From Bacillota bacterium (lineage in GTDB: Bacteria > Bacillota > Sulfobacillia > Sulfobacillales > Sulfobacillaceae), in assembly GCA_023512105.1 (NCBI GenBank), contig JAIMAE010000011.1, forward strand, positions 1-37,010: DNA of 37,010 bases, in the 5' to 3' direction. Both the position numbers and the translations under genes were made by a program. Every line of letters begins with the position of its first letter. Within the stretch, counting starts at the first letter, position 1. The notes beneath the pieces were generated by a model that searched no databases, was not told the origin of the DNA, and was given only the letters and a program-made list of their open reading frames with translations. Positions 1-37,010 of this stretch are shown piece after piece.

Positions 1-254
1 AAGATGCCCTCGGGGCCAAAATAGACCGCTTCTACATCCGGCGCGTCCGGCAGCATGGTAAAGATGAGGTCGGCGCGCCGTGCCACCTCGGCCGCGTTTT
101 GGGCCACCGCCGCGCCTTGCTCGGCCAAGGCTTGAGCCTTGGCGGGGGTGCGGTTGTGCACCACCAGCCGATGGCCGGCACGTAACAGATTGAGGGCCAT
201 CGGACGGCCCATCACCCCAAGCCCAATAAACCCGATGACCGCGGCCTGTTCCAC
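1..254 (-). CDS. NAD(P)-dependent 3-hydroxyisobutyrate dehydrogenase family protein (N-terminal part)
   Basis: This is the first 84 codons of a beta-hydroxyacid dehydrogenase, cut by the left window edge. The Rossmann dinucleotide motif IGFIGLGVMGRPMA lies close to the N-terminus, and VVHNRTPAKAQAL and a DLIFTMLPDAPDV segment follow, as in 3-hydroxyisobutyrate dehydrogenase and tartronate semialdehyde reductase. These enzymes oxidise or reduce a beta-hydroxy acid with NAD(P). The substrate-binding helical domain lies outside the window, so the substrate cannot be assigned. I chose the GTG at 254 because a nearby ATG is out of frame; a G-run SD sits just upstream. A TATTAT box at 302-307 could be its -10, but I see no good -35. 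Confidence 0.85.
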   Translation of the reverse strand, partial: MEQAAVIGFIGLGVMGRPMALNLLRAGHRLVVHNRTPAKAQALAEQGAAVAQNAAEVARRADLIFTMLPDAPDVEAVYFGPEGI

Positions 255-357
255 CGCGCATACCCCCCTGCCGGCTTGACTTTCCGAGTTCGCCCATAGG
301 GATAATAGGGCAACAGGGGACGAGAAAACCCCCTCCCCCGGTTTCCCTCTCCTCGTG

Positions 358-759
358 CTACCCCTCGCCCACCAGCTCTTCCCACAAGGTCAGAAACCGG
401 TTCATGGAGTCGCGGCGCAACTGGATGTCATCCTTCCAGTCGGCGAGCTTCAGACGACCACGAGGAGTCATGTAATAGACCCGAATGGGAGCCCCGCTGT
501 CCTCGGTCACCCACTCTGACGTCAATGCCCCTTCGCCCTCCAGCTCCCGCAGCAGGCGGTAGACCCGTCCACTGTCAATCGTCCACTGTTCCGGCAAAAA
601 CTCCTGCAAACGGGTGAGCAGCGCCCCACCATGGTCGGGTTTTTGTTGGAGCAGCAGTAAAAGAAAAGCCTCCAGATGCTTTCCGGTTTGGTACCGCCGT
701 TGCCCTTCCTCCCGGCGGTCGGTCGCCTTGTTGGGCGTCATCTCGGTCTTTGCCACCAT
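358..759 (-). CDS. PadR family transcriptional regulator
   Basis: A 133-aa cytoplasmic DNA-binding protein with the PadR winged helix. The segment HLEAFLLLLLQQKPDHGGALLTRL is followed by the recognition region SGRVYRLLRELEGEGAL and the wing with VYYMTPRGRLKLADW. PadR proteins usually repress a neighbouring efflux or detoxification gene and respond to small hydrophobic ligands. It lies 34 nt downstream of an MFS drug transporter on the same strand, so the two probably form an operon and it is a likely local regulator. I chose the ATG at 759 over the one at 777 because AAGG lies 6 nt before it, while the upstream ATG has no SD. The last ~25 residues form a short charged tail. Confidence 0.85.
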   Translation of the reverse strand: MVAKTEMTPNKATDRREEGQRRYQTGKHLEAFLLLLLQQKPDHGGALLTRLQEFLPEQWTIDSGRVYRLLRELEGEGALTSEWVTEDSGAPIRVYYMTPRGRLKLADWKDDIQLRRDSMNRFLTLWEELVGEG

Positions 760-793
760 CACTCGCCTTCCCTTCATTCTGCTGACTGGTATC

Positions 794-2293
794 TTAAAGC
801 TTTTTGCGCAATCCTGCCATTCCCTGCGAGGTTCTTTCGGAAGAAGAATTCGTCGACGGGGCGACCAAGGTCAGCCACGCCGCTGCCACCACCAACAGCC
901 CGACCGCAAACACCACGTGAAAGCCGGCTAGAAACCATTGGGGATACTGCGGGGCGCTATGGGACGGATTGGAACCCAGCCCCATAGCCAGCCAGGCCAC
1001 CGAGAGCAAGATCGAGGCCACCGCCACCCCGACCGCTCGTCCCAAATTGCGTTGGGTGGCCATCAGGCTGGAGGCCACCCCCATCTCTGGCTTGGAGACC
1101 GCGCTCAACACCGCCGCGTTGTTGGGCGAGGAGTAGAGTCCGGCCGCCGCCCCGATCAACGCCAAGATCGCCCACACCTCCCACAGCGGCGGATGGGCCG
1201 GAATGGTGGCCAGCCAAAGGTCGGCGACAAAGAAGAGGCCAAGCCCCACCCGCCCCGGCACCAGCACCCCGGCCCGATCAGTCCAACGCCCACCCCACGG
1301 AGAGACCAAGATCATGGCCAAGGCCTGGGGAACCAAACTCAATCCAATCACGCTAACCGGCAGACGCAGTTCCGTCTGCAGATAAAACGGCATCAAAAAC
1401 GCCGGAAACATCATCAACATCCAATAGGCCATTCCCGACAAGAGGTTGGACGAAAACGCCCGCACCCGGAACAGCCGGAGCGGGATCAAGGGATGGGAGC
1501 TCTTCTGTTCGACGGAAAGAAAGATCCAGGTCACGCCCGCCGTCAACCCCAAAAGCGCCCACCCGTACAGACGATGCAAGTCGGCCAGACCAAATTGCAG
1601 GGCCGTCGTCCCGGCCGCAAACAGGCCGGCCCCCAGCCAGTCCAAGGACCCTAGCCGCATCCCCGGGACCGGCCGGAAGCGGGGCAGGTACCGCCAGGTG
1701 CCCCAAAGCCCCCAGAGGCCAAACGGCAGATTGATCCAAAAGACGCTGCGCCAGCCAAACCAGGCGGTCAGCAGCCCTCCCAAGGGCGGGCCGGCCAGCG
1801 TGCCGCCGGCCACCACCGAACCGATCAGACCCAGGGCGCGTCCGCGCATCTCGACCGGAAAGATCAGCCCGATGATGGCCATCACGTTGGCCATGATGAT
1901 GGCCCCGCCAATCCCCTGCAAGACCCGGGCCGCCACCAGCCCGGCGAATCCGGGGGCCAGGGCACAGGCCAGCGAACCCACGACAAAGATGGTAATCCCG
2001 CTCGAAAAGACCCGCTTGCGCCCCCAGATGTCTGCAAGGTGGCCGGTGATCGGCAACAGCCCGGTGATCACCAACAGGTAGGCGGTGATCACCCACTGCA
2101 GCGCCCCGATCGGCAGGCCAAACTCGTGCTGCATCACCGGCAGGGCCACGTTGACCACGCTGGCGTCGACATTGACCATGAAAGTGCCGGTGGTGGCGGC
2201 GGCAAAACTGAGCCACAGCGCCCGCCCGGCCAGCGTGGAATCGGCCTTCGGGGTCGCCCCGGTTCCTGGCTCCACCCGCGGTTGCTCTGCCAT
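794..2293 (-). CDS. MFS transporter, DHA2 (EmrB/QacA-like) drug:H+ antiporter
   Basis: A 499-aa polytopic inner-membrane protein of the length expected for 14-TM DHA2 exporters. TM1 carries the DHA2-like pattern MVNVDASVVNVALP. Motif A reads GHLADIWGRKRVF, and the antiporter motif C reads GGTLAGPPLGG around TM5. It is expected to export toxic compounds in exchange for protons; the substrate is unknown. The ATG at 2293 follows a GGGGGGAG SD; an in-frame upstream start at 2323 would add ten poorly conserved residues. The PadR gene follows 34 nt after its stop. A second MFS gene lies 47 nt upstream on the same strand, so the three may be co-transcribed. Confidence 0.9.
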   Translation of the reverse strand: MAEQPRVEPGTGATPKADSTLAGRALWLSFAAATTGTFMVNVDASVVNVALPVMQHEFGLPIGALQWVITAYLLVITGLLPITGHLADIWGRKRVFSSGITIFVVGSLACALAPGFAGLVAARVLQGIGGAIIMANVMAIIGLIFPVEMRGRALGLIGSVVAGGTLAGPPLGGLLTAWFGWRSVFWINLPFGLWGLWGTWRYLPRFRPVPGMRLGSLDWLGAGLFAAGTTALQFGLADLHRLYGWALLGLTAGVTWIFLSVEQKSSHPLIPLRLFRVRAFSSNLLSGMAYWMLMMFPAFLMPFYLQTELRLPVSVIGLSLVPQALAMILVSPWGGRWTDRAGVLVPGRVGLGLFFVADLWLATIPAHPPLWEVWAILALIGAAAGLYSSPNNAAVLSAVSKPEMGVASSLMATQRNLGRAVGVAVASILLSVAWLAMGLGSNPSHSAPQYPQWFLAGFHVVFAVGLLVVAAAWLTLVAPSTNSSSERTSQGMAGLRKKL

Positions 2294-2340
2294 TGGGCTC
2301 CCCCCTCCCCTCAGATAACACATTCATTGTACTGCGTTTT

Positions 2341-3537
2341 TCATTTCCTGGCCAGATGAGGTTCTGGGCCGCTCCCCAACTGCTCGGCCAAGGCCTGGCG
2401 CAGTCGACCCTGCTGCATCAGCAAGGCCGCGATCCCCACCGCCAACACCGCGGCGGCCATGAAGAAGGGCACCGTGAGCCCCAGGCGTTGGCCGACGATC
2501 CCAGACAGCACCGGAGCCACCGCCGCCCCCGCCCAGCGCAGAAAGTTGTAGGCGGCTGAGGAGATGGAACGCGGATAGGGCGAGATCTCCATGGCCAAGG
2601 TGGTAAACAGCGCGTTGGCGATACCGCAGAAGAAGCCGGTGACCACGATCCACAGCAACAGGACCAGGCCTTGGACCGTCCCCATCGCCAACATCACCCC
2701 CCACAGGCAGATCAGGTCCACGGTCAAGATCGCCAGGGGATGAAACCGCCGCAACAGCAGGTTGACCACCACCACCGAGGAGACCGCCACTAGAAGCCCC
2801 CAGGCGAAATAGGTCACGCCCAAGGCGGCCGCCGAGAGGTTGCGCAGGGTCAGCGGCGAGTAGGCCAAGATGACGAAGAAGCCAAAGCTGTAGCTCAAGC
2901 CGATCAACGCATTGGTGCGCACCGGGCCATGGCCCAAGGCCCGCCACAAGTCCCTGGCGGTGCGCGGAGGCTCGCGCCGGGGCGGTTCGCGCACCAAGGT
3001 GGTGGTCAAAATCACCCCGATCGCCATCAAGCTGGCGGTGCCAAAGAACGGATCGCGCCAACTCATACTGCCCAGGAATCCGCCCAACAGCGGCCCCGAG
3101 GCCACTCCCAGGCCGAGCGCCGCCTCGTACAGCGTAATCGCCGGGCCCATGCCTCCGGCCGAGAGGCCCACGATGATGGAGAGCGCGGTGGAGGTGAAGA
3201 ACGCGTTGCCAAGTCCCCAGCCGGCCCGAAATAGCGCCAGCACCGGAATCGACGGGGAGAGACCGGACAAGGTGGAGAACACCACCACCATCGCCAGTCC
3301 CAACGTCAAGGTGCGCTTGCCTCCGAGCCGGGTGGCGACCACCCCCGAGAGCAACATCGCCACCGCCATGATCCCGATGTAACTGGTAAACAGCCACTCC
3401 ACCTGGGCCGGCGAGGCGCCCATGGCGCGGCCGATCAGGGGAAGAATCGGGTCGACCACCCCTATCCCCATAAAAGCCACCAAGGTGGCAAACGCAGTAG
3501 CCCACACCGAGGGCGGAAATCCTTTAAACAACCCCAT
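2341..3537 (-). CDS. MFS transporter, 12-TM drug-efflux type
   Basis: A protein of about 398 aa with twelve predicted membrane segments. TM1 contains FMGIGVVDPILPLIG, typical of DHA1 exporters. Motif A is degenerate (SGVVATRLGGKRTL), and motif C is GLGVASGPLLGG, pointing to proton-coupled efflux. The substrate is unknown. The start is uncertain. GTG at 3552 lacks an SD and overlaps a TACAAT box at 3554-3559. ATG at 3537 lies only 1-2 nt after AGGAGG. TTG at 3531 has that SD at an ideal distance. If the TACAAT box is the -10, transcription starts near 3547 and the leader is very short. It heads a likely operon with the DHA2 exporter and PadR. Confidence 0.87.
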   Translation of the reverse strand: MGLFKGFPPSVWATAFATLVAFMGIGVVDPILPLIGRAMGASPAQVEWLFTSYIGIMAVAMLLSGVVATRLGGKRTLTLGLAMVVVFSTLSGLSPSIPVLALFRAGWGLGNAFFTSTALSIIVGLSAGGMGPAITLYEAALGLGVASGPLLGGFLGSMSWRDPFFGTASLMAIGVILTTTLVREPPRREPPRTARDLWRALGHGPVRTNALIGLSYSFGFFVILAYSPLTLRNLSAAALGVTYFAWGLLVAVSSVVVVNLLLRRFHPLAILTVDLICLWGVMLAMGTVQGLVLLLWIVVTGFFCGIANALFTTLAMEISPYPRSISSAAYNFLRWAGAAVAPVLSGIVGQRLGLTVPFFMAAAVLAVGIAALLMQQGRLRQALAEQLGSGPEPHLARK

Positions 3538-3665
3538 CCCTCCTGTCGCCACTATTGTAGCGCAATTTGTGGGGGCCGGGCGTCACCGCCGGGCCGGGGT
3601 GTTCATAAGGTGAGAGCAGGCGCGGCCCGAGGCCGAGGCGGCGCTGAAAAAAAGGAGGCAACCAG

Positions 3666-4136
3666 GTGCCCTTAGCCGGACCCGAGATCATCCTCTACGC
3701 CGCCGATCCCATCGATTATCAGCTGGCGGTGGGGATGGCGGCCCTTGTCAATCTTCCTGCCCAGCAGGTGACCGGACAATTTACCTCCGCCTGGCTGATG
3801 GTCTCCAGCGGCCAACACCTGGTCCTGGCGGTGGGCGGGCCGGCACTGGCGGCGTTGTACTACAACCCTTGTGGGTGGGCCAATCCCGCCCAAAGCCCAC
3901 CGGGCAGTACCCCGTTTGTGGCCATCAGCCAGCCCCAGGCCACCCTTCCTCCGGCCAACCAGTTTCTCAACGCGGCCGGCCAGGACCGGGGCCAGACCGC
4001 CCTGCGCACCTACTATCTGTTGACCTACGCCTTGACCGGCCAGGGCCCGCCCGGCTGGGCGGCGCCGCCACCGGCGGTGGCACCGTCCCGCTACTGCCTG
4101 AGCACCTTATCGCCCCAGGTGGGATGCCCCTGTTAG
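3666..4136 (+). CDS. Small cysteine-containing protein, paralogous to the next gene's N-terminal module
   Basis: A 156-aa protein that I do not recognise. It starts with GTG, 7 nt after a perfect AGGAGG. The whole chain aligns with the first ~155 residues of the following gene: ILYAADPIDY, NLPAQQVTG, VLAVGGPALAALYYNPCGW and a closing VGCPC, after which it stops. Conserved cysteines in NPCGW, in the YC/QC position and in GCPC suggest disulphides or metal binding. It has no clear signal peptide or membrane helix. The second gene begins 20 nt downstream with its own SD, so the two form an operon. The exact match of 21 bases around the YYNPCGW codons in both genes points to recent duplication or gene conversion. 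Confidence 0.75.
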   Translation: MPLAGPEIILYAADPIDYQLAVGMAALVNLPAQQVTGQFTSAWLMVSSGQHLVLAVGGPALAALYYNPCGWANPAQSPPGSTPFVAISQPQATLPPANQFLNAAGQDRGQTALRTYYLLTYALTGQGPPGWAAPPPAVAPSRYCLSTLSPQVGCPC

Positions 4137-4156
4137 AGGGGAAGGAGTCAAGCCGC

Positions 4157-5326
4157 ATGTCCCTCAGCCCAAACCAACTGTTGCTCTACGCCGCCGACTC
4201 GGTGGACTACGCCAGCGCCTTGGCGGTGGCGGCGCTGCTCAATCTTCCGGCCAGCCAAGTCACTGGCGATTTTGCCCAGGCCTGGGCCGCCTGCGCCAGC
4301 GGCCAAACGTTGGTGGTGGCGGTGGGCGGCCCCGCCAACGCGGCCCTCTACTACAACCCTTGTGGGTGGCCCAACCCGGCCAACTCCCCCGCCGGCTCCA
4401 CTCCCTTTTCGGCCGTCGACGCCCCCACCCAGGCCTTGCTGGCGGCCAACCTCTATCTCAACGGAGCCGGAAGCGACCGCACCCAGACCTTTTACCGCAC
4501 GGCCTGGCTGGTCGGCTACGCCCTCGCCACGCCCATCCCCGGCTGGGGCGTGTCGCCTCCTCCGGCGGTCGCGCCGCAAAACCAATGTCCTCCGAGCGCG
4601 CGACCGTCGGTGGGGTGCCCGTGCCATGCGCCGACCCCCCAGAGCGCCGGCGGGGTGGGGGTGTACGCCAGCTTCCCCACCCTGGCCGCCGCCCAGGCCG
4701 CCATCGCCGAAGGCTGGGCGGGACTGGCCACCACCGCCGGTCTGGGCATCCCCCAGCCTCCCTACACCACGGTCTTGACCCCGAACGGCGACGCCGTCAT
4801 TGCCCAGGCCTTGGCCCAGACTTCCGGTGGGAAGGTGCCGTTCTGGATCTCCTTTTGGACCGTCAGCGGTCCGGCCGGCAGCGACAGCTTCTTTTCCGCC
4901 GGCCTCTCCGCCGGCAGCTACGCCGCCGCCCAGGTCAAGGCCTACAGCAGCGTCTACCTGCCCAACTTCGTAGTCCTCGACCCCGAGGGCTACAACGCCC
5001 TCCCCCAGACCCCTCAAGAGTGGAACCAGTGGCTGATGGGCTGGGCGGAAGGGATCTACTCGGTCGACCTGCGTCTGCAGCCGGCCTTCTACGTCAACCA
5101 GTCGCAATACCAAAGCGGCCAGTTAGGACAGGTGGCCCTTCCCGCCTTGGTGGCGTTAAGCCCGATTGAGGGAAACGCCCCCTTCGTCAGCGGCCCCAAC
5201 ATCATCGGCTACCACGGCTTTTACGCCCACTGCCCGGTGGCCCAGGACCTCAGCACCGTCCTGTCCTGGGGAGGGCGTTACAACCTGGTGCAGTTTCAAG
5301 ACAGCGGGGTCGACTGTGGACCCTGA
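4157..5326 (+). CDS. Two-domain protein: cysteine-containing module plus glycosidase-like C-terminal domain
   Basis: A 389-aa protein of unknown function. Residues 1-155 repeat the module of the preceding gene (LLYAADSVDY, ALYYNPCGW, SVGCPCH). After a short Pro/Gly linker, residues ~165-389 resemble an alpha/beta-barrel of the glycoside-hydrolase-like or lysozyme-like kind. Pointers are GVYASFP near its start, the strand VPFWISFWTV, the acidic FVVLDPEGYN with a possible catalytic Asp/Glu, PAFYVNQSQY and the terminal YNLVQFQDSGVDCG. No signal peptide is evident, so secretion is unproven. AGGAG lies 9 nt before the ATG. Its last 171 nt overlap the antisense end of the uracil-DNA glycosylase gene. 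The fold assignment is inference from pattern only. Confidence 0.75.
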   Translation: MSLSPNQLLLYAADSVDYASALAVAALLNLPASQVTGDFAQAWAACASGQTLVVAVGGPANAALYYNPCGWPNPANSPAGSTPFSAVDAPTQALLAANLYLNGAGSDRTQTFYRTAWLVGYALATPIPGWGVSPPPAVAPQNQCPPSARPSVGCPCHAPTPQSAGGVGVYASFPTLAAAQAAIAEGWAGLATTAGLGIPQPPYTTVLTPNGDAVIAQALAQTSGGKVPFWISFWTVSGPAGSDSFFSAGLSAGSYAAAQVKAYSSVYLPNFVVLDPEGYNALPQTPQEWNQWLMGWAEGIYSVDLRLQPAFYVNQSQYQSGQLGQVALPALVALSPIEGNAPFVSGPNIIGYHGFYAHCPVAQDLSTVLSWGGRYNLVQFQDSGVDCGP

Positions 5327-6001
5327 CCCACCGGCCAACTCCGCCACCGACCGCCAGATTTCCTCCCACATGGCTCGGGTCAGTCGCCCGGGACCGGTGT
5401 TGTGGGGCGAGGGGTGGTAGCTGGCCAAAAGCCAATGGGGGCGGGTGGGAAAGTAGACGAGGGCGCCATGGGCGAAGCGAGCCGTCTTCGGCGCATCTTC
5501 CCGCAGCCCCAGGTAGGCCAAAAACGCCTGGCGGCCCAGGGCTAACACCACCTCAAGGTGCCCAAGCAGCTGAAGTTCCTCGCGCAGGTAGGGGAGGCAG
5601 CGGGCCAGCTCCTCGGCCCGCAAGCGGTTTTGCGGGGGCACGCAGCGGGCCAGGTTGCTGAGGTAGACCCCAGACAGGGGCTCCCCGTCCCCGCCGGCCC
5701 AGCCGTGCCGGCTCAAAGCCTCGCGCACCCAACGTCCCGAGGCGTCGCCGCAAAAAGGGCGACCGGTGCGGTTGCCTCCTTCCATCCCAGGGGCCATGCC
5801 CAAAACCAACACCCGCGCCTTGGGGTCGCCTTCCCCGGGCACCGGCCGGCTCCAATAGGCCGCTTTACCACGCCGCCGACCCTCCTCGCGCCAAGCCACC
5901 AGCCGCGGACAAGCTCGACATCCCACCAGCCGTTGGCACAGGTCGTGCCACTGCGGGGAACTTGGGTGACTGGTCCAGAGGGCAGGGATGCGGCGAGACA
6001 T
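5156..6001 (-). CDS. Uracil-DNA glycosylase, family 5 (UDGb)
   Basis: This base-excision repair enzyme removes uracil, and in this family often other deaminated bases, from DNA; the family carries a 4Fe-4S cluster. Motif 1 is GMAPGMEGGNRTGRPFCGD and motif 2 is YHPSPHNTGPGRLT, both diagnostic of UDGb. Cysteines in CRACPRL near the N-terminus, FCGD and LARCVPP are candidate cluster ligands. The predicted protein is 281 aa, against about 210-230 for the family. The extra ~55 residues are exactly the part that reads antisense into the neighbouring plus-strand gene, because no stop occurs before 5156. It starts 6 nt after a membrane-anchored protein gene, with GAGG 4 nt before the ATG. High-GC genomes carry a heavy cytosine-deamination load. 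Confidence 0.92.
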   Translation of the reverse strand: MSRRIPALWTSHPSSPQWHDLCQRLVGCRACPRLVAWREEGRRRGKAAYWSRPVPGEGDPKARVLVLGMAPGMEGGNRTGRPFCGDASGRWVREALSRHGWAGGDGEPLSGVYLSNLARCVPPQNRLRAEELARCLPYLREELQLLGHLEVVLALGRQAFLAYLGLREDAPKTARFAHGALVYFPTRPHWLLASYHPSPHNTGPGRLTRAMWEEIWRSVAELAGGSGSTVDPAVLKLHQVVTPSPGQDGAEVLGHRAVGVKAVVADDVGAADEGGVSLNRA

Positions 6002-6007
6002 CGGGCC

Positions 6008-6628
6008 TCAGCTCAGCGAGTCGGTTTGGCTGACGATCCCGACGGCGTTCCAGTTGCGCGGCCACAAAAACGCGTCGTCGCGCGAGAGTTCAAACGCAAA
6101 GACGGCGGTGTCGGTCTTGGGATCCATGGTCACGGCGTAGACGTGGTTGGTGCCCGAGACCTCCAACTGGCCGTGGGCGAGGTCGGAGGCCCCCGGCAAG
6201 TGTCCGACCGTAATCGCCCCGATGCGTCGCAGGTAGGCCACGTTCACCGGCACCGCCACCGTCACCCGCCAGCGCCCTTGGCTGCCCGGGCTCACCGCGA
6301 TCTGCCCGGGAAACTGCCCATCGGGGCCCAGTTTTTGCCCGGTGGCGGTCAAGATCGCCGCTTCCACCGTCGCCGAGTCATTGGCGGGCCGAAACGCCAA
6401 CAGCGCCTGCTTGACCGAGGACACCGAGCTCAGCGCCTGATGGGGAGCCTCGTTGTAGGCGGCGGTGGCCGGTACGGCCTGGGCGTGTCCCAGGCGATGG
6501 GACATCCACCACAGCGACCCCAGGGACAAGGCGCCGACGATGGCCATCGCGGCCACCAACCCCAGCACCAATCGCCCCGATCGCCGCGGCGAGGCCGTCG
6601 CCTTCCCTTCCCGCAGGTCTTGCTCCAT
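6008..6628 (-). CDS. Membrane-anchored hypothetical protein
   Basis: A 206-aa protein of unknown function. A basic N-terminus (residues 1-19) is followed by one hydrophobic helix (about 20-42, LVLGLVAAMAIVGALSLGS), then a soluble domain of ~160 residues that is probably outside the cell. That domain is rich in beta-type segments (WRVTVAVPVNVAYLR, GQLEVSGTNHVYAVTMD, TAVFAFELS) and has no cysteines. It resembles small extracytoplasmic domains of the conjugal-transfer or PepSY type only in general character, so I assign no family. The uracil-DNA glycosylase gene starts 6 nt after its stop, making a two-gene unit. AAGGGG precedes the ATG by ~10 nt. Confidence 0.7.
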   Translation of the reverse strand: MEQDLREGKATASPRRSGRLVLGLVAAMAIVGALSLGSLWWMSHRLGHAQAVPATAAYNEAPHQALSSVSSVKQALLAFRPANDSATVEAAILTATGQKLGPDGQFPGQIAVSPGSQGRWRVTVAVPVNVAYLRRIGAITVGHLPGASDLAHGQLEVSGTNHVYAVTMDPKTDTAVFAFELSRDDAFLWPRNWNAVGIVSQTDSLS

Positions 6629-6798
6629 GCACGCCCACCCCTTGTGGCCGCCGGAGCCTGCATGCTGAACGGACGGCGGACCTTTGTTATGATGATTGTA
6701 TCATTGCCCTCACCGGGCGGAGAGGGGAAAGCCTTTCCCGGCAGTGAAGGGGCTGGTACCGTTGGCACCGGCTACCGTCGGGCAACCAGGAGGGAGAC

Positions 6799-8163
6799 AT
6801 GGCCCGCGCGCCCAAGACCAGTGAAGAGCCTGAGCGTTCCAACGCCCTCTGGGTGGCATGGCTGTTCTGGGGGTTTTGCGGCTGGACATTGCTGTACGCC
6901 GACCGCGCCGTGCTCTCTCCGTCCCTGGCCGCCATTGGGCGGACCTTTTCCGCCGGCCCCGCCGCCCTAGGCTTGATCGCCACCAGTTTCTTCGCCGCGT
7001 ACACCGCGATCCAGATCCCGGTGGGGGTCTTGAGCGACCGCATCAATCCGGGGTGGCTGGTCGGGTTCGGCACCATCGGTTTTGGGCTGTTTACCGCCGC
7101 CATGGGGGCGAGCCCCACCTACCCCATGCTGGTGGCCGCCTCCATCCTCGCCGGGGCCTTTCAAGGCGCCTTCTACCCGGCGCAATTCGCCATCGCCAGC
7201 CGCACCATCCCCCAGGCCTATCGCACCTTTGCCACCAGCGTCATCAACAGCGGGATGGGGGCCGGGATTGCGCTCGGATATGTCATCGGCTCGGTCATCC
7301 ACCCCTCCGGATCTCTGGGTGAGGGCTGGCGGATTCCCTTTCTGGTCTTAGGGGGCATCACCGCCGGCTTTGGGATCGCCATCGTGCGGCCGGGTCTCCT
7401 CCGCGGGCGCCATCCGGCCGGCAGGCGTGCGCGTTCCACCCCACTGGGCCCACGGGAGCGCCAGGTCCTCCGGCGCTTCTCGCTCTTGAACTTCGCCTCC
7501 CTGTTTGGGTTTTTCTTCATGCTCACCTGGCTTCCCTACTACCTGGCCACCGCCCTCGGGCTTCGGCCGTTGACCGCCGGGCTGATCCCCGCCGCCTTGG
7601 CCCTGTTGGCGGTGGGAGCCGCCTTGGCCTGGAGCCGACTGGGGGACCGCCCCGGGCGCCGGTCGCGTTGGATTCCCCGCTTGTTCGCCCTGGCGGCGTT
7701 GGGGCTGGCCGCGGTGGCGGCCGGCGGGGTTGATCGGTGGCTGTGGTTGCCCGGCCTCGTCCTCTACGGCCTGGTCGGCAAGTTGGTGATGGATCCCCTG
7801 CTGGTGGCCGAGCTGTCCGTCCACGTGCGGCCCGAGACCTATGGGCGGGCGTTTGGGGTCCTCAATTTTAGCGGCATGCTGGCCTCGGTGGCGGCCCCGG
7901 AGGTGGCCGGCCTCCTGCTCCAACTGCAGCTTCCCATGCAGGACAACTTCTGGCTGGCGGCCGGCTTGCTGGCCGCGGCCGCCGGACTGGCGACGCACCC
8001 CCTGCCCTTGCCGGAATCCTTGGAAGAGGATAAGATACGACCAGACTTGGAAGGGGCGCATTCCCTACCGGCGGCGACAGGGGCCGACAGTGCGCCTGAA
8101 ATTGCTTCAGAGAGAAGGAACGACCATGCCCGATCCGATTCCGCCGACCTGGTCGGCCAATAA
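6799..8163 (+). CDS. MFS transporter, anion/organic-acid permease type
   Basis: A 454-aa 12-TM permease. TM1 with [20 protein letters not shown] and motif A with [16 protein letters not shown] resemble the anion:cation symporter group, which imports organic acids and sugar acids. The central loop is basic ([12 protein letters not shown]). The substrate is not identifiable from sequence. An AGGAGG SD lies 5-6 nt before the ATG. The hydrophilic C-terminal tail of ~45 residues overlaps the start of folE by 38 nt in another frame, so the two are likely translationally coupled. Upstream, 6689-6704 holds an AT-rich imperfect palindrome (ATGAT, six bases, ATCAT) in the divergent intergenic region, a possible operator. 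Confidence 0.87.
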
Positions 8164-8758
8164 CAAACGTCGCGCGGCCCATGTCGAAACCAGCCCCCGT
8201 CACGTGGACCACGAGAAGATCCAGCGGGCAGTGCGGATGATTCTCGAGGCGATCGGCGAAGACCCCGACCGCGAAGGGTTACGCGACACCCCGGCGCGGG
8301 TGGCCAAGATGTACGAGGAAATCTTTGCGGGCCTGCATCAAGACCCGGCGGAGGTCTTGTCTGCCCGTTTTCACGTCGAGCACGAAGAAATCGTCTTGGT
8401 GAAGGACATCACCTTTTACTCCGCCTGTGAGCACCATCTCTTGCCCTTTTACGGGATGGCCCACGTCGCCTACCTGCCGGCCCACAAGACCGTCACCGGG
8501 CTTTCCAAGCTGGCGCGGTTAGTCGACGTGGTGGCCAAACAGCCCCAGATTCAAGAGCGCATGACCAATACCATCGCCGACATCCTGGAGCAGGAGCTGC
8601 AGGCCTACGGGGTGATGGTGGTGATAGAGGCCGAACACCTGTGCATGACCATGCGGGGCATTAAAAAGCCCGGAAGCAAAACCGTGACTATCGCCACCCG
8701 CGGACGCTTCTCCGACCCGCACCAGGCCCAGGACGTGCTGCGATTGCTCAAGGCCTAA
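8126..8758 (+). CDS. folE: GTP cyclohydrolase I
   Basis: FolE opens the imidazole ring of GTP to give 7,8-dihydroneopterin triphosphate, the first step of folate (and often queuosine) synthesis. It is a cytoplasmic decamer. The 210-aa protein has the whole family core: [19 protein letters not shown], the zinc and catalytic segment [41 protein letters not shown] and the second zinc Cys in [12 protein letters not shown]. The N-terminal ~25 residues are a variable tail. The ATG at 8126 has AGAAGGAA 7 nt upstream. It begins inside the end of the MFS permease gene. No other folate gene is visible nearby. Confidence 0.96.
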
Positions 8759-8809
8759 CCGCGGGGTCATAAAGCCCTCCCGGCTCGCATAGCCTGCACT
8801 GATCACGCA

Positions 8810-9064
8810 GTGAGAGTGAGGCGAAACGCGTTGGGGGCACGGACAGGCAACTCGGATGCGGAAGCGTTTTGGCAGGCCGTTCGGGAGTGGGAGGCGGCGT
8901 GGGAGGCCTTCTCCGACAGCGCTCCCGAGTACCTCGACTACCACATTTGGCGCCTGAAGGCGGCAGAGGAACAACTCTCCTTGCTGCTGCACAAGCTGCG
9001 GGCCCGGCGACAGTCGGTGGAGACCACCGCTCCGGTTACGGGCGTGGCAGCAAGCGGGTCGTGA
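8810..9064 (+). CDS. Small DUF2508/YaaL-like protein
   Basis: A protein of up to 84 aa, highly charged and predicted helical. The pattern of a Trp/Ala-rich helix, then APEYLDYHIWRLKAAEEQL and a Leu/Arg-rich end matches the small DUF2508 (YaaL-type) proteins of Firmicutes, whose function is unknown. No signal or membrane segment is present. The start is unsure: GTG at 8810, GTG at 8816 and a TTG near 8831 are all possible, and none has a strong SD. The 3' end overlaps the end of convergent asnB by 29 nt. It lies 51 nt after folE with no clear terminator between. Confidence 0.55.
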   Translation: MRVRRNALGARTGNSDAEAFWQAVREWEAAWEAFSDSAPEYLDYHIWRLKAAEEQLSLLLHKLRARRQSVETTAPVTGVAASGS

Positions 9065-10922
9065 CCTTTCGCGCCCGCTGCCGACGGGCGAGCATCTCTT
9101 GCGACCACAGCTCCAGCATCAACAGGGCATAGATCTGGCGAGAGGCGGCGGGACCGCGGACGTCCAAGGCCCCCAGCCAATGCTCGACCTCGGCCGGGTT
9201 GACCCACTGGCGAATCAAGGCGCCGGGGTCGGTGAGCGTCTCCCAGGCCACCGCCCGCAGGCGACCGGTCAAAAGGTCGGTCAAGGGGGTCGGAAAGCCG
9301 CGCTTTTTGCGTTGGGCCACCGGCCGGGGCAACCGTCGCTGCGCCACCCGCCGGAGAAAATACTTGCCTTCCCCGCCTCGGCGCCGCCACTGGATGGGAA
9401 TGGCCAGGGCCAGCTCGACCAACCGGTGATCACAGTAGGGGACGCGGATTTCCAGGTGGTAGTGCATGCCGATCCGGTCTGCCTTCAACAACACGTCGTC
9501 GGGCAGAAACCAGCGGATGTCAAACCCCTGCATGGCTTGCAGGTCGGGCAGCGACCGGGCACGATTCCAGTATTCGCTGACCGCGGCGGTGCGGTCCGAA
9601 CCCCGCAGCGGCTCCCACAGCAGGCGGTCCTGTTGTTCAGGAGAAAAGGTAAAGCCGACGCCTCGGTAGCGCTCCGCGATGGGAATCAAAGAGCGGCGGG
9701 CCGCCCCCGAACCGGGCCACTCCAATTGGGCCCACCAGCGCCTGAGCGACGCCGGTAGGTACTGCAGGCGCGAGAGGCTGGCGGCTTCCCCGTATCCGGC
9801 GTACCCGGCGAAGATCTCGTCCGCCCCCTCGCCGGAGAGGACCACTCGGTGGCTTTGGGCGGCGTGGCGAGCCAAGCCGTCCAGGGGCAGGACGGTGGGG
9901 TCGGCCATCGGCTCATCCAGCACGTAGGCCAGCTCCGCCAGCCGTTCGGCGGTGATCACCCACTCGACATCCACCGGGTGGAGCCGAATCCCGAACTGGT
10001 CGGCCACCCGCCGGGCCCAGGCCGATTCGTCGTAACCTGGGTAGTCGGCACCGAAAGCGGCCGACCAGGCCTCCAACCGGCCCGGATAATGGCGGGCCGC
10101 GGCGGCCGCCAGCAAACTGGAGTCGAGGCCCCCGGAAAGAAACAGGCCGACCGGCACATCGGCCATCAAATGTTCGGCCACCGTCTCCTCCAACAGCGCG
10201 TCGAGGCGCTCTTCCCACTGCTCCGGGGACAGCGATTCGTCGATCGCCTCCAGCGCGGGCTGCCAGTAAAACCAGCGCTGGCGGCGCCCGTCGGGGTAAA
10301 GCCGCATCGCCTCCCCCGGTTCCAGCTTGGTGACGTCCTTGAGCATGGTCAACGGTGCTGGCACGAAGCGGTGAGCCAGATAGGTCGGAAGCTGGCGCAC
10401 ATCGATTTGAGGCGCAAACTCTTCTAGGGCCATCAGCCCCTTCAGCTCCGAGGCGAAGGCCACCGTCTGCCCGTGCTCCCAAAGGTAGAGCGGCTTTTGG
10501 CCGGTGCGGTCGCGGGCTAACAACAACACCCCTTCGCGCTCGTCCCACAGCGCCAGCGCGTACATCCCGCGCAGATGGGTCAGGAAATCGGCCCCGTACT
10601 CTTCGTAGAGGTGCACCAAAACCTCGCCGTCGGCGTCGCTGGCCAGGGTGTGGCCGCGGGCCAACACCTCTCGCCTGAGCTCGGGGTAGTTGTAGATCTC
10701 GCCGTTATAGACGGCCACCAGGTGTCCGGATTCCGAACGGTAGGGCTGGTGCCCGTGCAAGGGGTCTACGATCGCCAGCCGCCGCATGCCCATGACCAAC
10801 TGCCGGCCCTGGTAGCGGCCTTCACCGTCCGGCCCCCGGTGCTCCAAGGCCCGAAGCATGCGACCCAGCTCTTCGTTGCGCACCCGTCCATCCCGCCGCC
10901 ATATTCCGGCGATCCCGCAGAT
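9036..10922 (-). CDS. asnB: Asparagine synthetase, glutamine-hydrolysing
   Basis: AsnB uses ATP and glutamine to amidate aspartate. Read from 10922 the protein is 628 aa. The N-terminus I/M-CGIAGIWRRDGR supplies the Cys nucleophile of the class II glutaminase domain, followed by HRGPDGEG and VYNGEIYN. The synthetase domain has the PP-loop LFLSGGLDSSLLAAA, and SGEGADEIFAGY and ADRIGMHYHLEIRVPY follow. The odd point is the start. The codon before the catalytic Cys is ATC, and no ATG, GTG or TTG lies upstream in frame within the ~60 bases I read. The next usable start (GTG, 10883) would delete the active-site Cys. GGGGGAG lies 5 nt before the ATC. Confidence 0.93.
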   Translation of the reverse strand: MCGIAGIWRRDGRVRNEELGRMLRALEHRGPDGEGRYQGRQLVMGMRRLAIVDPLHGHQPYRSESGHLVAVYNGEIYNYPELRREVLARGHTLASDADGEVLVHLYEEYGADFLTHLRGMYALALWDEREGVLLLARDRTGQKPLYLWEHGQTVAFASELKGLMALEEFAPQIDVRQLPTYLAHRFVPAPLTMLKDVTKLEPGEAMRLYPDGRRQRWFYWQPALEAIDESLSPEQWEERLDALLEETVAEHLMADVPVGLFLSGGLDSSLLAAAAARHYPGRLEAWSAAFGADYPGYDESAWARRVADQFGIRLHPVDVEWVITAERLAELAYVLDEPMADPTVLPLDGLARHAAQSHRVVLSGEGADEIFAGYAGYGEAASLSRLQYLPASLRRWWAQLEWPGSGAARRSLIPIAERYRGVGFTFSPEQQDRLLWEPLRGSDRTAAVSEYWNRARSLPDLQAMQGFDIRWFLPDDVLLKADRIGMHYHLEIRVPYCDHRLVELALAIPIQWRRRGGEGKYFLRRVAQRRLPRPVAQRKKRGFPTPLTDLLTGRLRAVAWETLTDPGALIRQWVNPAEVEHWLGALDVRGPAASRQIYALLMLELWSQEMLARRQRARKVTTRLLPRP

Positions 10923-10970
10923 GGAGGCTCCCCCCTCTCCCTGGCTCCTGGTCTTACGCCGCCTGAGGCT

Positions 10971-10998
10971 TTTATGCTCAGCTTACCCACCCTAACAA
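10971..10998 (-). promoter_or_regulatory. Putative sigma-A promoter of asnB
   Basis: On the minus strand TTGTTA (10998-10993) and CATAAA (10976-10971) are separated by 16 bases. This would start transcription near 10964, about 40 nt before the asnB ATC start. It lies just downstream of the rpoD terminator, where asnB needs its own promoter. The match is moderate. Confidence 0.35.
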
Positions 10999-11024
10999 AT
11001 CTCAGTCCACCGGAAATCTTGGCC

Positions 11025-11058
11025 ACAAAAGGGCCAACCGCCCATTCGGCGGTTGGCC
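11025..11058 (-). terminator. Rho-independent terminator of the dnaG-rpoD unit
   Basis: A perfect 11-bp inverted repeat (11032-11042 with 11048-11058, 5-nt loop) begins 10 nt after the rpoD stop. On the minus strand it is followed by CTTTTG. Position and orientation fit termination of rpoD transcripts. Confidence 0.8.
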
Positions 11059-11067
11059 GAGCAAGCG

Positions 11068-12173
<1,106 letters not shown>

Positions 12174-12174
<1 letters not shown>

Positions 12175-13913
12175 CAATATCCCCCCCTCCGGACCTTGTA
12201 CCGTTGCAACCGCGACGACAGCTCTCGAATTTCGGCCAACACGTCTTGTGTCTCGTCTCCTCGCCTAACCCGTTCCTGTAAACGCTGCCAACGTCGCTCG
12301 TCGGCCGCGCGGCGCAGGGCCTCCACGTAGTCTGAAATCGCGCCGGGTCCCCCGTCAGGCCCCTCCCAAGCCAGTGCCTCCAACGCCAACGGTTGGAGTT
12401 CCTCCGGCAGGGAGTCCACCCACCGGGCCGGTTCCTTGGCCTCGCCGGCGGCAATGCTGGTCAGAAGGCGCTCAAATTCCGGGACGGGTTGCCATTCCGG
12501 CAATCCGGCCAACACCCGCGAAACTTCCTCGGGATGCCGAATCAGCGTCGCCAACAGTTGCGATACCACCGAGGGCAGCTCCGGCTTGGTTCTCACCATA
12601 TTATGCCTATTTTTTCCGGATGTATGCTTTTCCCCTTGCGCGTTCTCGAATCCCTGTGTTAGGATACTGGGATCCATATGCAGGATACGAGCCGCGGATT
12701 CCAAGTAACCACTGCGCTCCACCACATCCGGAACCGCCTCCAGCAACGGTCGCAGGGCGGCAAACCGCTCCGCCCGTTCCCGAATCCCGGAGACCTGTCG
12801 CAACTCCTCAAACAACAAATCCAGGTAGCCGACCCTGGCCTCCACGGCGGCTTGCAACGCCGAATCGCCCAATACCCGCCGGCACTCGTCGGCGTCTTTG
12901 CCTGCCGGCAGTCGCACCCGGTTCACCCGCAGCCCGGCCTGGGCCAGGATCGGAAACGCGCGCCTGGCCGCCTGCTCCCCCGCCGCATCCTGGTCGAAGC
13001 ACAGGTCGACCTCCGCTCCGAGTTTGCCTAAAAGGCGAGCCTGGTAGTCGGTCAGACTGGTTCCCAAGGTCGCCACCGCTTGGGACAAGCCGGCGGCATG
13101 GCAGGCCACCACGTCGAAATAGCCTTCAACCAACAACGGACGCCTTCCCGCCGCGATCGCGGGCTTGGCCACCTCCAGCCCATACAGGACGTGACCTTTG
13201 TGAAACAGCGGGGTCTCCGGCGAATTGAGGTACTTGGGCTCTTGGTCGGGCGCCAGCGCCCGGCCCCCAAATCCCACCAACCGCCCCTTCACGTCCCGGA
13301 TCGGAAAGATCAGACGGTGCCGCCAGCGGTCGTACACGCCGCCCCCGTTGGGCTTACGCACCACCAGGCCGGCCGCTTCCGCCTCCGCCGCCTCCACCCC
13401 CAGGCCCTCCAGATGGCGCCAGAGCAGGTCCCACCCGTCGGGCGCATAACCCAATTGGAAGCGTTCGGCCACCTCCGCCGGCACTTGGCGCTCCGCCAAC
13501 ACGGCCGTCACCGCCGCCTGGTGGGCTGCCGCCTGGCGGCGGAAGAAGGCGTGCGCCCACTCCAGCACTTGACCGAGGCGCACCAACCGCTGGCGATCGG
13601 GGTCCTCTGTCCCTTCCCAGGGGGGAAGATGGGCGGCCTCAGCCAGCTCTTGCGCCACGTCCCAGAACGACCGACCGGTGATGCGGGTAAGAAACGTAAA
13701 CACCGTGCCACCCGCGTGGCAGCCAAAGCAGTAAAACAGCTGCCGATCCGGGTCGACGCTAAATGAAGGGGTTTTCTCGGGGTGGAAGGGACATAATCCC
13801 CACCACCGACGCCCTTTACGACGTAGCGACACCCACCGACCGACCACTTCGACGATATCGGTGGCCTGTCTTACCGCGTCGATCCACGCCTCGGCCTCTG
13901 GCCGGGAAGGCAT
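12174..13913 (-). CDS. dnaG: DNA primase
   Basis: DnaG makes RNA primers at the replication fork. The 579-aa protein has the N-terminal CHC2 zinc-binding domain ([16 protein letters not shown], then [10 protein letters not shown]), the catalytic core with [13 protein letters not shown], and the TOPRIM domain ([13 protein letters not shown], then [16 protein letters not shown]). The C-terminal ~180 residues, expected to contact the helicase, are poorly conserved. The ATG at 13913 has GGGAG about 10 nt upstream. The gene is the first of a dnaG-rpoD unit, as in many Firmicutes, driven by the promoter at 14054-14082. Its leader of roughly 130 nt contains a strong hairpin. Confidence 0.96.
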
Positions 13914-14011
13914 CTCGGATCACTCCCGTCTTAAGAAGGAAACTTCGCCGTGAAACGAAATATTCCTGCCTAAAACGGGGGCCCTGGTAAACTTCAACAA
14001 ACCTGATTTTT

Positions 14012-14033
14012 CCGCCGGGGTTGCCCCCGGCGG
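14012..14033 (-). promoter_or_regulatory. GNRA-capped hairpin in the dnaG leader
   Basis: On the minus-strand transcript a 9-bp perfect GC stem (CCGCCGGGG with CCCCGGCGG) closes a GCAA tetraloop, a GNRA loop. It is flanked by A-runs on both sides, so it is not a terminator in this direction. It lies in the 5' leader of dnaG and could affect mRNA stability or translation. On the opposite strand it would end in CTTTTG, but no plus-strand gene reads into it. Confidence 0.55.
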
Positions 14034-14053
14034 CTTTTGACTCCGCTGTTAAT

Positions 14054-14082
14054 ATTATACCTATCGCGTATCGGTTTGTCAG
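14054..14082 (-). promoter_or_regulatory. Sigma-A promoter for dnaG-rpoD
   Basis: On the minus strand CTGACA (14082-14077), a 17-nt spacer and a perfect TATAAT (14059-14054) form a near-consensus promoter. The -35 box overlaps the ppdK stop codon (14081-14079). Transcription would start near 14047, about 134 nt before the dnaG ATG. Confidence 0.75.
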
Positions 14083-16712
14083 GCGGTCCGCAGGGCCGCC
14101 TGGGCCGCCGCCAGCCTGGCGATCGGCACCCGGTAAGGCGAGCAGCTGACGTAATCGAGCCCGCTTTGGTGGCAGAACTCGATCGAAGCCGGATTTCCGC
14201 CGTGCTCGCCGCAGATTCCCACCTTGAGGTTGCCCCGGCTCTCCCGCCCGTCTTCCACCGCGATTCGGATCAGGCGGCCGACCCCCTCGCGGTCGAGCTC
14301 GATGAAGGGGTTCTCGGGCAGGACCTTTTGGGCCAGGTAGGTGGGCAAAAACTTGCCCTCGGCGTCGTCGCGGCTAAACCCAAAGGTGGTCTGGGTCAGG
14401 TCGTTGGTCCCGAACGAGAAGAACTGCGCCGTGCGCGCCAGCTTGCCGGCGATCAGGGCGGCCCGCGGAATCTCGATCATGGTCCCGATCTTGTACGGCA
14501 ACTCCCGCCCCTGTTCCTGGGCCACCTGGGCGTTGACGGTGGCCACCAGCTCGGCCATCCGCTCCAACTCGGCCTCCGTGCCCACCAAGGGGATCATCAC
14601 CTCGACCACCGGGTGCATCCCTTCCGCCAACAGGCGGGCCTGGGCCTGGAAGATCGCCCGGGCCTGCATCTCGTAGATCTCCGGGTAAACCATTCCCAGC
14701 CGCACCCCGCGAAATCCCAGCATCGGGTTAAACTCGGCCAAGGCGCGAGAGCGCCGCAGAATCCGGGCGTACTCCTGCTCAGCCTCCCGGTTGCCTTCCG
14801 CCTGCGCCCGCTGCAACGCCTGCTCGGTTTCCTGGACGTCGGGCAAAAACTCGTGCAGCGGCGGGTCGAGTAGGCGGATGGTGACCGGATAGCCGTCCAT
14901 CGCCTTCAGGATGCCGTAAAAGTCGCTTTCTTGCATCGGCAACAGGCGCGCCAACGCCTCCCGCCGCGACTCGACGGTCTCGGCCAAGATCATCTCCTGC
15001 ATCACCGGAAGCCGCTCCTGGGCCATGAACATGTGCTCGGTCCGGCACAGTCCGACCCCGGCGGCGCCAAACTCGCGGGCCCGGGCGGCGTCCTCGGGAG
15101 TGTCGGCGTTGGCCTCCACCCCGAGCCGCTTAAACTCGTCGGCCCAGGCCAACAGGCGCTCGAATTCGGGCGACAGCTCCGGTTCGATGGTCGGCACCTC
15201 GCCGCGCATCACTCGCCCGCTCGCCCCGTCGATGGTGATGATCTCGTCCCGGCATACCACCAGCGACCCGGCGGCAAACTGCTGCCGCTCCAAGTCGATC
15301 ACGATCGCCTCGCACCCGGTCACCGCCGGCTTGCCCATCCCCCGGGCCACGATCGCGGCGTGCGAGGTCATGCCCCCGCGGCTGGTCAACACGCCCTGCG
15401 CCACCACGATCCCGTGAATGTCGTCGGGGGTGGTCTCCGGGCGCACCAAGATTACCTTCTCCCCAGCCTGCCCGCGCCGCTCCGCCTCGTCGGCGTCAAA
15501 CACCACCCGGCCCGAGGCCGCCCCGGGGGAGGCCGGCAGTCCCTGCGCCAACACCTCCACCTGGGCATCGGGGTCAACCTGCCGGTAGAGCAGGCGCGCC
15601 ACCTGCTCGGGGTCCTGGCGCAAGATGGCGGTCTTGCGGTCGATGATCCCCTCTTCCACCATGTCCACCGCGATCTTCACCGCCGCCCGCGCGGTGCGCT
15701 TACCGGCCCGGGTCTGCAGCAGGTACAAGGTCCCCCGTTCCACGGTGAACTCGATGTCCTGCATATCCCGGTAATGGCGCTCTAACAGCTCGGAGACCTC
15801 TTCCAGGCGGCGATGGGTCTCGGGCATCTCGCGAGCCATCTCGGCAATCGGCCGCGGGGTGCGAATCCCCGCCACCACGTCCTCGCCTTGGGCGTTGGTA
15901 AGGTACTCGCCGTAAATCCCGCGCTCCCCGGTGTTCGGGTTGCGGGTAAACAGGACGCCGGTGGCCGAGGTCTCCCCCATGTTGCCAAAGACCATCGACT
16001 GCACGTTGACCGCCGTACCCAGGTCCTCGGAAATCTTGTTAATCCGCCGGTAGACCACCGCCCGCGGGTTCTTCCAGGAGTCGAAGACGGCCTGGATCGC
16101 CATCTCCAACTGGGTTCTAGGGTCGTCGGGGAAGTCGCGTCCGGTCTCCTCGCGCACCAACCGCCGGTAGCGCTCGATCACCCGACTCAAGGCCGGGGGC
16201 GTCAGCTCGGGGTCGTGGCGCACCCCTTCCTCGGCCTTGACTTCGGCCAGGATCTCTTCAAACCGGCGATGTTCCATGTGCATGACCACGTTGCCAAACA
16301 TCTGGATGAAGCGCCGGTAGCTGTCCAAGGCAAATCGCCGGTCGCCGGTGAGCCGCGCCAGCCCTTCCGCGGTGGCCGCGTTGAGCCCCAAGTTTAAGAC
16401 GGTATCCATCATGCCCGGCATGGAAATCGGGGCTCCGGAGCGGACCGAGACCAGGAGCGGGTTCTCAGGGTCTCCCAAACGCTTGCCCAATTTGTTCTCC
16501 AGCGTCTTCAGGTGTTCCCACACCTCATCCATCATGCCGTCGGGGAAGCGGCCTTCCTTCTGATATGCATTGCAGGCCTCGGTGGTGATGGTGAACCCCG
16601 GTGGCACCGGCAGCCCGATCCGGCTCATCTCGGCCAGCCCGGCGCCCTTGCCTCCGAGGAGCGCCCGATCCTCGGCGCTGCCCTCTTCGAAGTCAAACAC
16701 ATAGCGTTTCAT
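14079..16712 (-). CDS. ppdK: Pyruvate, phosphate dikinase
   Basis: PPDK interconverts pyruvate + ATP + Pi and phosphoenolpyruvate + AMP + PPi in the cytoplasm. The 877-aa length is typical. It has the N-terminal ATP-grasp domain (LLGGKGAGLAEMSRIGLPVPPGFTI in two parts; SVRSGAPISMPGMMDTVLNL), the phosphohistidine domain with GGMTSHAAIVARGMG (catalytic His next to the regulated Thr), and the C-terminal PEP/pyruvate barrel (GVGLCRTEHMF, FSFGTNDLTQTTFG, ICGEHGGNP). The ATG at 16712 overlaps the yqfL stop by 4 nt, with AGGAGG ~9 nt upstream; the longer frame to 16823 lies inside yqfL. Adjacency to its regulator suggests switching between gluconeogenesis and glycolysis. Confidence 0.97.
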   Translation of the reverse strand: MKRYVFDFEEGSAEDRALLGGKGAGLAEMSRIGLPVPPGFTITTEACNAYQKEGRFPDGMMDEVWEHLKTLENKLGKRLGDPENPLLVSVRSGAPISMPGMMDTVLNLGLNAATAEGLARLTGDRRFALDSYRRFIQMFGNVVMHMEHRRFEEILAEVKAEEGVRHDPELTPPALSRVIERYRRLVREETGRDFPDDPRTQLEMAIQAVFDSWKNPRAVVYRRINKISEDLGTAVNVQSMVFGNMGETSATGVLFTRNPNTGERGIYGEYLTNAQGEDVVAGIRTPRPIAEMAREMPETHRRLEEVSELLERHYRDMQDIEFTVERGTLYLLQTRAGKRTARAAVKIAVDMVEEGIIDRKTAILRQDPEQVARLLYRQVDPDAQVEVLAQGLPASPGAASGRVVFDADEAERRGQAGEKVILVRPETTPDDIHGIVVAQGVLTSRGGMTSHAAIVARGMGKPAVTGCEAIVIDLERQQFAAGSLVVCRDEIITIDGASGRVMRGEVPTIEPELSPEFERLLAWADEFKRLGVEANADTPEDAARAREFGAAGVGLCRTEHMFMAQERLPVMQEMILAETVESRREALARLLPMQESDFYGILKAMDGYPVTIRLLDPPLHEFLPDVQETEQALQRAQAEGNREAEQEYARILRRSRALAEFNPMLGFRGVRLGMVYPEIYEMQARAIFQAQARLLAEGMHPVVEVMIPLVGTEAELERMAELVATVNAQVAQEQGRELPYKIGTMIEIPRAALIAGKLARTAQFFSFGTNDLTQTTFGFSRDDAEGKFLPTYLAQKVLPENPFIELDREGVGRLIRIAVEDGRESRGNLKVGICGEHGGNPASIEFCHQSGLDYVSCSPYRVPIARLAAAQAALRTA

Positions 16713-17548
16713 ACCAGTTTTCCTCCTTGCCGCATGATCTCCAGCACCCGATTGGCGGTTTCCTCGACGGCGTGATTGCTGACGTCGACCACGGGGCACT
16801 TCAGCTGCGCGTAGATATCCCAAGCGTAATCTAATTCTACCAGGATTCGTTCCAGGGTGGCATATTGCGCATCGGCCTGAAGGCCGAGGCTCTTCAGGCG
16901 CTGGCGTCGGATTTCCACCAAGAGTTCGGGTTCGATGGTCAGCCCCACCGTTTTCCCCCGCCCGCTGGAATAAAGTTCCGGAGGCACCGGGACCTCTGGG
17001 ACCAAGGGGATGTTGGCCACCTTCAGCCGGTGGTTGGCCAGGTAGAGGCTGACCGGGGTCTTGGAGGTGCGCGAGACGCCGAGTAACACCAGATCGGCCT
17101 GGCGAATCGCCCGCGGGTCCCGCCCATCGTCGTACTTTACGGCAAACTCGATCGCCTCCACCCGGGCGAAATACTCCCGGTCCAGCCGGTGGGTCAGCCC
17201 CGGCACCAATCGCGGGGCGACCCCCAGCGCCGCCTCCAGGCTGTCCAACATCGGGCCCAAGATGTCCACCGCCGCCAGCTGATGGCGAGCCGCCACCTCC
17301 AACAGGTAGCGGCGCAGCTCCGGCCGCACCAGCGTGAAGACGATCACCGAAGGGCGGTGCGCCGCCGCCCGGGCCACCACCTGGTCCAACCCTGCCGTCG
17401 AAGAGACGTGGGTGACCCGTTCAAGGTGGATGTCAGCACTGTCCTCAAATTGCACCGAGGCCCCGGCCGCCACCCGCTCCGCGGTCTCCCCCAACGAATC
17501 GGAGACCACAAACAAGGTCGCGCGCCGTCTCGTCTCCTCCTTGTCCAA
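16709..17548 (-). CDS. yqfL: Pyruvate, phosphate dikinase regulatory protein (bifunctional kinase/pyrophosphorylase, DUF299)
   Basis: This 279-aa protein belongs to the family that inactivates PPDK by ADP-dependent phosphorylation of the active-site Thr and reactivates it by phosphate-dependent dephosphorylation. Markers are the N-terminal FVVSDSLGETAERVA and the P-loop-like GVSRTSKTPVSLYLA, with DGRDPRAIRQADLVLLG just before it. The start is TTG at 17548, about 5 nt after GGGGGG. The stop overlaps the ppdK start (ATGA), and the target Thr is present in the PPDK encoded next door. It follows glyS after 28 nt. Confidence 0.95.
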   Translation of the reverse strand: MDKEETRRRATLFVVSDSLGETAERVAAGASVQFEDSADIHLERVTHVSSTAGLDQVVARAAAHRPSVIVFTLVRPELRRYLLEVAARHQLAAVDILGPMLDSLEAALGVAPRLVPGLTHRLDREYFARVEAIEFAVKYDDGRDPRAIRQADLVLLGVSRTSKTPVSLYLANHRLKVANIPLVPEVPVPPELYSSGRGKTVGLTIEPELLVEIRRQRLKSLGLQADAQYATLERILVELDYAWDIYAQLKCPVVDVSNHAVEETANRVLEIMRQGGKLV

Positions 17549-17576
17549 CCCGTCCCCCCCTCTCCACCGCTGAGAG

Positions 17577-19616
17577 CTACAACGACTCGGGCTCTAAGGG
17601 TGCCGACAAGGCCTCGCGGGCGAAATCCGCCAGGGCCATGCGCCGTTCCCGCACCGCCGGGTCAGGGTCGAGGACCAGCACGGCGTCAAAGAACTGACGA
17701 ACGGCGGCCAACAGTTCGGGCAAGCTGGCCCACCAGCGGGGCCAGGCCTCCGCCTCCGGTGCGAAGCTGGCCAGCACCTGGGAGGCGGCAGCATAGAGTT
17801 GAACCTCGGCTTCGCCTTGGGGAGGGGGGAGGGGGCCCGAGCGCCGCCACCCCGCCAAAACCCGTGCCACCCGCTTGTAGGCGGTCAACCATTCCTCCCA
17901 CTGAGGGTCTTGGGCCAACGCCGAAAGCTGTTCCAGCCGCGCTCGCAACGTCCCCAGCCGGTCGCTGCGCGCCGTCAGGGCACGGACCCAGGCCTCCGGC
18001 CACCGCTCCGCCCAGTACCCGGCCAATCGCCCAATCACCAGCTCCCAGGCTTCGGCCACCGCCGTCTCGCTCACGCCCAGCGCGTCACGGGCCGCCTCCA
18101 AAACCTGGCGAACCCCCAAGGCCGGCAGGTCGCCCTCGCTCAGGATCCGGGCGATGCCCAGGCCGGCCCGCCGCAACCCGTACGGGTCTTCCGAACCGGT
18201 GGGACGAATTTCGTGGCCCAAAAAAGCCACCAGGGTGTCCGCGCGATCCAAAAGCGCCAGCAGCTGCCCGACCCGGTGCTCCGGGATGGGGTCGCCCTGC
18301 CCGCGGGGGAGGTAGTGTTGGGCGATGGCCTGGCTGACCACCGGCGCTTCGCCGTTGTGCTGCGCATAGATGCCCCCCATCGTGCCCTCCAGCTCCGGGA
18401 ACTCCTGGACCACGTGGGTCAAAAGGTCCGCCTTGGCCAGCTCGATGGCGCGCTCGAGGGCCTGGGCCTCGGCCGCGTCCAGCCCGGCCGGCTCGGCCAG
18501 CCGGCGGCCAAGCCGCTTGAGGCGTTCCACCTTGTCGCGGTAGCTCCCGAGCCCCTCCCAAAACAGCACCCGGTCGAGCCCTTGCGCTCGCTCCGCCAAC
18601 GAATGCTTTAAATCCTCGCGGTAAAAGTAGCTGGCATCATTTAAGCGCGCCCGCAACACCTTTTCGTTGCCGTGACGCACCGCGTCCAGGCTCTCCCCAA
18701 TCCCGTTGCGGACCCCGATGAAGTAGGGCAAGAGCGCCCCGTCTGGACGTAGCACCGGGAAGTAGCGCTGATGCACCCGCATCGAGGTGATCAAGACCGG
18801 CTCGGGCACCTCCAAAAAGGCAGGGTCGAAGGCCCCCAAGAAGGGCGTCGGCCACTCCACCAAGTTGGCCACCTCGTCCAGCAGCGCAGGGTGCTCGCCC
18901 ACCACCCCTCCGACCTCGCCGGCCAACCGGGTGGCCTCGCGCTGAATCGTCCTCCGCCGCTCCTCTCCGGAGAGCATCACCCGGATCTGCGGCAGCAACC
19001 GCCAATAATGGTCGATGCTCTCGACCGCCACCGGCTCGGGGTGGTCGGTCCGATTTCCGTAGGTCATCGCCCGGCTCTCCACGCCCGCCACCGTCCAAGG
19101 GATCAACGCGTCGTCCAGCAGCAGCAAATTCCAGCGGATGGGGCGGATGAAGCGCTCGTTCCCTGCGCCCCAGCGCATGCTCCGCGGTAGGCTCAACGCC
19201 GCGTAGGCCTCCGCCAAGGCTTGGGGCAAGACGGCGGCGGCCGGCTCTTCCGGCCTGGCCACCTCCACCACCGCGTACTCGCGGCCCCCCTGTTCCTCGC
19301 GCTCCACCGCCTCCACGGCCACCCCCACCCGGCCTAAAAAGCCTCGCAGGGCCGGGGTGGGCTCTCCGTCGGGGGTAAAGGCGGCTTTCCACTGCGGTCC
19401 GCGCACCCGCTGCCTTTCCGGGCGTTGGCGGGAAGCCACCTCTCCCGCCAGCACCAGGCGCCGGGGGGTGGCCCCTCCCTGCAACGGGCCGGCGTCCAGC
19501 CGATGGCGCTTTAACGCCTCTTCCACCAGGGCCCAGAGGGCTTGGTGGATCTCGTCGAGGTAGCGGCTCGGGATCTCCTCCACCCCGAGCTCCCACAGGA
19601 ACCGCTGTCGACTCAT
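17577..19616 (-). CDS. glyS: Glycyl-tRNA synthetase beta subunit
   Basis: The beta chain of the bacterial alpha2beta2 glycyl-tRNA synthetase, needed for tRNA-Gly recognition. The 679-aa length is normal. It begins [18 protein letters not shown], has the [15 protein letters not shown] region and [18 protein letters not shown], and an HD-like [18 protein letters not shown] segment. The C-terminus carries the anticodon-binding domain ([22 protein letters not shown]-like). The ATG at 19616 overlaps the glyQ stop by 4 nt (ATGA); in-frame sequence further upstream lies within glyQ. Confidence 0.96.
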
Positions 19617-20485
19617 GGCGCCACCTCCGCTTCCGCTTCCCGCTCCAGCCACATCCGCGCCGCCACCCGCGCCAGCGCGCGCAGGCGACCCAGGTAGGCC
19701 TGCCGCTCGGTCACCGAGATCGCCCCCCGGGCGTCGAGGGTATTGAAGAGATGCGAACCCTTGAGCAGTTGTTCGTACCCCGGTCGCAACAGACCGGCCT
19801 CAAACAGGCGCCGCGCCTCTCCCTCGGCGATGCGGAACAACTCGAACAGCACCTCGGGTTCGGCCCACTCGAAGCTGTAGGCGGCTTGCTCGTATTCTAC
19901 CCGTTGGAAGAGCTCGGCGTAGGTCACGCCTTCGGCCCACTGGATCGACCAGACGTCCTCGGTCCCGGCCAGATAGCTGGTCAACCGTTCCAATCCGTAG
20001 GTCAATTCGGCGGACACCGGGCGACACTCCTGTCCCCCGACCTGCTGGAAGTAGGTGAACTGCGTCACCTCCATCCCGTCCAGCCACACCTCCCACCCCA
20101 ATCCGAAGGCCCCCAGGCTCGGGGACTCCCAGTTGTCCTCCACCAAGCGGATGTCGTGGTGGCGGCGGTCGATCCCCAAGCGCTCCAAGCTGCGCAGGTA
20201 GAGTTCGACCACGTCGTCGGGACTCGGCTTTAACAAGACCTGGAATTGGTGGTGCTGGTAGAGGCGGTTGGGGTTTTCGCCGTACCGCCCGTCGGCCGGG
20301 CGGCGCGACGGCTGTACGTACGCCACCCGCCAGGGACGGGGGCCCAGGGCCATAAAAAAGGTCCAGGGGTGCATGGTCCCCGCCCCCATCTCCACGTCGT
20401 ACGGCTCCGCCAACACCGCCCCTTGGTCGGCCCAAAACTGCTTGAGTCGCATCACTACGTCCTGCAAGGTTGCTACCCTGGTCAC
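19613..20485 (-). CDS. glyQ: Glycyl-tRNA synthetase alpha subunit
   Basis: The catalytic subunit of the tetrameric class II glycyl-tRNA synthetase. Family signatures are [23 protein letters not shown] (split here as [12 protein letters not shown] and [15 protein letters not shown]), [20 protein letters not shown] and [21 protein letters not shown] near the active site. At 290 aa it is of usual length. It starts with GTG at 20485, overlapping the recO stop by 4 nt (GTGA). It is translationally coupled at both ends, to recO before and glyS after. Confidence 0.96.
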
Positions 20486-21324
20486 TCCGCCGTCTTCCCT
20501 TCGTTCTCTTCTACCGGACTCGCTCCCTCGGCGGCGGCCGGTGGCCGTCGCCCGCCTTTCCAGGAGGCCATCTCCAAGGCGGAAACCTCCTGCAAAAAGT
20601 CAAAGGCCTTGGGAAGCCGCCCCCCGTGGATGGCCAGACTTTGGCGCAAGACAAACTGCGCCTCCTGGCGCACCGTGCCTTGGGCGCGCACCCTTCCAAA
20701 CTGGTCCTCCTCACCGTGCAGCCACTGGCGCAGTGTCCAGTACAGCCCGGCTCCCAGCCGCGCCGCCTGCTCCCCCAGCTGGCGGCGACACGACTCGCAG
20801 ACCAGGCTTCCCTCCCACAGGTCCAGTCCCACCGGCGGGGCCAACGGGCCCTGGCAGTGCCCGCACTGGTCGGGATCGATGCCGAATCCCGCCACCGCCA
20901 ACAATTGAAAGGCGGCTTGCAGCCCCACCGACGGGGCGTCTTTGCCCTCATTGAGCGCGGACAGCGCCCCCACCAGGACCTTAAAGGCGGCGGGGTGGGG
21001 ATCGTGCAGCGAAAACAGCGCCTCGATGATCCCCGCCAGGGCAAACCCCCAACCCAAGCGCTCCAAGTCCTGACCCAGTCGCGACCAGCCGGTCTCCAAC
21101 TCGGCGCTCTGCAAGGTGTCGAGTCCGCCGCGCCCCCGGTAGAGGCGAAAATAGGCGTAGGCCAGGGGTTGGACGGCGGCCAGGAGGCGGCTGGTCGGGC
21201 GCCGGGCGCCGCGGGCCACCGCGTCCACCATCCCTTGTTCCTGACAGAAAATCCGCACCAGGCTGTCCGCTTCCCGGTAGGCTCGGACCTTCAGCACCAC
21301 GCCGCGATCTTGATACTGTGGCAT
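20482..21324 (-). CDS. recO: DNA repair protein RecO
   Basis: RecO works with RecR to load RecA onto SSB-coated DNA and to anneal strands. The 280-aa protein has the N-terminal OB-fold ([26 protein letters not shown]) and the helical zinc domain with CGHCQGPL and, 20 residues later, CESCRRQ: four cysteines suited to bind zinc, as in Gram-positive RecO. The C-terminus is a Glu/Ala-rich tail. ATG at 21324 lies 4 nt after the era stop; a TTG at 21357 is possible but would lie inside era and adds unconserved residues. No strong SD is seen, so coupling to era is likely. Confidence 0.9.
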
Positions 21325-21328
21325 CGCG

Positions 21329-22237
21329 TCAGCTGGAACCGGATTCGCTGAAGCCAAACCGGCGCAGCCATTCCTCCTGGTCGCGCCAGCGCTTGCGCAC
21401 CTTGACCCACAGATCCAGGTAGACCGCGTGCCCGTAGTAGGCTTCGAGCTCGAGGCGCGACGCCTCTCCGATCCGGCGCAGCATGCGTCCCCCTTCCCCG
21501 ATCACGATCCCTTTTTGACTGTCGCGTTCCACCACGATCGAGGCCCGGACGTAGACCAGCCGCTCCGAGCGCCGAGTCCGCTCCTCGACCAGCACCGCCA
21601 CCGAATGCGGAATCTCCTGGGCCAAAAACAGGAGCACCTTTTCCCGGATGACCTCGGCGATGTAGAAGTCCTCCGGCTGGTCGGTGACCACCTCGTCCGG
21701 GTAGTACCGAAAGCCTTCGGGCATCGCCGCCAGCGCGTCGGCCACCAACTGGTCGAGGCCCGCCCCGGTCTCTGCCGAGATGAGGTAATGGCGCGGATAG
21801 TCGCCTAACCGCAAGTAACCGACCAGGAGGGGCTCGGGATCGCGCACCAAGTCGACCTTGTTGGCCAATAGCCAGGTGGGGGTCTTGACCTGAGCGCAGG
21901 CCTTGGCCACTCGCTCGTCCTCTTCCCGGGGTGGACGGCTGATGTCAACAATATGCCATAACAAGTCGACATCTTTCATCTGGGTTTCCGCCGCCTTGAC
22001 CATCCGCTCGGCCAATTTGGTGCGCGGCCGGTGGATGCCGGGGGTGTCGACCAGGATCAGCTGCCCGTTCGGGGCGTGGTAGATCCCGCGAATCACGTTG
22101 CGAGTGGTCTGGGGCTTTGGGGTGGCGATGGCCACCTTGCGGCCCAAAATCGCGTTCAACAGGGTCGACTTGCCCACGTTGGGGCGTCCCACCAAGGCCA
22201 CAAACCCAGCCCGATACGGAGCGTCAGCCGCCGTCAT
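21329..22237 (-). CDS. era: GTPase Era
   Basis: Era is an essential GTPase that binds 16S rRNA during 30S maturation. The 302-aa protein has G1 GRPNVGKST, the TTRN switch, G3 DTPGIHRPRTKLAERM, G4 NKVD and G5 SAETGAGLDQL, followed by the C-terminal KH domain (REKVLLFLAQEIPHSVAV, QKGIVIGEGGRMLRRIG). The ATG at 22237 follows a G-rich SD (AGAGGGGGG). It lies 30 nt after the CNNM-family gene. The tail ends soon after the KH domain as usual. Confidence 0.97.
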   Translation of the reverse strand: MTAADAPYRAGFVALVGRPNVGKSTLLNAILGRKVAIATPKPQTTRNVIRGIYHAPNGQLILVDTPGIHRPRTKLAERMVKAAETQMKDVDLLWHIVDISRPPREEDERVAKACAQVKTPTWLLANKVDLVRDPEPLLVGYLRLGDYPRHYLISAETGAGLDQLVADALAAMPEGFRYYPDEVVTDQPEDFYIAEVIREKVLLFLAQEIPHSVAVLVEERTRRSERLVYVRASIVVERDSQKGIVIGEGGRMLRRIGEASRLELEAYYGHAVYLDLWVKVRKRWRDQEEWLRRFGFSESGSS

Positions 22238-22267
22238 GTTCCCCCCCTCTCCCGACCCCAACCGCCC

Positions 22268-23554
22268 TCATTCCCCCTCCGAGCTTGCCACCGGCGTCTC
22301 CGAGGTCACCTTTTGGCGCAAGGTCAGCCGTTTGACTCGCCGCCCCACCACCTTGGCCACGGTAAATTCCCATCCCTCCGCCTCCACCACCTCCCCCTCC
22401 ACCGGGGCCCGTCCCAGGAGGTGGAGGATGAGGCCGCCCACCGTGTCAAAATCCTCGTGAGGGAAGTGCGTCCCCAACAGCTCGTTGAGCTCGTCGATCG
22501 GTTCTAATCCGTCCATCTCGTAGACGCCCGGCTCCACCTCGCGCACGGTCAGGTCCTCGGTGTCGTATTCGTCGTGGATCTCGCCCACGATCTCCTCCAA
22601 CAGGTCTTCGATGGTGACGATCCCGGCGGTACCTCCGTACTCGTCCAACACCACCGCGATCTGGGTGCGCCGGTTGCGGAAATCCGCCAACAACTCGCTG
22701 ATCGGCTTGGTTTCCGGCACGTAATGGACCGGCCGCAACAGCTCGGACACCGGCGTGTTGGGGTCGCGCTCCTTCAAATAGGCCAAAAGGTCGCGGGCGT
22801 AGACCATGCCGATCACGTCGTCGATGGTGTCCCGGTAGACCGGAAGTCGCGAGTGTCCCCAGTGGATGAATGCCTCCCAGGCATCGCTCAAGGTGGCATC
22901 CGCCCGGAGCGCCTTGACGTCGATCCGAGGCACCATCACCTCGCGCACCACGGTATCGCCAAACTCGAACACGCTTTGGATCAGCTCGCGCTCGTTGGCC
23001 TCGATCAGCCCTTCCTCTTCCCCTACCTCAACCAGGGTGCGTATCTCCTCCTCGGTGATCAGTCTTCCCCCCTCCGCCTTCCCCCCAAAGAGTCGAATCA
23101 CCGCCACCCCGATGGAGGTCAACAGGCGGACGATGGGATAAAAAAAACGGACGGAAAAAGACAGGAAGGGAGCCAGTTTCAAGGCCACCGTCTCGGGATT
23201 GTGGGCGGCGTAGGTCTTGGGCGTGATCTCCGCCGCCAACAGCACCACCACCGCCATCACCACGCTGGCCCAGGCCACGCCCACCGGCCCAAAGTAGGCG
23301 ATGAAGGCCCCGGTTGCCAGCGAAGAGGCCACCACGTTGGTGACGTTATTGCCGAACAGCACCGTGCCGAGGAGCCGGTTGGGGTCGCGAATCAGCCGCT
23401 CCACCTCCCGACCGTGGCGGGCCCCCTCCGCCACCAAGTTGCGCACCCGTCCGCGCGACAGCGCCATCATCGCTGTTTCGGCCATAGAAAATAACGCGGA
23501 TAAGACCAAGAGCAGGACCAGCGCCGCGACGGGTATCCAGCGAACGTCCTTCAC
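22268..23554 (-). CDS. CNNM/CorC-family membrane protein with CBS pair (hemolysin-C-like)
   Basis: A 428-aa membrane protein of the family linked to magnesium and cobalt transport. The N-terminal DUF21 domain holds three to four TM segments ([20 protein letters not shown], then [18 protein letters not shown]). Next come an acidic linker, two CBS domains ([32 protein letters not shown]) and the C-terminal CorC_HlyC domain ([34 protein letters not shown]). The GTG at 23554 has GGGAG ~6 nt upstream. It sits between dgkA and era where B. subtilis has cdd; no cdd is seen here. Older names call it hemolysin, without evidence for haemolysis. Confidence 0.93.
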
Positions 23555-23564
23555 CGGTGCTCCC

Positions 23565-24053
23565 CTAACCTCCTTCGCGATCCAGGCCTCTCGGCCCGGC
23601 CCAGACCAAGAGCCCCCCCACAATCCCCCAACCCACCAACAGCCCGACCAACGGCCAAGGATGCCGACTCAACTGTAACACAATGGCCATCGGCAACTCG
23701 CCCACCCGGGGGAGGAAGACGTCGGCCCCCACCGCCGCCGCCCCCAAGGCGGCAATCAAGACCGCTCCGGCCGCCACGTCCTTGGCCACCTCGGCCAGCC
23801 GGTGGTATTCCGGGCTGGCCAGGTCAACCACCGTCTCCACTGCGGTGTTGACCATCTCCGCCACCAGCACCACCGTAATCGCCAGCAGGACGGCCAAAAA
23901 CTCAGAGGCGGGCAGGCGCAACAGCCAACCCAGCCCCAGCATCAACGATGCCGCCGCCAGATGAATGCGCATGTTGCGTTGGGAGGAGATGGCGTAACCC
24001 AGGCCGCGAAACGCGTACCGGAACGATTGCCACAGGTTTTCAGCGCGCTTCAC
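23565..24053 (-). CDS. dgkA: Diacylglycerol/undecaprenol kinase, DgkA family
   Basis: A small integral-membrane kinase; in Gram-positives the family mostly phosphorylates undecaprenol for cell-wall lipid recycling. The core has a basic amphipathic start (WQSFRYAFRGLGYAISSQRN), catalytic EMVNTAVETVVDL and AEVAKDVAAGAVLIAA. At 162 aa it is ~30-40 longer than usual, because an extra hydrophobic segment (residues ~130-152, WPLVGLLVGWGIVGGLLVWA) follows the three expected TM helices. GTG at 24053 overlaps the ybeY end by 14 nt. The CNNM gene follows 10 nt after the stop. Confidence 0.93.
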   Translation of the reverse strand: MKRAENLWQSFRYAFRGLGYAISSQRNMRIHLAAASLMLGLGWLLRLPASEFLAVLLAITVVLVAEMVNTAVETVVDLASPEYHRLAEVAKDVAAGAVLIAALGAAAVGADVFLPRVGELPMAIVLQLSRHPWPLVGLLVGWGIVGGLLVWAGPRGLDREGG

Positions 24054-24501
24054 GGGTGAGTCCCAGCCCCGCCAACACCGCTTCCGCCTTGGCCATCATT
24101 TCCTGTTCCTCCACCGGGGTCTGGTGGTCGTAGCCAAGCAGGTGCAAGGTCCCGTGAACCGCCAAAAACGCCACTTCCCGAGCCAGGGAATGGCCGTATT
24201 CTCGGGCCTGCTCCTGGGCCCGGTCCATCGAGATCACGATGTCGCCTAAAAGCGCGCTGGGTTCTTCCTCCGGCCACGGCTCCCCTTCCCGCTGAGAGAA
24301 CGACAGGACGTCGGTCGTCCGATCGATGCCCCGATATTGGCGGTTGAGGCGACGCACCTCGGAGTCGTCGGTCAGCACCACGCTGACCTCCGCCCCGTCC
24401 AAGCCCCCTTGGTTAACCAGCACTTGGCGGACCGCTAGCCGTACCGTTTCCTCCCATTCGGCGTAACGATGCTCGGGGTGACTTTCCACCCACACCTCCA
24501 C
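24040..24501 (-). CDS. ybeY: Endoribonuclease YbeY (rRNA maturation factor)
   Basis: YbeY is a zinc-dependent RNase involved in 16S rRNA 3'-end processing and ribosome quality control. The 153-aa protein contains LNRQYRGIDRTTDVLSF and the zinc site HGTLHLLGYDH. It starts with GTG at 24501 (AGAGGAG ~9 nt upstream), which lies 89 nt inside the end of the preceding yqfF gene in another frame. Its own end overlaps dgkA by 14 nt. The N-terminus from the chosen GTG covers the expected first strand. Confidence 0.95.
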   Translation of the reverse strand: MEVWVESHPEHRYAEWEETVRLAVRQVLVNQGGLDGAEVSVVLTDDSEVRRLNRQYRGIDRTTDVLSFSQREGEPWPEEEPSALLGDIVISMDRAQEQAREYGHSLAREVAFLAVHGTLHLLGYDHQTPVEEQEMMAKAEAVLAGLGLTREAR

Positions 24502-26614
24502 GCCCTTTGCTCCTCTCCATCTCCTTTAGCACCCGCTCCGGGTATTCGATGCGTTGATGGAAAATCCCCGTCAACACCCGGGTGAAGGTGCGCGCGATGA
24601 TGTCCAATTCCTTCAACGTCAGGTTGGAGTCGTCCAGTTGGCCATCCTGCAGGCGATCTTGAATGATCTTCCGCACCGTGGCCTCGATCAAGGCCGGGGT
24701 GGGATGCTTTAAGGTCCGGCAAATGGCTTCGCTGGCGTCCGCCAACATGACGATGGCCGTCTCCTTGGATTGGGGTTTCGGCCCCTCGTAACGAAAATCC
24801 TCCTCCACCACCCCTTCTCCGGTGTCCGATTCGACCGCCTTGCGGTAAAAATAGCCGATCAGGGTGGTCCCGTGGTGCTCGCGGATAAACTGGACAATCG
24901 CCTCCGGCAACCGCTCCCGGCGGGCCATCTCCAGGCCGTCGCGGACGTGCGAAGAGATGATCAGGGCCGACAGGGCCGGGGACAATTTGTCGTGCGGGTT
25001 TTCCCCCCCAAACTGGTTGTCCACGAAGAAGTACGGGCGCTTGGCCTTGCCGATGTCGTGGTAGTAGGCGCCCACCCGGGCCAGCAGGGAATTGCCTCCC
25101 ACCGCCTCGGTGGCGGCCTCGGCCAGATTGCCCACCATGATGCTGTGGTGGTAGGTGCCCGGGGCCTCCACCAACAACTTGCGCAAGAGCGGCTGGTTGG
25201 GATTGGACAGCTCGATCAGCTTCATCGGGGTCACGATCCCAAACGGGCCTTCCAACAACGGCATCGCCGCCCGGGCGATCCAGGTCGCCAAGGCCCCGTC
25301 CACGAACCCCCAGACCAACCCTTGCCACTGGTGGTACTGGAGCAAGGACGCGCCCTGCATCACGTCCAGGCCGGCCAAGGCAAAGAGGTTGACTCCTCCC
25401 ACCAAAAGGCTGGTCCAGAGCAGGTCGTGGCGGCGCGACAAGACGGAGACGGCGAAGACGGCCGCAACCCCGCCGCAGAAGGAGACCAGGGCGACGTCGA
25501 CGTCGGTCCCGGTCAGCACCGCCATGGCCAGGGACAACACCCCGGCGGTCAAGAGCCCCAGCCCGGCGTCGACCATGGTGGCGACCAACATCGCCACCGC
25601 CGGCACGATCAGGTAGTCCAACATGGGCAGCCGGCTTAACCCGTCGGCGGCGATCAGCCCGGCGACCAGCGCGATGCCCGCGATCACCGCCAAAGCCTCC
25701 CGCTGCAGAAGCGGCCGCCGCAACAGCCACAGGTAGCCGCCCAGCATTCCCACCAAGAGGGCGGCAAACAGCATCGAGCCCAGGATCGGGCCGGGATCAA
25801 ACCCCTGGTCCAACAGGTCCAATTCTCGCAAGACCTGGATGTCTCCGGCGGTGACCCGCTGTCCCTCCACCAACACCTGCTCGCCGCGCAGGATCTTGAC
25901 CAGCGGCACCTGGTTGATCGCCGCCTGCTTGCGGGCCAAGGTATCCTGGACGTTGATGAAGGTGTTGGGCCGAACGTTGGCCTGCCCAAAGGCGGTGAGG
26001 AAGGCCTTAAGTCCGGGGTCGCTCTCCTGCTGGGAAGCCAGCTCGGCCACGAAACTGCGCGCCTCCGCCATCCCGGTGGCGGTGGCCCGGATGCCGTTGC
26101 CGTTGCCCATGACCGAGGCCAGGATGACCAGCGAGTCCTGTTCCAGCTGCGCCAGCTGGGCCGGGCTCAAGGAGAGCACCTCTTGCCAAACCGCCGGGCT
26201 TAAGCTCAGTCCGGTGGCCTTCTCGGCGGCCAGCACCCGCTCGTCCATGGGCACACCGCTGTCCTCCGACAAGGCCTGCAACAGGCGAAACGTGGCCTCT
26301 TCCTGGCTTCTGGCCTGACTTAAGATCGCCGGATTGGTGGTGTAGACGTTGGGCACGTTGGCCGCTGCCGCGGCCCTGGCCTTGGCGGTGGCTCCCCAGT
26401 CGATCACCCCGTAGGGCGCCACCACGTTGCGCGGCGCCAAGTCTCCTACATGCACGTCGATCCGCTGCGAGAACAGGGTCAGGCTGAAGATGGCCGAGAT
26501 GGCCAGCCACACCGCCACCGCCACCGCCAGCAGGCGGGCGGTATGGCTCTCCAACCCCTTGGGGGGCCAGGCCAGGTGCGCTCCCGCCACGCGGCGGGGA
26601 AAAATGGCATTCAT
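24413..26614 (-). CDS. yqfF: 7TM-HD cyclic-di-AMP phosphodiesterase, PgpH/YqfF family
   Basis: A 733-aa membrane hydrolase of the family that degrades c-di-AMP. Order: TM1 (residues ~27-48), an extracellular 7TMR-HDED domain (about 50-270), a block of seven TM helices (about 280-470) and a cytoplasmic HD domain with HSIMVGNLAEAA, YYHDIGKAKRPYFFVDNQ and SSHVRDGLEMARR. The HD metal ligands are present. The ATG at 26614 overlaps the phoH stop by 4 nt. After the HD domain there is an unusual basic/Gly-rich tail (~30 aa, from about KGRGGVGGK) that overlaps ybeY by 89 nt. Confidence 0.95.
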   Translation of the reverse strand: MNAIFPRRVAGAHLAWPPKGLESHTARLLAVAVAVWLAISAIFSLTLFSQRIDVHVGDLAPRNVVAPYGVIDWGATAKARAAAAANVPNVYTTNPAILSQARSQEEATFRLLQALSEDSGVPMDERVLAAEKATGLSLSPAVWQEVLSLSPAQLAQLEQDSLVILASVMGNGNGIRATATGMAEARSFVAELASQQESDPGLKAFLTAFGQANVRPNTFINVQDTLARKQAAINQVPLVKILRGEQVLVEGQRVTAGDIQVLRELDLLDQGFDPGPILGSMLFAALLVGMLGGYLWLLRRPLLQREALAVIAGIALVAGLIAADGLSRLPMLDYLIVPAVAMLVATMVDAGLGLLTAGVLSLAMAVLTGTDVDVALVSFCGGVAAVFAVSVLSRRHDLLWTSLLVGGVNLFALAGLDVMQGASLLQYHQWQGLVWGFVDGALATWIARAAMPLLEGPFGIVTPMKLIELSNPNQPLLRKLLVEAPGTYHHSIMVGNLAEAATEAVGGNSLLARVGAYYHDIGKAKRPYFFVDNQFGGENPHDKLSPALSALIISSHVRDGLEMARRERLPEAIVQFIREHHGTTLIGYFYRKAVESDTGEGVVEEDFRYEGPKPQSKETAIVMLADASEAICRTLKHPTPALIEATVRKIIQDRLQDGQLDDSNLTLKELDIIARTFTRVLTGIFHQRIEYPERVLKEMERSKGRGGVGGKSPRASLRRMGGNGTASGPPSAG

Positions 26615-27585
26615 CGTCGCTCGGCTCCTGGGCGGCGTGCTTCCGCCCGCTCATAGGCGGCGATGATCCGCGCCACCAAGGGGTGGCGCACGACATCCCG
26701 CTCCGAAAGGCGAACGATCTCCACGTCCTCCAGGCCTTCTAGGATCTTGGCCGCCGCCGTCAGCCCGGAGACTTGGCCGCTCGGCAGGTCGATCTGGGTT
26801 TGGTCTCCGGTCACCACCATCCGAGACCCTTGTCCCAGCCTGGTCAAAAACATCTTCATCTGCTCGTAGGTGGTATTCTGCGCCTCATCTAAGATGACGA
26901 AACTCTGGTTGAGGGTTCGCCCCCGCATGTAGGCCAAGGGAGCGATCTCGATGTGGCCGCGCTCCCGGTACTTCTCCGAGGCCTCGGGCCCCAACAGTTC
27001 AAACAAGGCGTCGTACAGCGGGCGGAGATACGGATCGACCTTATCCTCCAGGTCTCCCGGCAAAAAGCCCAACTTCTCTCCGGCTTCGACCGCCGGCCGG
27101 GTCAGGACAATCCGTTCCACCTGGTGGGCGCGCAGCGCCTGCACGGCCATGGCCATGGCCAGAAAGGTCTTTCCGGTCCCTGCCGGCCCAATTCCGAACA
27201 CCAACGTCCGCTTGCGGATCGCCTCCACATACCGCTGCTGCCCCAGGGTCTTGGCGCGGACCACTTTGCCTTGGGTGGTGGTAAAGATCGTCTCGCTGAG
27301 CAGATGGAGAAATTGGGGCTGGGCGCCCTCGCGCACCGCCCGGATCGCCGTCTCCACGGTGGTCCGATAGATCGGCTCGCCGGCGGCGACCCATTCCGCT
27401 AACAGATCCAAAACTTCTCGGGCCTGATTTTGTCCTTCGTGGGAACCGGAGATGGCCACCGTGTTGCCACGGGCAGTCAGCTTGACCGCCAAGGTGTCCT
27501 CAATCACCTTCAAATGCTCGTCGCCATGTCCAAACAAGGTTGTCGCTGCTTGGTTGTCCGCTATCACCCACTGGGTTAGTGGCAA
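26611..27585 (-). CDS. phoH: PhoH family ATPase
   Basis: A 324-aa cytoplasmic P-loop ATPase thought to act in RNA metabolism. An N-terminal KH-like part (LFGHGDEHLKVIEDTLAVKL) is followed by Walker A FGIGPAGTGKTFLAMAMA, RPAVEAGEKLGFLPGDLEDKVDPY in the PhoH core, and Walker B FVILDEAQNTTYEQMKMFLTR with GDQTQIDLP. The start is TTG at 27585, 7 nt after GGGGG; it keeps the whole KH-like domain. It lies 43 nt after yqfD and overlaps yqfF by 4 nt. Confidence 0.95.
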   Translation of the reverse strand: MPLTQWVIADNQAATTLFGHGDEHLKVIEDTLAVKLTARGNTVAISGSHEGQNQAREVLDLLAEWVAAGEPIYRTTVETAIRAVREGAQPQFLHLLSETIFTTTQGKVVRAKTLGQQRYVEAIRKRTLVFGIGPAGTGKTFLAMAMAVQALRAHQVERIVLTRPAVEAGEKLGFLPGDLEDKVDPYLRPLYDALFELLGPEASEKYRERGHIEIAPLAYMRGRTLNQSFVILDEAQNTTYEQMKMFLTRLGQGSRMVVTGDQTQIDLPSGQVSGLTAAAKILEGLEDVEIVRLSERDVVRHPLVARIIAAYERAEARRPGAERR

Positions 27586-27628
27586 TCCGCGTCCCCCTTC
27601 TCCCCTGCGAGAACCCTGACGCCCACCC

Positions 27629-28891
27629 TCACCCGGTGCCGCCCCCCGGATCCGCGGGGCGCAGGCGAGCGCCTGGCGTCCCTCCGCCGGCTCCCCCGCC
27701 TTGTTTGCTTGGCGGCCCGGCGATATTCTCCTCCACCGTCCGTTCCAACCAGACCTTCACACCGTCCTGCTGCCGCTGCACCTGCTCTTGTTGCCCTAAC
27801 ACCGGAGCTTCGGCGGGAATGTTCGCCTGAAGCTCGGCCAACGCGCGCCGTCTGGCCCACTCGGTGGCGGTCTTGACGTCCAACCGGCGGACCCGGCTTA
27901 TCATCTCATTATATACTAACTCTTGGCGTTCGAAAGGGAGGAGGATGCCCCGAAAATAGATCGGCTCGGTGTGGACCTCCAGCTGATAGTGGCGGAAGGG
28001 CACTGGGGGGGACGGAGGTTGCCAGAGCAGCCGGCCGTCGGGCCACACCCAGCGCACCACCGTCAGCCTTCGACCCGGTTGGGTCTCGGTGGCTTGATAC
28101 GATTGAAAGGCGGAGGCCCGGTAGGTGACGGCCGCCCAAACCTCGCCGGCCGCCGGGGTGTTGACCCGCACCTCCGCAGAGGGGCCGGGCGCTTGTCCCG
28201 AGAAGGCCACCACCCCTTCAATCACCACCTGCCCGCGCCGCACCCGCTCCCCAGGTTGCACGGTGGCCCGCCCGATGTAGACCACCACCCGGCGCACCTC
28301 GCCCCCCTTCTGGGCCACCAGATAGGGCACGGTGGCCGGCGGGGGCGGAGGGAGAAAGGGGGCCACGGCGATGGTGACCAGCACCCCTTGCCGTTCCAAC
28401 CCCACCCAGGAGAACTGCGGCAACAGGCTTTGCATCCGCAGTCGAATCCGCTCCAACCGTTCCGGTTGGGCCGACGATCCCAGGGTCAGCCCGGCCTCGG
28501 CCGCCGCGGCGACAATCGCCCGCCGATCTGCCACCGGCAGATTGGCCGCCGGCACGTCCACCAACCACACCCGACCACTGAAAAACGCAAACCACCCCAC
28601 GGCGGCGACCAGCCCGATCCCGATCCCGGGCCGACGCCGAGCGCCCCGCCACACCAAGGGCAGTCCTCCCCGGCGCCCGAAACGCGCCCGCGCCCCGGCC
28701 ATGCGGGCCACCCGCCGCACCGACCCGATGCCCGAAAGGCTCAGGCGCAGGCTGAGCCGCCCCTGGCCCGCGGTAACCGCCCACAGGCGATGGCCGTACG
28801 CCGCCAGTTGGGTCAAAATCGCGCTAGGACGCCCCCCCGAGAACGTCACCTCGATCCACCCGAAGACCCAACGCCAAAACGCCTCTCTCAT
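27629..28891 (-). CDS. yqfD: Sporulation protein YqfD
   Basis: A 420-aa membrane-anchored protein found in endospore formers, made in the mother cell and needed for efficient sporulation in B. subtilis; its molecular role is unknown. The N-terminal ~85 residues form a small domain, then one TM helix (about 90-105, IGIGLVAAVGWFAFFSGRVW) and a large outer domain with RIRLRMQSLLPQFSWVGLERQG and GRATVQPGERVRRGQVVIEG, a hammerhead-like beta segment. The C-terminus is a Gly/Pro-rich tail of ~30 aa. ATG at 28891 overlaps the yqfC stop by 4 nt (ATGA). Confidence 0.93.
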   Translation of the reverse strand: MREAFWRWVFGWIEVTFSGGRPSAILTQLAAYGHRLWAVTAGQGRLSLRLSLSGIGSVRRVARMAGARARFGRRGGLPLVWRGARRRPGIGIGLVAAVGWFAFFSGRVWLVDVPAANLPVADRRAIVAAAAEAGLTLGSSAQPERLERIRLRMQSLLPQFSWVGLERQGVLVTIAVAPFLPPPPPATVPYLVAQKGGEVRRVVVYIGRATVQPGERVRRGQVVIEGVVAFSGQAPGPSAEVRVNTPAAGEVWAAVTYRASAFQSYQATETQPGRRLTVVRWVWPDGRLLWQPPSPPVPFRHYQLEVHTEPIYFRGILLPFERQELVYNEMISRVRRLDVKTATEWARRRALAELQANIPAEAPVLGQQEQVQRQQDGVKVWLERTVEENIAGPPSKQGGGAGGGTPGARLRPADPGGGTG

Positions 28892-29172
28892 CGGCCGCGT
28901 CCCTCCAGCCAACGCACGGTCTCCACGGCGCCGGTGACCAGGATCTCTTGGGGGTCCAACCAGCCGATGACCATGTTTTTACCTTCGACCAAAAGCCGCC
29001 CCTCGGGAAGGGCCAGAAGGATTCGCGACGGATCAAAGGCGATGACCCCGCGATGATTCTCCACCCGAAATTGCAAGGCCCCGACCACCTCGATGCGCGG
29101 CACGTTCCCTAACACTTCCGGGGGAAGGTCCAAGGCTTGGGTGAGGCCATACCACCAACGTCCCCTGCGCAT
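28888..29172 (-). CDS. yqfC: Sporulation protein YqfC
   Basis: A 94-aa small protein paired with YqfD in nearly all endospore formers; function unknown. Family features are LDLPPEVLGNVPRIEVVG, ENHRGVIAFDPSRI and KNMVIGWLDPQEILVTG. The ATG at 29172 has AAGGGAG ~9-11 nt upstream, just after a 7-bp hairpin. It is the first gene of the conserved minus-strand block. A sigma-E-like promoter candidate lies about 60-90 nt upstream. Confidence 0.92.
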   Translation of the reverse strand: MRRGRWWYGLTQALDLPPEVLGNVPRIEVVGALQFRVENHRGVIAFDPSRILLALPEGRLLVEGKNMVIGWLDPQEILVTGAVETVRWLEGRGR

Positions 29173-29190
29173 GCTCAGGCTCCCTTCACC

Positions 29191-29209
29191 GCATCCGTCT
29201 CTCGGATGC
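29191..29209 (-). promoter_or_regulatory. Hairpin in the yqfC leader
   Basis: Perfect 7-bp stem (GCATCCG with CGGATGC) closing a 5-nt loop, ending just before the yqfC SD. It could influence ribosome access or mRNA decay. No T-run follows, so it is not a terminator. Confidence 0.45.
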
Positions 29210-29231
29210 TGTCAGGCCCCTCAACCTGCTT

Positions 29232-29263
29232 AAGGAGTATGTCTGACCCAGACCATAAATGAT
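29232..29263 (-). promoter_or_regulatory. Possible sporulation (sigma-E-type) promoter of yqfC-yqfD
   Basis: On the minus strand ATCATTT (29263-29257), 15 bases and CATACTCCT (from 29241) resemble the sigma-E pattern of TCATATT and CATACA-T. Transcription would start ~50 nt before yqfC. In B. subtilis the yqfC-yqfD pair belongs to the sigma-E regulon. The match is partial. Confidence 0.33.
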
Positions 29264-29360
29264 CCACGCCCCCTGCGGGGGCGGGAGGCTTGAGGCTTGG
29301 GCCAACCGGAGCGCCGGTCGATGAGAGGCAGCCGAGGGGGCCGCCTCCGCACCCGGCCGC

Positions 29361-29468
29361 GAGGGCCGCGTCCCTCTGGAGAAGGAGAGCCGGCGGGGCC
29401 GTTCGCCCCACCGGCTGAGCGGTGCTTCCCTGGCGGGCCTGGGCGCGCTAAACCGTCGCGCGGCCCTC
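29361..29468. other. Structured GC-rich non-coding element, strand undetermined
   Basis: The ~187-nt stretch 29285-29471, between the hydrolase and the yqfC leader, has no convincing gene. A perfect 10-bp inverted repeat (29361-29370 with 29459-29468) encloses two further stems: AGCCGG-GGGGC with GCCCC-CCGGCT at 29388-29416 with one mismatch, and a GC stem at about 29440-29466 that competes with the outer helix. No tRNA, tmRNA, SRP or RNase P signature is visible. The 29388-29416 hairpin could end hydrolase transcription, but only a C/T-mixed tract follows it on the minus strand. A separate 7-bp hairpin sits at 29267-29283. Confidence 0.4.
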
Positions 29469-29471
29469 AGT

Positions 29472-30269
29472 TCATCGCAGGAGAAAATCCAGGACCAGCT
29501 GGTTGAACTCCTCTGGCCGCTCGGTGGGAATGAAATGGCCGCAGTCCAACGTCTTCAGCTCGGCCTGGGGCAGGCGGGAGAGCGCCTCCTGAGCCAGGTC
29601 GATGGCGTTGGTGCGGTCTTGGAGGCCCCACAGCAGCAAGGTGGGCGCCGTCACGTAGGGCAGGCGGCGCAACAGGTGGTAGCGCCGCCGGTGCTCGGGG
29701 TCATTCATGTGGCGCAAGATCAGCTGATAGGCCTCGAGCGCGCCCGGGACCTCGGTTTTGGCAAAATCCCGGGCGGCGACCGCCTCCACGTCGACCCGCC
29801 CCGGAGGCGTGCGCTCAGCCCACTGGCGGGCCACCTCCTCGCGAGTCGGCGGGGAGAAGTTGGTCATGCTGGCCAGGGTCCGGGTGGCCAATCCTCCCGG
29901 CGCCACCAAGACCAGCCGATCCACCCGCCCCGGACTTTCGTAGGCCAAAAGCGCCGCCACCCATCCCCCCATCGAGTGGCCTACCACGTGCGCGCGGCTA
30001 ATCCCGAGGACATCTTGAAACTCGCGCACGAAATCCACCAGATAGGCGAAGGAATACTCCCGCATCAAGCGGTCGCCCAAGCCCCAGCCCAAGAAATCGG
30101 GGGCGTAGACGGTCAGTCGCTGGCTGAGCGCATCCCAATTCAGCCACCAGTGGTCGCCGCCGGCGGTGTAGCCGACCCCGTGCAGCAAGATCACCGGTGG
30201 TCCCGACCCGCCGGCGAAGTACCGCGTGCGTCCGTGGCTCATCTCCACCCAACGTTCTTCGACAGCCAA
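29472..30269 (-). CDS. Alpha/beta-fold hydrolase
   Basis: A 265-aa hydrolase resembling the 2-hydroxymuconate-semialdehyde hydrolase/MhpC group, which cleaves C-C or ester bonds. Oxyanion segment VILLHGVGYTAGGDHW, nucleophile elbow GHSMGG (Ser), acid in LLWGLQDRTN and His in LDCGHFIPTERPEEF give a full catalytic triad. The substrate is unknown, and no aromatic degradation genes are nearby. It starts with TTG at 30269, about 9 nt after AGGAGGG. It lies 43 nt after the retron RT on the same strand and may share its transcript. It could be a passenger gene or simply a neighbour. Confidence 0.88.
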   Translation of the reverse strand: MAVEERWVEMSHGRTRYFAGGSGPPVILLHGVGYTAGGDHWWLNWDALSQRLTVYAPDFLGWGLGDRLMREYSFAYLVDFVREFQDVLGISRAHVVGHSMGGWVAALLAYESPGRVDRLVLVAPGGLATRTLASMTNFSPPTREEVARQWAERTPPGRVDVEAVAARDFAKTEVPGALEAYQLILRHMNDPEHRRRYHLLRRLPYVTAPTLLLWGLQDRTNAIDLAQEALSRLPQAELKTLDCGHFIPTERPEEFNQLVLDFLLR

Positions 30270-30312
30270 AAGAGCGTGCCCTCCTTTATCCCCTCCGGCC
30301 AGCCAGCGGGCG

Positions 30313-31194
30313 TTATCGCGAGCCCTGATACAGCTTGGCCAGTTTCTGGTAACGCTTCTCGTCCACCGACTTCACATAGGCCAACATCCCGGCCAGGTTC
30401 TCCGCCGCCGTCCCCCGCACCTGATAGCGGTGGACCGCGGCCCGCAACCTCCGATATCGGTCTCGGCCAATCCCAAAGCCCTGCTCGGGGTCGAGGATCA
30501 GGCCGGTCACCTTCCGCTGCACCCGCGGACCCATGCGCCGAAACTTTTGCCGGTTCTCGCGAAATCCCTCTTCCTCAAAGATCTTCCGCACCAGCGGCAC
30601 GGCTCGGTTTAGCGCATCGAGGTTTTTTGCCGACAGGGTGATGTCGTCGGCGTAACGAGTATAGACAATGCCCCTCGGCTCGACCACTCCGGCGATCCGG
30701 CGGTCTAACCGGTAGCAGACGATGTTCGACAAAGCCGGGGAGGTGGGAGCCCCGATCGGCAACGCCCCCTGGTAGGTGCACAGCCTCACCAGGCAGTCCA
30801 GCCCGCGTCCGGTGTAGCCCAGGTGCTTGAACACCCCGGCCACCCGGGGGACGGTGATGGTGCCGAAAAAATTCTCGAAATCGAACTTCACGAAGTACAC
30901 CTGGTCGCGGTGGGGGGTGGTGTTGGCGGTCAGGGGCGAGATGCCAAGCCCGCCGCGAAAGGCGGTGGCGTGCTGGTCCACCGGCACAGGGCGCAGGAGA
31001 TTGTGCAAAATCCATCGCTGGATGCGGCGGAGGCGCCACGAGGGGATCTGGATCTCCCGGGTTTTCCTCCCGGCCTTGACGGTCACCGTCCGATACCGGG
31101 GGAAAAACGCGCTCCGGTAGACGGTGGTCGGGGACAGGCGCAGATATCGGGCCAAGCTTACAATCCCGTCGATCTCGGGCAGTCCGTACAACAT
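30313..31194 (-). CDS. Retron-type reverse transcriptase
   Basis: A 293-aa RT of the retron group. It would reverse-transcribe the adjacent msr-msd RNA from a 2'-OH-primed branch G to give msDNA. RT blocks: DFENFFGTIT (first catalytic Asp), LPIGAPTSPALSN, and the active site YTRYADDITLSA (YADD). The C-terminal thumb has the retron hallmark VTG in RKVTGLILD. The pre-RT1 NAxxH motif of retrons appears here as NTTPH, a variant. There is no maturase or endonuclease domain, so it is not a group II intron protein. ATG at 31194 has GGGGGA ~9 nt upstream. It follows the ncRNA and effector on the same strand. Confidence 0.93.
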   Translation of the reverse strand: MLYGLPEIDGIVSLARYLRLSPTTVYRSAFFPRYRTVTVKAGRKTREIQIPSWRLRRIQRWILHNLLRPVPVDQHATAFRGGLGISPLTANTTPHRDQVYFVKFDFENFFGTITVPRVAGVFKHLGYTGRGLDCLVRLCTYQGALPIGAPTSPALSNIVCYRLDRRIAGVVEPRGIVYTRYADDITLSAKNLDALNRAVPLVRKIFEEEGFRENRQKFRRMGPRVQRKVTGLILDPEQGFGIGRDRYRRLRAAVHRYQVRGTAAENLAGMLAYVKSVDEKRYQKLAKLYQGSR

Positions 31195-31224
31195 CGGGAC
31201 GATTCCCCCGTATCGGCATAACCC

Positions 31225-31247
31225 TAGTAGTTGGAGATAAACTACTA
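31225..31247 (-). promoter_or_regulatory. Hairpin between retron ncRNA and RT gene
   Basis: A perfect 8-bp stem (TAGTAGTT with AACTACTA, 7-nt loop) in the minus-strand transcript, between the a2 repeat and the RT SD. It could control RT translation or protect the processed mRNA end. It is AT-rich, unlike the GC-rich surroundings. Confidence 0.5.
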
Positions 31248-31249
31248 CA

Positions 31250-31279
31250 GAAAGAAAAAGGCCAGGCGAGGAAGGTTTA
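31250..31279 (-). terminator. Possible partial terminator after retron a2
   Basis: Read on the minus strand, the a1:a2 helix is followed at once by GGCCTTTTTCTTTCTG (T-rich at 31260-31250). Stem plus T-tract resembles an intrinsic terminator. It might end most transcripts at the ncRNA and leave a low level of read-through into the RT. Confidence 0.35.
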
Positions 31280-31438
31280 CATGCTTCGGGCTCTCCGGCG
31301 GCCCGGCGAGCGGCAAGTGAGGACGCTCAGTTGCCGCAAGCGCGGGGCGCGGGATGGTGTCTGCGAAAAGATCCTCTAGAGTGGCGATGCGCCACTGCTG
31401 CCCCTGCTGAGCGGAGCGGGCTAAACCTTTCCTCGCCT
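31264..31438 (-). ncRNA. Retron non-coding RNA (msr-msd)
   Basis: A 175-nt element between effector and RT with full retron layout on the minus strand. The ends are complementary: a1 (31438-31422, AGGCGAGGAAAGGTTTA) and a2 (31279-31264), 16 bp with one bulged base. Right after a1 comes TTTAGC, whose G at 31421 fits the conserved branching guanosine. The msr part has an imperfect GC stem (31421-31400) and a perfect 7-bp hairpin (31396-31380). The msd part is one long stem: 31310-31316 with 31331-31337 plus an inner TGAG/CTCA extension, continuing as 31301-31308 with 31341-31348 (7 of 8 paired). A 5-bp stem lies at 31287-31305. The exact msDNA ends cannot be set by eye. Confidence 0.87.
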
Positions 31439-31445
31439 AGCGCCT

Positions 31446-32312
31446 CTATCCAATTCTATTCATACCGGCAAAGCGCAGAAAGTCAAGTCTTTTTCTCGCA
31501 AAAGGCAAGTCTTCCACCAAGGCCAGGATGTAATCGACCCCCCGCTCGCTCACCCGCAGCGTCTGATCCTCTCCCCGCCTGATGTAGCCGTGCAAGAACA
31601 GATGGTCTTTAGCGGCCCGCAAGACCATGGCAAGGTCGGCCGGCGGCAGGTTCACCCGCTCGCCCAAAAACGCCTGGATGCTCTCCTCCCGGACCGCCTC
31701 CAGCAAATAGGTGGAGGCCAGTAAGAACCGCTGCAGCCCGATGAGGTCGTAGGGTCGCTCGGTCAGCGGGCGGCCGACCACCCGCACCCGAGGACCGGCA
31801 GCGAGACTTTCCAGCAGTTGCCCACAGGCCTGCTCAAAAGCCTCCGCCTCCTCCCGCACCCACACAACCCGCCGAGGGCCCTGCCTCCCAGCGACGTGGC
31901 GCAGCAAGGCTCGAAGGACGGGGTCGTTGCGGTGGCGCTCTCCGGAGACCACGTATACCCGCCCGGCCAGCGCATGGTGGTTGGCAAAGGCCCCAAGCTG
32001 GGCGTACGCCGTCGGCGAGGCCAGGCAGACCACCACCGCATCCAGGGTCTCGGCCAAAATGTGCTCCAGCGTCCACAGGTCCCGTTGTTTGGAGAGGGCT
32101 CGGAAAAGCGAGTGGGGTGAATGGACTTCGACCTTCTTGCCTACCGCCCGCGAGCGCAGGGGCAGCGTCCGGGCACCCCATCGGCCAGAGGCGCCCTCTG
32201 GTTCCCTCGGTTGACCGGCCATCAACACGTTCCAAACCTGCTCGTCTAACTCGCTGGACCATCCCAGAACGTCGTCCAGCAAGCGTTGCACCTGCGTTCC
32301 GACTCCTACCAT
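31446..32312 (-). CDS. Retron effector: deoxyribosyltransferase/N-glycosidase-like domain plus winged helix
   Basis: A 288-aa protein directly upstream of the msr-msd RNA and the likely toxic effector. Residues ~35-170 look like a Rossmann-type nucleoside deoxyribosyltransferase-like domain; the key segment VVVCLASPTAYAQLGAFAN parallels the SPG...AELGAFA pattern of retron effectors. Here the position usually holding the nucleophilic Glu (AELG) is Gln (AQLG). Residues ~205-280 (NLPPADLAMVLRAAKDHLFLHGY, TLRVSERGVDYIL) look like a winged helix. Such two-part effectors match type II retrons. It has ATG at 32312 with GGAGGG ~9 nt upstream. TAGAAT and TATAAG boxes lie at 32354-32371 without a clear -35. 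The stop is 8 nt before a1. Confidence 0.75.
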   Translation of the reverse strand: MVGVGTQVQRLLDDVLGWSSELDEQVWNVLMAGQPREPEGASGRWGARTLPLRSRAVGKKVEVHSPHSLFRALSKQRDLWTLEHILAETLDAVVVCLASPTAYAQLGAFANHHALAGRVYVVSGERHRNDPVLRALLRHVAGRQGPRRVVWVREEAEAFEQACGQLLESLAAGPRVRVVGRPLTERPYDLIGLQRFLLASTYLLEAVREESIQAFLGERVNLPPADLAMVLRAAKDHLFLHGYIRRGEDQTLRVSERGVDYILALVEDLPFARKRLDFLRFAGMNRIG

Positions 32313-32430
32313 CGGCTTGTCCCTCCGTCGCGCGCCCTGGCTCTGCCCATCAGCTTATAAATCTCATTCTACCGCAAAAAGTCTTGCCGGACGCGGAAAG
32401 ATCCGGTGGCTTGGAGCGGCGAGCCGAGGT

Positions 32431-32467
32431 AAAAAAAATAACCTCGCCGCCTGTAGTCGACGAGGTT
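32431..32467 (-). terminator. Rho-independent terminator of the small membrane-protein gene
   Basis: On the minus strand AACCTCG and CGAGGTT (7-bp stem, 14-nt loop) are followed by ATTTTTTTT. It starts 24 nt after the stop at 32492 and separates that gene from the retron operon, which therefore needs its own promoter. Confidence 0.8.
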
Positions 32468-32491
32468 GAATTACCGGCGGTGGTCCACCGT

Positions 32492-32698
32492 TTATCCCGC
32501 CTTGCGCGTCGCCGTCGGCTGGTTTTCCTTCTTTTCCTGGCCCGCCAGCAGCCGCTGCTTTAACGCCTCCACCGCCTCGGGGCTGTCGGGCAGCCGGCCG
32601 TCCCACTGGCGCAAGATTTCCTGCCGCAGGCGCCACACCCAAACCGAGGCCGCCAACCAAAGCACCACCACCGCCCAGGCCACGATCTCCTGCCACAT
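32492..32698 (-). CDS. Small membrane protein
   Basis: A 68-aa protein of unknown function. One N-terminal TM helix (residues ~4-22, EIVAWAVVVLWLAASVWVW) is followed by a charged, probably helical tail (LRQEILRQWDGRLPDSPEAVEALKQRLL). The design resembles small phage-shock or cytochrome-assembly-type single-pass proteins, but no family is assigned. A G-rich SD precedes the ATG. It has its own candidate promoter and a strong terminator, so it seems to be a single-gene unit, divergent from the LysR gene. Confidence 0.65.
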   Translation of the reverse strand: MWQEIVAWAVVVLWLAASVWVWRLRQEILRQWDGRLPDSPEAVEALKQRLLAGQEKKENQPTATRKAG

Positions 32699-32761
32699 CC
32701 TCCTCGCCCCCCGTCCGAAGTCTTATCGTCCACGCTTATCTGCATTCGTCCTTCTGTTTCC

Positions 32762-32791
32762 ATTGTAGGAAGCGTCCCGACCGGGCACCAA
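32762..32791 (-). promoter_or_regulatory. Candidate promoter of the small membrane-protein gene
   Basis: On the minus strand TTGGTG (32791-32786), 18 bases and TACAAT (32767-32762). The start would be ~57 nt before the ATG. The -10 is good and the -35 is weak. The perfect palindrome ATAGCGAGCTAT at 32804-32815 lies just upstream and could be an operator shared with the divergent LysR gene. Confidence 0.35.
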
Positions 32792-32968
32792 TACATTTGC
32801 AAAATAGCGAGCTATAAATCTGGTTGATGGTGCGGCGAAGCGCGGAGCAATTGGCGGACGTTATTCACCGCCCTCCCCATATCGAGTCAAGGACGGGATT
32901 TCCCCTTGCCAGCGCGCTAATATAGTATTGGGATACGCATAAGGGGCATTTATTTGGGGGGATACTCC

Positions 32969-33862
32969 GTGGAGTTGCGGCAATTGGAGTATTTTTTGGC
33001 CGTCGTCGATCACGGCAGTGTCACCAAGGGGGCCGAAGCCCTCCACGTCAGTCAACCCGCGGTCAGCCAGACCCTGCGGGCGTTGGAGGCCGAGATCGGT
33101 CAGCCCTTGCTGCGGCGTGAAGCCACCGGGGTGAGCATGACCCCAGCCGGTCAAATCTTCAAACGCCACGCCTTGCGCATCCTGCACGCCGTACACGACC
33201 TTCAGGAGGAGTTAGGAGCCAAGAAGGCGGGGCTGCACGATTTGAAGGTGGGGGTGCTGCCCACCCTGGCCCGGGACTACATCCCTCCCATCTTACGGCA
33301 ATTCCTGCAAGAGAAACCCGACGTCTCGGTGCGGCTGATCGAGCTGCCGACCCAAGGACTGTTGCGCCAAGTCTTGGCCGGCGACCTGCACCTGGCGGTG
33401 TTGGACCTGCCGTTGACCGAGCCCCTGATCGAGGTCACCCGCCTCTGGCAAGAGCGCCTGGTCCTGATCGTGCCGCCCGAGATGGCCTTGCCTCCCGGAC
33501 CGGTGCCCCTAGAGGCCCTCGCCGACGTCCCCTTCATCACCATGGAACCCGGCTACGGCCTGCGCGACGCGCTCTACCGCGCGGCCCAGGCAGCCGGGTT
33601 CCAACCCAAGGTGCTCTTTGCCTTGACCAGTCTCTCCGGGGTCATCGGCTACGTGGCCGCCGGCTTCGGGGTGGCCATCGCCCCCGAGCGTTCGGTGATC
33701 CAGGACGCCCGCGCCGGGGTGCTCCAGGTCCATCGCTTAGAGCCCGATTTGACCCGCAACATCGGCGTGATCTGGCGGTCGGGCCGCATCCTGCCCGACT
33801 TGGCCGCCGAGTTCCGCGACTACCTCATCGCGGCCAGCTCGCGGCTTAAGCTCGGGATTTAA
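32969..33862 (+). CDS. LysR-family transcriptional regulator
   Basis: A 297-aa LTTR. The N-terminal winged helix reads LRQLEYFLAVVDHGSVTKGAEALHVSQPAVSQTLRALE, split across residues ~2-40. The effector domain follows, with LKVGVLPTLARDYIPPIL as the first strand and GVIGYVAAGFGVAIAPE near the hinge. LysR proteins bind a small co-inducer and often control a nearby catabolic operon. I chose GTG at 32969 (GGGGGG 7 nt upstream); the in-frame TTG at 32954 has no SD. Its stop codon overlaps that of the convergent binding-protein gene. Its targets may be the divergent small gene or the LeuCD-like operon. Confidence 0.93.
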   Translation: MELRQLEYFLAVVDHGSVTKGAEALHVSQPAVSQTLRALEAEIGQPLLRREATGVSMTPAGQIFKRHALRILHAVHDLQEELGAKKAGLHDLKVGVLPTLARDYIPPILRQFLQEKPDVSVRLIELPTQGLLRQVLAGDLHLAVLDLPLTEPLIEVTRLWQERLVLIVPPEMALPPGPVPLEALADVPFITMEPGYGLRDALYRAAQAAGFQPKVLFALTSLSGVIGYVAAGFGVAIAPERSVIQDARAGVLQVHRLEPDLTRNIGVIWRSGRILPDLAAEFRDYLIAASSRLKLGI

Positions 33863-34983
33863 CCGCCGGCGCTAGACGGCGTCGCCCCCGAAGGCAGGTA
33901 CTGATTGGTGAATTCGTGCACCGCCGCCTTGGCCTCCTCGGGAGTGAGCTGGTGGTTCTGGACGAAGATCGCGGCCATGTTGGACCAATCTTCGGCCGTG
34001 GTGCGCCCCCCGGGGCTGAAGTGATACTGCGGCATCGAGACCTCCAGGATGGAGGCGGGAATCGAGTGATAGTAGCGCTCGATGATCGGCATCGCCACCT
34101 TGGGATTTTGGTCGATCAAGTCGTTGGCCTCGGCGATGGAGGTGGCCACCGCCCGGGTGATGTCCGGATGCGCCTGCGCGTAGGCCTCGGTGGTAATCAC
34201 CGCGCCGAAAGCGGCATGGGCCAAGACCGGAAAGTCCAGCCCGGTCCATCCCAGCACCCCGATTCCCTTGGAGGTGGCCACCTCGGCAAACGAGGGGTCA
34301 AAGATGGTGGCCTCGATCGTCCCTGCCTGCAGCGCGGCTAGATTGGAGCTGGGGGATCCCAGGGCCACCTCGTGATAGTCCACTCCCGACTGATATCCCA
34401 CCGTGGAGAACATGTAGCGGGTGGCCAAGTCGGTGATCGACCCGGGGGCGGTGATGCCGATCTTCGCTCCCTTCAGCGCCTTCAGGCGGTCGGCCAGCGG
34501 AGCCTTGGGGTCAAAGTGGTGGGCGTCGGCCCAGCTCTTGTTGACCTCGACGTCGAGTTCGATGGCGTTGGTCAAGGCCGCGATCGCGATCAGGTGGTTG
34601 CCTTTGCTGTCGGCCAAGAGGGCGTCGCTGGCCACCCCCGCGTCAAACTGGGCGCTGCCCCCGATCAACGTCGCGGCGGCGGTCGACCCGGCCTGCAGGG
34701 GAACTACGTTGACTTTCAGCCCGTTTTTCTCGAAAATTCCGGCTTGCTCAGCCACCGTCACCGGGGCGTAGGCTGGGGCGTCCACTGCCTCCACCATGGT
34801 GATCGGGGTCAAGGCCTTGCTTGACGCCGCCTTGCTCTGCACCGCCGTGCTCGGAGATCCGGCTTTGGGAGCCCCGGCTGAGCCGCAGCCGGCCAGCCCC
34901 AGGACCGCCAGGGCCGCCACCCCGGCGCCGGTCCGCTTCCAAAGCCCGCTCCACTGCCTGGTCGCGATGTCGTCCCTACTCAT
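33859..34983 (-). CDS. ABC transporter substrate-binding lipoprotein, NitT/TauT (NMT1/SsuA-like) family
   Basis: A 374-aa extracytoplasmic solute-binding protein. A basic start is followed by a hydrophobic segment and the lipobox LAGC (Cys at about residue 33), so it should be lipid-anchored outside the membrane. A Ser/Ala-rich linker leads to the fold: TMVEAVDAPAYAPVTVAEQAGIFEKNGL, then GITAPGSITDLATRYMF and ALQAGTIEATIFDPSFAEVA. The family binds sulfonates, nitrate, pyrimidine precursors or aromatic acids; the ligand here is unknown. No permease or ATPase gene follows, and it is the last gene of the unit, 97 nt after the LeuD-like gene. Confidence 0.9.
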   Translation of the reverse strand: MSRDDIATRQWSGLWKRTGAGVAALAVLGLAGCGSAGAPKAGSPSTAVQSKAASSKALTPITMVEAVDAPAYAPVTVAEQAGIFEKNGLKVNVVPLQAGSTAAATLIGGSAQFDAGVASDALLADSKGNHLIAIAALTNAIELDVEVNKSWADAHHFDPKAPLADRLKALKGAKIGITAPGSITDLATRYMFSTVGYQSGVDYHEVALGSPSSNLAALQAGTIEATIFDPSFAEVATSKGIGVLGWTGLDFPVLAHAAFGAVITTEAYAQAHPDITRAVATSIAEANDLIDQNPKVAMPIIERYYHSIPASILEVSMPQYHFSPGGRTTAEDWSNMAAIFVQNHQLTPEEAKAAVHEFTNQYLPSGATPSSAGG

Positions 34984-35080
34984 TTGCGTTTATTACTCCC
35001 TTCCAATTGGTCCGGCCCACCCAGCGCGCCCTGCCCAGAGAACCATTCAAGCCACCAAGCAGGCCGCGTCCAGGTTCCTC

Positions 35081-35590
35081 TCACCGTGAGTCACGCATGC
35101 GCCGCTCCAGCCACGGCACCAGTCCCCCCGCCTCGAGCAGCTCCCGCAAGTGCTCGGGCAACGCGCTGGCCGGGTAGGACTCCTGTCGGGTCAGGTTGTC
35201 AACTTGGCCCCGCCAGGGGTCGACGACCACTCGGTCGCCGTCGGCGATGCGGGCCACCTCCTTGCACTCCACCACCGGAAGCCCGAGGTTGATGGCGTTG
35301 CGAAAAAACAGGCGGGCGAAGGAGGCGGCCACCACCGCCGCGACCCCAAGGTGTTTTAAGGCCAACACGGCCGTCTCGCGGCTAGACCCTGAGCCGAAGT
35401 TCTCCCCGGCGACCACCAGGTCGCCAGGGCGCACCTCCGCGGCAAACTCGGGTCGAAGATGTTCCAGGCAGTGGCGGGCGTAGACTGCGACCCCCTGCGC
35501 CGAATATTCGGCCAAGGCCAGCTGGCCGGTGTCGACGTTGTCGCCCAACCTCCATGCTCGTCCTTCAATCGGCTTTGGATGGATGGTCAT
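35081..35590 (-). CDS. leuD: LeuD-like small subunit of an aconitase-family hydro-lyase
   Basis: A 169-aa swivelling subunit of a two-subunit dehydratase. The family motif GENFGSGSSRETAVLALKHLGV is present (GENFGSGSSRE for substrate binding), followed by SFARLFFRNAINLGLPVVE. Its size and features match the LeuD2/homoaconitase/dimethylmalate-dehydratase type. It lies 22 nt after the LeuC-like gene and works with it. Whether the substrate is isopropylmalate is not shown by sequence. Confidence 0.87.
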   Translation of the reverse strand: MTIHPKPIEGRAWRLGDNVDTGQLALAEYSAQGVAVYARHCLEHLRPEFAAEVRPGDLVVAGENFGSGSSRETAVLALKHLGVAAVVAASFARLFFRNAINLGLPVVECKEVARIADGDRVVVDPWRGQVDNLTRQESYPASALPEHLRELLEAGGLVPWLERRMRDSR

Positions 35591-35612
35591 GGCACACTCC
35601 TCCCGTGCAGGT

Positions 35613-36893
35613 TTACGCCTCCAAGATGTCGCGCGGGTCGGTCAGGCGGCCGGTCAAGGCGGCCGCCGCCACCGTCAGCGCCGAGGCCAAATAGATGGAG
35701 GCGCTGCCGGAACCCATGCGTCCGGGGAAGTTGCGGTTGGTGGAGCTGACCGCCACCTCGCCGTCGCCCAAGATCCCGGAGTGTCCTCCCCCGCAGGCCC
35801 CGCACCCCGGCGCGGTGACGATCGCGCCGGCTTCGTACAGCGTCTGCAATACCCCGCTGGCCATCGCCTGTTGCCACACCCGCCGGGAAGCCGGGCAGAC
35901 GATCAGCCGCACCTCTTCGGCCACCCGGCGTCCCCCCAACAGGGAGGCGGCCGCCGCCAAGTCGGATAGCCGCCCGCCGGCACAGCCTCCGAGGTATGCC
36001 TGGTCGACCTTGACCCCTTCCACCGCCGCCACCGGCACGGCGTTGGCCGGATTTCCCGGGGTGGCCACCTGCGGGGTCAAGGCGTCCACCGACTCCACCA
36101 GCTCGCGGGCGTATGCGGCGTCCGGGTCGGGCTCCAGCCATTCAAGGGCGGCGTAGGCCTCCGGGTCCAACACTGCTTGCAGCCACTCCCGGGTCACCTG
36201 GTCGGGCGGAATCAGGCCGGCCTTGGCGCCCCCTTCCACCACCATGTTGGTCAGGCAAAACCGCTCGTCCATCGGCAGCGCATCGACCGCCGATCCGCAA
36301 AACTCCACCGCTTGGTAATTCAGCCCGGCCGGTCCCACCTGGCCCAGGAGGTGCAGGATGAGGTCCTTGGCCATCACCCCAAACGGCAGGCGCCCCTCCC
36401 AACGCACCCGCACGGTGGTGGGCACCCGAAACCACATCTGGCCCGTGACCAAGACCCCCAGCATCTCGGTGGAACCGATGCCGGTGGCAAACGCCCCCAA
36501 GGCGCCGCCCATCACGGTGTGGGAGTCGGTTCCCACCACCAATTGTCCCGGCCGGACATACCCTTCCTCCACCATCAACTGGTGACAGATCCCTTCGAAT
36601 TCGTGGAAGCGAGCGATTTGATAGCGCTTGGCCCATTGCCGGGTGACTTTCAACAAATTGGCGTGGGCCACATTGGCCGGCGGCGCGCAGTGGTCGGAGA
36701 TCACCACCACCCGTTCGGGATGGCGCAGGCGCCCGCCCAGGCGTTCCAGTCCTTCCTGGATTAAATTGGGGCCTAGTGGGTCGTCCATCATCGCCACGTC
36801 CGGCTCCGCCCACAGGATCTCCCCCGCGGCGGCCGCCGGCCGGCCGGCGGCGCGGGCCAAAATCTTCTCGGCCAACGTCATCGGCCGGCTCAT
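35613..36893 (-). CDS. leuC: LeuC-like large subunit of an aconitase-family hydro-lyase (4Fe-4S)
   Basis: A 426-aa catalytic subunit that would dehydrate and rehydrate a hydroxy-di/tricarboxylate using a 4Fe-4S cluster. Visible features: MDDPLGPNLIQEGLERLG, SDHCAPP, GTDSHTVMGGALGAFATGIGS in part, the cluster cysteines in LGGCAGG and GCGACGGGHSG, and the closing NRNFPGRMGS. The short LeuC2/HacA-type length fits 3-isopropylmalate dehydratase, homoaconitase or 2,3-dimethylmalate dehydratase. The ATG at 36893 overlaps the stop of the HMG-CoA-lyase-like gene by 4 nt. That partner argues for a pathway other than plain leucine synthesis. Confidence 0.88.
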   Translation of the reverse strand: MSRPMTLAEKILARAAGRPAAAAGEILWAEPDVAMMDDPLGPNLIQEGLERLGGRLRHPERVVVISDHCAPPANVAHANLLKVTRQWAKRYQIARFHEFEGICHQLMVEEGYVRPGQLVVGTDSHTVMGGALGAFATGIGSTEMLGVLVTGQMWFRVPTTVRVRWEGRLPFGVMAKDLILHLLGQVGPAGLNYQAVEFCGSAVDALPMDERFCLTNMVVEGGAKAGLIPPDQVTREWLQAVLDPEAYAALEWLEPDPDAAYARELVESVDALTPQVATPGNPANAVPVAAVEGVKVDQAYLGGCAGGRLSDLAAAASLLGGRRVAEEVRLIVCPASRRVWQQAMASGVLQTLYEAGAIVTAPGCGACGGGHSGILGDGEVAVSSTNRNFPGRMGSGSASIYLASALTVAAAALTGRLTDPRDILEA

Positions 36894-37010
36894 CCCTGAA
36901 TCCCCGCCTGGGCCCGAGCTCGGTAGCGGGCCAGATTGCCTCCGGTCTTGACCTTCCCCGGCAACGGGTGGCCGACGATTTCCTCCGCCAGCTCCGCCGC
37001 CGCGATCAGC
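36890..37010 (-). CDS. HMG-CoA-lyase-like (DRE-TIM metallolyase) protein, C-terminal end
   Basis: The last 39 codons of a gene cut by the right window edge; the stop overlaps the LeuC-like start (ATGA). The segment LIAAAELAEEIVGHPLPGKV resembles the end of hydroxymethylglutaryl-CoA lyases, which split HMG-CoA to acetoacetate and acetyl-CoA. A related DRE-TIM synthase or lyase is possible. The typical LeuA C-terminal regulatory domain is not what is seen here. With so little sequence the assignment is tentative. Confidence 0.5.
   Translation of the reverse strand, partial: LIAAAELAEEIVGHPLPGKVKTGGNLARYRARAQAGIQG

Follow-up and report, generated by a model that had tools for sequence, protein, structure and literature searches.

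Probable AUC/AUU initiation as a throttle at the asparagine synthetase gene asnB of the Sulfobacillus family

Genes with weak AUH start codons

Among the closest described systems is infC, the gene of initiation factor IF3, which combines an AUU, AUC or AUA start codon with a strong Shine-Dalgarno (SD) sequence. In E. coli, the weak start of infC allows autoregulation by IF3, according to a recent source (PMC13009471). That source cites E. coli pcnB, an enzyme gene held down by its weak AUU start, and describes three S. aureus genes with non-AUG starts of the AUH type, namely cvfC1 (AUU), ccpN (AUA) and citZ (AUA); an extended SD is described there for cvfC1 and ccpN, and output from the AUU and AUA sites in poor medium was about 10% of that from AUG (PMC13009471). 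An ATC start was reported as experimentally confirmed for rnhC of Listeria monocytogenes (PMC13068326). In vitro, IF3 lowers the products obtained from weak third-base pairs, as described for pairs other than AUC/CAU (PMC10158994).

The start of asnB in the Sulfobacillus family belongs to this known kind of weak AUH start. It shares its start class with infC, and AUC or AUU is found at both genes in the same genomes; however, infC encodes an initiation factor, whereas asnB encodes a biosynthetic enzyme for which no autoregulatory loop is possible. Like pcnB, asnB is an enzyme gene with a weak start, but the codon is AUC rather than AUU, and only in asnB does an N-terminal Cys chemically fix the start codon. 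The S. aureus set comprises other genes in other lineages and includes no AUC; citZ, which also encodes a metabolic enzyme, has its AUA in one strain lineage only, unlike the asnB start, which spans genera. Listeria rnhC has the same codon as asnB but is a ribonuclease gene from an unrelated lineage. What is new is the gene, the depth of AUC conservation in a biosynthetic enzyme and the pairing with infC; no report of an asnB AUC start, or of start-codon work on Sulfobacillus, was found in the open-licence literature.

The asnB locus

The window, i.e., the whole stretch of 37,010 nucleotides that was analysed, is contig C6 of the draft genome G000 (3,477,346 bases in 404 contigs). An asnB-type glutamine-hydrolysing asparagine synthetase gene occupies 9036..10922 on the minus strand and has 628 codons counting from the proposed start codon, ATC at 10922-10920 (minus). 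The following TGC (10919-10917, minus) encodes Cys2, the nucleophile as is well established for class II amidotransferases; Cys is found here in 34 of 34 aligned rows. Upstream, the frame is closed by an in-frame TAA (10985-10983, minus), and the 20 codons and the ATC that lie between this stop and the Cys include no ATG, GTG or TTG. The first canonical codon 3' of ATC is a GTG at codon 14 (ORF 9036-10883), which excludes the Cys. A sequence-only reading of the same DNA had placed the asnB start at ATC on these grounds, i.e., the absence of a nearby standard start upstream, the loss of the nucleophile from the next start downstream and an SD 5 nt before ATC, and all three observations hold; the SD-like element is GGGGGGAG at 10935-10928 (minus), with a 5-nt spacer and a predicted duplex energy of -11.6 kcal/mol.

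The predicted protein scores 447 bits against TIGR01536 (cut-off 267.1) with Cys at residue 2; profile positions 1-517 lie on residues 2-543, so that position 1 of the profile aligns to the Cys. Pfam domains GATase_7/GATase_6 and Asn_synthase were identified, and the PDB matches include the E. coli AsnB structure 1ct9. AsnRS scores above its cut-off in 32 of the 34 family genomes, which indicates that free asparagine is needed; GatB is likewise found in 32 of 34, and with both enzymes the family may use both routes to Asn-tRNA. G000 contains three additional genes above the TIGR01536 cut-off (336.9, 506.1 and 363.1 bits, the last a partial piece), one of which outscores the asnB of the window (506.1 vs 447). 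Hence, the latter may be neither the only nor the main asparagine synthetase of G000.

The conserved upstream neighbour is an rpoD-type sigma factor gene at 11068-12177 (minus), which was named by sequence recognition and whose ORF is listed from a TTG. A further ORF at 12174-13913, probably dnaG, has a stop that overlaps the likely ATG of rpoD at 12174-12179 (minus), which suggests translational coupling between the two. In the interval between rpoD and asnB, a consensus scan located a terminator-like hairpin at 11032-11058 (minus) with 11 pairs, nine of them G-C, followed by CTTTTGTGGC. The asnB leader at 10963-11075 is unusually folded (z -2.27), probably on account of this hairpin, and the folding of the 100 nt around the asnB start is ordinary (z 0.50). 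A simple scan of 10800-11200 gave no sigma-70-like promoter, and no riboswitch or known RNA was matched in the leader by Rfam up to E 1 (10700-11200).

Conservation of the start codon in the family

The family, placed by NCBI in Clostridiales Family XVII Incertae Sedis, was sampled with 34 genomes from 11 genera. An asnB orthologue is present in each, and its N-terminus is readable in 33, the exception being G033 (61% complete). ATC (22) or ATT (2) stands directly before the Cys in 24 of these 33 genomes and in eight of the 11 genera (two copies in g1, one in g2, two in g4, one in g5, eight in g6, one in g7, two in g8 and seven in g9). The codon is ATC in G023, matched to Sulfobacillus thermotolerans, and ATT in G005, matched to S. 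acidophilus DSM 10332. The comparison with sister genomes proposed in the sequence-only reading supports its start: the one same-genus orthologue (73% protein identity) also has ATC, most genera of the family keep the codon, and ATG appears only in genera further removed (g3 and g11, plus relocated copies of g7 and g10). Within the same-genus pair, 18 of the 30 nt upstream of ATC are changed, and the changes in codons 2-14 fall at seven third positions and one first position; this pattern indicates that selection at the protein level begins at the Cys. In 34 aligned rows, composed of 33 family copies and one from another family (G035), Cys2, Ile4 and Gly6 are invariant.

In all 24 ATC/ATT copies, rpoD lies upstream in the same orientation, at a distance of 99-335 nt. 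ATG is found in seven other rpoD-linked family copies (G003, G012, G011, G018, G021, G024 and G027), and the asnB of G035 also lies behind rpoD and has GTG; the weak start is therefore dispensable. Three further ATG copies (G007, G010 and G015) have no rpoD within 1.5 kb. In G007, two close asnB copies (the L118/L030 pair) were observed, the ATC copy behind rpoD and the ATG copy elsewhere, and in G010 and G015 only a copy away from rpoD was seen. Outside the family, ATG or GTG precedes the Cys in 73 of 78 asnB relatives from named genomes, and the other five have ATG after a register shift.

On a protein tree of 37 rows, the ATC/ATT label needs at least 4 changes, compared with a mean of 10.8 for shuffled labels (0 of 500 as low), which implies that it has persisted over long branches. 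This history fits one gain and three losses, though there may have been several gains. G035 was placed inside the family on this tree, on an unstarred branch.

Evidence that the AUH codon is the start

No ATG, GTG or TTG occurs between the stop and the Cys in 12 of the 24 AUH copies (the window and 11 others, from six genera). In six of these (G002, G008, G014, G016, G022 and G030), and also in G032 (ATT), the stop is only two codons upstream of the AUH codon. The other 12 copies have an in-frame ATG or GTG at codon -3 or -2, mostly within the SD; the predicted SD of that codon itself is weak in eight (2.3 to -3.3 kcal/mol) and reaches -6.0 to -6.1 kcal/mol, close to the AUH value, in four (G005, G020, G026 and G031). 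At the S. acidophilus locus (L018, G005), which reads ATG-GCT-ATT-TGC, the ATG two codons before ATT has a nearly equal predicted SD and the choice of start is ambiguous. Far-upstream TTG codons with a good predicted SD were noted in G028 (-10.9) and G006 (-7.7).

The predicted anti-SD duplex energy at the AUH codon is -6.8 kcal/mol or lower in all 24 copies (mean -8.8), hence stronger than -6 kcal/mol throughout; for 490 Ile codons in the interior of these genes the mean is -3.4. Ten asnB copies with ATG or GTG have a mean SD energy of -10.0; the AUH copies thus have no stronger SD. The anti-SD sequence used for these energies was found as the 16S tail in six of 36 genomes, including G005, G017 and G007 of the family but not the draft G000.

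The codon itself does not behave as a free Ile codon in its third base. ATC occupies the start in 22 of 24 copies, but it is the codon of Ile4 in seven of the 24 (Fisher p 1.7e-5) and accounts for 216 of the 536 Ile codons in the gene interiors as a whole (p 3.9e-7), both p values being only indicative since the rows are related. The asnB codon has the features of a conserved AUH start: it is preceded by a strong SD, it is conserved across species and, in the window and 11 further copies, it is the sole position compatible with the N-terminus, no ATG, GTG or TTG being in frame.

Alternative explanations

The sequence-only reading had regarded a single-base error, with ATG read as ATC, as the main alternative, and the window does come from a draft of 404 contigs. 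This objection falls away, as ATC recurs in the independently assembled same-genus genome with 73% protein identity, ATC is found in 20 more family genomes and ATT in two more, and two of the matched genomes are finished. An error of this kind is now barely conceivable: on the comparison of genomes, the ATC at asnB is not a sequencing or assembly error, since most genera kept ATC/ATT. Cleavage of a propeptide exposes the Cys in PurF, and an upstream in-frame start with a short propeptide removed in the same way would leave the ATC codon internal. The ATG or GTG at -3 or -2 in 12 of the 24 copies, with its own SD near -6 kcal/mol in four, could serve such a start, as in GTG-GTT-GCA-ATC-TGC (g9) or the S. 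acidophilus sequence given above. However, the frame is closed to ATG, GTG and TTG in the other 12 copies, the window included, the GTG at -3 lies mostly within the SD (GAGGTG-N6-ATC) and is usually devoid of a strong SD of its own, and the upstream nucleotides are unconserved (18 of 30 changed within the genus), which makes this explanation unlikely.

Initiation at the GTG of codon 14 would give a Cys-less, ammonia-dependent enzyme with ATC-TGC as a relic. That GTG is what gene callers restricted to ATG, GTG and TTG would choose, and its predicted SD is -6.5 kcal/mol, but the invariance of residues 2, 4 and 6 in 34 rows and the mainly third-position changes in codons 2-14 speak against a relic, as does the first downstream canonical codon, which is unconserved and lies anywhere from codon 5 to 22; such a start is very improbable. 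Equally little room is left, indeed slightly less, for an initiator tRNA with a GAU anticodon that would read AUC at full efficiency and remove any throttle. An exact-match search for initiator tRNA motifs in 22 of the 34 family genomes gave 14 matches to a GAT-type anticodon-stem motif, but none of the 14 was a tRNA according to ARAGORN and the motif is absent from G000 and G001, where three of the four CAT-type matches are tRNA-Met by ARAGORN. Genuine AUC/AUU initiation that acts as a throttle on AsnB synthesis is very probably the correct reading of these sequences.

Occurrence at other genes

In the family, all 20 readable infC loci (that of G013 being unreadable) have ATC or ATT where the start is expected, and at least five of the 20 also have an in-frame ATG or GTG upstream. 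The infC starts observed in these relatives, at L146 and other loci, are ATC, ATT or ATA. At L131, L132 and L135 (g11), the ATC has an ATG or GTG two codons upstream of it. The product of glmS has the same need for Cys2, and this gene starts canonically at all 30 loci read (ATG 23, GTG 6 and TTG 1), of which 19 belong to the family.

Start codons were further compared in 836 ortholog pairs (1,212 ORFs) from about 2.4 Mb of G017, G005, G001 and the window, the stretches having been picked for containing asnB and infC. Over all codon classes, 112 columns were flagged; the 97 non-AUH ones were taken as background, and the 15 AUH columns that were inspected comprise six of infC, eight of asnB and one other. 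Visual inspection put this last column down to a misregister, since an ATG with an SD follows. No convincing conserved AUH start beyond infC and asnB was found in the 836 pairs or in an earlier set of 382, and a lineage-wide loosening of start choice was rejected on the same two comparisons. An aligned canonical start with an SD within 40 columns was recovered in only 314 of the 836 pairs, so the sensitivity is partial and further AUH genes may have escaped notice.

Proposed mechanism and significance

The position and conservation of ATC/ATT, the lack of any other in-frame start in 12 copies, the SD, the selection on Cys2 and the rpoD synteny are read from the sequences, and from them we infer initiation at the ATC itself and the steps after it. 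The strong SD would place the ordinary initiator fMet-tRNA, with its CAU anticodon, on AUC, which would be decoded as Met to give fMet-Cys-Gly-Ile. Aminopeptidase removes Met from Met-Cys, and its removal here would leave Cys as the N-terminal nucleophile. The imperfect AUC/CAU pairing would make initiation slow, and the AUC start probably limits the amount of AsnB made, i.e., it would act as a conserved throttle. Modulation of asnB by IF3, as at infC and as hinted at in the sequence-only reading, is plausible by analogy.

Since the catalytic Cys has to be N-terminal, the start codon can be placed without experiment, and asnB would thus offer a natural example, unusually clean, of AUC initiation that has long been conserved in a metabolic gene. 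A gene caller restricted to ATG, GTG and TTG necessarily removes the nucleophile here, and the annotated AsnB would then look ammonia-dependent. A single syntenic locus carries ATC, ATT, ATG or GTG in different genomes and infC can serve as an internal control, which makes control of a biosynthetic gene by IF3 directly testable. A more speculative and rather doubtful extension is that the level of IF3 sets both asnB and infC through their common AUC/AUU start, so that asparagine synthesis would rise with initiation capacity when ribosomes exceed IF3. If this were true, an amino-acid biosynthetic enzyme of the Sulfobacillus family would be wired into the IF3 circuit.
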